A stretch of 42,281 nt of DNA, from contig JAGYLD010000014.1 of assembly GCA_018401355.1 (NCBI GenBank), positions 1 to 42,281 of the forward strand, given 5' to 3'. A model generated the notes under the pieces. The model was not told the origin of the DNA and made no database searches. It saw only the letters and a list, made by a program, of their open reading frames with translations. This document shows, piece by piece, positions 1 through 42,281 of the stretch. The stretch comes from Bacteroidales bacterium (GTDB taxonomy: Bacteria; Bacteroidota; Bacteroidia; Bacteroidales; B18-G4). Every line of letters begins with the position of its first letter. Position 1 is the stretch's first letter. The translations under genes and the position numbers were made by a program.

Positions 1-769
1 GTGCGGAGTTGAAGGCTCCTGACTGACTGTTTAAGTTTCCGTTTCCTTCACCTGACTGGTATACGGTTGTTGTATGGCCGAGTCCAAACTGGCCTGTTAA
101 GTTATGGTTCCCTTCACCATCCTGGTTGATTGCTGCGATGTTTCCATCACCAAACTGACCTACCATTACTGAGTTTCCGTTACCATTTTGGTTTTCAAAA
201 GCAGTGTTGCCAAAACCGATGGCAGTAGCTTCTGCATAGTTTAAGTTGCCATTGATGATTTGTTCAATGTAGTTGTTGCCTCCGCTCATATTGGCAACTG
301 TCCAGTTACCACTTCCATCAATATCAACCAAAGAATTGTTGAAAGTACCATATTGTTCCACCATTGAAGCGTTCAGGTTTCCATTAATTTCAATTTGAGA
401 GATGTTTACAAATCCATCTTGTGATACCAAAATGTCGTTTCTGTTGCCATTAACGATCATGCCTGATAGATTTTCTTCACCAAGTTGAATTAGTAAAGCA
501 TGGTTCCTGTTTCCTTCGAAAATCTGAAAAGCTTCGTTTTCATCACCACCCTGATATACTTGAGTAGTGTTAAGGTTTCCGCTTTGAAGTTGGTAGGTTT
601 CGTTGTGGTTGCCATAAGATTGTACCAAAGCACTGTTGAAGTTTCCGTTTTGTTCTGTCAAAGCCTCGTTTTCATTTCCTGTTAGTTCGTGTTCTGCTTG
701 ATTTGCAACCTGTGCAAAAGTTAAAGTTGCGAAAAGAATTGCTGCGATGAATGTTACTGTTGTTTTCAT
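1..769 (-). CDS. Secreted curlin-repeat (CsgA/CsgB-like) protein, C-terminus off the window
   Basis: The minus strand is open for 256 codons from the ATG at 769 to the window edge, so the 3' end is missing. It begins with a Sec-type signal peptide (MKTTVTFIAAILFATLTFAQ). About ten repeats of roughly 22 residues follow, each made of two half-units of the form Q-x-G-x-x-N-x-(A/S)-x-x-x-Q, for example LTEQNGNFNSALVQSYGNHN. This Gln/Gly/Asn ladder is the curlin (CsgA/CsgB) amyloid signature. By family knowledge such proteins are secreted through a CsgG-type pore and polymerise into extracellular fibres, often with roles in matrix and adhesion. The csgEFG partners would lie to the left, outside the window. 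Whether this is the major subunit or the nucleator cannot be decided. Confidence 0.85.
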   Translation of the reverse strand, partial: MKTTVTFIAAILFATLTFAQVANQAEHELTGNENEALTEQNGNFNSALVQSYGNHNETYQLQSGNLNTTQVYQGGDENEAFQIFEGNRNHALLIQLGEENLSGMIVNGNRNDILVSQDGFVNISQIEINGNLNASMVEQYGTFNNSLVDIDGSGNWTVANMSGGNNYIEQIINGNLNYAEATAIGFGNTAFENQNGNGNSVMVGQFGDGNIAAINQDGEGNHNLTGQFGLGHTTTVYQSGEGNGNLNSQSGAFNSA

Positions 770-1080
770 GGTTCTTAAATTTTTAACGTTATTATTAATT
801 TTTGTTCTTTTTTATTGCGTTGGAATTTTTCCTTCAGCGTACAATGCAAAGTAACAACGAAAACAAGGGGTCGGTCAACGGAGGAAATTACTCCTTTAGA
901 CTGATTTTTAGCGTTTTCTAAGGGTGGGGAAAACCCGTAAACAGATATAGTTCTGGGGGATTTTGCGGATGGGGAAAGGCGGAAAGGATCGGGTTAATAT
1001 CTTGATAATCAAGAATTAATATTGTCCACTGTCAATTTTGTATTGTCAATGTACAATTTGATCTGGAATGCAAAAATTTG
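770..1080. other. Intergenic region upstream of the curlin gene, with a short palindrome
   Basis: About 310 bases without a convincing gene. The first 70 are the probable leader of the curlin gene, followed by its candidate promoter. Further out, 1000-1014 holds a perfect palindrome with 7-base arms (TCTTGAT, one base, ATCAAGA) inside a longer imperfect AT-rich inverted repeat at about 994-1019. It has no T-run on the minus strand, so an operator or mRNA end is possible but undecided. Around 1023-1060 there are short TTGTC/TACAA repeats of no clear meaning. A short open frame at 1022-1348 (+) is antisense to the pseudogene and is not supported. Confidence 0.4.
847..879 (-). promoter_or_regulatory. 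Candidate Bacteroidota-type promoter of the curlin gene
   Basis: Read on the minus strand there is GTTG (876-879), a 21-base spacer, then TTACTTTG (847-854). This matches the TTG / TAnnTTTG promoter of Bacteroidota at all but one -7 position, with correct spacing. Transcription would start near 840, leaving a leader of about 70 bases before the ATG at 769. Confidence 0.4.
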
Positions 1081-1370
1081 TTATAGATTGAGATATATGA
1101 CGATTGCGGTCAGGATGATCAGCAATGTGAACCAGATACCCGCCGCCTGGAAGGTGTATTTCCTGGCTTTTTGCTCTTCCCACCAGTATTTGGGACGGAT
1201 GCCTGCCAGGAAAAAGGTCACAATGCCGGCAATACCGGTGCGTATAGATTTCCTTACCAAATCAATATCTCCCAGTACCGTCCCAAATGCCAGTGACACA
1301 TTCGGTTCGGTCCCAGGAATGGTGCAATCACCATCGCTCCTATTATGATTTCTATCCTGCGGAGTGACAT
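1081..1370 (-). pseudogene. Decayed DUF389 hydrophobic membrane protein (frameshift plus large deletions)
   Basis: Two minus-strand frames together read as pieces of a DUF389 (TIGR00341-type) membrane protein. The first, from the ATG at 1370, gives SLRRIEIIIGAMVIAPFLGPN. The second continues with VSLAFGTVLGDIDLVRKS and stops at 1081. They are separated by a tandem duplication of CCGAA on the minus strand (plus-strand 1301-1310, ttcggttcgg). Removing one copy restores the family motif GPNVSLAFG. The family N-terminal part is absent, and the sequence jumps from IRTGIAG straight to the family C-terminus (FFLAGIRPKYWWEEQKARK plus a last membrane helix), so most of the transmembrane core is deleted. 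The family assignment is from recalled motifs; the duplication is seen directly. The remnant is almost certainly non-functional. Confidence 0.7.
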
Positions 1371-1570
1371 ATTTTCATAATCATTGAAAATAATTCTTTA
1401 ATGTTTTTCCAAATGACAGGAATTTCCTCAATGAGCAATATAATACCCAAAATAATTAACAAAAATAAAATGATTGTCAGGAAAAACATCTCATCATCTC
1501 CGGGATTTCCTGTTCCGGCATGAAGTAAAAAGGGAATGCTTGTAAATAATAAAAGAAGAATTCTTTTCAT
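1352..1570 (-). CDS. Small hypothetical membrane protein
   Basis: A 72-codon frame. It starts with a signal-like hydrophobic segment (MKRILLLLFTSIPFLLHA), followed by a short polar stretch GTGNPGDDE, a strong membrane helix (MFFLTIILFLLIILGIILLI) and a short charged tail. The start at 1570 is preferred over an in-frame ATG 13 codons upstream because the hydrophobic segment then sits at the N-terminus. The last 19 bases overlap the DUF389 remnant in another frame, so its C-terminus (KICHSAG) may have been created by the deletion that destroyed that gene. I do not recognise a family. It could be a two-helix inner-membrane protein, or a secreted peptide followed by an anchor. Confidence 0.45.
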   Translation of the reverse strand: MKRILLLLFTSIPFLLHAGTGNPGDDEMFFLTIILFLLIILGIILLIEEIPVIWKNIKELFSMIMKICHSAG

Positions 1571-1661
1571 CCTGTTATAATTAATGTTAATGTAAATATA
1601 CGAAATCAATAGGAATAATCAATAAGGATTATTTTTCAGACATTTAACACTTTTTAACAAA

Positions 1662-1683
1662 AATTACGAATATTTTCGTAATT
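1662..1683. promoter_or_regulatory. Operator palindrome 1 of the BlaI-type repressor
   Basis: A perfect inverted repeat with 9-base arms (AATTACGAA, four bases, TTCGTAATT). Its core TACGAA-N4-TTCGTA is shared with two more copies downstream. It lies just upstream of the candidate promoter. BlaI/MecI repressors bind dyads of this size as dimers, so binding by the adjacent gene product is the natural inference. Confidence 0.7.
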
Positions 1684-1688
1684 AGTAC

Positions 1689-1719
1689 TTGCATTTACGA
1701 AGTAGTTCGTATATATTTG
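1689..1719 (+). promoter_or_regulatory. Promoter of the BlaI/M56 operon
   Basis: TTG at 1689-1691, a 20-base spacer, then TATATTTG at 1712-1719, a perfect match to the Bacteroidota TAnnTTTG -7 element with the -33 TTG at the expected distance. Operator 2 fills the spacer and operator 3 starts at the base after the -7 box. Transcription should begin near 1725, giving a leader of about 28 bases. Confidence 0.7.
1696..1711. promoter_or_regulatory. Operator palindrome 2, inside the promoter spacer
   Basis: TACGAA-GTAG-TTCGTA, the same 6-base arms and 4-base centre as operator 1. It lies wholly between the -33 TTG and the -7 TATATTTG, so a bound dimer would cover the face needed by RNA polymerase. 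Confidence 0.7.
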
Positions 1720-1735
1720 TACGAAGTTATTCGTA
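1720..1735. promoter_or_regulatory. Operator palindrome 3, over the transcription start
   Basis: TACGAA-GTTA-TTCGTA, third copy of the dyad. It starts directly after the -7 box and should cover the transcription start. Its centre is 24 bases from that of operator 2, which in turn is 31 bases from operator 1. Confidence 0.7.
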
Positions 1736-1752
1736 GATAAAATTTTTTTAAC

Positions 1753-2145
1753 ATGAATAAGGACCGAAAAAAAATCCAACCAACAGATTCTGAGCTGGAG
1801 ATCCTGAACATTCTCTGGGATAGTGGTCCCAGCACGGTCAGGGCTATTAACGATCAGTTGAATATCAGGCGGGAGGTAGGTTATACTACTACCCTGAAGA
1901 TTATGCAGATCATGCATGAAAAAGGGATGCTAACCCGTGAGCAGGACGGAAGAACACATATTTATACTCCAGTTTTGAATGAAAAGGAGATACAGGGCAA
2001 ATTGATAGACAGGTTGCTTGAAACTGCTTTTGGTGGCTCTGCTTCAAAGATGATCATGCAGGCACTGGGCAATCATAATTCAAGTGCGGAAGAACTGGCT
2101 GAAATAAAAAAACTCATTAAAAGACTGGAGGATCAGGAGAAATGA
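1753..2145 (+). CDS. blaI: BlaI/MecI/CopY-family transcriptional repressor
   Basis: 130 residues, close to the usual length for the family. The N-terminal winged helix (about residues 11-75) contains SELEILNILWDSGPSTVRAI and GYTTTLKIMQIMHEKGMLTR, the conserved helix-turn-helix and recognition region. The C-terminal part is the dimerisation and protease-sensitive region. The family represses its own operon and is inactivated by cleavage triggered by an M56 partner, which here is encoded directly downstream with a 4-base ATGA overlap. Three TACGAA-N4-TTCGTA dyads overlap the promoter, strongly implying autorepression. No true beta-lactamase gene is adjacent, so the inducing signal need not be a beta-lactam. 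Confidence 0.92.
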   Translation: MNKDRKKIQPTDSELEILNILWDSGPSTVRAINDQLNIRREVGYTTTLKIMQIMHEKGMLTREQDGRTHIYTPVLNEKEIQGKLIDRLLETAFGGSASKMIMQALGNHNSSAEELAEIKKLIKRLEDQEK

Positions 2146-4295
2146 ATTCATTGAGTAGTTTATTATCGGCAGAATGGACACAGGCACTTGGCTGGACACT
2201 TGTCCATTCTATCTGGCAGGGAGCCATCATTGCCATCCTCCTTGCAATAGCTATGGTTTTTTTACAAAGGTTCTCTGCACGCCTCAGGTATATGATATAC
2301 TGCTTGTCGCTCCTTGTTTTATTCGGAGCTTCAATAGTAACCTTTTTTAAGGTATACGAAAGACCAATAGTAAGCACAAATTATAATCAGGGACAGCAGG
2401 TTACTGATGAAAAGCCAGTTTTGATCATACTTGCTGATGCCGTTCTGCGCCAACATACAACCAGCGGGATAGAAGAATACTGGAATGCTTTTAGCGATTA
2501 TGTCAAAAGGAATATGCCTTTGCTTGTAGGGGTCTGGCTTATTGGTCTTATGATTTTTCTCTTGAGGCTCCTGGGTTCACTGGCCTATACTCAAAGATTG
2601 AGATATTATAAGGTATACAGAACGGAGGAGAAATGGGAACATCTGTTGAAAAAGATAAACCATAGGATGGGTGTGAATAAGTCCGTTCAATTGATGCAAT
2701 CTGCAGCCATACAGGTGCCGGTTGCGCTGGGTTTCTTCAGGCCTGTAATTTTGGTACCTGTTGGATTTTTTATGCAGCTGCCAGCAGACCAGATAGAAAC
2801 CGTTTTCATGCATGAACTTGCCCACATTAAACGCAAAGATTATTTTATTAACCTTATTCAATCAGCAGTTGAAGCCATTTTCTTTTATCATCCTGCAGTA
2901 TGGTGGATTTCAGGAAACATCAGAATGGAAAGGGAACACATTTCAGATGATATTGCGATTTTATACTGTAAGAATCCGATATTGTATGCAAATGCCCTGG
3001 CGGCAGTCCAGGAAATGAAACTGCAAAATACTGTGTTGGCTCCTGCTTTGACCAGAAATAAATACTCATTGTTGAACCGAATACAAAGAATGATGAAAAG
3101 ACCAAGATTAATTCCAAATTATGCTGAAGGTTTTATCTCAGTGATGATAATATTGATAACAATAGCAGCCATTTCTGCTACTGCAGCCATTTCTTTTAAA
3201 GCTGATGAAGCTCTTGTGAACATGATGGATTTTAAATCAGTGAACACAGAGTCTATTAATGATCTTTCAGCTGGAAATATTGAAACCGAGTTCATAGAAA
3301 TAGAAAAAAGGGATGTAGAGCCCATACGGATAAGTGCAAAGCGCCCTGAATTAACGGATATCACAAGTACAAATTTATTATTGTCAGCGACGTTATTTCC
3401 GGATTCATCGGCTGTTACTGATTCACTTAAAAAGTTACAACAGGAGAAAATTGAAAAAGCAAGACAATACATGGAGCAGGCTGAGCAGGCAAGGTTGGAA
3501 TACAGGATAAAACTTAAGCAAGCCAGAGAGCAACAAAAGCAAATTCAACAGGAATTTAGTGCCCAGCTTGAAGAGAAATTAAAGGCCAACCAGGAAAACT
3601 ATAAAAAGTTTCTGGATGAATACAGGAAGTCATTGCAAGGAATTTATTCTGACAGTAACATAACAAATATTGTGATCAGAGATGATGAAAGTGGTAATAT
3701 CATAGTCTATGGTGGTACGTCTCCTTTCAGGTTTGAAGCGAAAATGGGAACTGATTCAGGCCACACCTATAATTATGAATTCCATGATATTGTGCCTGAT
3801 GGTGAAGATTATTATTTCTGGACACCGGGAGATGAAATTATACCTGGATTTGAAAACCGTGTGTTTGTAGTTGATGAATTGGATTCCCTGGCAGACCATG
3901 ATATAGATATTTTTGTTGAACCAGATGATGCTATAATGGATGTCTATATGGATGCTCGCATCGATAAAGAAGCCAGGAGGGTTCAGGCTCATGCGGATAG
4001 GATTAGGGATGAAGTCCGGGATATACGCTTTGATGACAGAGTATGGGTCAAGCCTGACCGTAATATGCGGGGATACCTTTATGAAAGCAAACTGAACAGG
4101 ATTGTAAAGGATGAATTGGAAAATGACAGGCTGATCAAAAGACATGGCGATTATATCATCAAACTGGACAACAAAAGAATGTATATCAACGGGGAGAAGC
4201 AATCCCGCTCTGTTTATAAAAAGTATAGAAACCTGATTGAATCTTTTGAAGGAGAGGAAATGTCTGATGAATTCGAATTCAAAATGGTGCTCTGA
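2142..4295 (+). CDS. BlaR1-like M56 family membrane metallopeptidase with a long acidic/coiled-coil C-terminal region
   Basis: 717 residues. Membrane helices lie near residues 15-40, 48-68, 125-148 and 330-352. The zinc site HELAH is at 224-228, followed by the family signature around EREHISDD. This is the BlaR1/MecR1 protease module, which activates and leads to loss of the partner BlaI. The classical C-terminal penicillin-binding sensor domain is missing. After the last helix there are about 365 residues: a linker, a Lys/Glu/Gln-rich coiled coil (about 425-505), then an acidic region rich in Asp, Tyr and Arg. That part may be the sensor, with an unknown ligand. It is translationally coupled to the repressor gene and ends just before a strong terminator. 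Confidence 0.88.
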   Translation: MNSLSSLLSAEWTQALGWTLVHSIWQGAIIAILLAIAMVFLQRFSARLRYMIYCLSLLVLFGASIVTFFKVYERPIVSTNYNQGQQVTDEKPVLIILADAVLRQHTTSGIEEYWNAFSDYVKRNMPLLVGVWLIGLMIFLLRLLGSLAYTQRLRYYKVYRTEEKWEHLLKKINHRMGVNKSVQLMQSAAIQVPVALGFFRPVILVPVGFFMQLPADQIETVFMHELAHIKRKDYFINLIQSAVEAIFFYHPAVWWISGNIRMEREHISDDIAILYCKNPILYANALAAVQEMKLQNTVLAPALTRNKYSLLNRIQRMMKRPRLIPNYAEGFISVMIILITIAAISATAAISFKADEALVNMMDFKSVNTESINDLSAGNIETEFIEIEKRDVEPIRISAKRPELTDITSTNLLLSATLFPDSSAVTDSLKKLQQEKIEKARQYMEQAEQARLEYRIKLKQAREQQKQIQQEFSAQLEEKLKANQENYKKFLDEYRKSLQGIYSDSNITNIVIRDDESGNIIVYGGTSPFRFEAKMGTDSGHTYNYEFHDIVPDGEDYYFWTPGDEIIPGFENRVFVVDELDSLADHDIDIFVEPDDAIMDVYMDARIDKEARRVQAHADRIRDEVRDIRFDDRVWVKPDRNMRGYLYESKLNRIVKDELENDRLIKRHGDYIIKLDNKRMYINGEKQSRSVYKKYRNLIESFEGEEMSDEFEFKMVL

Positions 4296-4313
4296 ACTAA
4301 CTTGAAGTTTGAG

Positions 4314-4357
4314 AAGCTCTTATTTTCATAAATCATGAAAGTAAGAGCTTTTTTTTT
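4314..4357 (+). terminator. Strong intrinsic terminator of the BlaI/M56 operon
   Basis: A 16-base stem with one G-T pair (4314-4329 against 4335-4350), a 5-base loop (aaatc), and a T-run through 4357. It begins 18 bases after the M56 stop. An ATG at 4335 lies inside the right arm, so it is unlikely to be a translation start for the next reading frame. Confidence 0.9.
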
Positions 4358-4412
4358 GGTTATATTTGGCTTTTTTCCATTTATTTCACACGGCTATAAA
4401 CAAGCTTGCGAA

Positions 4413-4604
4413 ATGAAGAAAGCACTGATCGGTTTGACTGTTTTTATCGCTTTGATTTATTTTGTTCCAGGAATGTGTGCTCAGAAAGTGCGTCCTGTTG
4501 AGATTGCATTATATAAACCTTTGCAGATTTTCAGGCAGGATTATTCCATTCACGGGATCAGGCTAAACCTTTATATACCGTACATTAACTTATTTCTGCT
4601 ATGA
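4413..4604 (+). pseudogene. N-terminal remnant of a secreted surface-repeat-type protein
   Basis: A 63-codon frame. It has a clear signal peptide (MKKALIGLTVFIALIYFVPG, cleavage after MCA) followed by a mature start KVRPVEIALYKPLQIFRQDY and SIHGIRLNL. This resembles the first residues of the secreted Bacteroidota proteins annotated as LA_2272 surface repeat-containing, which continue with RLNLIYG and many repeats. Here the frame runs into YIPYINLFLL and stops, overlapping the next ATG by 4 bases. One extra T at about 4570 would explain the loss of the IYG motif, but no further family sequence follows in any frame, so most of the gene seems deleted. The 4413 start is preferred over 4335, which is inside a terminator. 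It could instead be a genuine small secreted peptide. Confidence 0.4.
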
Positions 4605-5977
4605 AAAGTGAAGACCTCAATGTTTCTTTCCGCTTCCTGGGCGCAGCCGGGACTGTTACCGGATCAAAGACCTTATTGTCATTCCCGGATTATTCTTTGA
4701 TGGTTGATTGCGGATTGTTCCAGGGATTAAAACACCTCAGGGAACTTAACTGGAAAGAACTTCCGGAAGAGGTGAAATCTATATCATGTATATTGCTTAC
4801 CCATGGGCACCTCGACCATGTAGGCTATCTTCCAAGGCTTGTTCACCAGGGTTTTTCAGGAAATGTTTATTGTTCTTCCCCCACAGCTGATTTAGCCAGG
4901 ATCATCCTGGAAGATAGTGCAAGAATTCAGGAAGAGGATGCAGAACATGCCAATAAGCATGGATATTCCCGGCATGACCCGGCGCTTCCGTTATACAACA
5001 GCAAGGATGCCAATGCAGCCATTGGATTGCTTTATCCTGTGCCTGTGGAGGAATGGATTGATTTGAACGAAGAGATAAGGGTACGTTTCAAAATGAACAG
5101 CCACATCCTGGGGGCTACTTTTGTAGAAATTGAATATAAGGATCAGAGGATTGTGTTTTCAGGTGATATAGGCAGGCCTTTTGATCCCATCCTTGGGCCA
5201 CCGGAGAGACCGGTGTCGGCAGATTTTCTGATTATTGAATCGACTTATGGAGACCGTGAACATCCGGATTCTGATACAGAAAAGCAACTTGAAAAAATCA
5301 TAAATGATGCATGGAATCGTGGGGGCACTTTGCTTATCCCAAGTTTCACCGTTGACAGGGCTCAGGATTTTCTGTATTTCTTCTGGAACCTCAAAGAGCA
5401 TAACCGTATTCCCAATATTCCTGTTTACCTTGATAGTCCCATGGGGATAGACGTAAGCAGAATTTTCATAAACTATCCACAATGGAGAAAAGTTGGACCC
5501 GGCGTATTTAAAGAGGCATTCAGTCATACCAGGATGGTGCATTCCGTGAAAGAAACCGAAGCGATTGCCGCTGACAAAAAGCCTAAAATCGTTGTTGCAG
5601 GCAGTGGCATGATGAACGGAGGAAGGATATTGCATTATCTTAAACAGCATCTTGGAAATCCTGATTCTACCATACTTATCTGCGGTTACCAGGCTGAAGG
5701 GACCCGGGGCAGACTCCTTCGTGACGGCGCGTCTGAGCTAAAGATCCATGGAGAATTCTACAAAGTAAAAGCTCATGTTGAGGAGATCCGGACCATGTCG
5801 TCACACGCCGATCAAAATGAACTGATGGATTGGATATCCCAAATCAAAAGAAAACCCAGGGCTGTCTTCATAAACCATGGGGATGAACAATCAGCCGATG
5901 CCCTGAGGGTGAAAATTAATCATGAGAATAAATGGAATTGTGTTGTTCCTAAACTTGGTGAGGTTTTTGAATTTTAA
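4601..5977 (+). CDS. Metallo-beta-lactamase-fold, beta-CASP RNA nuclease (CPSF73/YSH1-like)
   Basis: 458 residues, typical for bacterial beta-CASP/RMMBL proteins. The metal-binding HxHxDH is T-HGHLDH-VG with H68, H70, D72 and H73. Further ligands are expected at the His of SHILGAT and the Asp of FSGDIGRP. The beta-CASP part includes IIESTYGDREH and SGMMNGGRI, and the RMMBL end contains RTMSSHADQNEL and FINHGDEQSA. The family processes or degrades RNA in the cytoplasm. Despite the fold it is not a beta-lactamase, so its position after the BlaI/M56 pair should not be read as resistance. It is separated from that operon by a terminator and overlaps the preceding remnant by 4 bases. Confidence 0.9.
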   Translation: MKSEDLNVSFRFLGAAGTVTGSKTLLSFPDYSLMVDCGLFQGLKHLRELNWKELPEEVKSISCILLTHGHLDHVGYLPRLVHQGFSGNVYCSSPTADLARIILEDSARIQEEDAEHANKHGYSRHDPALPLYNSKDANAAIGLLYPVPVEEWIDLNEEIRVRFKMNSHILGATFVEIEYKDQRIVFSGDIGRPFDPILGPPERPVSADFLIIESTYGDREHPDSDTEKQLEKIINDAWNRGGTLLIPSFTVDRAQDFLYFFWNLKEHNRIPNIPVYLDSPMGIDVSRIFINYPQWRKVGPGVFKEAFSHTRMVHSVKETEAIAADKKPKIVVAGSGMMNGGRILHYLKQHLGNPDSTILICGYQAEGTRGRLLRDGASELKIHGEFYKVKAHVEEIRTMSSHADQNELMDWISQIKRKPRAVFINHGDEQSADALRVKINHENKWNCVVPKLGEVFEF

Positions 5978-6119
5978 TGATGGATGGGATTGGGGATTAT
6001 GGGTGGTGGCAGGTTATTTCTGATGTTGGGTAAGATGCTGCAGCGTTACTGAAATTTTTTTATTGAACATTTTGAAGTTTCAGACATTTATTGGGAAACT
6101 AAATTAAACTTGAGAAATC

Positions 6120-6518
6120 ATGAAAATCTATTTTCCCGGTAATAAAAAAGTATTTGCTGATTTTAACGGATTTACCATTGAAACTGACCAGAGTCCCCAG
6201 GGTGGCGGTGAAGGGGAATACCCGGAGCCTTTTACTTTGTTCCTGGCCTCACTCGGAACCTGTGCCGGCATCTATACCAAATCTTTCTGCGATCAAAGAG
6301 GTATTCCTGCCGGGAATATTACACTCTCTCAGGAACAGTCATTTAATCCTGTGAAAAGAATTATTGACAGGTTCACCATTATTATCCATGTTCCGGCTGA
6401 TTTTCCTGAAAAATACGAAAGAGCCCTGATTCAAACCGCCAGTTTATGTGCAGTAAAAAAGCATCTCAGGGAAGACATTGATGTTGAAGTAAAAATAGAA
6501 AGAAAACAGGCTTTATAA
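6120..6518 (+). CDS. OsmC-family protein (probable thiol peroxidase)
   Basis: 132 residues, the usual OsmC/Ohr size. The family-typical FTLFLASLGTCAG carries Cys48, and the second conserved cysteine lies in TASLCAVKKHL (Cys110). Cys57 is an additional one. OsmC/Ohr proteins are cytoplasmic dimers that reduce organic hydroperoxides with the cysteine pair. Which subfamily is meant cannot be fixed by eye; the length and short N-terminus fit the YhfA-like OsmC group. The gene is alone on its strand after a 142-base gap with no obvious promoter. It is convergent with the receiver gene: the two stop codons are the two halves of one TTATAA hexamer (6513-6518). Confidence 0.85.
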   Translation: MKIYFPGNKKVFADFNGFTIETDQSPQGGGEGEYPEPFTLFLASLGTCAGIYTKSFCDQRGIPAGNITLSQEQSFNPVKRIIDRFTIIIHVPADFPEKYERALIQTASLCAVKKHLREDIDVEVKIERKQAL

Positions 6519-7019
6519 AAGAAGGATTCCCAGGATGGTCACGATGGTGACCAGAGAAACAAATACAATAAATACCCTTTTTCGATATTGCTTTGATTTC
6601 TTTTTGAGTTCTGAAATTTCATTTCTGAGATCCTTGATCTCAAATACATTTTCAACAGAATTAATAAGATTATCAAAAAAGACTTCATCTTTTAAAATGT
6701 AGTCTATGGCTCCTTTTTTTAGCAAAGTGACAGCATTTTTAATATCCTCCATGGATGTCAGCATAATGACATTCAGGTTGGGGTCTCTTGCCAAAATCTC
6801 TTTCAGGATCTTTCCGCCGTCTTTTGCTGTTTTTATCCTGCTGTTTAATTGAAAATCCAAAATGATCACATCTGGTTTTGCCTCAAAATTGTCAAGCATT
6901 TCTTCACCAGTATGGAAAACTTTTACTTCAGCATCCATTTTGTTTTTGAGACCATTGCTGACGGTGCTGGCGAAAAGCTCATTATCGTCAACGAGGTAAA
7001 TGAGTTTTTGCTGATTCAT
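6513..7019 (-). CDS. Stand-alone response-regulator receiver domain with C-terminal membrane anchor
   Basis: 168 residues. The receiver domain spans about 5-122, with the acidic pair D11/D12, phospho-acceptor D55 (VIILDFQL), T88 in the MLTS motif and the conserved lysine K110 (YILKDEV). There is no DNA-binding or enzymatic output. Instead a short charged coiled-coil-like stretch (126-148) leads into one hydrophobic helix (149-168, FIVFVSLVTIVTILGILLL) at the very C-terminus, so the domain should be tail-anchored with the receiver in the cytoplasm. It overlaps the upstream phosphoglycosyl transferase gene by 4 bases, suggesting coupled translation and a shared role. The hybrid kinase divergent at 8442 is a possible phosphodonor; that link is inference. 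Confidence 0.88.
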   Translation of the reverse strand: MNQQKLIYLVDDNELFASTVSNGLKNKMDAEVKVFHTGEEMLDNFEAKPDVIILDFQLNSRIKTAKDGGKILKEILARDPNLNVIMLTSMEDIKNAVTLLKKGAIDYILKDEVFFDNLINSVENVFEIKDLRNEISELKKKSKQYRKRVFIVFVSLVTIVTILGILLL

Positions 7020-8182
7020 TGATCCATGTTTTTAGAAAGAAACCTGTTTTCTGAAAATATTTCATCTGCCTTACTGCTCAGGAACCTGGCTTGGATTTTG
7101 TTAATAATAATCCGGCGGATGTTGAGCATTTCTGTCATTAAAATGGCCAGGATAAACAATACAGGGATGGCAAAATTTGGATTTAGGTTTTTCATCAGGA
7201 AACCTGCTCCAATAATTAATATATTGGACATGTAAAGGACCAATGCAGATCTGGTATGATTGTATCCTGTTTCGATCAAAAGATGATGGATATGTTTTTT
7301 ATCCGGCGTGAAGGGGGATTTTCTTTGTTTAATCCGTACAATAAAAACCCTCAAAGTATCGTAAACCGGAATCAGAAAGATTCCAACAATGACAATCATT
7401 ATGTTACCGCTTATTCCCAAAGCAAAATTTATTTGCGCAGCTTCCTGCATAATGTATATGCCCAGTATTGCCAATAGAAATCCAATGATCAGCGATCCGG
7501 TATCGCCCATAAAGATCTTTGCCGGATGAAAGTTATACCATAAAAATGCCAGTAGGCTTCCTGCGAGTGCAAAAGCAACAATACTATAAAAAAAGTTGCC
7601 GGAAATCAATAAAATAATACCAATAAATGTGGAATTGATAAAAGAAACACCACCAGCAAGCCCATCTATCCCATCGATTAGATTAAATGCATTTGTTACT
7701 CCAACAATTACAAAGATTGTTAAAATATACTCAATAGCCAGTGGTAACTCATAAAATCCAAACAACCCATAAAGATTGCCAATTCTGATGCCACTGTATG
7801 CAATCAGGAATGCTGTTAAAAACTGAACAAGAAATTTCTTTGAGGCGGACAGGTCCTTTAAGTCATCAATAATGCCAAGAATAAACAGTGTAACAAGACA
7901 ACCAATGATGTACCAGAATTGAGAATTTCCTGAAGAGATCATGAATGCGATGGACGTAATGAAAAAACCAATAAAAATTGCAATTCCCCCAAGTGTTGGA
8001 ATGGGGTTTTTATGAAGCTTTCTGTGATCGGGTTTGTCTACAAGATCAAGTTTTAAACCTAACCGGATCACTTGAGGCATAAGAAAAAATGTGATCAAAA
8101 AGGAAACAATTGGAATCATACCCGAAATAATCCAGTTAAGGGCATCCCCTGAAAACAAATTACATATTGGGACTGACTCCAT
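7016..8182 (-). CDS. MraY/WecA-family undecaprenyl-phosphate sugar-1-phosphate transferase
   Basis: 388 residues with about ten or eleven membrane helices. Family motifs are in order: DKPDHRKLHKNPIPTLGG (49-66), the catalytic Asp pair D106/D107 in IIDDLKD, NAFNLIDGIDG (164-174), MGDTGS (225-230) and the cytoplasmic HIHHLL (297-302). The HIHH form is typical of WecA-like enzymes, which transfer a HexNAc-1-phosphate to undecaprenyl phosphate, rather than of peptidoglycan MraY. It is the likely initiating enzyme for the neighbouring polysaccharide. The upstream region is shared with the divergent hybrid kinase, and the anchored receiver follows with a 4-base overlap. The exact sugar cannot be inferred. 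Confidence 0.92.
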   Translation of the reverse strand: MESVPICNLFSGDALNWIISGMIPIVSFLITFFLMPQVIRLGLKLDLVDKPDHRKLHKNPIPTLGGIAIFIGFFITSIAFMISSGNSQFWYIIGCLVTLFILGIIDDLKDLSASKKFLVQFLTAFLIAYSGIRIGNLYGLFGFYELPLAIEYILTIFVIVGVTNAFNLIDGIDGLAGGVSFINSTFIGIILLISGNFFYSIVAFALAGSLLAFLWYNFHPAKIFMGDTGSLIIGFLLAILGIYIMQEAAQINFALGISGNIMIVIVGIFLIPVYDTLRVFIVRIKQRKSPFTPDKKHIHHLLIETGYNHTRSALVLYMSNILIIGAGFLMKNLNPNFAIPVLFILAILMTEMLNIRRIIINKIQARFLSSKADEIFSENRFLSKNMDQ

Positions 8183-8417
8183 GTTTTCGAAGTGTGAATT
8201 AAGTTTAAGTTTGGCTCTTACAGTTTTTGTCGATGAATTTAATGCAGGTGCATTTGCATTATTTATTCATGTTCTCTATCTTTAATACACAATATTACAA
8301 AATATAAAAAGTGAAATCAATTAATTCATTAAATATTCGTTCATATTCCTTGAATATTTATATAGAAATAGTAAGAATAAGTTTCATTTATAAGGGTTTA
8401 TTTTACAAATGTTTGAT

Positions 8418-8425
8418 TATTTTTG
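8418..8425 (+). promoter_or_regulatory. Possible -7 element for the hybrid kinase gene
   Basis: TATTTTTG fits TAnnTTTG exactly and sits 16 bases before the ATG at 8442. No convincing -33 TTG lies at the expected distance, and the region is very AT-rich, so a chance match is possible. Confidence 0.25.
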
Positions 8426-8441
8426 ATAAAAATCAAATCAT

Positions 8442-10487
8442 ATGGACGGAGAACAGAAAAATCTGATCAACAGGCTCGATTGTTTTGCTTTAAAGTTTTC
8501 AGAATTGTCTTCATTTTCAGAATTGGCTCAGGCCGTGGATGAAGTGATCCAGGAATTATTACCATCGGAATTTTCAGGGATTTATTTAATGGATCCAAAG
8601 TTAAAGCGACTGCGGTTATTTTTAGCAAAAGGACTTGATGAGCAAGAGCGCAAACAAGCTGAAGAAACGGCAATGGATAGGTATCCCGGGTATGTTATCA
8701 AAACAGGTGAATTAGTTTATATTAAGGATACCAAAGCAAGTACCAATGCTTTATCGAAGAATAGTCCGAGAAGCGGGGAAATCAATTCACGACTTTTTGT
8801 TCCTGTGAAAATCAAGAATAAAACCGTTGGTGTTTTTGGAGTTTCCAGTATTGAAAAGGACCGCTTTTCAGAAGAGGACATTGCAATTATTTCATTTATT
8901 ACGAACCTGGCAGGTTCATTTTATCAAAACCTGCTAAACATTAAAAAGGCCGAGGAAGCCAGCATGGCAAAGGAACGGTTCCTTGCCAATATGAGCCATG
9001 AGATCAGGACTCCAATGAATACCATTCATGGCATGGTTCAGTTATTATCTACAACTGAATTGAATGATGAACAAAGGAACTATGTCGAAGGTATTCATCT
9101 TTCTTCTCACAACCTTTTGAGCATTATCGACGACATCCTGGATATGTCAAAAATTGAATCAGGTGAGTTAAGGCTTGAAAGCATTCCTTTTAACCTAAAA
9201 AATCTGGTGAAGCCTTTGATCAGATCTCTGGAATTCAATGCAATTGAAAAATCACTGATGCTTACCTATAGAATTGACGACCGTATAGCACCGGTCCTGA
9301 TTGGAGATTCACACCGGCTAAGCCAGATCTTTCTCAATCTTTTGGGAAATGCCATTAAGTTTACTCATTCCGGTTATGTTAAGTTGTTTTGTGATCTTAT
9401 AGAGGAATCAGTATCACATAATATCATAAAATTTTCAATCAAGGATACAGGTGAAGGGATTTCTGATGAGCACAGAGAAACAATATTTGAACCTTTTAAA
9501 CAGGAAGATGACAGCAAAACACGTTCTTATGGTGGAACCGGGTTGGGACTTTCGATAAGCAAGCAACTGGTCCGCCGGATGGGAGGGGAATTGCAATTTT
9601 CATCCAAGAAAGGTGCTGGTTCAGAATTCTGGTTCTCATTAAAGATTGAAAAAGGAAATGAAAAGGATCTTCTTGAGCAGGAAAGAAAAGCCATTGTTGA
9701 TGAGGAAACTCTGAAGGGAGTAAATATTTTGCTTGCAGAAGATAACCGTTTCAACCAGAAAATTATTGAGATCAATACTTCAAAATGGAATTCAAACCTT
9801 GTGGTTGCGGACAATGGTGCGCAAGCGTTAGAACTCCTTAAACAAAATGATTTTGATATCATTATTATGGATAAGCAAATGCCCATTATGGATGGTATTG
9901 AAGCCACTAAAAATATTCGTAATGAATTGAAATTGAGTATTCCAATACTGGCCCTTACCGCAAATGTTTTTAAGGATGTTATTGAAGAGTGCTACAATGC
10001 TGGTATGGATGACTATCTGTCAAAGCCTTTTGAACAGGAGACTCTTTTTGAGAAGATTTGTTTACTTTTAGGCAAAAGTGTGAATTATTTTGTGCCGGAA
10101 TTAGGCAACAATGAGAAAGAAAAAACACCCATTGAAATGATCCCTGATAAGGATCTTTATAAACTTGACAGCCTGAAGATCATGGGTTCTGATCCCGAAT
10201 TCCTGAGAAGTTCATTGATGATCTTCTCAAGACTTACAAGTGAAGCAATGGATGATCTGAATGATGCCCTGAGCAGACAGGATTATGATACGATTGAACG
10301 GAAAGCCCATTTTCTTAAATCCAATATCTATCAGTTAGAAATTGAACCGCTTAAGCAAACAGTGCTTGACATAATGGCTTTTGCAAAGGATGATAAAAAG
10401 TACGATCTTATACCCCCACTTGTTGAAAGAATGAATGCCATCCTGGAAAAGGTCTTGAAGAAAATGAATGAGGAATATAATTTGTAA
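8442..10487 (+). CDS. Cytoplasmic hybrid histidine kinase: GAF-HisKA-HATPase-REC-HPt
   Basis: 681 residues with no membrane helix. Domains: GAF-like sensor (about 15-165), HisKA with phospho-accepting H186 in NMSHEIRTP, HATPase with [20 protein letters not shown] and [10 protein letters not shown], a receiver (about 425-540) with D477 in IIIMDKQMP and a LSKPF lysine motif, and a C-terminal HPt with H623 in KAHFLKSN. All phosphorelay residues are present, so phosphate can pass H186 to D477 to H623 and then to a separate receiver. The nearest candidate is the membrane-anchored receiver at 6513-7019, in the operon divergent from this gene. The stop codon is 3 bases from that of the convergent glycosyltransferase. 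Confidence 0.93.
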
Positions 10488-10490
10488 CGC

Positions 10491-11240
10491 TCACTTTCGG
10501 ACTATGAACTGATGGATTTTTGAAATATTCTTAATGATAATTGCAGGAAATGCTGAGAATCCGTTCTTCTTCATCGCCTTTATATCTTCTTTCGACTTTC
10601 TGATTATATTTTTAAGGCTTTTATTGCTTTCTCCTCCAACCCTCATCTTGACCAGAACCTCTGGCAAATATGCTGTACTTATTCTGTATTTTCCGAGAAA
10701 CCGAAGTATCGAGTCATAATCTGCAGCAATCCTGAAACTTGTATCAAACCCCCCATATTTTTGATAAACCTCCCGCTTTACGTAGAATGAAGGGTGAGGA
10801 GGCATCCAGCCATTTTTGATTTTTGCCCTGCTGAATTTCCCTGCTTTCCAGTAACGAAGAATCTTTGAAGTATCCTGTTTGTATACATAAACCAGGTCAC
10901 CGTAAATGGAATCCGTTTCTTTTTCTTTAAATGTTTTGGCTATTTTACTTAAAATGTCAGGCCCAGCAAGGATGTCGTCGGAATGAATGAAACCAACAAC
11001 CTCCCCAGTGGCCATTCCAATGCCTTTGTTTAATGCATCATAAAGTCCTTCGTCCGGTTCACTGATGGATTTGCTGATCTTGTTTTCGTAAGATCTTACA
11101 ATTTCCATGGTACGGTCACTTGAATTCCCATCAACAATGATGTATTCAATGTTATTATAGTCCTGCTCAAGGACAGAATCAATGGTGTCTCCGATCGAAG
11201 ATTCACTGTTATATGAAATGGTGATCAATGATATTTTCAT
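10491..11240 (-). CDS. Family 2 glycosyltransferase
   Basis: 249 residues, GT-A fold. It starts with ISLITISYNSESSIGDTIDS, with D37 in the nucleotide-sugar region YIIVDGNSSD, and the metal-binding DxD-type motif HSDD at 87-90. The later region PPHPSFYVKREVYQKYGGFD is typical of WcaA/WcaE-like bacterial GT2 enzymes. It adds a sugar to a lipid-linked intermediate at the cytoplasmic face; donor and acceptor are unknown. It is the last gene of the 20-gene polysaccharide run and overlaps the preceding acetyltransferase gene by 4 bases. Confidence 0.9.
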   Translation of the reverse strand: MKISLITISYNSESSIGDTIDSVLEQDYNNIEYIIVDGNSSDRTMEIVRSYENKISKSISEPDEGLYDALNKGIGMATGEVVGFIHSDDILAGPDILSKIAKTFKEKETDSIYGDLVYVYKQDTSKILRYWKAGKFSRAKIKNGWMPPHPSFYVKREVYQKYGGFDTSFRIAADYDSILRFLGKYRISTAYLPEVLVKMRVGGESNKSLKNIIRKSKEDIKAMKKNGFSAFPAIIIKNISKIHQFIVRK

Positions 11241-11788
11241 TCTATTATCCTTTCTTTGACTTTTAAAGCCGGATTGCCACGATAAACAGAATATGGCTCA
11301 AGGTCTTTGCTTGCAACGGAATTTACTGAAAGCACAGCATGACTTTTACACGTAACGCCCGGTCCAACAATGCTGAAGGCGCCAATCCAAACACCATCCT
11401 CCAGAATGATTTTTCCTGTTATAAGATTGAAGGTCGACTCGTTATAATTATGGTTGCCACATAAAAGCATGGCACCCTGGGAAATGCAGCAATTATTCCC
11501 GATAACTACTTCATCCAGATTGTCGATCCAGGATTTTTCACCTATCCAGACATGATCACCGATAATCAATCTCCAGGGATACTTAATATTTACTGAGGGC
11601 TTGATCACAACGCGGTCACCTACTTTTGCTCCAAAAATCCTTAGCAGAAAGCATTTCAAACTGCTCATCGTGCTTAATGGACATTGAAAGAACAGGACAT
11701 TGGTGATAAACCAAAGCATCCTTTTAATAATGCCTGCTCCGGGACTATAATCACCTGGTGTGTATGCTGATAAATTAACTTTTTCCAT
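11237..11788 (-). CDS. wcaF: WcaF-family O-acetyltransferase (left-handed beta-helix)
   Basis: 183 residues. The N-terminus (YTPGDYSPGAGIIKRMLWF) and the hexapeptide-repeat body are those of colanic-acid-type WcaF acetyltransferases. The active region contains LLCGNHNYNESTF with the likely catalytic His, and the end has VYRGNPALKVKERI. Such enzymes acetylate a sugar hydroxyl from acetyl-CoA. It lies between two glycosyltransferase genes, overlapping both (14 bases upstream, 4 downstream), so it probably decorates the same repeat unit. Confidence 0.88.
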   Translation of the reverse strand: MEKVNLSAYTPGDYSPGAGIIKRMLWFITNVLFFQCPLSTMSSLKCFLLRIFGAKVGDRVVIKPSVNIKYPWRLIIGDHVWIGEKSWIDNLDEVVIGNNCCISQGAMLLCGNHNYNESTFNLITGKIILEDGVWIGAFSIVGPGVTCKSHAVLSVNSVASKDLEPYSVYRGNPALKVKERIIE

Positions 11789-12926
11789 AGAACATGTTTT
11801 TACTCTTTGCCGTTAGGTCCGCATTGCTGACAAATGACCTTGCCAGCTTTAAAGCACCGTTGGAGTACCGGTCATATTCTTCCTGTGACATATGTAAACA
11901 TTGATCAAGCACTTTTCTGAAATTTGCTGGTTGGTCCAATGGTATATCCCATCCTGCATGATTGGATTCCAGATTATTCCATGGCGTTTTGTCTGAGATA
12001 ATTACGGGACAACCACCCATAAGGCTCTCCAGGATGCTGTGTCCGAAATTCTCCCCTTTTGATGGCATGAAAAGAAAATGATGGTCCAGTAAAGTTTTTG
12101 GAATCTCATCAGAATTGATGCTTCCTTTGTATTCAACCCTGATATTTTCCGGAAGTTCTTTGATCAACGCCTTGCATTCATTCCAGTATTCATGGTTATA
12201 AGTTTCTCCGTACAAATTAAATATGGTTTTGCCTACACGCAGATCCGACAGCATTTTTATGGCAAAAAGGATGTTTTTCTCAGGCGCGATCCTTGCAATA
12301 CTGATAAGCTTGAGTTCATCTTTTATTTTTTTTCGCTCAGGAATTTTCCCTGGAAGGTCTTTTCTTGGCAAATTTGGTGCAATGCTGATCTTTGAGGGAT
12401 CTGTCCCAAGTATGCCAGTAATGTCTTTTGCTTCTTTTTCAATTGTTGCATGGAACTGTGCCCTATTGTAAAATCCAATTATCCGGCTGAAAAGAAAGAA
12501 CATTCTCTTTAAATTCTTCTTTGAACTGAAAGTTTGTCCGGATAACATCCCCCTGGGTGCGACAAGATGTTGCCTCCTGGTTTTCCTGGCATAATACAAC
12601 GGGAGTATGGAAAAATACAATGAGTATATTCCATTGATGTATATCAGGTCATATTGTCCCGAATCAATAATGAATGAACGGATGAGTTTCCTGCTGAGAT
12701 GTTCCTTCGATATATAGTAAACATGAATATTTGGCTTCATCTCAACCCACTGGTCACTTTCAACATTGCTATAAGGTACATTGCTCATATAATCCGTGTT
12801 GCGTGTTACAATATGAAACTCAATCTCTTCTGACAGATGTTCTGTCAGATTCAGTAAAGAACGCACCGGACCTCCTGCTTTGTAACCGGGCCAAAACCAA
12901 TCGATAAACGTGAGTACCTTATTCAT
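11775..12926 (-). CDS. GT4-type (GT-B) glycosyltransferase
   Basis: 383 residues. The N-terminal Rossmann lobe begins MNKVLTFIDWFWPGYKAGGPVRS, with the Gly-rich acceptor loop typical of GT4. The C-terminal lobe has ISIARIAPEKNILFAIKML and the donor-binding MPSKGENFGHSILESLMGGCPVI with the E-x7-E motif. It is a cytoplasmic retaining glycosyltransferase in the same run. It overlaps the upstream gene by 8 bases and the downstream acetyltransferase by 14. The sugar is not predictable. Confidence 0.9.
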   Translation of the reverse strand: MNKVLTFIDWFWPGYKAGGPVRSLLNLTEHLSEEIEFHIVTRNTDYMSNVPYSNVESDQWVEMKPNIHVYYISKEHLSRKLIRSFIIDSGQYDLIYINGIYSLYFSILPLYYARKTRRQHLVAPRGMLSGQTFSSKKNLKRMFFLFSRIIGFYNRAQFHATIEKEAKDITGILGTDPSKISIAPNLPRKDLPGKIPERKKIKDELKLISIARIAPEKNILFAIKMLSDLRVGKTIFNLYGETYNHEYWNECKALIKELPENIRVEYKGSINSDEIPKTLLDHHFLFMPSKGENFGHSILESLMGGCPVIISDKTPWNNLESNHAGWDIPLDQPANFRKVLDQCLHMSQEEYDRYSNGALKLARSFVSNADLTAKSKNMFYGKS

Positions 12927-13932
12927 GGCTTTCAGAGATTAGCTTTTTGTACAATTCTGCATATTGATTTGCGATGAAAACAGGACTGAACCGCTTTATG
13001 TTTTCAAGTCCTTTGACTATCAAGTTATTTCGAAATTCTTCGTCCCTGATGATCTTTGCAATGCTGCCTTTGATTTCTTCAACATTGTATGGATCAGCCA
13101 GGATGGCTGCATCACCTGCAACTTCCGGCATTGAAGTGTTGTTTCCTGCAATTACCGGCCTTCCTGTTGCGTTGGCTTCTATGATGGGTAGTCCGAATCC
13201 TTCATAGGTGCTGACAAAAGTGACGAGGTCTGCCTGCCGGTATAAATCAATCACTTTGTTGTAAGATACATTGGAATGGTTTTCAAAATGGATCTTATGT
13301 TTCTCAAGCATTGTCTTTTGGTGGTCACGAAGTTTGCCAAGGATGGTGAGTTTTACTTTCATCCCATCAATTGCCCTGATGATGTTTTCAAGGTTCTTAT
13401 TATGCCCTGTGCCCATTTGCAGGATGTTTGGAAGTTCCTTGTTAAATTCCTTCGGGACATGTTTTATTGCCGGTGAAATGCAATCATGGATTACAACAAT
13501 CTTTTCCGGGTCCATTTTCACTGCCTCCAGGAGCTCCTTTCTTGTATTCTGCGATATTACAGTAACATATCTCACATTCCGCACAGGCAATGTGTACCAG
13601 AATAACTTTATGATTTTATGTTTCAGTCCTTTATTCCGCCTTAAGGCAACAAGATCATGTATGGTCAAAACAGACCTGCGTTTTTTTAAGAGCATTGCAA
13701 TGTAGTGAACGTCACCTGTGATGTGATTTATTTCTCCCTGATTTCCGGATGCAAAAATGGCATTGCGAATCCTGGGTAATAAACCCTTGCTAAAGTGAGG
13801 CATCTCAACTTTTCGGGGAGATACAGTGTCCGGCAGCGATGACGTGATAAATCCAAACAGTTCTTCAATACTGTGGTTCCCTGTAAAAGGCTTCCTGAAA
13901 AAGTATGTTACATCAATTTTTTCCTTCATCAC
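12919..13932 (-). CDS. GT4-type glycosyltransferase
   Basis: 337 residues. The N-terminal half contains HITGDVHYIAMLL and VLTIHDLVALRR. The C-terminal donor-binding lobe has PNILQMGTGHNKNLENIIRA and FVSTYEGFGLPIIEANATG, the latter being the E-x7-E region of GT4 enzymes. The order of lobes and the short length resemble mannosyltransferase-like GT4 proteins, but specificity is not certain. The start overlaps the upstream Wzy-like gene by 4 bases. It is part of the single minus-strand polysaccharide run. Confidence 0.9.
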   Translation of the reverse strand: MMKEKIDVTYFFRKPFTGNHSIEELFGFITSSLPDTVSPRKVEMPHFSKGLLPRIRNAIFASGNQGEINHITGDVHYIAMLLKKRRSVLTIHDLVALRRNKGLKHKIIKLFWYTLPVRNVRYVTVISQNTRKELLEAVKMDPEKIVVIHDCISPAIKHVPKEFNKELPNILQMGTGHNKNLENIIRAIDGMKVKLTILGKLRDHQKTMLEKHKIHFENHSNVSYNKVIDLYRQADLVTFVSTYEGFGLPIIEANATGRPVIAGNNTSMPEVAGDAAILADPYNVEEIKGSIAKIIRDEEFRNNLIVKGLENIKRFSPVFIANQYAELYKKLISESHE

Positions 13933-15296
13933 ATGCGTATTTTAAAGAGGCTTTTTGAAACAAAAAATACAAGCCATACTACAATGGCAGATTTTACAAG
14001 GTGGTTTATTACGATGGCAAAATCCGTTTCAGCTTTGATCACCTGGAAAAATAACAAAGGCAGCCAAAGGATTAAGGTTGGATTTTTATGAGACAGCTTT
14101 ATTATCAGTACAATGGTTAGATTATAGATAAGTCCAAGGATGAACATGAAAACAATCCCTCCTGTTGTCCCAAAATTGCCATATGCTTCGCCGATGATAC
14201 TCAGGTTCATTGAAGTACCTTTGGCAAGATTGATTCCTGTGAACCGCTCGAAATTTTCATGGCCACCGGCTTTTGCTTTGTCGGGAGCCAGCACACGTGG
14301 CAGGATGGCTGCAGTAAATGCTGTTTTTATGGTTTCGCCTTTCACAAAAGATTCTTTTTCAGGAATGTGTTTCATGATCCTGGAAATGATCCATCCCTGG
14401 TTTATACGCGCTCCTGCATTGTTTATGACTGATTTTTCAAAGATACTGGCAGGATCGCTGATTCGCTTCAAAACAATGCTTTGAAAAATAGCTGTGTTTT
14501 TTTGATTGCTGTATGAATACCATGTAGCCTCCCTGTATTCCTCTTTTATGGATTGAATAAGCAGCATTGCAAAAAATCCTGTTGCCATGATGGCTATTTT
14601 TAATCCCGTTTTCATTTTTAAGACATATGCCAGGATGAGAAAAGTGAAAAGCATCCAGATAATGAGTTCATGAAACATCCCGATGGCAACAGAATTCAGG
14701 ATGAGGGCACCCATGACGAGAGCAAAAACCACCCACTTATTGATGGTTTTATCAGAAAACAAAAGAACGAATACACCAACGAACTGCATGTTGCTCAACA
14801 GAAAGAACAGGAAGGCCAGGCTGCCCGGAGTAAACTTGCTCAGGAATGAAAATACTATACCGAGGCCAATCAAAACGTAACCCAGAAACTTCCTGTTACT
14901 GACAAACTCTTCCAGCCTTTCAAAATCCTTGCTGCCAATAAACTGATCCTTTGTAATTGGCAGATACATGGCAATAATGAAAAGAAAAGTGCCTGTAAAA
15001 ACATAATTCATATAAGTTTCTTCACCGACCGACATGTAATAAAGTGGGTGCTCCGGAAGAAAATTGTAGGCCAGGATGGGGCCAACGAGCCACTGTAATG
15101 CTGCAATGAGCGCAATGACATCACGAATATCTATCTTTTCTCCTACGTCTTTGATAAATTTCAGGAAAACTATGATTGAAAGTGCTAATCCGGCGTTAGA
15201 CAGGAAATACATCCTGGAAAAAAACTCCAAAACGATGTAGGTCACAACACCAAGTCCGATGATGATTATATTTTTTACAGAGATGTTCATTAACAA
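13929..15296 (-). CDS. Wzy-like O-antigen/exopolysaccharide polymerase candidate
   Basis: 455 residues, strongly hydrophobic, with about ten to twelve membrane helices. It has a large loop between residues about 265 and 375 (KEEYREATWYSYS through FERFTGINLAKGTSMN). The C-terminal SIIGEAYGNFGTTGGIVFMFI resembles the conserved part of bacterial O-antigen polymerase-like proteins. By family such proteins join lipid-linked repeat units in the periplasm; an O-antigen ligase is the main alternative. It lies among the glycosyltransferases, with an abutting gene upstream and a 4-base overlap downstream. Its presence beside an ABC exporter is unusual and is discussed in the findings. Sequence similarity in this class is weak, so the call rests on topology and context. 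Confidence 0.75.
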   Translation of the reverse strand: MLMNISVKNIIIIGLGVVTYIVLEFFSRMYFLSNAGLALSIIVFLKFIKDVGEKIDIRDVIALIAALQWLVGPILAYNFLPEHPLYYMSVGEETYMNYVFTGTFLFIIAMYLPITKDQFIGSKDFERLEEFVSNRKFLGYVLIGLGIVFSFLSKFTPGSLAFLFFLLSNMQFVGVFVLLFSDKTINKWVVFALVMGALILNSVAIGMFHELIIWMLFTFLILAYVLKMKTGLKIAIMATGFFAMLLIQSIKEEYREATWYSYSNQKNTAIFQSIVLKRISDPASIFEKSVINNAGARINQGWIISRIMKHIPEKESFVKGETIKTAFTAAILPRVLAPDKAKAGGHENFERFTGINLAKGTSMNLSIIGEAYGNFGTTGGIVFMFILGLIYNLTIVLIIKLSHKNPTLILWLPLLFFQVIKAETDFAIVINHLVKSAIVVWLVFFVSKSLFKIRM

Positions 15297-16478
15297 TTAG
15301 TAATTACCAAAGACTGATTGTATGCCATTTTCAAATCCTTTCACTGTTTTTTCATAGCTCCATGATTGTATGATCACCCTGGATTTTTGTCCCATGGCTT
15401 TGACTTTATCAACCATTTCGAGTTTCATCAACTTCACAATGAGATCCTTCCTGTTTCCTGAAGCAAATGTAAATCCATTCTCTCCATCTCTTATGAGATC
15501 TTTTGAACATCCGCACTTATCAGATGCTATAACTGCCCGCTCACATGACATGGCCTCATTGACGACCAGTCCCCAGGTTTCTCCCGGTCCACGGGAAGGG
15601 AGGCAAATGACATTCGACATATAATATATGGCAGGCATCTCAGACTGATTTTTGAAGTCCATGAAATGAATATTTTTCCTGTTCATTGCTTCAATTTTCA
15701 TCTGGTCTTCCAGTATGCCGTTCCCCACAAATAAGAAGTCAAGATGCTTGCATTCAGGGCTCTTTGCTGCCCTCAGAAGCAACAAGGGATCTTTTTTCGG
15801 AACGAATTTACCGACGAAAGTAACCAGGATTTTATCTGCCGGAATGCCTTCACTGGCTCTGAGTTGTTCTGCTTTTTTCCGATTTTCTCCCGTTTTATCA
15901 AAAAAACGTTCAATATCTATGGAATGTGGAGCAAAGAAAAGATGATCCGAAGGGATACCATGCTTCTCAAAGTATAATTTATTATTGGTTCCGACGTAAA
16001 AGGCATAGTCGATATGCCTGTAAAACCACTTCAGAAAAGCTCTTCTCATAAATGTTTTAACCCCTTTGTTTTCATCCAGCAGGGTGGAATCTCCCCTGAA
16101 AAACACCGGTATTTTTCCTTTAAAATGCCGCATCACATTCAGGTGGCTTTTAAAATTCCATCCATAGACTAGCAGACCCTGTGCGCCCCAGTTTTTTACG
16201 CTTTGAATCAATTCCGGATTATCTATTCCCCTGAAATGATGTGTGCCCGGATTCCGGGAAACATTATTAACAAATTCATAATCATAACCTTCCAGCAATG
16301 GAATGTCCCATATAATGGTTTTCCCAAAGTCTTTGTCGATGACTTCTTCTTCGCTCTGACTCCAGGTATAAAATACCCTGGGTTTGATCACTTTTGACTG
16401 CTCCATTAACTTAAATAACGGAGCATTATATTGAATGGGGTGGGTACTGATGATTGCTAATTTTATTCTTTCTGCCAT
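15297..16478 (-). CDS. GT4-type glycosyltransferase
   Basis: 393 residues. The N-terminus IKLAIISTHPIQYNAPLFKL is typical of GT4 enzymes related to colanic or teichuronic acid synthesis. The donor lobe has VTFVGKFVPKKDPLLLLRA and CLPSRGPGETWGLVVNEAMS, with the E-x7-E pattern. The motif LLVYGWNFKSHLNVMRHFKG lies in the acceptor lobe. It is cytoplasmic. It overlaps the upstream gene by 16 bases and abuts the polymerase-like gene downstream. Confidence 0.9.
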   Translation of the reverse strand: MAERIKLAIISTHPIQYNAPLFKLMEQSKVIKPRVFYTWSQSEEEVIDKDFGKTIIWDIPLLEGYDYEFVNNVSRNPGTHHFRGIDNPELIQSVKNWGAQGLLVYGWNFKSHLNVMRHFKGKIPVFFRGDSTLLDENKGVKTFMRRAFLKWFYRHIDYAFYVGTNNKLYFEKHGIPSDHLFFAPHSIDIERFFDKTGENRKKAEQLRASEGIPADKILVTFVGKFVPKKDPLLLLRAAKSPECKHLDFLFVGNGILEDQMKIEAMNRKNIHFMDFKNQSEMPAIYYMSNVICLPSRGPGETWGLVVNEAMSCERAVIASDKCGCSKDLIRDGENGFTFASGNRKDLIVKLMKLEMVDKVKAMGQKSRVIIQSWSYEKTVKGFENGIQSVFGNY

Positions 16479-17767
16479 TGTTCCAGGATTTTGTTAAAAA
16501 ATGCAACTTGTTTTCTGGTCATTTCCCTTGCAGTGTATGGTTCAAATTCATCCCAATTGGTATCGGGAGTGAAAGGTAACTTTTTAAAGAGTTCTTTTAA
16601 GGATTCGTATGTTCTGTCACTTAGCATTTCGATGCTTTCTTCCTTGTTAAATGTTACACAATTGCCAGCATTTGTTTTGTTCAATATTTCAACAACGGAG
16701 CTGCTTTTATCAAAGATAGCAATTAGTGGTCTTTTTGACAGAATATATGGGTATAACTTGGAAGCTGTATATTGTGCATCTGTAGATCCGGGTATGAAGA
16801 CCAGGTCGGCTTCTTTTAGTACATTCATGGCCTCAAAATACGGCAGCCTGTTTGTTATTTCGATTACATTTTCCGGGATGCCAACTTCTTCTGCTATGGG
16901 TTCGATGGTTTTTAAACCTTTCCCATCGAGGGCGTAACTTGTTCCTACGAAAAACATTCTTATCCTGGAAAATGTTTCTTTATCCTCTTGAAGGCCTTTT
17001 TTTACCGCCATGAACATGGCTTTCACCGCAAAATACATATCATGGCCCCCCCGGCCGATATAGGCTATATTTATGTTTCCATCATTTTTGTCGAACAACT
17101 TATTCTCTAGTGATAGATTATCCAGGATGTCAAAATCGATACCTGCCCCTCCAAACGGAATGACAGTACACATATCTGGATGGATGTTGGTGTATCTTTC
17201 CATGAGGGTTTTGGGATATCCTGAGGATACAGATAATATTCCATTCACCTTTTTCATGGTCATGGCTTCCAATCTCTTTGCCATAGGATATGCAATCCAG
17301 AACTTTGGTGGCCTTTTGTCTTTGGGAACAGTAAGATAGTAGTCGTTTCTCCATGGATCCTGCATGTCGATAATAAAAGGTATGTTGTACTTTTTTTGCC
17401 AGACAGGTCCCAGGGTCATCACCGGAAACGCTGTTGTTGAGAAATATACAAGGTCATACTTTTTTTTCTTCATGAGCTTTTTAACAAGGTTCCTGTAAAA
17501 CCATAATGAACGGTAACCAAGGTTGCCCAGACCGAATTTCCTGGTCCATTTTGTGTTAAAAGCAGGTATTCTGTGTATTTCGATGTCTTCCGGTATGGTT
17601 TTTAAAAGAATGGGATCTTGCCCCATTTCAACATATTTTGGAATAACAGCAATAACGGTTGGATTCCATCCCAGCTCTCTGAAATATGGCAAAGATTGTC
17701 GTACACGATGCATGTCAGCTGCATTGATGGGAGGGAAATTGGGTGATATGATTAATAGTTCTTTCAT
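16463..17767 (-). CDS. GT4-like glycosyltransferase
   Basis: 434 residues. The N-terminus is KELLIISPNFPPINAADMHRV. A central segment holds IPFIIDMQDPWRNDYY and GILSVSSGYPKTLMERY. The C-terminal lobe has INIAYIGRGGHDMYFAVKAM and YTASKLYPYILSKRPLIAIF, which replace the stricter E-x7-E region of standard GT4. This is a common variant in Bacteroidota capsule loci. The donor and acceptor are unknown. It overlaps the downstream gene by 16 bases and follows its upstream neighbour after 9 bases. Confidence 0.82.
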   Translation of the reverse strand: MKELLIISPNFPPINAADMHRVRQSLPYFRELGWNPTVIAVIPKYVEMGQDPILLKTIPEDIEIHRIPAFNTKWTRKFGLGNLGYRSLWFYRNLVKKLMKKKKYDLVYFSTTAFPVMTLGPVWQKKYNIPFIIDMQDPWRNDYYLTVPKDKRPPKFWIAYPMAKRLEAMTMKKVNGILSVSSGYPKTLMERYTNIHPDMCTVIPFGGAGIDFDILDNLSLENKLFDKNDGNINIAYIGRGGHDMYFAVKAMFMAVKKGLQEDKETFSRIRMFFVGTSYALDGKGLKTIEPIAEEVGIPENVIEITNRLPYFEAMNVLKEADLVFIPGSTDAQYTASKLYPYILSKRPLIAIFDKSSSVVEILNKTNAGNCVTFNKEESIEMLSDRTYESLKELFKKLPFTPDTNWDEFEPYTAREMTRKQVAFFNKILEQWQKE

Positions 17768-17776
17768 GTTCGGAAT

Positions 17777-19003
17777 TTAAATTGTTGTTTTTACCCATTC
17801 AATGAGTTTTTTTTCCTGTACTTCCCAGGAAAAAATTTTTTTCGCGTATTCCAGGGCCATCTTTTTTGAACTCCCGAGTTTGTTTTTATTACTTACAAGG
17901 GATTCAATGCTTATGGCAAGCTCTTGTTTGTCCCCGTTTCTGAAAAGTACTACACTTTCCGGGGCAAGTGCAGCCACTTCTTTTTGCCCGGATGTATCGG
18001 ATGCCACCACCGGTAAACCAGCAAGAAGATATTGAAGGATCTTGTTGGTGATGGTCAGATTCCGGCTATCCGGGGTATATTCTTCCGTTGCCAGGCCTAT
18101 GTCATGTTCAGCAATACGCGAAAGCAATTCTTTGTGAGGTACCAACCCATGAAGATATAGTCCATGACCTTTTTCTGTTGGAAAAACAGACCTGAGTTGC
18201 TGCTCGTAATCAGATTTACAGTTTCCTCTTAAATGCAGATCAACAGGCGTTTTTACTTTTTCAAGGGCACTGACCAGAAATTCCAGCCCCCTTCCTGGTC
18301 CGATCGTTTGAGAATACCAGTGTATGGATGGTTTCTCCGGATTTAACCTGTCCTTGTTTTTGCCATCCAGCCATTCACGCTCGGCCCATGGAAAGACATT
18401 GTATAATACCTCTGGTTTGGGACCTCCGGAAAATGAACCAAAAGCATCCGCCATGCTTTTAGATGTTGTATAGGTGAGGGGTGCGTTCTGAAGGGAGAAC
18501 TTTTCGTATTTCCCGAGAAGCTGCAACGGCCGGTATTTATTTGCTGATGGCAGTAAATCATGAGAATACCAGTCTTCGAAGTCAAATGCAACTTTGAATC
18601 CCCTGTTTATCAACTTGCATCCTATGACCGTTGCCATTTCCTGATGACAGATATACAGGTCGGCATCCTCTTTTATGGCTGCCCTCAGGTTCTTATGAAA
18701 TCCATATCCCAATGATTCAACATTTTCCCATTTAAGCCTGGAGATCATCTCTGAAGCAATCCTTCGAACCATCCTGGTTTTTAAGTTATGGAGCTTTGTG
18801 GTTTTTCCTGGTATTATATTTTCAATGCCTTTATATTCAATGCCATCATCAATGAGTGTGAGGTCTTCTTTCATTTGCTCCTCATTGGAAAAGGTTGTCA
18901 GGATGCTTACCTTGAACCCTGCATTGTGTAAAGCATTGGCTTCTTTCACAACCCTTGGATTGCGGCATAAATGGCTTTGAGTCAGGATACAAACATGTTT
19001 CAT
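17777..19003 (-). CDS. GT4-like glycosyltransferase
   Basis: 408 residues. The N-terminus HVCILTQSHLCRNPRVVKEA with a downstream HQEMATVIG is frequent in Bacteroidota capsule glycosyltransferases. The donor lobe shows IHWYSQTIGPGRGLEFLVSA and YLHGLVPHKELLSRIAEHDI, followed by TNKILQYLLAGLPVVASDTS. It belongs to the GT-B fold class and acts in the cytoplasm. Gaps to its neighbours are 9 and 5 bases. Sugar specificity is not predictable. Confidence 0.85.
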   Translation of the reverse strand: MKHVCILTQSHLCRNPRVVKEANALHNAGFKVSILTTFSNEEQMKEDLTLIDDGIEYKGIENIIPGKTTKLHNLKTRMVRRIASEMISRLKWENVESLGYGFHKNLRAAIKEDADLYICHQEMATVIGCKLINRGFKVAFDFEDWYSHDLLPSANKYRPLQLLGKYEKFSLQNAPLTYTTSKSMADAFGSFSGGPKPEVLYNVFPWAEREWLDGKNKDRLNPEKPSIHWYSQTIGPGRGLEFLVSALEKVKTPVDLHLRGNCKSDYEQQLRSVFPTEKGHGLYLHGLVPHKELLSRIAEHDIGLATEEYTPDSRNLTITNKILQYLLAGLPVVASDTSGQKEVAALAPESVVLFRNGDKQELAISIESLVSNKNKLGSSKKMALEYAKKIFSWEVQEKKLIEWVKTTI

Positions 19004-19008
19004 TTCTG

Positions 19009-20010
19009 CTATTTTTTTCTGTGGATCAGCTTTTTATGGTAATGATAACTGACAAATTTGGCAGCTTTCCAACCCAGGCATTTTTTTATGAATTCAATTT
19101 CTTTTCCCCCCAGAACAGGCATCCTGGGTTTTTGACCCTGTACTTTGATCCTCGACTGTATTTTTCTGGTCAGGCCGGGATACTGGGGATAAGTATTGAT
19201 TGCCAGATCAAGCAATTGGGTCGCAATGGCTTTTCTGACACGTTTATCATCTTTCCTTTCCAGCAGATAACCTGTTTTCTTCTCGAGAGAATAGAGTGCG
19301 CTTTCAAGGTTCTTTCTTTTGTAAGATTGCCCTGCTACATTTTTGCCATAAATATATTTTCTGTAATAATTTAATCCTTTTGTAAAAACCAGACCCTTGC
19401 TTGAAAGCACTGCACGTGCAAAATACTCTCCATCCTGATCCAGTAAGATGGTCTCATCCCACGGACCAATCATTTCCACAATACGCCTGGGTGTTAACCA
19501 TGCACTTGTCTGAACCATGGAGGTTTTGCCATCTCCACCCCATAACCGGGTAAGAAAATTTGCTGGTTTATCTGTATCATATAAAAAAAACGATTCATCA
19601 GGAAGGGGTTGTTCATAAGGATCCTGTCCGTCAAAAAAATGAACAGTGGAACACATGGCCATATATCCTGGTTTCGGCTCCAATGCTTTTACCTGATATT
19701 TTATTTTGTTTTCTCCCAGGATATCATCTGCATCCAGAAACTGAATATAATCACCTTTACTTAGCCTGATGCCATGGTTCCTTGCTGCACAGGCCCCACT
19801 GTTTTTTTGGGTTATGACCTTTACCCTTTTATCATCGGAAAACTTCCTGGCTACATCAACCGTATTGTCATTTGATCCGTCATCAATCACCAGTATTTCC
19901 AGGTTTGAATAAGTTTGCCTGATGCAGGAATTAATCGTTTCCCTGATTTTATCCTGGGAGTTATAAGCAGGAATGATCACAGATACCAGTGGTTGTATTG
20001 GACCTGACAT
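19009..20010 (-). CDS. Family 2 glycosyltransferase
   Basis: 333 residues. The GT-A domain has PLVSVIIPAYNSQDKIRETI, the first Asp region ILVIDDGSNDNT and the DxD motif FLDADD. There is a C-terminal helical region of about 130 residues after GPWDETILLDQDGEY, where the ED/DQD acid may be the catalytic base. It has no membrane helix, so it is probably cytoplasmic or peripheral. It sits 10 bases after the acyltransferase gene and 5 before a GT4-like gene. Confidence 0.9.
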   Translation of the reverse strand: MSGPIQPLVSVIIPAYNSQDKIRETINSCIRQTYSNLEILVIDDGSNDNTVDVARKFSDDKRVKVITQKNSGACAARNHGIRLSKGDYIQFLDADDILGENKIKYQVKALEPKPGYMAMCSTVHFFDGQDPYEQPLPDESFFLYDTDKPANFLTRLWGGDGKTSMVQTSAWLTPRRIVEMIGPWDETILLDQDGEYFARAVLSSKGLVFTKGLNYYRKYIYGKNVAGQSYKRKNLESALYSLEKKTGYLLERKDDKRVRKAIATQLLDLAINTYPQYPGLTRKIQSRIKVQGQKPRMPVLGGKEIEFIKKCLGWKAAKFVSYHYHKKLIHRKK

Positions 20011-20020
20011 GGACGTTAGA

Positions 20021-20671
20021 TTAAATGTTTAAGTGTTTTTTTCTGTAAGCTTCAAATTTTTCTTTACGTATATAGCCGTGATACTTTTTCTTGTAGTCAA
20101 TCCTGACAAGTTTTTCAGGATCCAGCTTTTTGATAAATCTGGCCGGATTGCCGGCAATGATACAATTGCCTTCCGGAAAGGATTTTGTCACGACCGAACC
20201 TGCTCCAACCACTGTAAAATCACCCAGTTCCACACCGGGAAGAATGACACTGTTCATGCCAATCCAACAATAGCTTCCTATCTTTGTCTCGCTTGTAAAC
20301 TGTTTCATATGGTCGTAAACCTCATGACCGCCACTTAAAACCCCTACATTTTGTCCCAGGAATGTATAATCCCCGAAATATAGTTTTCCGGATCCCTGGA
20401 TATAGCATCCTGGAATAAATCCCGGGTTGGTTCCAACTCCTACCAGGATGTTATGTGCTCCCAAAATCCTGCTTGTAAAATGGGTAGGCCAATATGCTTC
20501 TTTGTTATAACCCAAAACCTTTTGCTTGTACCAGCGATTAAAGGAAATTCTGTCATTGTGATCCTGCGTATCATTAAGAAAACGGAAATACGGCAGGCGT
20601 GTGATCATCCAGACAAAGATCCTTAAAGGATTGGATAATATGTACCTGATTTTTTCACTAGTTATTCTCAT
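20021..20671 (-). CDS. Left-handed beta-helix acyltransferase (CatB/WbbJ-like)
   Basis: 216 residues. The C-terminal half carries hexapeptide repeats. [13 protein letters not shown] contains the likely catalytic His, and [20 protein letters not shown] and the closing [14 protein letters not shown] are typical of CatB-related O-acetyltransferases. The N-terminal about 60 residues are a variable extension with an aromatic-rich segment ([14 protein letters not shown]) that might associate with the membrane. It would acylate a sugar of the chain, probably from acetyl-CoA. A 52-base gap to the upstream gene is the largest inside the run. Confidence 0.85.
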
Positions 20672-20723
20672 AAGTTAAGTTAATTGGTCGTTGCTTTAAA
20701 TTGCAGGATAAATTATCAGTGAC

Positions 20724-21611
20724 CTAATTTTTTCCTGCTACCCTCCTGAGTATTTCATTAAAACTCATACCTGATTCTTTTTGTAATTGTCTGGCAATTT
20801 TTAAGGAGTGATTTTTGCCAACACCCATGATGTACCTTGCCTGATTCCATTTTACTTTCTTCAGTGCCTTTTCTTTATCCTGATTTTTGAGTGGACATTC
20901 GGGATGCAAAAGCATTTCTTCAGAACATTTCAGATATTTAAAAGGGACGGTGAAATCTGTACGGTTGATTTGCATTTCCTGCTCTTCATGCTCTCTGTAC
21001 CATACAATGCCCTGAGGGCCAAGTGCCACGGGGTGCTTCCTGGATATTATATGCCAGAATTCGAAATCACCAATAAATCTTTTTCCGGAAAATCCACCAA
21101 TTGAATCAAAAGCTTCCTTTTTTATGATGGCTGACAATGGCGCTTTATGAAACAATTGCTTTTCAAAATAATGCCGCTTGTATGCTTCTTCAGGCGTGAG
21201 AAGGTAGGGGTATATCCTGTTTTTATCCTGTGGTAGGGAAAACAGACCATATCCCGCTTCGGGGAATTTCTCAGTCATTGATACCATCACCTGCAATCCT
21301 GTAGGATAAATCATATCGTCAGCATCAACATATTTTATGTACTTTCCATTGGCCAGGCTGGCCGCTTTCATCCTGTTTGGATAATCGCCCAGGTTTTTTT
21401 CATTGATGTAAAATCTGATGCGTTGATCCATCTTCTCATATTCACGGATGATCTCCACCGACCTGTCCTTAGACTGATCATCAACAAGGATCAATTCAAA
21501 GTTCTCGTAGGTTGAAGCAAGAATACTCTCAATGGCTGCTGCAATGTATTTTTCCCTGTTGTAAACAGTGGTGAGTACACTCACAAGGGGATTTTGATCT
21601 GAATTTGCCAT
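20724..21611 (-). CDS. Family 2 glycosyltransferase
   Basis: 295 residues. GT-A motifs are PLVSVLTTVYNREKYIAAAI, LILVDDQSKDRSVEI and the DxD in YVDADDMIYP. The region GGFSGKRFIGDFEFWHIISR supplies the usual later acidic motif (D-F-E). It follows the next upstream gene after 4 bases. Substrates are unknown. Confidence 0.9.
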   Translation of the reverse strand: MANSDQNPLVSVLTTVYNREKYIAAAIESILASTYENFELILVDDQSKDRSVEIIREYEKMDQRIRFYINEKNLGDYPNRMKAASLANGKYIKYVDADDMIYPTGLQVMVSMTEKFPEAGYGLFSLPQDKNRIYPYLLTPEEAYKRHYFEKQLFHKAPLSAIIKKEAFDSIGGFSGKRFIGDFEFWHIISRKHPVALGPQGIVWYREHEEQEMQINRTDFTVPFKYLKCSEEMLLHPECPLKNQDKEKALKKVKWNQARYIMGVGKNHSLKIARQLQKESGMSFNEILRRVAGKN

Positions 21612-21615
21612 AATA

Positions 21616-22605
21616 TCAAGTTTTTGGTTTGTTTTGTACTCCCTGGGGCGGTAATCCCACCTTCTTTTTTAATGCTTTTTCAATGCCATCCATTCCCCTG
21701 ATTTTACTGATCAGGTAAAATTGATTGGTGGCATAAAACCTTGCCAGGATGATGTTTAAATTGTAATTCCACCAGTACCACTTGTCCTTTCTGCCCATCT
21801 TAAGCTTTCTTATCCTGTGGGTCATGATGGCTATTTTTTTCAGGACATTTCCTGAAAACTGTATGTAATTGAAAAATTTGTAATTCTGATAATGGATGAT
21901 AAAAGTGCGCCTGAAATAAAATTTGAAATTCTGGTGATGGTAGTGGTAAACCCTGGCGGAATAGTCATAAACGATGGCATGTCCCATTGATAATGCATCC
22001 CTTGCCCAAAGCGCATCTTCACCAAAGGAGATGTGATGGAAAGGGATCTTCTCCAGTACGGTTCTGCGGTACATGGCATTGACATCATCCCACCGGCAGT
22101 ATTTGTGCTGCTCCTTACCGGAAAGGGATTTAAATTCCTCCGTATTGCTGAACTGATAACGCTTGATGTCGGCTTCCCCCTGCGGCCTGAACCATTGCAA
22201 CGGGTTCTTGTCCGTATCGTGCCTTACGGTCTGTTGACCGCAAACCCCGGCCACCTCCGGGTCGTTGAAATGCCTCAGCATCTTTTCAATCCACCTCTCA
22301 TCGGCTGCTGTGGCATCCTGCACGGTCATTACGACAAATTCCCCGCCGGCAAGCTTAACCCCCAGGTTTCTGGTGCTTCCATGGTTGAATTCGGCAGGAG
22401 GGATCTCGTGGACTTTCACAGGATATTCCCGCAGGATGTCCGGTGTGCCATCGGTAGATCCGGAATCGATCACAATGACTTCCATTTCATATGCCAGCGT
22501 TTGGGAAAAGATCCCTTCGAGACATGAATGCAAGGTGGTACTGCCATTCTTTACAGGTATAACAATACTGATCTTTGGTTTGCTATGTCCGGATGATGTC
22601 TTCAT
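21616..22605 (-). CDS. Family 2 glycosyltransferase, rhamnosyltransferase-like
   Basis: 329 residues. PKISIVIPVKNGSTTLHSCL and VIDSGSTDGTPDIL form the nucleotide-binding part. FNHGSTRNLGVKLAGGEFVV and VQDATAADERWIEKML are hallmarks of the rhamnosyltransferase-like GT2 branch; here the usual DxD is QDA. The later motif GEDALWARDALSMGHAI carries the catalytic acid region, and the C-terminus is aromatic and basic. It overlaps the upstream gene by 23 bases. The segment 22201-22260 within it is 38/60 G+C, well above the rest of the window, hinting at a different origin. Confidence 0.88.
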   Translation of the reverse strand: MKTSSGHSKPKISIVIPVKNGSTTLHSCLEGIFSQTLAYEMEVIVIDSGSTDGTPDILREYPVKVHEIPPAEFNHGSTRNLGVKLAGGEFVVMTVQDATAADERWIEKMLRHFNDPEVAGVCGQQTVRHDTDKNPLQWFRPQGEADIKRYQFSNTEEFKSLSGKEQHKYCRWDDVNAMYRRTVLEKIPFHHISFGEDALWARDALSMGHAIVYDYSARVYHYHHQNFKFYFRRTFIIHYQNYKFFNYIQFSGNVLKKIAIMTHRIRKLKMGRKDKWYWWNYNLNIILARFYATNQFYLISKIRGMDGIEKALKKKVGLPPQGVQNKPKT

Positions 22606-23704
22606 AAAACTCCTTTACGCGTTGTTTCCATGAATTTTTTTCAAGGAATTGTGCCGTATCCTTTTGCTGCAATTTACCGTCAATGATATCATGCAGTATA
22701 CCGTTCATTTCCTTTGCATTATCAGCCAGAAAAAGCTGGCCGTTGAAATCTTTTTCCAGATGATCGTGGTATTTAAGGCTGACTACCGGTGTACCGGCAG
22801 CCAGGTATTCATATAGTTTCATGCTGTCAACATCAAGCCAGGGTTCCTTACGGTACAGGTTAATACCTGCAGTAAAGGACTTTATGGCCGATGGAACATT
22901 TTCAGGGTTCAAAGGGCCCATAAAATGGCAATTGGGTAATCTCCCAAGCTCTTCTGAAACTTTGTTTTTGTATTCCTTTCCGTAAATCATAAAATTCCAG
23001 GATGGGTTTTCTTTCAAAAGAAACTTCAGCACTTCGTAGTCGATCCAACGGGAAATGGTACCTATGTAGCCGATGATGGGTGCCGGGAAGTCCTGTTCCA
23101 TGGCTTTAACGTTCCTGAAGTTTTCAGGGGAAATACCGTTACGCATGAAATAAGTGTTGTCAAACCCGTGATTATGATACCAGTCGAGCATGCTCCGGGC
23201 ACTCGATATCACAAATTCACAGTGCTCGCCCGCTTCCAGAAGGATCTTTGTCTGTTTTTCCTTCTTTGCCGGCTGAAGGTTCTCATCGTCAATGATGTTA
23301 TGGTCGGTGTCGAAAAAATACCTTCCTTTCAGCCGGAGTTCCATCGCCTGCTCGAAACCGGCAGGCCAGTAGCAGAAAATGATGTTTTCGTCATCGTTGA
23401 AATGATCAAAGCCCTGCACCTTGATAAACAGCTTGTTGATGACAAAATCCATCCTGGATATGAATCCCTTCAACAGAGTACCAGGGAAAAAATGTGTGAA
23501 ATACAGATCTTTGTGATCTTTTGTTTGTTGCCTTGAAAGCAGTTGTTTGAAGAAGTTGATGAAGGTGGTTTTTCTGACATTGATGACCTCATCAAAGTAT
23601 CCTGAGTCATTGAAAGATTTCAATAACCATGTATTGCGGCGTCGGAATCCTTCTGTCAGAAGTTCCGGCCAGGGAAGGTCTGCTCCGAAATACATCAATC
23701 TCAT
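22583..23704 (-). CDS. GT4-like glycosyltransferase
   Basis: 373 residues. The N-terminus MRLMYFGADLPWPELLTEGF is followed by a long acceptor lobe with FFDTDHNIIDDENLQ. The donor lobe includes PAPIIGYIGTISRWIDYEVL and DVDSMKLYEYLAAGTPVVSL, which fits GT4-like enzymes that lack the strict first Glu. Its 3' end overlaps the downstream GT2 by 23 bases, and base composition rises in the same stretch, so both genes may have arrived together. Specificity is unknown. Confidence 0.82.
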   Translation of the reverse strand: MRLMYFGADLPWPELLTEGFRRRNTWLLKSFNDSGYFDEVINVRKTTFINFFKQLLSRQQTKDHKDLYFTHFFPGTLLKGFISRMDFVINKLFIKVQGFDHFNDDENIIFCYWPAGFEQAMELRLKGRYFFDTDHNIIDDENLQPAKKEKQTKILLEAGEHCEFVISSARSMLDWYHNHGFDNTYFMRNGISPENFRNVKAMEQDFPAPIIGYIGTISRWIDYEVLKFLLKENPSWNFMIYGKEYKNKVSEELGRLPNCHFMGPLNPENVPSAIKSFTAGINLYRKEPWLDVDSMKLYEYLAAGTPVVSLKYHDHLEKDFNGQLFLADNAKEMNGILHDIIDGKLQQKDTAQFLEKNSWKQRVKEFYEDIIRT

Positions 23705-23710
23705 TTAGAT

Positions 23711-24721
23711 TTATTTAATTGTTGACTTTACTTTGACCCCAAGATCAACAAGTCTTTGCCCGATTAAAGGGAAAAGCAACATTTTATATGTCTGTTTTTT
23801 CTTCCACCCGGATTTAAGGAGGATTTTTACCGTCTTCCACCAGTTTTTGCAATCTTTTGCATTGACGGTTATGTTGTAATAAAAATTAAGATCGTCCCTT
23901 ACTGACTTGCCATCTGTTTTTGGTTGTGCCAAAGATTTTGAATTTCCCTTACCGGGATCTGGCATTTGTTCCCCCCGCATTAATGGGTCTGATCCTTTTT
24001 TTCTTCGTTCTTCTGCATATTCAAGGGCAAGTTCCCGGTAGAAATCGACCGAGGATTTTTCCCTGACCGTAATGGAAGCCTCATTCAATCTTACAAAATA
24101 CATACACTGGTTAACTACTGCAATCCGGTGTTTATCCAGGATGCGCAGCCAGAGGTCAACATCTTCGGAGGTTTTGAAAGTGGTCCTGTATCCGCCCAAT
24201 TCCTGGACCATTTTGGTTTTCATTAAAACTGTGGCGTGAATGACAGGCCTGTATTCGGTATAAGTTTTATAATCAACTGCCAGGTATGGTTTCCCGTTGA
24301 AAAAGCTTTTCCATGGATTCCTGAATCTTAAAGCTTTTTTGCCGCGGTCGGTCATATATGCTATCTGATCGCTAACGAGATCAAATTCAGGATGCTTCTG
24401 CATAAACCGGACCTGTTTCATGAGATGGTCCGGAAGGGACTTATCGTCTGCATCATGTCTTCTGATGAGTTCTCCTTTTGCCAGTGAGATGCCGATATTC
24501 AGCGATCTTGCCACGCCCATATTTTCATGGCTGATGGCAACAATTCGGTCATCATCATAGGAATCAATGATTTCCTGGGTTCCATCTGAAGAGCCATCGT
24601 TGATGACAATAAATTCAAAATCACGGAAAGATTGCCCCAATACGCTATTCATGGCAGCCCGGAGATACTTTTCTCCGTTATAGACCGGCATTATAACTGA
24701 TACGAGAGGCTTTTTGTCCAT
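23711..24721 (-). CDS. Family 2 glycosyltransferase
   Basis: 336 residues. Motifs are PLVSVIMPVYNGEKYLRAAM, FIVINDGSSDGTQEI and the metal site IRRHDADD. SEDVDLWLRIL supplies the usual second acidic motif. A Lys/Gly/Asp-rich linker (about 245-275) precedes a basic C-terminal part (KILLKSGWKKKQTYKMLLFP) that may attach to the membrane surface. Only 2 bases separate it from the Wzt-like gene upstream, so it is co-expressed with the exporter. Confidence 0.9.
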   Translation of the reverse strand: MDKKPLVSVIMPVYNGEKYLRAAMNSVLGQSFRDFEFIVINDGSSDGTQEIIDSYDDDRIVAISHENMGVARSLNIGISLAKGELIRRHDADDKSLPDHLMKQVRFMQKHPEFDLVSDQIAYMTDRGKKALRFRNPWKSFFNGKPYLAVDYKTYTEYRPVIHATVLMKTKMVQELGGYRTTFKTSEDVDLWLRILDKHRIAVVNQCMYFVRLNEASITVREKSSVDFYRELALEYAEERRKKGSDPLMRGEQMPDPGKGNSKSLAQPKTDGKSVRDDLNFYYNITVNAKDCKNWWKTVKILLKSGWKKKQTYKMLLFPLIGQRLVDLGVKVKSTIK

Positions 24722-24723
24722 GA

Positions 24724-25986
24724 CTAATCTGACTTTTGTTCCCAGGATGATTGCAGCACTGCCCTGGAGCGCTTGTCGAACGGATAATTTCTTTGAATAA
24801 ATGCTTCACCCTGTTTGACACTCAGACGAAGACAATTTTCAAGATAGTTAAATGTGCCATACATATTTCCAAGCCACAAGGAAATGTAATATATTCCCGG
24901 GGCAAGGGAAAAGTTTTTTAACGTGATCTCTATTGTTTTTTGTTCTCCCCTTTTGTTTTCTGCTATAAAAAACTGATCGTCCATGTTGGTCACATGCGAA
25001 ATAAATTCGTTGGAATCATTGCGAACATCTAATGAAAGATCAGTGCTTTCTACATCTTCATTAAACTTAATGTTTGCCAGTACTTTAAATGAATCGCCAA
25101 GTTTGATCTCTTTGATTTCATTTCCGTTGAGATCGTTGATCGAGTAACTGATAAATTCAACCTGGTTCGTCCCGTATGGTTTAACTTCACCAATCTCCAA
25201 ACTGCTTTTCCTGTATGCTTCCAATATGTCTCCCACCTGACCGTCCATGGTGATGGTTCCATTCTGCATTAATACAGCTTTGTTACAAAGTTGCTCCACT
25301 GCTGTAAGGTTATGGCTTACAAAAAGGACAGTCCTTCCAGAGGTTGAAACATCTTTCATTTTTCCAATGGCTCTCTTTTGAAACTCCGCGTCTCCTACAG
25401 CAAGGACTTCGTCAACGATAAGGATCTCAGATTCGAGGTGAGCCGCTACAGCAAAAGCCAGCCTTACGTACATCCCGCTTGAATATCTTTTTACCGGGGT
25501 GCCAATATATTTTTTTACACCGGAGAACTCGACGATCTCATCAAATTTCCTGTCGATTTCTTTTCTGGTCATCCCCAGGATGGCACCATTGAGAAAGATG
25601 TTCTCCCTTCCGGTTAATTCGGGGTGGAATCCTGTCCCCACCTCCAGAAGACTTGCTATTCTTCCTCTAACGCGGATTTCTCCGGTTGTCGGACCTGTTA
25701 CCCTTGAAAGGAGTTTAAGCATGGTGGATTTTCCTGCACCATTCTTTCCTACTATGCCCAGTACTGTGCCTTCACTCACTTCAAGATTGATATCTTTCAG
25801 TGCCCAGACAAATTTTGTATCAACTTTACTCAGCTCATTGCTGGCAGATATTTTTTTTGTCGGATCTTCTTTGCCTCTAAACCTCGCCCACCAGCGATTA
25901 AGATCGTGGCTCAAAGTTCCGGTTCCTACAACACCCAGCCGGTATTGTTTGGCAATATCTTCGAGTTCTATGACAGTTTTAGGCAT
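24724..25986 (-). CDS. wzt: Polysaccharide ABC exporter ATP-binding protein with C-terminal Wzt-type domain
   Basis: 420 residues. Walker A is GKNGAGKST (80-88), the ABC signature YSSGM (168-172) and Walker B ILIVDE (188-193). The N-terminal about 50 residues extend the ATPase, as in O-antigen exporters. Residues about 245-420 form a beta-rich domain (GTNQVEFISYSINDLNG onward) like the Wzt C-terminal carbohydrate-binding domain, which in E. coli O9a recognises the chain end. Together with the permease 15 bases upstream it should form an inner-membrane exporter of undecaprenyl-linked glycan. An SD-like AAGAAAGG lies 8 bases before the ATG. Confidence 0.92.
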   Translation of the reverse strand: MPKTVIELEDIAKQYRLGVVGTGTLSHDLNRWWARFRGKEDPTKKISASNELSKVDTKFVWALKDINLEVSEGTVLGIVGKNGAGKSTMLKLLSRVTGPTTGEIRVRGRIASLLEVGTGFHPELTGRENIFLNGAILGMTRKEIDRKFDEIVEFSGVKKYIGTPVKRYSSGMYVRLAFAVAAHLESEILIVDEVLAVGDAEFQKRAIGKMKDVSTSGRTVLFVSHNLTAVEQLCNKAVLMQNGTITMDGQVGDILEAYRKSSLEIGEVKPYGTNQVEFISYSINDLNGNEIKEIKLGDSFKVLANIKFNEDVESTDLSLDVRNDSNEFISHVTNMDDQFFIAENKRGEQKTIEITLKNFSLAPGIYYISLWLGNMYGTFNYLENCLRLSVKQGEAFIQRNYPFDKRSRAVLQSSWEQKSD

Positions 25987-26001
25987 AATGTCAACCTTTC
26001 T

Positions 26002-26880
26002 TTAAACAGTATCCATGAAATTCTTTTCAACCTTGTTAAAAACGATGATCCCAATGGCCAGGATTCCAACCGTAAATCCAAGGCTATATAACAGGTGCAT
26101 GTAGTTTACTTCACCTACTCCCAGCATGGCCGTTTTAAAAGTTTCTATTACCGGGGTCATGGGGTTTGCAATGACATAAGGCTTATATTTTTCCGGAATC
26201 TCACTCAACGGATATATGATGGGAGTAGCATACATCCAAAGCTGAACTCCAAACTTGACCAGATGAAGTAAATCTCTGTATTTGGTTGTCATTGAAGAGA
26301 TAATGATCCCAAATCCAAGTCCCAGGCCGGCCATCATAATAACCAGTACCGGGACAAGCAATACTTCAGGTCCAATTTGGATGGAAACACCTCTGAATGC
26401 ATAAAAAATAATGAAAGCAATAAGAAAAACAAATTGAATGACAAAGGTGATAAGACTGGATACGACAATTGAAACAGGCAGGGTTAGCCTGGGGAAATAA
26501 ACTTTTCCAAATATCGATGCATTGGTAATGAAGGTAGCAGAGGTTTCATTCAGGCATGTGGCAAAATAGTTCCATCCGACAATCCCGGACAGATAAAACA
26601 GGATGTTAGGCAAACCTTCGGTTGGAATACCGGCGATCTTTCCAAAAACCACCGTAAACATGAGTGTAGTTAAAAGTGGTTGAATGATAAACCATAAGGG
26701 GCCCAGGACAGTTTGTTTGTACTTGGCAACGAAATCTCTTTTTACAAACAGGTAGATGAGGTCACGATATCTCCAAATCTCCTTCAGGTCTAATTCCAGC
26801 AGATGTCTTTTTGGTCGTATGACCATGGTCCAGTCTTCACCGGAAATGTTTTCTGTTGATTGATTATTCATATTGGCCAT
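26002..26880 (-). CDS. wzm: Polysaccharide ABC exporter permease
   Basis: 292 residues with six predicted membrane helices. The amphipathic entry region LIYLFVKRDFVAKYKQTVLG followed by PLWFIIQPLLTTLMFTVVFG is the ABC2-type Wzm/TagG signature. The end contains IANPMTPVIETFKTAMLGVG, also conserved in this family. It pairs with the Wzt-like ATPase encoded next, and together they flip or export the lipid-linked chain. It lies 5 bases after the GDP-fucose synthase gene. Confidence 0.92.
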   Translation of the reverse strand: MANMNNQSTENISGEDWTMVIRPKRHLLELDLKEIWRYRDLIYLFVKRDFVAKYKQTVLGPLWFIIQPLLTTLMFTVVFGKIAGIPTEGLPNILFYLSGIVGWNYFATCLNETSATFITNASIFGKVYFPRLTLPVSIVVSSLITFVIQFVFLIAFIIFYAFRGVSIQIGPEVLLVPVLVIMMAGLGLGFGIIISSMTTKYRDLLHLVKFGVQLWMYATPIIYPLSEIPEKYKPYVIANPMTPVIETFKTAMLGVGEVNYMHLLYSLGFTVGILAIGIIVFNKVEKNFMDTV

Positions 26881-26885
26881 ATCTT

Positions 26886-27860
26886 TTAAATCAATGTGGC
26901 ATGGTTGTCTTCAAATTCTTGATATACCATCCTGAGACCTTCATCCAAAGCAATGGAAGGACTATATCCGGCGGATTTTAATCTACTGGTATCCATGAGC
27001 TTCCGGGGAGTCCCATCCGGCTTTGTCGGATCAAATTTCAGCTCGCCTTCATATCCGGAGACTTCTTTGATCTTCATGGCAAGGTCTTTAATGGAAACAT
27101 CTTCTCCCCAACCAATATTTATGAATTCCTTTTTATCATAATTATTCATCAGGAACAGGCAAGCTGAGGCCAGATCGTCAACATGCATGAACTCCCTTTT
27201 TGGATTTCCTGACCCCCATATTTCCACGAAAGGCAATGTATTTTGCCTGGCTTCATAGAACTTCCTTATCAGCGCGGGAAGTACATGTGAATTCTCCAGG
27301 TCATAGTTGTCATTTGGTCCATAAAGGTTTGTTGGCATCACAGAAATGAAATTGTCGCCATACTGGTCGCGATAAGCTTCGCACATTTTTATGCCTGCAA
27401 TCTTGGCTATGGCATAAGGTTCATTGGTGTATTCCAGTTCGCCAGTAAGAAGATATTCTTCTTTCATGGGCTGTGGGCAATTCCTGGGATAAATACAGGA
27501 ACTGCCAAGAAACATCAGTTTCCTTACTTTGGATCTATGACTTTGATGGATGATGTTGTTCTGTATCTGCAGATTTTCGTAGATAAATTGTGCCCGGTAA
27601 ACATTGTTTGCCTGAATGCCTCCAACTTTTGCTGCCGCAAGAAAAACATAAGCGGGTTTGATTTCTGAAAAGAACTGTTCTACCATCAATTGATCTGTCA
27701 GGTCGAGCTGCTCAAAATTGATGCAGGATTTGTCCACAGGTTTCCTTTTATGGTAGTTTCCAAAAATATTTGTGAAACCATCCTCGAGCAGTGCCCTGAC
27801 GATGGCACTTCCAACCATACCGGTAGCTCCTGCAACAAAAATTTTATCATTTTTATTCAT
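26886..27860 (-). CDS. fcl: GDP-L-fucose synthase
   Basis: 324 residues, usual length. The NAD(P) motif GATGMVGSA is at 11-19. The active-site residues are Ser120/Ser121/Cys122 (GSSCIYP) and Tyr149/Lys153 ([10 protein letters not shown]). The enzyme epimerises and reduces GDP-4-keto-6-deoxy-D-mannose to GDP-L-fucose in the cytoplasm. It overlaps gmd by 8 bases, the classic gmd-fcl pair, so fucose, or a sugar made from the same intermediate, is expected in the exported chain. Confidence 0.96.
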
Positions 27861-28968
27861 AATAGCTAAGGATTTTATATCCCCCGTCCCTCAGATATTT
27901 TTCCTTTGTCATTAAAACAATATCGGATTCCATCATATCTTCCACCAGGCTCCTGACATCGTAGCTGGTTTCCCATCCCAGTACTTCTTTGGCTTTGGTA
28001 GGGTCACCAAGTAAGATGTCTACTTCCGTTGGCCTGAAATATCTCGGATCCACTTCGAGTACCAATTTCCCCTTTTCCAGTTGATATTTCGGATTTTCAC
28101 AGGATTTTATATATGCTTTTTCATTAACACCTTCTCCTTTGAACTCAAGCTCTATGCCAACACTATCAAAGGCCATTCTTACGAACTCCCTTACCTCAGT
28201 GGTTTTTCCGGTGGCGATGACATAATCATCCGGCTTATCCTGTTGCAGCATAAGATACATGGCCTTAATATAGTCCTTGGCATGTCCCCAGTCTCTTTTT
28301 GCTGAAAGGTTCCCAAGCCATAATTTGTCCTGCAACCCTAAAGCAATCCTGGCTACAGCACGTGTGATTTTTCTTGTAACAAATGTTTCTCCCCTCACCG
28401 GTGATTCGTGATTGAACAGAATGCCGTTGCAACCAAAAATATTGTATGCTTCACGGTAATTGACAGTAATCCAGTATGCATACAATTTTGCAATCCCATA
28501 TGGAGACCTTGGATAGAAAGGTGTTTTTTCTGTTTGTGGTATTTCCTGGACCAAACCATACAATTCACTGGTGGAAGCCTGATAAAATCTGGTCTTTTCT
28601 GTTAAATTCAGTAACCTGATGGCCTCCAGCAATCGTAAAGCTCCAAGTGCATCTGCATTGGCTGTGTATTCAGGAGAGTCAAAGCTTACCTGTACATGTG
28701 ACATGGCAGCAATATTGTATATCTCATCAGGCTGAACTTCCTGAACGATCCTGATCAGGTTCGTTGAGTCTGTCATGTCACCGTAATGCAAAACAAAATT
28801 TTGATTTTCAATGTGCGGATCCTGGTATAAATGGTCTATTCTTTCCGTGTTAAACATGGAAGAACGTCTTTTGATACCATGTACAATGTACCCTTTTTTC
28901 AATAAATACTCTGATAAATAGGCACCATCCTGACCGGTAACACCGGTAATTAATGCAACCTTTGCCAT
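27853..28968 (-). CDS. gmd: GDP-mannose 4,6-dehydratase
   Basis: 371 residues. The Rossmann motif is [10 protein letters not shown] (9-18), the catalytic triad is in ASTSELYG (131-138) with Tyr157/Lys161 ([10 protein letters not shown]), and the substrate motif [15 protein letters not shown] is present. It converts GDP-D-mannose to GDP-4-keto-6-deoxymannose, the precursor used by the downstream fcl. No mannose-1-phosphate guanylyltransferase is in the window, so GDP-mannose must come from elsewhere. Confidence 0.97.
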
Positions 28969-28984
28969 AATGCTGGTTTTTTAA

Positions 28985-31270
28985 TTAAGCTATCTGATCT
29001 TTTATTCTCTCAATCACCTGGTCCACCCTGGATGTCTTTTCAACCATCCCATAGTATTTTTGTGTCGTCACAGGCATCCTGTATCTTACATCGTTATATA
29101 CCAGAAATGGATTGGGCAATTTATCTTTTTCAAGCATGTTTTGCAACAACGAATCCATTACAGGAACAGGTGTATGGAGGTGTCGAACTACAAAGACGGA
29201 AGCATCTGCAAATTTCGCTAAATATAAGCTATCTGCCATCAGACCCAGAGGAGAACTATCAAAAATAATATAATTGTATGACTTTTTGAGCTTTTTGATA
29301 AGTTCCTCGAAGTCCTCACTCTGGAGTATTTCATCAGCCGATGTTGAAGTGACTCCAGGAAGCAGGATATCCAGATTGTTATACTCCGTATGTATTAACC
29401 CGGTTTCATTTTGGTCGTTAAAAAGTTTGGATAAGGATGGATGTTGAAAATCAAAATCTGCAAGTAACACTTTTTTCCCTGTCTGGGCATACGAATATGC
29501 AAGGTTAAGTGATATAAATGATTTGCCCTCATCATTGACCGAAGAAGTAACCAGGATGGTCTGCCTTTTTTTATTGTGGGGTAAGTTTGCCCTTAAAAGC
29601 CTGAAGGCTTGCGCAAAGAAAGACCTTGGATTATCTCTTACCAGAAATTGAGATTTTTTCTTATTATGTGGAATCTTACCTGCAAAGGGCAATGTTGTGT
29701 AATTCAATAATTCGTTGATATTGCAGATCTTTTTATCGAAGATAAATAACAGAAAAAGAATAACCCCCGGAATAAGAATGGCTAAAATGACGGCCCTGGT
29801 ATAATTGGATTTTGTATTCGGGGAAATTTTCCAGGCAGCATGAGGTGATGCTTTGTCAAGAATGATAAAATCAGGTAAATGAGATGATCTTTGTATTTCA
29901 GCTTCAGCTCTTTTCTCAAGCAAAAAATTGTACATGGAGTTGTCAAGTGTATAGTAGCGCTGAATATCCAGGTACTCTGATTCAAGCTCCGGAAGTTTAG
30001 AATAGTCTTTTAGCTTCTCTTCGATTTGCCGGTCGAAATCATCGATTTTCATCTCTGTGATATGGATGACATTGCTTATATTTTCCAACAATACACGTTT
30101 TTGATTGGCAATTGTAGTTTCCAGGTTGATAACAACCGGATTATCAGGAGTGGATGAGCTAAGCAGGTCTTCTTTTTCAATATAATTGTAAGAAAGTTTT
30201 ACGAGCATTCCTGTAAACAGGGGCATAGTAATACCTATAGTAGATGGTGCCACGATATCATCCAGGTTATCATGGGTTAAAAGATAGTCGCGCAGATACT
30301 CGTAATATCGCAAATCCATAAGCTGGTCCGCCTTATTTTTATTCAGCTTGTTTAGCCGTTCAAGAATTGGGGCAGCTTTATCCTGAAGTGTCATAAGGTC
30401 ATTGCTTTTGCGAAAGGTTTCCAGCCGTTTTTCCGTGTATTCCAATGAACCTTTAATCTGATCGAGCTGACTATCGATGAAATCAATGGTGCTATTGATC
30501 GTTTGATTTTTTAATTTAAGGTTTATTCGTATAAATTCCTCCACCAGTGCATTCAGAAACATGGATTCTTTATGTACATTCCTTCCGGTTGAAGAAACTG
30601 TTATGATGGAGCTGTTTCTGTCGTAGGAGATATCTAATTTCCATCTGTAGCTGTATACCAGGCTGTTAATGGAGTTAATGGTGAACATGTATTCATTTCC
30701 GGTAAATTCAGCGTTTTTAACATACTCTTTCCAATAAACAACAAAGCTGTAGTTACTTCCTTTGATTGAGTCTCCGGTTTTATAGGAACCGTTAATGGTT
30801 TCAATAGGTGGATCAGTGAATATTTCAAATTGATCACGTGTAATAAACTTTATGTGAATCTCTTTGTTCCATGGCTGATTATGGTTGGGATCATATGAAA
30901 CTATAAAAGGGCTGTTCCTGTATATTTCTACCGTTCTAAGCTTGCCGACTGCATAATAACTCACCTCAAAGTCGAGGGTATTTATAATCTTCTCAATTTG
31001 TGAATTGGATTCAAATAATGCCAATTGGTTTTCTACAGGATCTGAAACCATGACGCTTCCTCCTGTGGATTCTTTAGGCAACAAGGTTGGTTCCTTTTTG
31101 TCAACCATCAATCTGGAGTTCAGGGAGTAGATAGGAACCTCGTATTTATCTTTGAATTTTACAAAAACAACGGCAATAGCTATGGTAATAACAAAAACCC
31201 ACCATTTTTTCAGGTATTTGCGTAAGATTTTTAAAAGATCAATGCCGTTTCTTCTGTTATTATCCGTCAT
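28985..31270 (-). CDS. wzc: Wzc-like polysaccharide co-polymerase / tyrosine autokinase
   Basis: 761 residues. A first membrane helix at about 22-40 and a second near 490-510 bracket a periplasmic Wzz-type domain with coiled coils (LYQ-independent, around 255-305 and 395-425). The cytoplasmic BY-kinase domain has SVNDEGKSF with K583, the A' motif LLADFDFQHP and Walker B FDSSP with D671. The tail has few tyrosines (VYNDVRYRM and KYYG) instead of the usual dense cluster. BY-kinases control chain length and assembly with Wza by cycles of autophosphorylation. It is co-transcribed with the Wza-like gene 8 bases upstream and likely drives export in the same envelope complex. Confidence 0.9.
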   Translation of the reverse strand: MTDNNRRNGIDLLKILRKYLKKWWVFVITIAIAVVFVKFKDKYEVPIYSLNSRLMVDKKEPTLLPKESTGGSVMVSDPVENQLALFESNSQIEKIINTLDFEVSYYAVGKLRTVEIYRNSPFIVSYDPNHNQPWNKEIHIKFITRDQFEIFTDPPIETINGSYKTGDSIKGSNYSFVVYWKEYVKNAEFTGNEYMFTINSINSLVYSYRWKLDISYDRNSSIITVSSTGRNVHKESMFLNALVEEFIRINLKLKNQTINSTIDFIDSQLDQIKGSLEYTEKRLETFRKSNDLMTLQDKAAPILERLNKLNKNKADQLMDLRYYEYLRDYLLTHDNLDDIVAPSTIGITMPLFTGMLVKLSYNYIEKEDLLSSSTPDNPVVINLETTIANQKRVLLENISNVIHITEMKIDDFDRQIEEKLKDYSKLPELESEYLDIQRYYTLDNSMYNFLLEKRAEAEIQRSSHLPDFIILDKASPHAAWKISPNTKSNYTRAVILAILIPGVILFLLFIFDKKICNINELLNYTTLPFAGKIPHNKKKSQFLVRDNPRSFFAQAFRLLRANLPHNKKRQTILVTSSVNDEGKSFISLNLAYSYAQTGKKVLLADFDFQHPSLSKLFNDQNETGLIHTEYNNLDILLPGVTSTSADEILQSEDFEELIKKLKKSYNYIIFDSSPLGLMADSLYLAKFADASVFVVRHLHTPVPVMDSLLQNMLEKDKLPNPFLVYNDVRYRMPVTTQKYYGMVEKTSRVDQVIERIKDQIA

Positions 31271-31278
31271 ATTTAATC

Positions 31279-32058
31279 CTACAGTGTCTTAAAAAGCAAA
31301 TAAAGTGTTATCAGTGTTGTAAACAAAGCCAATGAAAATGTAGGTCCGATCCCCCAGGTCTTTGCTTTCATTGGCTCCGCATACAATAAATCATTGGGAT
31401 ATACATAATAGAGATCAGAATGTAAAATTTTGTCGCTTGAGACATCGATAATTTGGATCAACGGCCCGTCAGCCGTTTGCCGGAGAAGCTTCAGTTTGTT
31501 TCTCTTTGCAAACGGTGTAAATCCACCTGCCAATGTAACGGCTTCATAAATGGTCAGCTTTGATTTTGTGATCCGGTATGTGCCCTCTGAATTAAATTCA
31601 CCCAACAGACTGATTGTATTGTTTATCAACTTAACCGTGACCATGGGTTCATTCACATACTTTTTGAGCTTTTCGGTCATTATTAACCTTGTCGCATCCA
31701 GGGTTTTACCTTTTACGTAAACATCACCCAGAAATGGAAAATGAATGTATCCTGCATCATTAACATAATAACCCACCAATATCTGATTGCTTTCCGAATA
31801 TGTTGTATTTGATGCCAGCGCGGGATTGAAAAAAGCAGTATTGACCCCTTCCACACTTGCTACACTTATATACAAATTATCGTTGGATTGGATTCGATAA
31901 GTACCTTGCATATCACTTGAATCTGCAATAGAGGACGACTTGTCTTTTTTCCGGTCTTGCATAAGCAGTAATTTCTTCTGGGGTATGCAGGAAGAAAGAA
32001 TGAGAACAACAGTGATAATTAATGCCCGATATAGATTTTGTTGGTTGAATTTTAGCAT
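31279..32058 (-). CDS. wza: Wza-like outer-membrane polysaccharide export lipoprotein
   Basis: 259 residues. The signal peptide ends in a lipobox ILSSC with Cys24. The poly-export domain begins at YRIQSNDNLYISV, and SLBB-type segments include TISLLGEFNSEGTYRI and TIYEAVTLAGGFTPFAKRN. A C-terminal hydrophobic segment (FSLALFTTLITLYLLF) matches the outer-membrane-spanning helix of Wza-type channels. It is the first gene of the minus-strand run and hence the likely leader of the operon; no clear promoter could be identified in the 163-base divergent gap. Confidence 0.93.
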   Translation of the reverse strand: MLKFNQQNLYRALIITVVLILSSCIPQKKLLLMQDRKKDKSSSIADSSDMQGTYRIQSNDNLYISVASVEGVNTAFFNPALASNTTYSESNQILVGYYVNDAGYIHFPFLGDVYVKGKTLDATRLIMTEKLKKYVNEPMVTVKLINNTISLLGEFNSEGTYRITKSKLTIYEAVTLAGGFTPFAKRNKLKLLRQTADGPLIQIIDVSSDKILHSDLYYVYPNDLLYAEPMKAKTWGIGPTFSLALFTTLITLYLLFKTL

Positions 32059-32221
32059 ATTAATACCAGTATTTCATGCAAATAAAATACACCCATTCCT
32101 GCCTTTTTATCAATTAAAAAGCAAACAGGTTGGTGTATTTTTATCCTGGTATAAATATAATACAGGATTTTGTTAATTTTAGGAATCTTTACTCCGGGTT
32201 ATTAACAGAGTTATTCAATGC

Positions 32222-33403
32222 ATGATAAATTATAAATCAAAGACTAACAGAGAGAAAGGTAAAATTTGTTTCCTGATTTTTGACAGAGGTCTCAAAAAGG
32301 ACTCATGGATGGGAACAGCTTTTTTTATGTTTGAATCTTTGAAAAATTATCAAGTCAGTCTCGAAAAAGTTTATTTAAAGCCGGCATCATCTTTAATATT
32401 GGCATTTTTCAACAAGCTGATCAATAAAATTTTTGGATTAAAGTACAATCTTTCACATAGCATATATGCCTCCTTTTTCCACAGGAAGCAATTGGGTAAA
32501 ATATTGGATAAATGCGATTACGATTTGATTATTGCTCCGGCTATGTCTAATGTAGTTAGCAGATTACAAAAAGACGTTCCGGTAATATACATTTCTGATG
32601 TCACGGTTAAGTTGATGTATAATTATTACGAATGGTTTTCAGGATTTACTTTTTTCTCTTATGCAGAAAGCAATGCCATTGAAAAGAAAGCATTACAAAG
32701 AGCTGATCGTGTGATTTTTTCTTCTGATTGGGCTGCTAAAAGTGCGATCAATGATTATCATACAGATCCTGAGAAGATCAGCATAATTCCTTTTGGGGCC
32801 AATATGCAGCCGGGAGAGGTTCTTCCAAAGGGAAGTGTTATAAATAGAGAAAAAGGGCGTAAATGTAATTTACTTTTTATAGGAATGGAATGGGAAAGGA
32901 AAGGTGGGAATATTGTTCTTGAGGCTATGGAATATTTTCGATCTGCCGGCTTTACATGTGAACTTACAATACTGGGTTGTGATCCTGAAGAAGCAAAAGG
33001 TAAGCATGATATTCGGATCATTCCATATATTGATAAAAAAACGGATGAAGGTAAAGCACAATGGAACAAACTGATGCTGGCACAGCATTTCCTGATACTG
33101 CCCACAAGGGCCGAATGTTTTGGTGTTGTCTTTTGTGAGGCCAGTGCCTATGGAATACCCTCTATGGCAACCGATACTGGAGGAATCCCCAATGCAGTAA
33201 TAAACGGACAAAATGGTTACAGGTTTCCTTTGGAAGCCAGGGGAGATGAATACGCCAAAATGGTAATGGAAATATACAGCGATTATGAGAAAAAATACCT
33301 GCCTTTATCCAGGTCTTCCAGGAAAACCTTTGATGAATTATTGAACTGGGATCATTGGGCCAAAAAGACCAATGAAGTAATTGAAAAGCTGTTGGATTAT
33401 TGA
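32222..33403 (+). CDS. GT4-type glycosyltransferase, divergent from the main locus
   Basis: 393 residues. The acceptor lobe has KICFLIFDRGLKKDSWMGTA and VIYISDVTVKLMYNYYEWF, and the donor lobe has NLLFIGMEWERKGGNIVLEA and PTRAECFGVVFCEASAYGIP with the E-x7-E motif. It is the twelfth glycosyltransferase of the region but is transcribed away from the operon. Its first 60 bases are only 15/60 G+C, lower than the locus, so it may have been added separately. It ends 7 bases from the convergent hybrid kinase. Confidence 0.9.
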   Translation: MINYKSKTNREKGKICFLIFDRGLKKDSWMGTAFFMFESLKNYQVSLEKVYLKPASSLILAFFNKLINKIFGLKYNLSHSIYASFFHRKQLGKILDKCDYDLIIAPAMSNVVSRLQKDVPVIYISDVTVKLMYNYYEWFSGFTFFSYAESNAIEKKALQRADRVIFSSDWAAKSAINDYHTDPEKISIIPFGANMQPGEVLPKGSVINREKGRKCNLLFIGMEWERKGGNIVLEAMEYFRSAGFTCELTILGCDPEEAKGKHDIRIIPYIDKKTDEGKAQWNKLMLAQHFLILPTRAECFGVVFCEASAYGIPSMATDTGGIPNAVINGQNGYRFPLEARGDEYAKMVMEIYSDYEKKYLPLSRSSRKTFDELLNWDHWAKKTNEVIEKLLDY

Positions 33404-33410
33404 ATGTACA

Positions 33411-36272
33411 TCAAATCTGAGCATTCTTCAAATACTTATTGATGGTTCCCAACAATGTTTTTGGCATTATGGGCTTTGAAAGATGATCATTGCATCCCGA
33501 TTTCAGGCTTTTTTCTATGTCACTTTTCATCGCATAGGCAGTGAGTGCGATAATGGGAATTTTATTGTCATGCCCACGGATCAGTTTTGTTGCTTCATAA
33601 CCATCCATGCCGGGCATTCTCATATCCATCAAGATCAAATCTATGCCAGAGTTGTTTTTAAAAGCATCTACTGCTTCTTTTCCATTCTGGGCATGAATAA
33701 GATTTAATCCTTTTTTGCTCAGGATGCTTTCAACTAATAGATAGTTTGATTCAACGTCTTCCACAACCAATATAGTTTGTTTATTCATTTTATCATTTTG
33801 AATTGAATGCATATTATTATCTTCTTTTTTTAAAGATGCTTTAATCTCAACAGGGATGGTAAAATAAAACACAGATCCATTGTCTGGTTCTGAATGAACG
33901 GTTATTTTGCCTCCCAATAACTCAGCTATTTGTCTGGAAATGGCAAGCCCAAGACCTGTTCCTCCTGTTTTCCGTGTGTTAGAATCGTCTACTTGTCTGA
34001 ACCTTTCAAAAATAATATCCTGTTTATCTTTTGGGATCCCAATCCCACTGTCAATAACATAGAATTCGATGAATGGCTGTCCATTTTTCTGAAGGTTCTT
34101 TGCTCCAAATTTTACAAATCCTTTTTTGGTGTATTTTATTGCATTACCCAATAAATTCGATAAGATCTGCTTTATTCTTTCAGGATCAGAAGATATTTTG
34201 TCATGACTTTGATCAGGGGTTTCTGAAAGATCAAAATCCAGATGCCCTTTTTCCACAAGTTTTCTGTATTCTTTGTAAGTTGAGTAAAGCTCATCAAGCA
34301 ATTCTGATACGCAAAAACTTCGCTTATATAATGTAAGCTGCTTTGTTTCGATCATTGAGATATCAATAATATCGTCAATCACACCCATCAGGTTTTGGCA
34401 ACTTTGCTTGATCAGTTGTATATACTCACTTTGATCAGACTTTGAAATGGAGCTATTTTCAAGCAGGCTGGAAAATCCGATTATGGCATTCATTGGTGTC
34501 CTTATCTCATGCGACATATTTGCCAGGAAGGCTGTTTTTAGCCGGTCTGATTCTTCTGCTTTCAATCTGGCTTTTTCCAGCTTGTTCTGATATAGCTTAC
34601 TTTCATTAACATCTTTCATGCTTCCAAGCATCCGGTAAGATATGCCATCCGGCTTTTTTTGGAAGATGCCGTTTTCTTCCATGTAAATATATGTGCCATC
34701 TTTCTTCCTGAAACGATATTCATGATGGAACCTTGCTTTGTTTTTCTTCGCTTGCTCAAGGATTTTTAAGGTGCTTGAAATATCATCAGGATGAACCATC
34801 TTTTCCCATTCTTGAATGCCAACCTTTTGGAATTCTTCAGGACTGTATCCGAGGACCTCTTCAATGGCTCCTGCCCAACTGATATTTCCCGAATTAATAT
34901 CATAATCGTAGATGATTTGTCCTGTTTGGGTTGAGACGATCCTGTATCTTTCTTCGCTTTGCTTAAGCTCTTCTTCTGCTTCTATGCTTTTAGTCTGGTC
35001 TCTGTAGATCCCGTAAACTGCCAGCTTATTATCACCCAGCATGATGGGCTTTCCTCGTACCGAAACCGGAATGATTTTTCCGGTTTTTGTCAACCGGACA
35101 GTTTCAAAGTCGACGAAACTGCCATGCCCAACTGCAGAAGTAGCACGAAATCCCTCATCTTTAAGGTTGTCAGGTACAATAAGATTGTTTATTGGTTGCC
35201 CTTTTACTTCTTCTAAAGAATATTCAAAAAGCCTTGTGAAGTTTCGGTTGGCTTCAAGAATGCAATCATTTTCATCGAGGATAACAATGGCATCCGGGGA
35301 ATAATGAAAAAGGTCTTCAAAATACTTCTTCTGAATTGTTATTTCTTCGTTTTTCTCAGCTCTTTCAGTTATATCACGGGTAACTGACAGAATATATTTC
35401 TTTCCTTCAAGGGTTAATATATTTGCACTCATCAGGCCCTTCCTGATCTTACCATTTTTCATGCGGAACGAGAACTCCATATTGTTCACATATCCCTGTT
35501 TTTCCAGTTCCTCCATCAATCTATACCTGTCTTCATGATCAGCCCAGACTTCTAATTCTCCGGAAGTTTTTCCAATGATCTCCTCCCTGCGATATCCTGT
35601 AAGGTTCATAAAACCCTGGTTGGTATCCAGGTATAAACCATCGTGCCATCGATTTATATTTACTGCATCAGTACTGGTTTCAAAGGCCTTTCTGAATTTT
35701 TCTTCGCTTTCAATCAGGGCTTGTTCTGCTTTCCTTTTGTGGAAAGCAATGGAAATCTGATGGATAAATGCCTCAACAAATGATTTGTCAGGAAAATCCA
35801 TGCCTTTACTTGCAATGATCAGGGCATTTCCAAACAGTTGGTTTTTTCTTACAAAACCAATTGTATAATACTTGCTTATCCGTAAAAACTTTTCCAGGGC
35901 ATTGCAAATGGTACGGGGGATTTGCCGGCTTGTAAGTTCATACAATCCGTTATTTATAACTTCAAGCTCACCTGATAATAGGATTTCATAGTTTTTGTAG
36001 TGTGGCAGAGACATGCCTTTCAGTCTTCTCCCAAGAATGTCCATTGCCTGTTCTGCAATGCCGCTTTTGCTCGAATATGCTTCAATGGTAATCTGATTAC
36101 TAATACTATTACAACTGTTGATGACAATATGTGCCTCGTTGCAAATGCTATGCAATTTGTCAGCTGCAAATTGATATAAGTTTGATTCTACAGGAAGTTC
36201 AACGAGCTCTAAAGCAGCATTCCTTAGGAACTCCAGCTTTTTCTTTTCGTCCTTGTATAACGCTTGACCCAT
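33411..36272 (-). CDS. Cytoplasmic hybrid histidine kinase: GAF-like, three PAS, HisKA-HATPase, REC
   Basis: 953 residues without membrane helices. An N-terminal GAF-like region (about 20-185) is followed by three PAS/PAC units starting near ESEEKFRKAFETSTDA, FEDLFHYSPDAIVIL and SEERYRIVSTQTGQI. The kinase core has H588 in [29 protein letters not shown] and GGTGLGLAIS. The receiver has D883 in LILMDMRMP and LSKPI near the end. There is no HPt or DNA-binding output, so the phosphate must pass to an outside HPt or the receiver acts on its own kinase. The HPt of the kinase at 8442 is one candidate, but this is speculative. The ligand is unknown. Confidence 0.93.
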   Translation of the reverse strand: MGQALYKDEKKKLEFLRNAALELVELPVESNLYQFAADKLHSICNEAHIVINSCNSISNQITIEAYSSKSGIAEQAMDILGRRLKGMSLPHYKNYEILLSGELEVINNGLYELTSRQIPRTICNALEKFLRISKYYTIGFVRKNQLFGNALIIASKGMDFPDKSFVEAFIHQISIAFHKRKAEQALIESEEKFRKAFETSTDAVNINRWHDGLYLDTNQGFMNLTGYRREEIIGKTSGELEVWADHEDRYRLMEELEKQGYVNNMEFSFRMKNGKIRKGLMSANILTLEGKKYILSVTRDITERAEKNEEITIQKKYFEDLFHYSPDAIVILDENDCILEANRNFTRLFEYSLEEVKGQPINNLIVPDNLKDEGFRATSAVGHGSFVDFETVRLTKTGKIIPVSVRGKPIMLGDNKLAVYGIYRDQTKSIEAEEELKQSEERYRIVSTQTGQIIYDYDINSGNISWAGAIEEVLGYSPEEFQKVGIQEWEKMVHPDDISSTLKILEQAKKNKARFHHEYRFRKKDGTYIYMEENGIFQKKPDGISYRMLGSMKDVNESKLYQNKLEKARLKAEESDRLKTAFLANMSHEIRTPMNAIIGFSSLLENSSISKSDQSEYIQLIKQSCQNLMGVIDDIIDISMIETKQLTLYKRSFCVSELLDELYSTYKEYRKLVEKGHLDFDLSETPDQSHDKISSDPERIKQILSNLLGNAIKYTKKGFVKFGAKNLQKNGQPFIEFYVIDSGIGIPKDKQDIIFERFRQVDDSNTRKTGGTGLGLAISRQIAELLGGKITVHSEPDNGSVFYFTIPVEIKASLKKEDNNMHSIQNDKMNKQTILVVEDVESNYLLVESILSKKGLNLIHAQNGKEAVDAFKNNSGIDLILMDMRMPGMDGYEATKLIRGHDNKIPIIALTAYAMKSDIEKSLKSGCNDHLSKPIMPKTLLGTINKYLKNAQI

Positions 36273-36488
36273 TTAATTGTGCTTCTTGATTGAATTATTT
36301 CAAGCTTTTATGATTCGGTTTTTTGTGCTGAGCGAAGTTATAAACTTTCTTGTACGGTGTTTATAAAAATGAGTTACTAAGAATTTCACGTAAGGATATT
36401 ATGTAATTATTCATCGTGATGTTTTCCAAAATACATTATGAATGGCCTTCTTTCCGACCTATTTGTAGATAAATGTTGAAAAATTGAA

Positions 36489-36496
36489 TAGATTTG
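36489..36496 (+). promoter_or_regulatory. -7 element of the PfkB kinase gene
   Basis: TAGATTTG, a perfect TAnnTTTG, ends 17 bases before the ATG at 36514. A TTTG at 36462-36465 could be the -33 element, with a slightly long spacer of 23 bases. Confidence 0.4.
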
Positions 36497-36513
36497 CGCT
36501 TTTGAATTGAGAT

Positions 36514-37509
36514 ATGACAAAAATAATAGGAATAGGAAATGCCCTCGTAGACATTATGACATCGCTGGAAGACGATGCACTTTTGTTGGAACTTAATTTG
36601 CCCAAGGGAAGCATGCAATTGGTCGATCTTGACTTCTCAAACCATGTTCTGTCTTCCAGTGATCATCTTCGAAAGACATTGACAGCAGGCGGATCAGCCT
36701 CAAATACGATCTATGGTTTGGCAAAGCTTGGAATAGAAACAGCATTTGTTGGAAAAATTGGAAGCGATGACTATGGCAAAGCTTATTCGGACGACCTCAG
36801 GTCAAATATGATCCTTCCCAAACTGTTAGTGAGTACTTCCCATTCCGGACGGGCTGTAGCGCTGATAAGCATGGATTCTGAACGGACGTTTGCAACACAC
36901 CTCGGAGCCGCTGTCGAATTTGCTGCAGAGGATATCCTGGATGAACATTTTGATGGTTATGATATCCTGCATATTGAAGGTTATCTTGTTCAAAATTATC
37001 CTTTGATCAGACGTGCCATTGAACTTGCCGGAATAATGGAATTAAAAGTGTCCATTGACCTTGCGAGCTATAATGTTGTTGAAGAGCATCTTGAATTCCT
37101 GAAAGAGATGCTGAAAAACAATGTGCATATCATTTTTGCCAATGAGGAAGAGGCCAGGGCTTTCACTGGAAAAGACCCAGAATCAGCATTAAATATTTTG
37201 GGTGAATATGCAGACATAGCTGTAGTTAAAACCGGACCGGAGGGTTCACTCATCAAAAAGGGTAATAAAACGTATAAAATCAGACCGGTAAAAGCTAACA
37301 GTGTTGATACTACCGGTGCCGGAGACCTATATGCATCAGGTTTTCTGTATGGTTTGGTTCAGGGCTTCCCAATGGAGGTTTGTGGTGCTATAGGCTCTGT
37401 TCTGGCAGGGAATATCATCGAGGTGATCGGTGCCAGAATGGATGAGAAAAGATGGAAAAAAATCCATACCACCATTCAGAATATAGTAACAAGGTCATCG
37501 GGTGATTAA
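36514..37509 (+). CDS. PfkB-family kinase, adenosine-kinase type
   Basis: 331 residues. PfkB signature 1 lies around TAGGSASNTIYGLAKLGIET, and signature 2 is DTTGAGD at 265-271, whose last Asp271 is the catalytic base. The N-terminal GIGNALVDI and the length fit the adenosine-kinase-like branch common in Bacteroidota, which phosphorylates adenosine, or possibly another nucleoside or sugar, with ATP in the cytoplasm. It stands alone, with its own promoter, between a kinase on the other strand and the EF-G paralog. Confidence 0.88.
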   Translation: MTKIIGIGNALVDIMTSLEDDALLLELNLPKGSMQLVDLDFSNHVLSSSDHLRKTLTAGGSASNTIYGLAKLGIETAFVGKIGSDDYGKAYSDDLRSNMILPKLLVSTSHSGRAVALISMDSERTFATHLGAAVEFAAEDILDEHFDGYDILHIEGYLVQNYPLIRRAIELAGIMELKVSIDLASYNVVEEHLEFLKEMLKNNVHIIFANEEEARAFTGKDPESALNILGEYADIAVVKTGPEGSLIKKGNKTYKIRPVKANSVDTTGAGDLYASGFLYGLVQGFPMEVCGAIGSVLAGNIIEVIGARMDEKRWKKIHTTIQNIVTRSSGD

Positions 37510-37578
37510 ACAGTGCTTGTTTTCCATTTCGATCTGTAAATAAATCTGTTAATTTTTTCATTATTATCCATATTTTTA

Positions 37579-37586
37579 TACTTTTG
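37579..37586 (+). promoter_or_regulatory. -7 element of the EF-G2-like gene
   Basis: TACTTTTG, a perfect TAnnTTTG, with transcription expected near 37592 and a leader of about 38 AT-rich bases. The -33 region is T-rich but has no clear TTG at the right distance. Confidence 0.4.
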
Positions 37587-37630
37587 AGGCCCTTAAATTT
37601 TTACATTACAATTATTAATCATATTAAACA

Positions 37631-39829
37631 ATGAAGGAATATCAAACACAGGACATCCGGAATATATCGCTCATTGGAGGGGCGAAGACCGGAAAGACAA
37701 CACTGGCGGAATGTATGCTCTTTGAAGGTGGTAAGGTCACCAGGAGAGGTTCAATAGATGATAAGAATACAGTTTCAGATTACAGAGAAATAGAGCTTGA
37801 AAGACAGAATTCTGTGTATTCCTCCGTATTGTACACCGAACATAACAGTAAAAAGATCAACATAATTGACACACCGGGATTTGATGATTTCGTTGGTGAG
37901 GTTATTTCTTCACTGCATGTTACTGATACTGCGGTGATGGTTGTAAATGCGCAGAATGGCGTGGAGGTTGGTACAGAGATTGCCTGGAGAAATGCAGAAA
38001 AAAGTGATACACCCATCATTTTTGCGGTAAATCATCTGGAACATGAAAATTCAAACTGGGATGAAACAGTGGCACAGCTCAAACAGCATTTTGGGGGCAG
38101 CCTAACTCCGGTTCAATATCCGGTGAATGCTGGTGTGGGATTTGATTCCATCATCGATCTCATTTCAATGAAGATGTATAAATTCCCTCAGGATGGTGGA
38201 AACCCAGAAATAACAGATATTCCTGACGGAGAAAAAGACAAAGCGGAAGAATTGAATGCAGCAATGATCGAAGATTTGGCTGCTGCTGATGAAGCTCTGA
38301 TGGAAAAATACTTTGAGGAAGGATCTCTTTCAGATGAGGATATTAAGAATGGATTAAAACTTGGCCTGATAAGCCGTGGATTCTTTCCTATCCTTTGTGT
38401 GAATGCCAAACAAAATATGGGTGTGGGAAGGGTGCTTGATTTCATTGCAAATTATGTTCCTTCTCCTGACGAAATGCCTGCAGTGAAAACACTTTCTGGC
38501 AAAGAACTGAAATGTGATGCCAGTGATCCCACAATTGCCTTCGTGTTTAAAACAACCATCGAGTCTCATCTTGGGGAGGTTTCTTTCTTTAAAATATATG
38601 GAGGAGAAATCTCAGAAAGTATGGACCTTATCAACGGAAACAATGCAACAAAAGAACGAATCTCCCAGATTTTTGCATTCAATGGCAAGAATCGTGATAA
38701 AATGGATAAAGCCTTTGCAGGAGATATTGTTGCCACCATCAAACTGAAAAATACAAGGACAGACCATACTCTGAATTCTCCGAAGACCTCCGATGAGAAA
38801 CTTCCTCCTATTGAATTCCCGGATCCTAAATTCCGTACAGCCATTAAAGCACAAAACCAGGCTGATGACGAAAAATTGGGTACAGCCCTTAATGAGATTC
38901 ACAGGATGGACCCGACCGTTATCACCGGATATTATAAAGAATTGAAGCAAATGATCCTGCAGGGACAGGGTGAATTGCACTTAAACATCGTAAAATGGCA
39001 CCTGGAAAATCAATATAAGATTCCTGTAGAGTTCCTTACACCTAAAATTCCTTACAGGGAAACCATTACAAAATCATCCCAGGCCAATTATCTGCATAAA
39101 AAGCAATCAGGTGGTGCAGGGCAGTTCGGACAGGTTTATATGATCATTGAACCTTATGAAGAAGGTATGCCTGAGCCTTCAAAATACAAGCTGAAGCAAA
39201 CCATGAGTATGTCCTCTGTGAACCCATTGAGTATACAAAAAGGTGATAATGAGATTGCTGTCAGTGTCAGGGGAAAAGATGAAATTACTCTGGAATGGGG
39301 TGGAAAATTGTTTTTCTATAACTGTATTGTCGGAGGTTCTATCGATGCCAGGTTCCTCCCGGCCATCCTGAAAGGTATCATGGAAAGAATGGAAGAAGGG
39401 CCCCTGACAGGTTCATATGCACGTGATATCAGGGTCTGCGTCTATGACGGTAAAATGCACCCTGTGGATAGCAATGAGGTCTCATTTAAACTGGCTGGTA
39501 AAACAGCTTTCAGCATGGCCTTCAAAGAAGCTGCACCCAAGATCCTTGAACCTGTTTATGACCTCGAAGTAATCGTTCCTGAAGATAAAATGGGTAATGT
39601 CATGACAGACCTCCAGGGACGCCGCGCCATCATTATGGGTATGGAAGGCGGAAGCATAAAAGCAAAGGTGCCATTGGCCGAGATGGGAAGATATTCAACT
39701 GCGTTGAGCTCACTGACCAGTGGCCGTGCAACTTATAACATGAAGTTTGCTGAATATGCTCCGGTTCCGTCTGATATCCAGGAAAAATTGCTGAAGGAAT
39801 ACGAAGAAAGTAAGAAAGAAGATGATTAA
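37631..39829 (+). CDS. fusA2: EF-G paralog (EF-G2-like) with altered GTPase motifs
   Basis: 732 residues with all EF-G domains. G1 is GGAKTGKTT (16-24). Switch I reads ERQNSVYSS where canonical EF-G has ERGITI. G3 is DTPGFDDF (80-87), so the catalytic His of DTPGHVDF is Phe84. G4 is NHLE (134-137) in place of NKxD. Domain IV is preserved (LHKKQSGGAGQFGQV, EGPLTGSYA). A paralog of this kind, Bacteroides EF-G2, is known to support translation without GTP hydrolysis. The missing His and altered G4 fit such a role, probably under slow growth or starvation. It is not the main EF-G, which would sit in the str operon. An intrinsic terminator follows. Confidence 0.88.
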   Translation: MKEYQTQDIRNISLIGGAKTGKTTLAECMLFEGGKVTRRGSIDDKNTVSDYREIELERQNSVYSSVLYTEHNSKKINIIDTPGFDDFVGEVISSLHVTDTAVMVVNAQNGVEVGTEIAWRNAEKSDTPIIFAVNHLEHENSNWDETVAQLKQHFGGSLTPVQYPVNAGVGFDSIIDLISMKMYKFPQDGGNPEITDIPDGEKDKAEELNAAMIEDLAAADEALMEKYFEEGSLSDEDIKNGLKLGLISRGFFPILCVNAKQNMGVGRVLDFIANYVPSPDEMPAVKTLSGKELKCDASDPTIAFVFKTTIESHLGEVSFFKIYGGEISESMDLINGNNATKERISQIFAFNGKNRDKMDKAFAGDIVATIKLKNTRTDHTLNSPKTSDEKLPPIEFPDPKFRTAIKAQNQADDEKLGTALNEIHRMDPTVITGYYKELKQMILQGQGELHLNIVKWHLENQYKIPVEFLTPKIPYRETITKSSQANYLHKKQSGGAGQFGQVYMIIEPYEEGMPEPSKYKLKQTMSMSSVNPLSIQKGDNEIAVSVRGKDEITLEWGGKLFFYNCIVGGSIDARFLPAILKGIMERMEEGPLTGSYARDIRVCVYDGKMHPVDSNEVSFKLAGKTAFSMAFKEAAPKILEPVYDLEVIVPEDKMGNVMTDLQGRRAIIMGMEGGSIKAKVPLAEMGRYSTALSSLTSGRATYNMKFAEYAPVPSDIQEKLLKEYEESKKEDD

Positions 39830-39833
39830 TATG

Positions 39834-39865
39834 AAAAGCCCGGTGGTTGAGCCGGGCTTTTTTTT
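39834..39865. terminator. Terminator between the EF-G2-like and alcohol dehydrogenase genes
   Basis: A 10-base perfect stem (AAAAGCCCGG against CCGGGCTTTT), an 8-base loop, and a run of eight T on the plus strand. The A-rich left flank gives a shorter T-run on the minus strand, so it may serve both convergent genes; the dehydrogenase stop codon lies at the edge of the T-run. Confidence 0.9.
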
Positions 39866-41003
39866 ATTTAAACAAATCCAATAGCTTCTGGTCGTCTTCC
39901 GGACTAAGTTTGTGGACGTTTCCACCCACCTTATTGTCAATCATTGTTGTAAGGATAAGATCATGGTCTACATTCGGAATTTCTAACTGAGATAATCGGA
40001 CCGGGCTTTCAATTTCACTAAACAGTTTCTCAAATCCTTCGATGGTATCATCGACGGTGTGGCCTCCAAAAAGATTTTCACCTAACTCTTTGATCCTTTG
40101 AGGTATTCTGTTCCTGTGTAGTTTTAACCAGGCAGGATATACGACTGACAATGACGCTCCGTGGGGCACGTCATAAAGCACGGATAAGATATGCCCAACA
40201 CTGTGTACACCCCAGTCTCCGTATTTCCTTCCATAGGCTGTAAGGTTATTAAGGGCACTTGTTGCGGCGTACATCATCCTGGCCCTTAAATCATAATCCC
40301 GAAGGTTTTCAAGCAGGGAAGGGCCAAATTCTCTTGCTTCCCGGATGATGGAATAAACAAATTTGTCGGAAAGTGTCGCTTTTCCTTCACCAAAATACGC
40401 TTCTAGACAATGCGCTATCAGATCAGTAATACCCCAGGATGTGTAATCTCTGGAAACGGAATAGGTATATTGCGGATCCAGGTAAGAATATTTTGGATAC
40501 ATCAGGGGATTCCTGAAACCTAGCTTTTCCTTTGTCTCAGGATTCTGAATCACGGCAAACATGTTCATTTCCGTTCCTGTTGCTGCAAGGGTTAAAACTG
40601 CAACCAGAGGAAGACTGCTGCCGGCTTTGATATTGCCCTTTACCAGATCCCATGCAGGTCCGTCCTGAGGTATGGCTACGGACATCACTTTTGCAGAGTC
40701 AATAACACTACCCCCGCCTACAGCAATGATGAAATCAACATTTTCCTTCCTCCCCAGCTCAGCAGCCTTATCCACATCATCTACAAGTGGATTGGGCGTG
40801 ATGCCTGAGTATTCAATGACGGTAATGGCAGCTTTTTTGAGCTGGCCCATCACATGATCATAGATGCCGTTCTTTTTTATGGAACCACTGCCGTAAACCA
40901 ATAAAGCTTTTTGCCCTAATTCCTGGACGGTTTCTCCAAAACCATCCACAACATTTTTCCCGAAAAATAACTTCGTTGGATTATAAAGAATAAAATTTTC
41001 CAT
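39864..41003 (-). CDS. Iron-containing alcohol dehydrogenase, BDH/YqhD type
   Basis: 379 residues. The NAD(P)-binding motif GGGSVIDSAK is at 96-105. The metal ligands are D194 and H198 in DLIAHCLEAYF, H267 (GVHSVGH) and H281 (VPHGASLS), at the positions usual in this family. It is a cytoplasmic dehydrogenase reducing aldehydes or ketones to alcohols with NAD(P)H; physiological substrates are broad and not predictable. It is a single gene convergent with the EF-G2-like gene, and the 84 bases before MnmA show no obvious promoter. Confidence 0.93.
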   Translation of the reverse strand: MENFILYNPTKLFFGKNVVDGFGETVQELGQKALLVYGSGSIKKNGIYDHVMGQLKKAAITVIEYSGITPNPLVDDVDKAAELGRKENVDFIIAVGGGSVIDSAKVMSVAIPQDGPAWDLVKGNIKAGSSLPLVAVLTLAATGTEMNMFAVIQNPETKEKLGFRNPLMYPKYSYLDPQYTYSVSRDYTSWGITDLIAHCLEAYFGEGKATLSDKFVYSIIREAREFGPSLLENLRDYDLRARMMYAATSALNNLTAYGRKYGDWGVHSVGHILSVLYDVPHGASLSVVYPAWLKLHRNRIPQRIKELGENLFGGHTVDDTIEGFEKLFSEIESPVRLSQLEIPNVDHDLILTTMIDNKVGGNVHKLSPEDDQKLLDLFK

Positions 41004-41087
41004 ATGCTTTTATTTTTGGAACACGCATAACCTTGATGAAAAAGATTGTCACGGCAAAAACCTCCGGAAAACCTTGTTCGCCATAAA

Positions 41088-42167
41088 CTATGCTGAACCG
41101 TGTTCTGTGATTATTCCGCTTCCGAGACAAACCTCCCGGTTATCATCATAAACAACGCCAAACTGTCCGGGAGCTACCCCGGCTATCGGTTTGTCACTGT
41201 TTATCCTGAAGATCTCACGATCCTGAATTAAAGTTCCTTTGTTGAACTCCGGCTGATGCCTGATCTTAAAAGTAACGGGTTGTTCCACTGAGTAGTTCCT
41301 GTCTGGTTTTTTATTGATGAAAAGAAAATCTTCCAGGATGATCTCTTCTTTATACTGCGCAATAGGATCATAGCCATTCGATACAAATATGATGTTTTCT
41401 TCAATGCCTTTCTTTACAACAAACCAGGGACCCTGTGCCAGTCCAAGCCCCTTTCGCTGCCCGATCGTGTGAAACCAAATGCCCCGGTGCTCTCCTAAAA
41501 CCTTTCCCGTTTCCAATTCAACAATTTTCCCGGGCTTTTCTCCTGTATATTTCTTGATAAATTCATTGTAATTGATTTTTCCCAGGAAACAAATGCCCTG
41601 ACTATCAGGTCGTTTGGCGCTTGGCAAATGTAGTTTTTCAGCCATTGCCCTGACTTCCTGTTTTTGCAGATGCCCGATGGGAAACATCAGCTTTGACAAC
41701 TGATCGTTGGTGATCCTCCCCAGGAAATACGTCTGGTCCTTTCTTCTGTCAGCAGCCGTAGTGAGATAAACCGTATCATTGACTTCCTTCGTGGAGGCAT
41801 AATGGCCTGTCGTGATCTTGTCGTAAGCCTCACCAAACCTGTCTTTGAAACTTCCAAACTTGATCATACGGTTGCACATGACATCCGGATTGGGGGTAAA
41901 GCCTTGTTTCACCGTTTTAAGCGTGTAATCGATCACCCTGTCCCAGTATTCCTTTTGCAGGTCGACGATCTCCATCCTGCAGCCGTATTTTTTTGCGATA
42001 AATGTTGTGATCTCGATGTCCTCTTCAGATGGACAATCCGTATAACCCGGCTCATTCTCCATCGCAATCCTGATGTAAAAGATATCAGGATCATAGCCCA
42101 AATCTTTCAGAATGGGTATGGTCACAGAACTATCTACACCACCGGAAACCAGGGAAGCGATTCTCAT
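41088..42167 (-). CDS. mnmA: tRNA-specific 2-thiouridylase MnmA
   Basis: 359 residues. The PP-loop SGGVDSS is at 8-14. The catalytic cysteines are Cys98 (PDVMCNRMIKFG) and Cys193 (SQGICFLG). The C-terminal part includes HTIGQRKGLGL and the beta-barrel with KIRHQPE. The enzyme adenylates U34 of tRNA Lys, Glu and Gln and inserts sulfur, improving decoding. The start at 42167 is supported by the immediate PP-loop spacing and a -7 box 16 bases upstream. Confidence 0.96.
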   Translation of the reverse strand: MRIASLVSGGVDSSVTIPILKDLGYDPDIFYIRIAMENEPGYTDCPSEEDIEITTFIAKKYGCRMEIVDLQKEYWDRVIDYTLKTVKQGFTPNPDVMCNRMIKFGSFKDRFGEAYDKITTGHYASTKEVNDTVYLTTAADRRKDQTYFLGRITNDQLSKLMFPIGHLQKQEVRAMAEKLHLPSAKRPDSQGICFLGKINYNEFIKKYTGEKPGKIVELETGKVLGEHRGIWFHTIGQRKGLGLAQGPWFVVKKGIEENIIFVSNGYDPIAQYKEEIILEDFLFINKKPDRNYSVEQPVTFKIRHQPEFNKGTLIQDREIFRINSDKPIAGVAPGQFGVVYDDNREVCLGSGIITEHGSA

Positions 42168-42182
42168 GAGTGAATTTTTCTA

Positions 42183-42190
42183 CAAAGATA
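42183..42190 (-). promoter_or_regulatory. -7 element of mnmA
   Basis: On the minus strand TATCTTTG, a perfect TAnnTTTG, ends 15 bases before the ATG at 42167, which would give a very short leader of about 10 bases. No TTG lies at the usual distance upstream; the region is occupied by the GATC-rich repeat. Confidence 0.35.
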
Positions 42191-42201
42191 GCAGAAGTGT
42201 A

Positions 42202-42281
42202 GAGATCTCAGATGTCAGAGATCAGATCGCAGATCAGAGATATATCTTAGATCTGTGATCTGAGATCTGCTCTCTGCGATC
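42202..42281. repeat. GATC-dense palindromic repeat patch at the window edge
   Basis: Eight GATC sites lie within about 80 bases, in repeated AGATC/GATCTGAGATC units. A 26-base imperfect palindrome at 42230-42255 has AGATATATCT in its centre (11 Watson-Crick pairs, one wobble, one mismatch). Outside it, GATCGCAGA (42225-42233) is mirrored by TCTGCGATC (42273-42281). The structure continues past the window, so its size is unknown. No coding frame is convincing. Confidence 0.6.

Follow-up and report, generated by a model that had tools for sequence, protein, structure and literature searches.

Three copies of a distinct operator word probably place a Bacteroidales BlaI/M56 operon under its own control

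BlaI/M56 gene pairs are widespread in Bacteroidota and are known chiefly from β-lactam resistance in Gram-positives. In the 42,281-nucleotide stretch of Bacteroidales DNA analyzed here (the window; contig JAGYLD010000014.1, assembly GCA_018401355.1), such a pair is preceded by repeated copies of the palindrome TACGAA-N4-TTCGTA, which raises the question of whether the repressor shuts off its own operon through them. The initial annotation had proposed three operators around a perfect −33/−7 promoter, very tight autorepression by the adjacent BlaI protein, and a motif with which the rest of the regulon could be found. All three copies that it had listed, at 1665–1680, 1696–1711 and 1720–1735, proved to be exact. 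The features of the locus are as follows.

1665–1680, no strand assigned: predicted distal operator TACGAA-TATT-TTCGTA (TACGAATATTTTCGTA), exact match, 31 bp before the middle site
1689–1691, plus strand: TTG, core of the −33 element, read from the sequence
1696–1711, no strand assigned: predicted middle operator TACGAA-GTAG-TTCGTA (TACGAAGTAGTTCGTA), exact match, last 16 bases of the −33/−7 spacer
1712–1719, plus strand: −7 box TATATTTG, directly 3′ of the middle operator
1720–1735, no strand assigned: predicted proximal operator TACGAA-GTTA-TTCGTA (TACGAAGTTATTCGTA), exact match, over the predicted transcription start
1753–2145, plus strand: BlaI-family repressor, 130 aa, recognition helix region GYTTTLKIMQIM, PF03965 E = 4.4e-27
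2142–4295, plus strand: M56 (BlaR1-type) membrane metalloprotease, 717 aa, PF05569 E = 1.3e-33
4311–4353, plus strand: terminator-like stem-loop after both genes, 19-pair stem with a T tail

The copies start 31 bp (distal to middle) and 24 bp (middle to proximal) apart, and the −7 box lies between the middle and proximal copies, directly abutting both; as had been noted, the proximal copy begins at the base after the box (1720, the box ending at 1719). The middle copy had been said to fill the 20-base spacer exactly, but the spacer (1692–1711) consists of CATT and the 16-base operator, which takes up only its last 16 bases. The B. fragilis promoter consensus given in the excerpt of PMC7366714 has TTTG near −33 and TAnnTTTG at −7. 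The word "perfect" applies to the −7 box only, because the window has CTTG at −33 where the published consensus has TTTG. Judging from the position of the −7 box, transcription would start at about 1723–1726, over the proximal operator. A symmetric putative operator that overlaps its own promoter is thus present at the blaI operon. Base composition predicts 0.0044 exact copies of the motif in the window versus the 3 observed. With up to two mismatches the window contains 4 matches, and 4 were reached in 3 of 100 shuffles; therefore, it is the exactness and the clustering that are improbable, not the loose motif.

The two genes behind this promoter carry family signatures. The repressor scores 95.2 bits against PF03965 (cut-off 22.6), which places it among the Penicillinase_R winged-helix proteins, and its PDB matches include chains of MecI and BlaI. 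By sequence alignment its helix positions T45–K49 correspond to MecI K43–T47, and GYTTTLK and a later QIM are invariant across 10 aligned orthologs. The start of the M56 gene overlaps the blaI stop by 4 bases. Its product keeps both zinc motifs of the gluzincins (H224EXXH228 and E265xxxD269); an alignment of 22 sequences shows no variation at H224, E225, H228, E265 and D269. The profile of the protease matches BlaR1 entries 8exs and 8exp in the PDB. At an E value of 0.001, Pfam finds only Peptidase_M56 and a weak M48 match in the 717-residue protein and no penicillin-binding domain, so β-lactam sensing is not indicated. A short C-terminal stretch of the protease (residues ∼650–710) matches the M56 partners of distant genomes, and the region preceding it is mostly without a match to those partners; the stretch is possibly a signal-sensing tail. 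Between 1350 and 4700, 6 terminator-like sites were observed versus 1.9 in shuffles. Beside the operon, on the minus strand at 2–769, lies a protein with curlin-associated repeats (PF07012, four stretches), a curli-like subunit that runs off the start of the window.

Our first survey covered 60 genomes, including that of the window. Close orthologs (E < 1e-30) occur in 10 of them, the window's genome among these, and all 10 have two or three copies of the motif upstream (≤2 mismatches). The motif was found upstream of none of 21 loci with weaker repressor matches (L026–L046); 16 of these have AACTA-N6-TAGTT (≤1 mismatch) upstream instead, and one, L046, is a paralog with a site of this type in the window's own genome. 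We then analyzed the best 80 of 581 relatives (L049–L128), picked by two peptide patterns. Most come from Bacteroidota and a few from Ignavibacteria, and two are metagenome-assembled genome (MAG) contigs under unexpected labels. These two, L059 (labelled Aminicenantes) and L064 (labelled Oligoflexales), have this repressor and operator set as well, and their labels may reflect either transfer or a binning error. One locus, L052, appears identical to the L019 contig, with which it shares length and sites; in both, the M56 reading frame has only 340 aa, and in L052 a 322-aa frame follows it after 30 bp, which may mark a split protein or a frame break.

Scanning 300 bp upstream of these 80 loci (less in L077 and L117) with up to two mismatches revealed the motif in front of the same BlaI subtype in 79 of them, with three sites in 48, two in 28 and one in 3; only L075 departs from this, its two operators standing in front of an additional first gene (L189). 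Exact sites number 103, in 62 loci, whereas 20 shuffles and the reversed pattern gave none; with up to two mismatches there are 197 sites, the shuffles averaging 2.2 and the reversed pattern giving 2. The ten core bases are nearly constant and the central bases free in 203 sites, a constancy that is partly an artefact of the two-mismatch cut-off. The full arrangement TTG-N4-[operator]-(−7 box)-[operator] is present in 63 of the 80 loci, and a third site frequently precedes it by 30 or 31 bp; a middle–proximal pair at 22–28 bp was not seen in the other 17. Of the 63 pairs, 62 have a TTG in the stretch from 10 to 3 nt ahead of the middle operator; the box directly after that operator matches the consensus at 5 or more of 6 bases in 54 (exact in 32) and is weak in 9, TAnnTTTG occurring at 0.2% of positions elsewhere. 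An M56 relative lies downstream of the repressor in 70 of the 80 loci, and a second search added two more (L085 and L101); four of the remaining eight end within 190 bases of the BlaI match, and in L067, L114, L120 and L121 no M56 relative was detected downstream. In 395 genomes of the phylum, 10 of 11 matches to the composite operator–promoter pattern, including that of the window, precede a BlaI gene. The 50 genomes of the first survey without a close ortholog contain 17 exact sites, in 7 genomes and none near another, and 50 matches to the reversed pattern (manual sum). Two of these genomes, G055 and G025, have 8 and 4 scattered exact copies; several in G055 share the centre TACGAACACCTTCGTA or its complement and look like a dispersed repeat, not operators.

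Because many relatives keep the word, its place and the kind of repressor, the three sites are very probably the repressor's self-control switch, that is, operators through which the BlaI-family protein encoded at 1753–2145 is predicted to shut off its own operon. We infer binding, repression, cooperativity, the start site and proteolytic relief as follows. A repressor dimer on the middle site, within the −33/−7 spacer, would exclude the sigma factor, and one bound to the proximal operator would mask the point where transcription begins. Lying some three helical turns ahead of the middle copy, the distal site may serve cooperativity or block upstream polymerase contacts. The operon would in this way turn itself off, and repression might be very tight, as first supposed. 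The cotranscribed M56 protease, once activated by an envelope signal, would cut or displace the repressor and so turn the operon on. In a variant of this scheme, which we regard as unlikely, the middle and proximal sites alone would repress and the distal site would be auxiliary or activating. The 28 loci with only two sites, some of which keep just the promoter pair, are consistent with such a division, but against it, 48 loci have three sites, and in 43 of 47 triples the distal site stands 30 or 31 bp ahead of the middle one.

Operator word and recognition helix were also compared. The agreement seen in the 80 loci is partly built in, because one of the search peptide patterns lies in the helix. 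We therefore used a helix-independent sample, a Pfam family search of 60 genomes of the class, from which 26 of 40 rows (E < 1e-20) were analyzed and 14 weak rows (E from 1e-6 to 8.5e-4) left out. All five YTTxLK repressors have TACGA-N6-TCGTA (≤1 mismatch) within 250 bp upstream, and none of the 21 repressors with other helices has it in that interval; of these 21, 11 have AACTA-N6-TAGTT (≤1 mismatch), 6 have TACANNTGTA and two have both. The association gives a Fisher p of 1.5e-5 (7.9e-5 leaving the window out), values that are rough because some rows are near-copies; the sample is small, with 5 YTTxLK proteins from 4 genomes and near-copies among the 21 others. We also built a tree of 94 proteins, taken from about half of the 80 loci, from the first survey and from the Pfam sample (bootstrap not fully settled). 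The 53 YTTxLK proteins in it all fall to one side of a branch supported at 100/100, and the operator label changes 3 times, owing to two mismatches, L022 and L075. Both were traced: L075 has its extra first gene behind two operators (L189), and the L022 row is a divergent paralog that shares an intergenic region. L022 holds at 1498–2415 a divergent pair of BlaI genes with two helix types and one common intergenic region.

With the whole module conserved and the recognition helix matched to the word in this helix-independent sample, autorepression by the adjacent BlaI protein is strongly supported as a prediction. That some different regulator binds the sites while the neighboring BlaI acts elsewhere is very improbable. 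The motif lacks the TACA/TGTA word that the excerpt of PMC7253601 gives for BlaI, MecI and CopY operators, but it accompanies the YTTxLK repressor, relatives with other helices have other words upstream, and it shares its 16-base width with the CopY operator, the 16-mer RNYKACANNTGTMRNY of the same excerpt (register from a manual alignment). That the palindromes are RNA hairpins in the leader, acting as an attenuator or stability element, can practically be dismissed: each copy could fold into a 6-base stem capped by a 4-base loop and the proximal one would be in the transcript, but the distal and middle copies precede the −7 box and would not be transcribed from this promoter, and the core is nearly invariant, without covariation.

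The locus thus reads as a BlaI/M56 autoregulatory circuit with an operator dialect of its own, and it can be set beside known systems. With staphylococcal BlaI/MecI–BlaR1/MecR1 it shares the BlaI-family winged helix of the repressor; the operators of staphylococcal BlaI/MecI lie at the promoter, as do the predicted ones in the window. The protease has, like BlaR1/MecR1, the gluzincin motifs HEXXH and ExxxD, as defined in the excerpt of PMC9834060. In contrast to the staphylococcal systems, the operator word is TACGAA-N4-TTCGTA, with no TACANNTGTA of the TACA/TGTA dyad type in the 250 bp upstream of blaI, the protease is without a C-terminal β-lactam-binding domain (Pfam), and the two-gene operon is without a β-lactamase gene. 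The staphylococcal repressor cleavage site, N101–F102, aligns with Q103–A104 of the window repressor (one pairwise alignment), and because these are the aligned residues, cleavage at the same bond is doubtful. The circuit would therefore work like BlaI–BlaR1 but misses two of its features, the operator word and the β-lactam sensor.

The CopY/CopR systems offer a second comparison. The excerpt of PMC7253601 describes two spaced 16-base dyads, with a mode of 26 bases apart, that are proposed to block a promoter element and the polymerase, and spaced 16-base dyads at a promoter are likewise found in the window. When the CopY operator is dyad-aligned by hand with TACGAANN of the window, the width, the centre and the K–A pair are shared, whereas the window core has A where CopY, as given there, has C; the core is TACGAA in the window and KACA in that excerpt. 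The partner gene encodes a protease here and a copper pump in CopY/CopR, and the Cys-X-Cys metal motif of CopY is lacking, as no cysteine was found in the translated window repressor. The other BlaI type, that of AACTA-N6-TAGTT and of the genome's own paralog (G000:C112, locus L046), shares the family and the dyad width, and the L046 sites lie near a TATATTTG box. It differs in its helix (AYNTVSTI versus GYTTTLK in the window repressor), in its operator word and in an upstream L046 site that does not abut the −7 box. Among the titles and abstracts listed we found no description of the motif for a Bacteroidota BlaI, which shows little.

The proposal that the motif would find the rest of the regulon yielded nothing in the window's own assembly and gained support in some relatives. 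The assembly (2.93 Mb, 83% complete) has 3 exact copies, all in this promoter; the relaxed core TACGA-N6-TCGTA gave no fourth site there, versus 11 matches for the reversed-pattern control, and the three one-mismatch sites were rejected as targets, all lying inside ORFs. Across 59 genomes with an ortholog, a manual count gave 122 exact sites, of which 87 belong to blaI operons and 35 do not. The reversed pattern gave 42, so that the off-operon number is not above control; we therefore did not take every such site as part of a regulon and kept only recurrent genes with a site at promoter position. Three identical Dyadobacter sites, inside a coding frame, were dropped.

Two groups of genes recur. 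FtsX/MacB permease genes in three genomes (a Bacteroidales MAG, Splendidivirga and a Marinilabiliales MAG; L149, L152 and L191) have an exact site 21–33 nt before the start codon, and the three permeases are 50–75% identical to each other. In 4 of 5 Hymenobacter genomes examined, an outer-membrane barrel gene lies behind operators that are placed >100 bp before it, around a −7-like box. The L174 barrel is OMP_b-brl_3, the L176 and L178 proteins are 60% and 62% identical to it over 417–430 residues, and the L260 protein has, by eye, a start similar to the L174 group, its first site carrying one mismatch. Both recurrences seem unlike chance and would represent second targets in some relatives. 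FtsX/MacB relatives in the window's own genome (5 of 7 examined) have no core site even at 2 mismatches, and across this genome and five others of its family 25 of 30 FtsX/MacB loci have no site, the other 5 showing one or two weak ones at 2 mismatches. A single site also precedes a PF00144 serine-hydrolase gene in Larkinella (16 bp) and in a Lewinellaceae MAG (2–23 nt, depending on the start codon); two cases are too few, and we make no claim for these hydrolases.

A wider reading, which we advance tentatively and consider somewhat short of probable, is that Bacteroidota and Ignavibacteria share an old envelope-stress switch, not linked to β-lactams, in which one BlaI subtype, using an operator word of its own, sits inside the spacer of its promoter. 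Exporters (FtsX/MacB permeases), outer-membrane barrels and possibly serine hydrolases would have come under this switch in individual lineages, and the recognition helix alone would predict the operator word family-wide. If the operator word can be read from the repressor helix, it supplies targets for experiments across dozens of genomes; that FtsX/MacB permeases and outer-membrane barrels recur as putative targets in relatives would direct the search for the signal to the envelope, and the compact operator–promoter module may offer a regulated promoter for this phylum.
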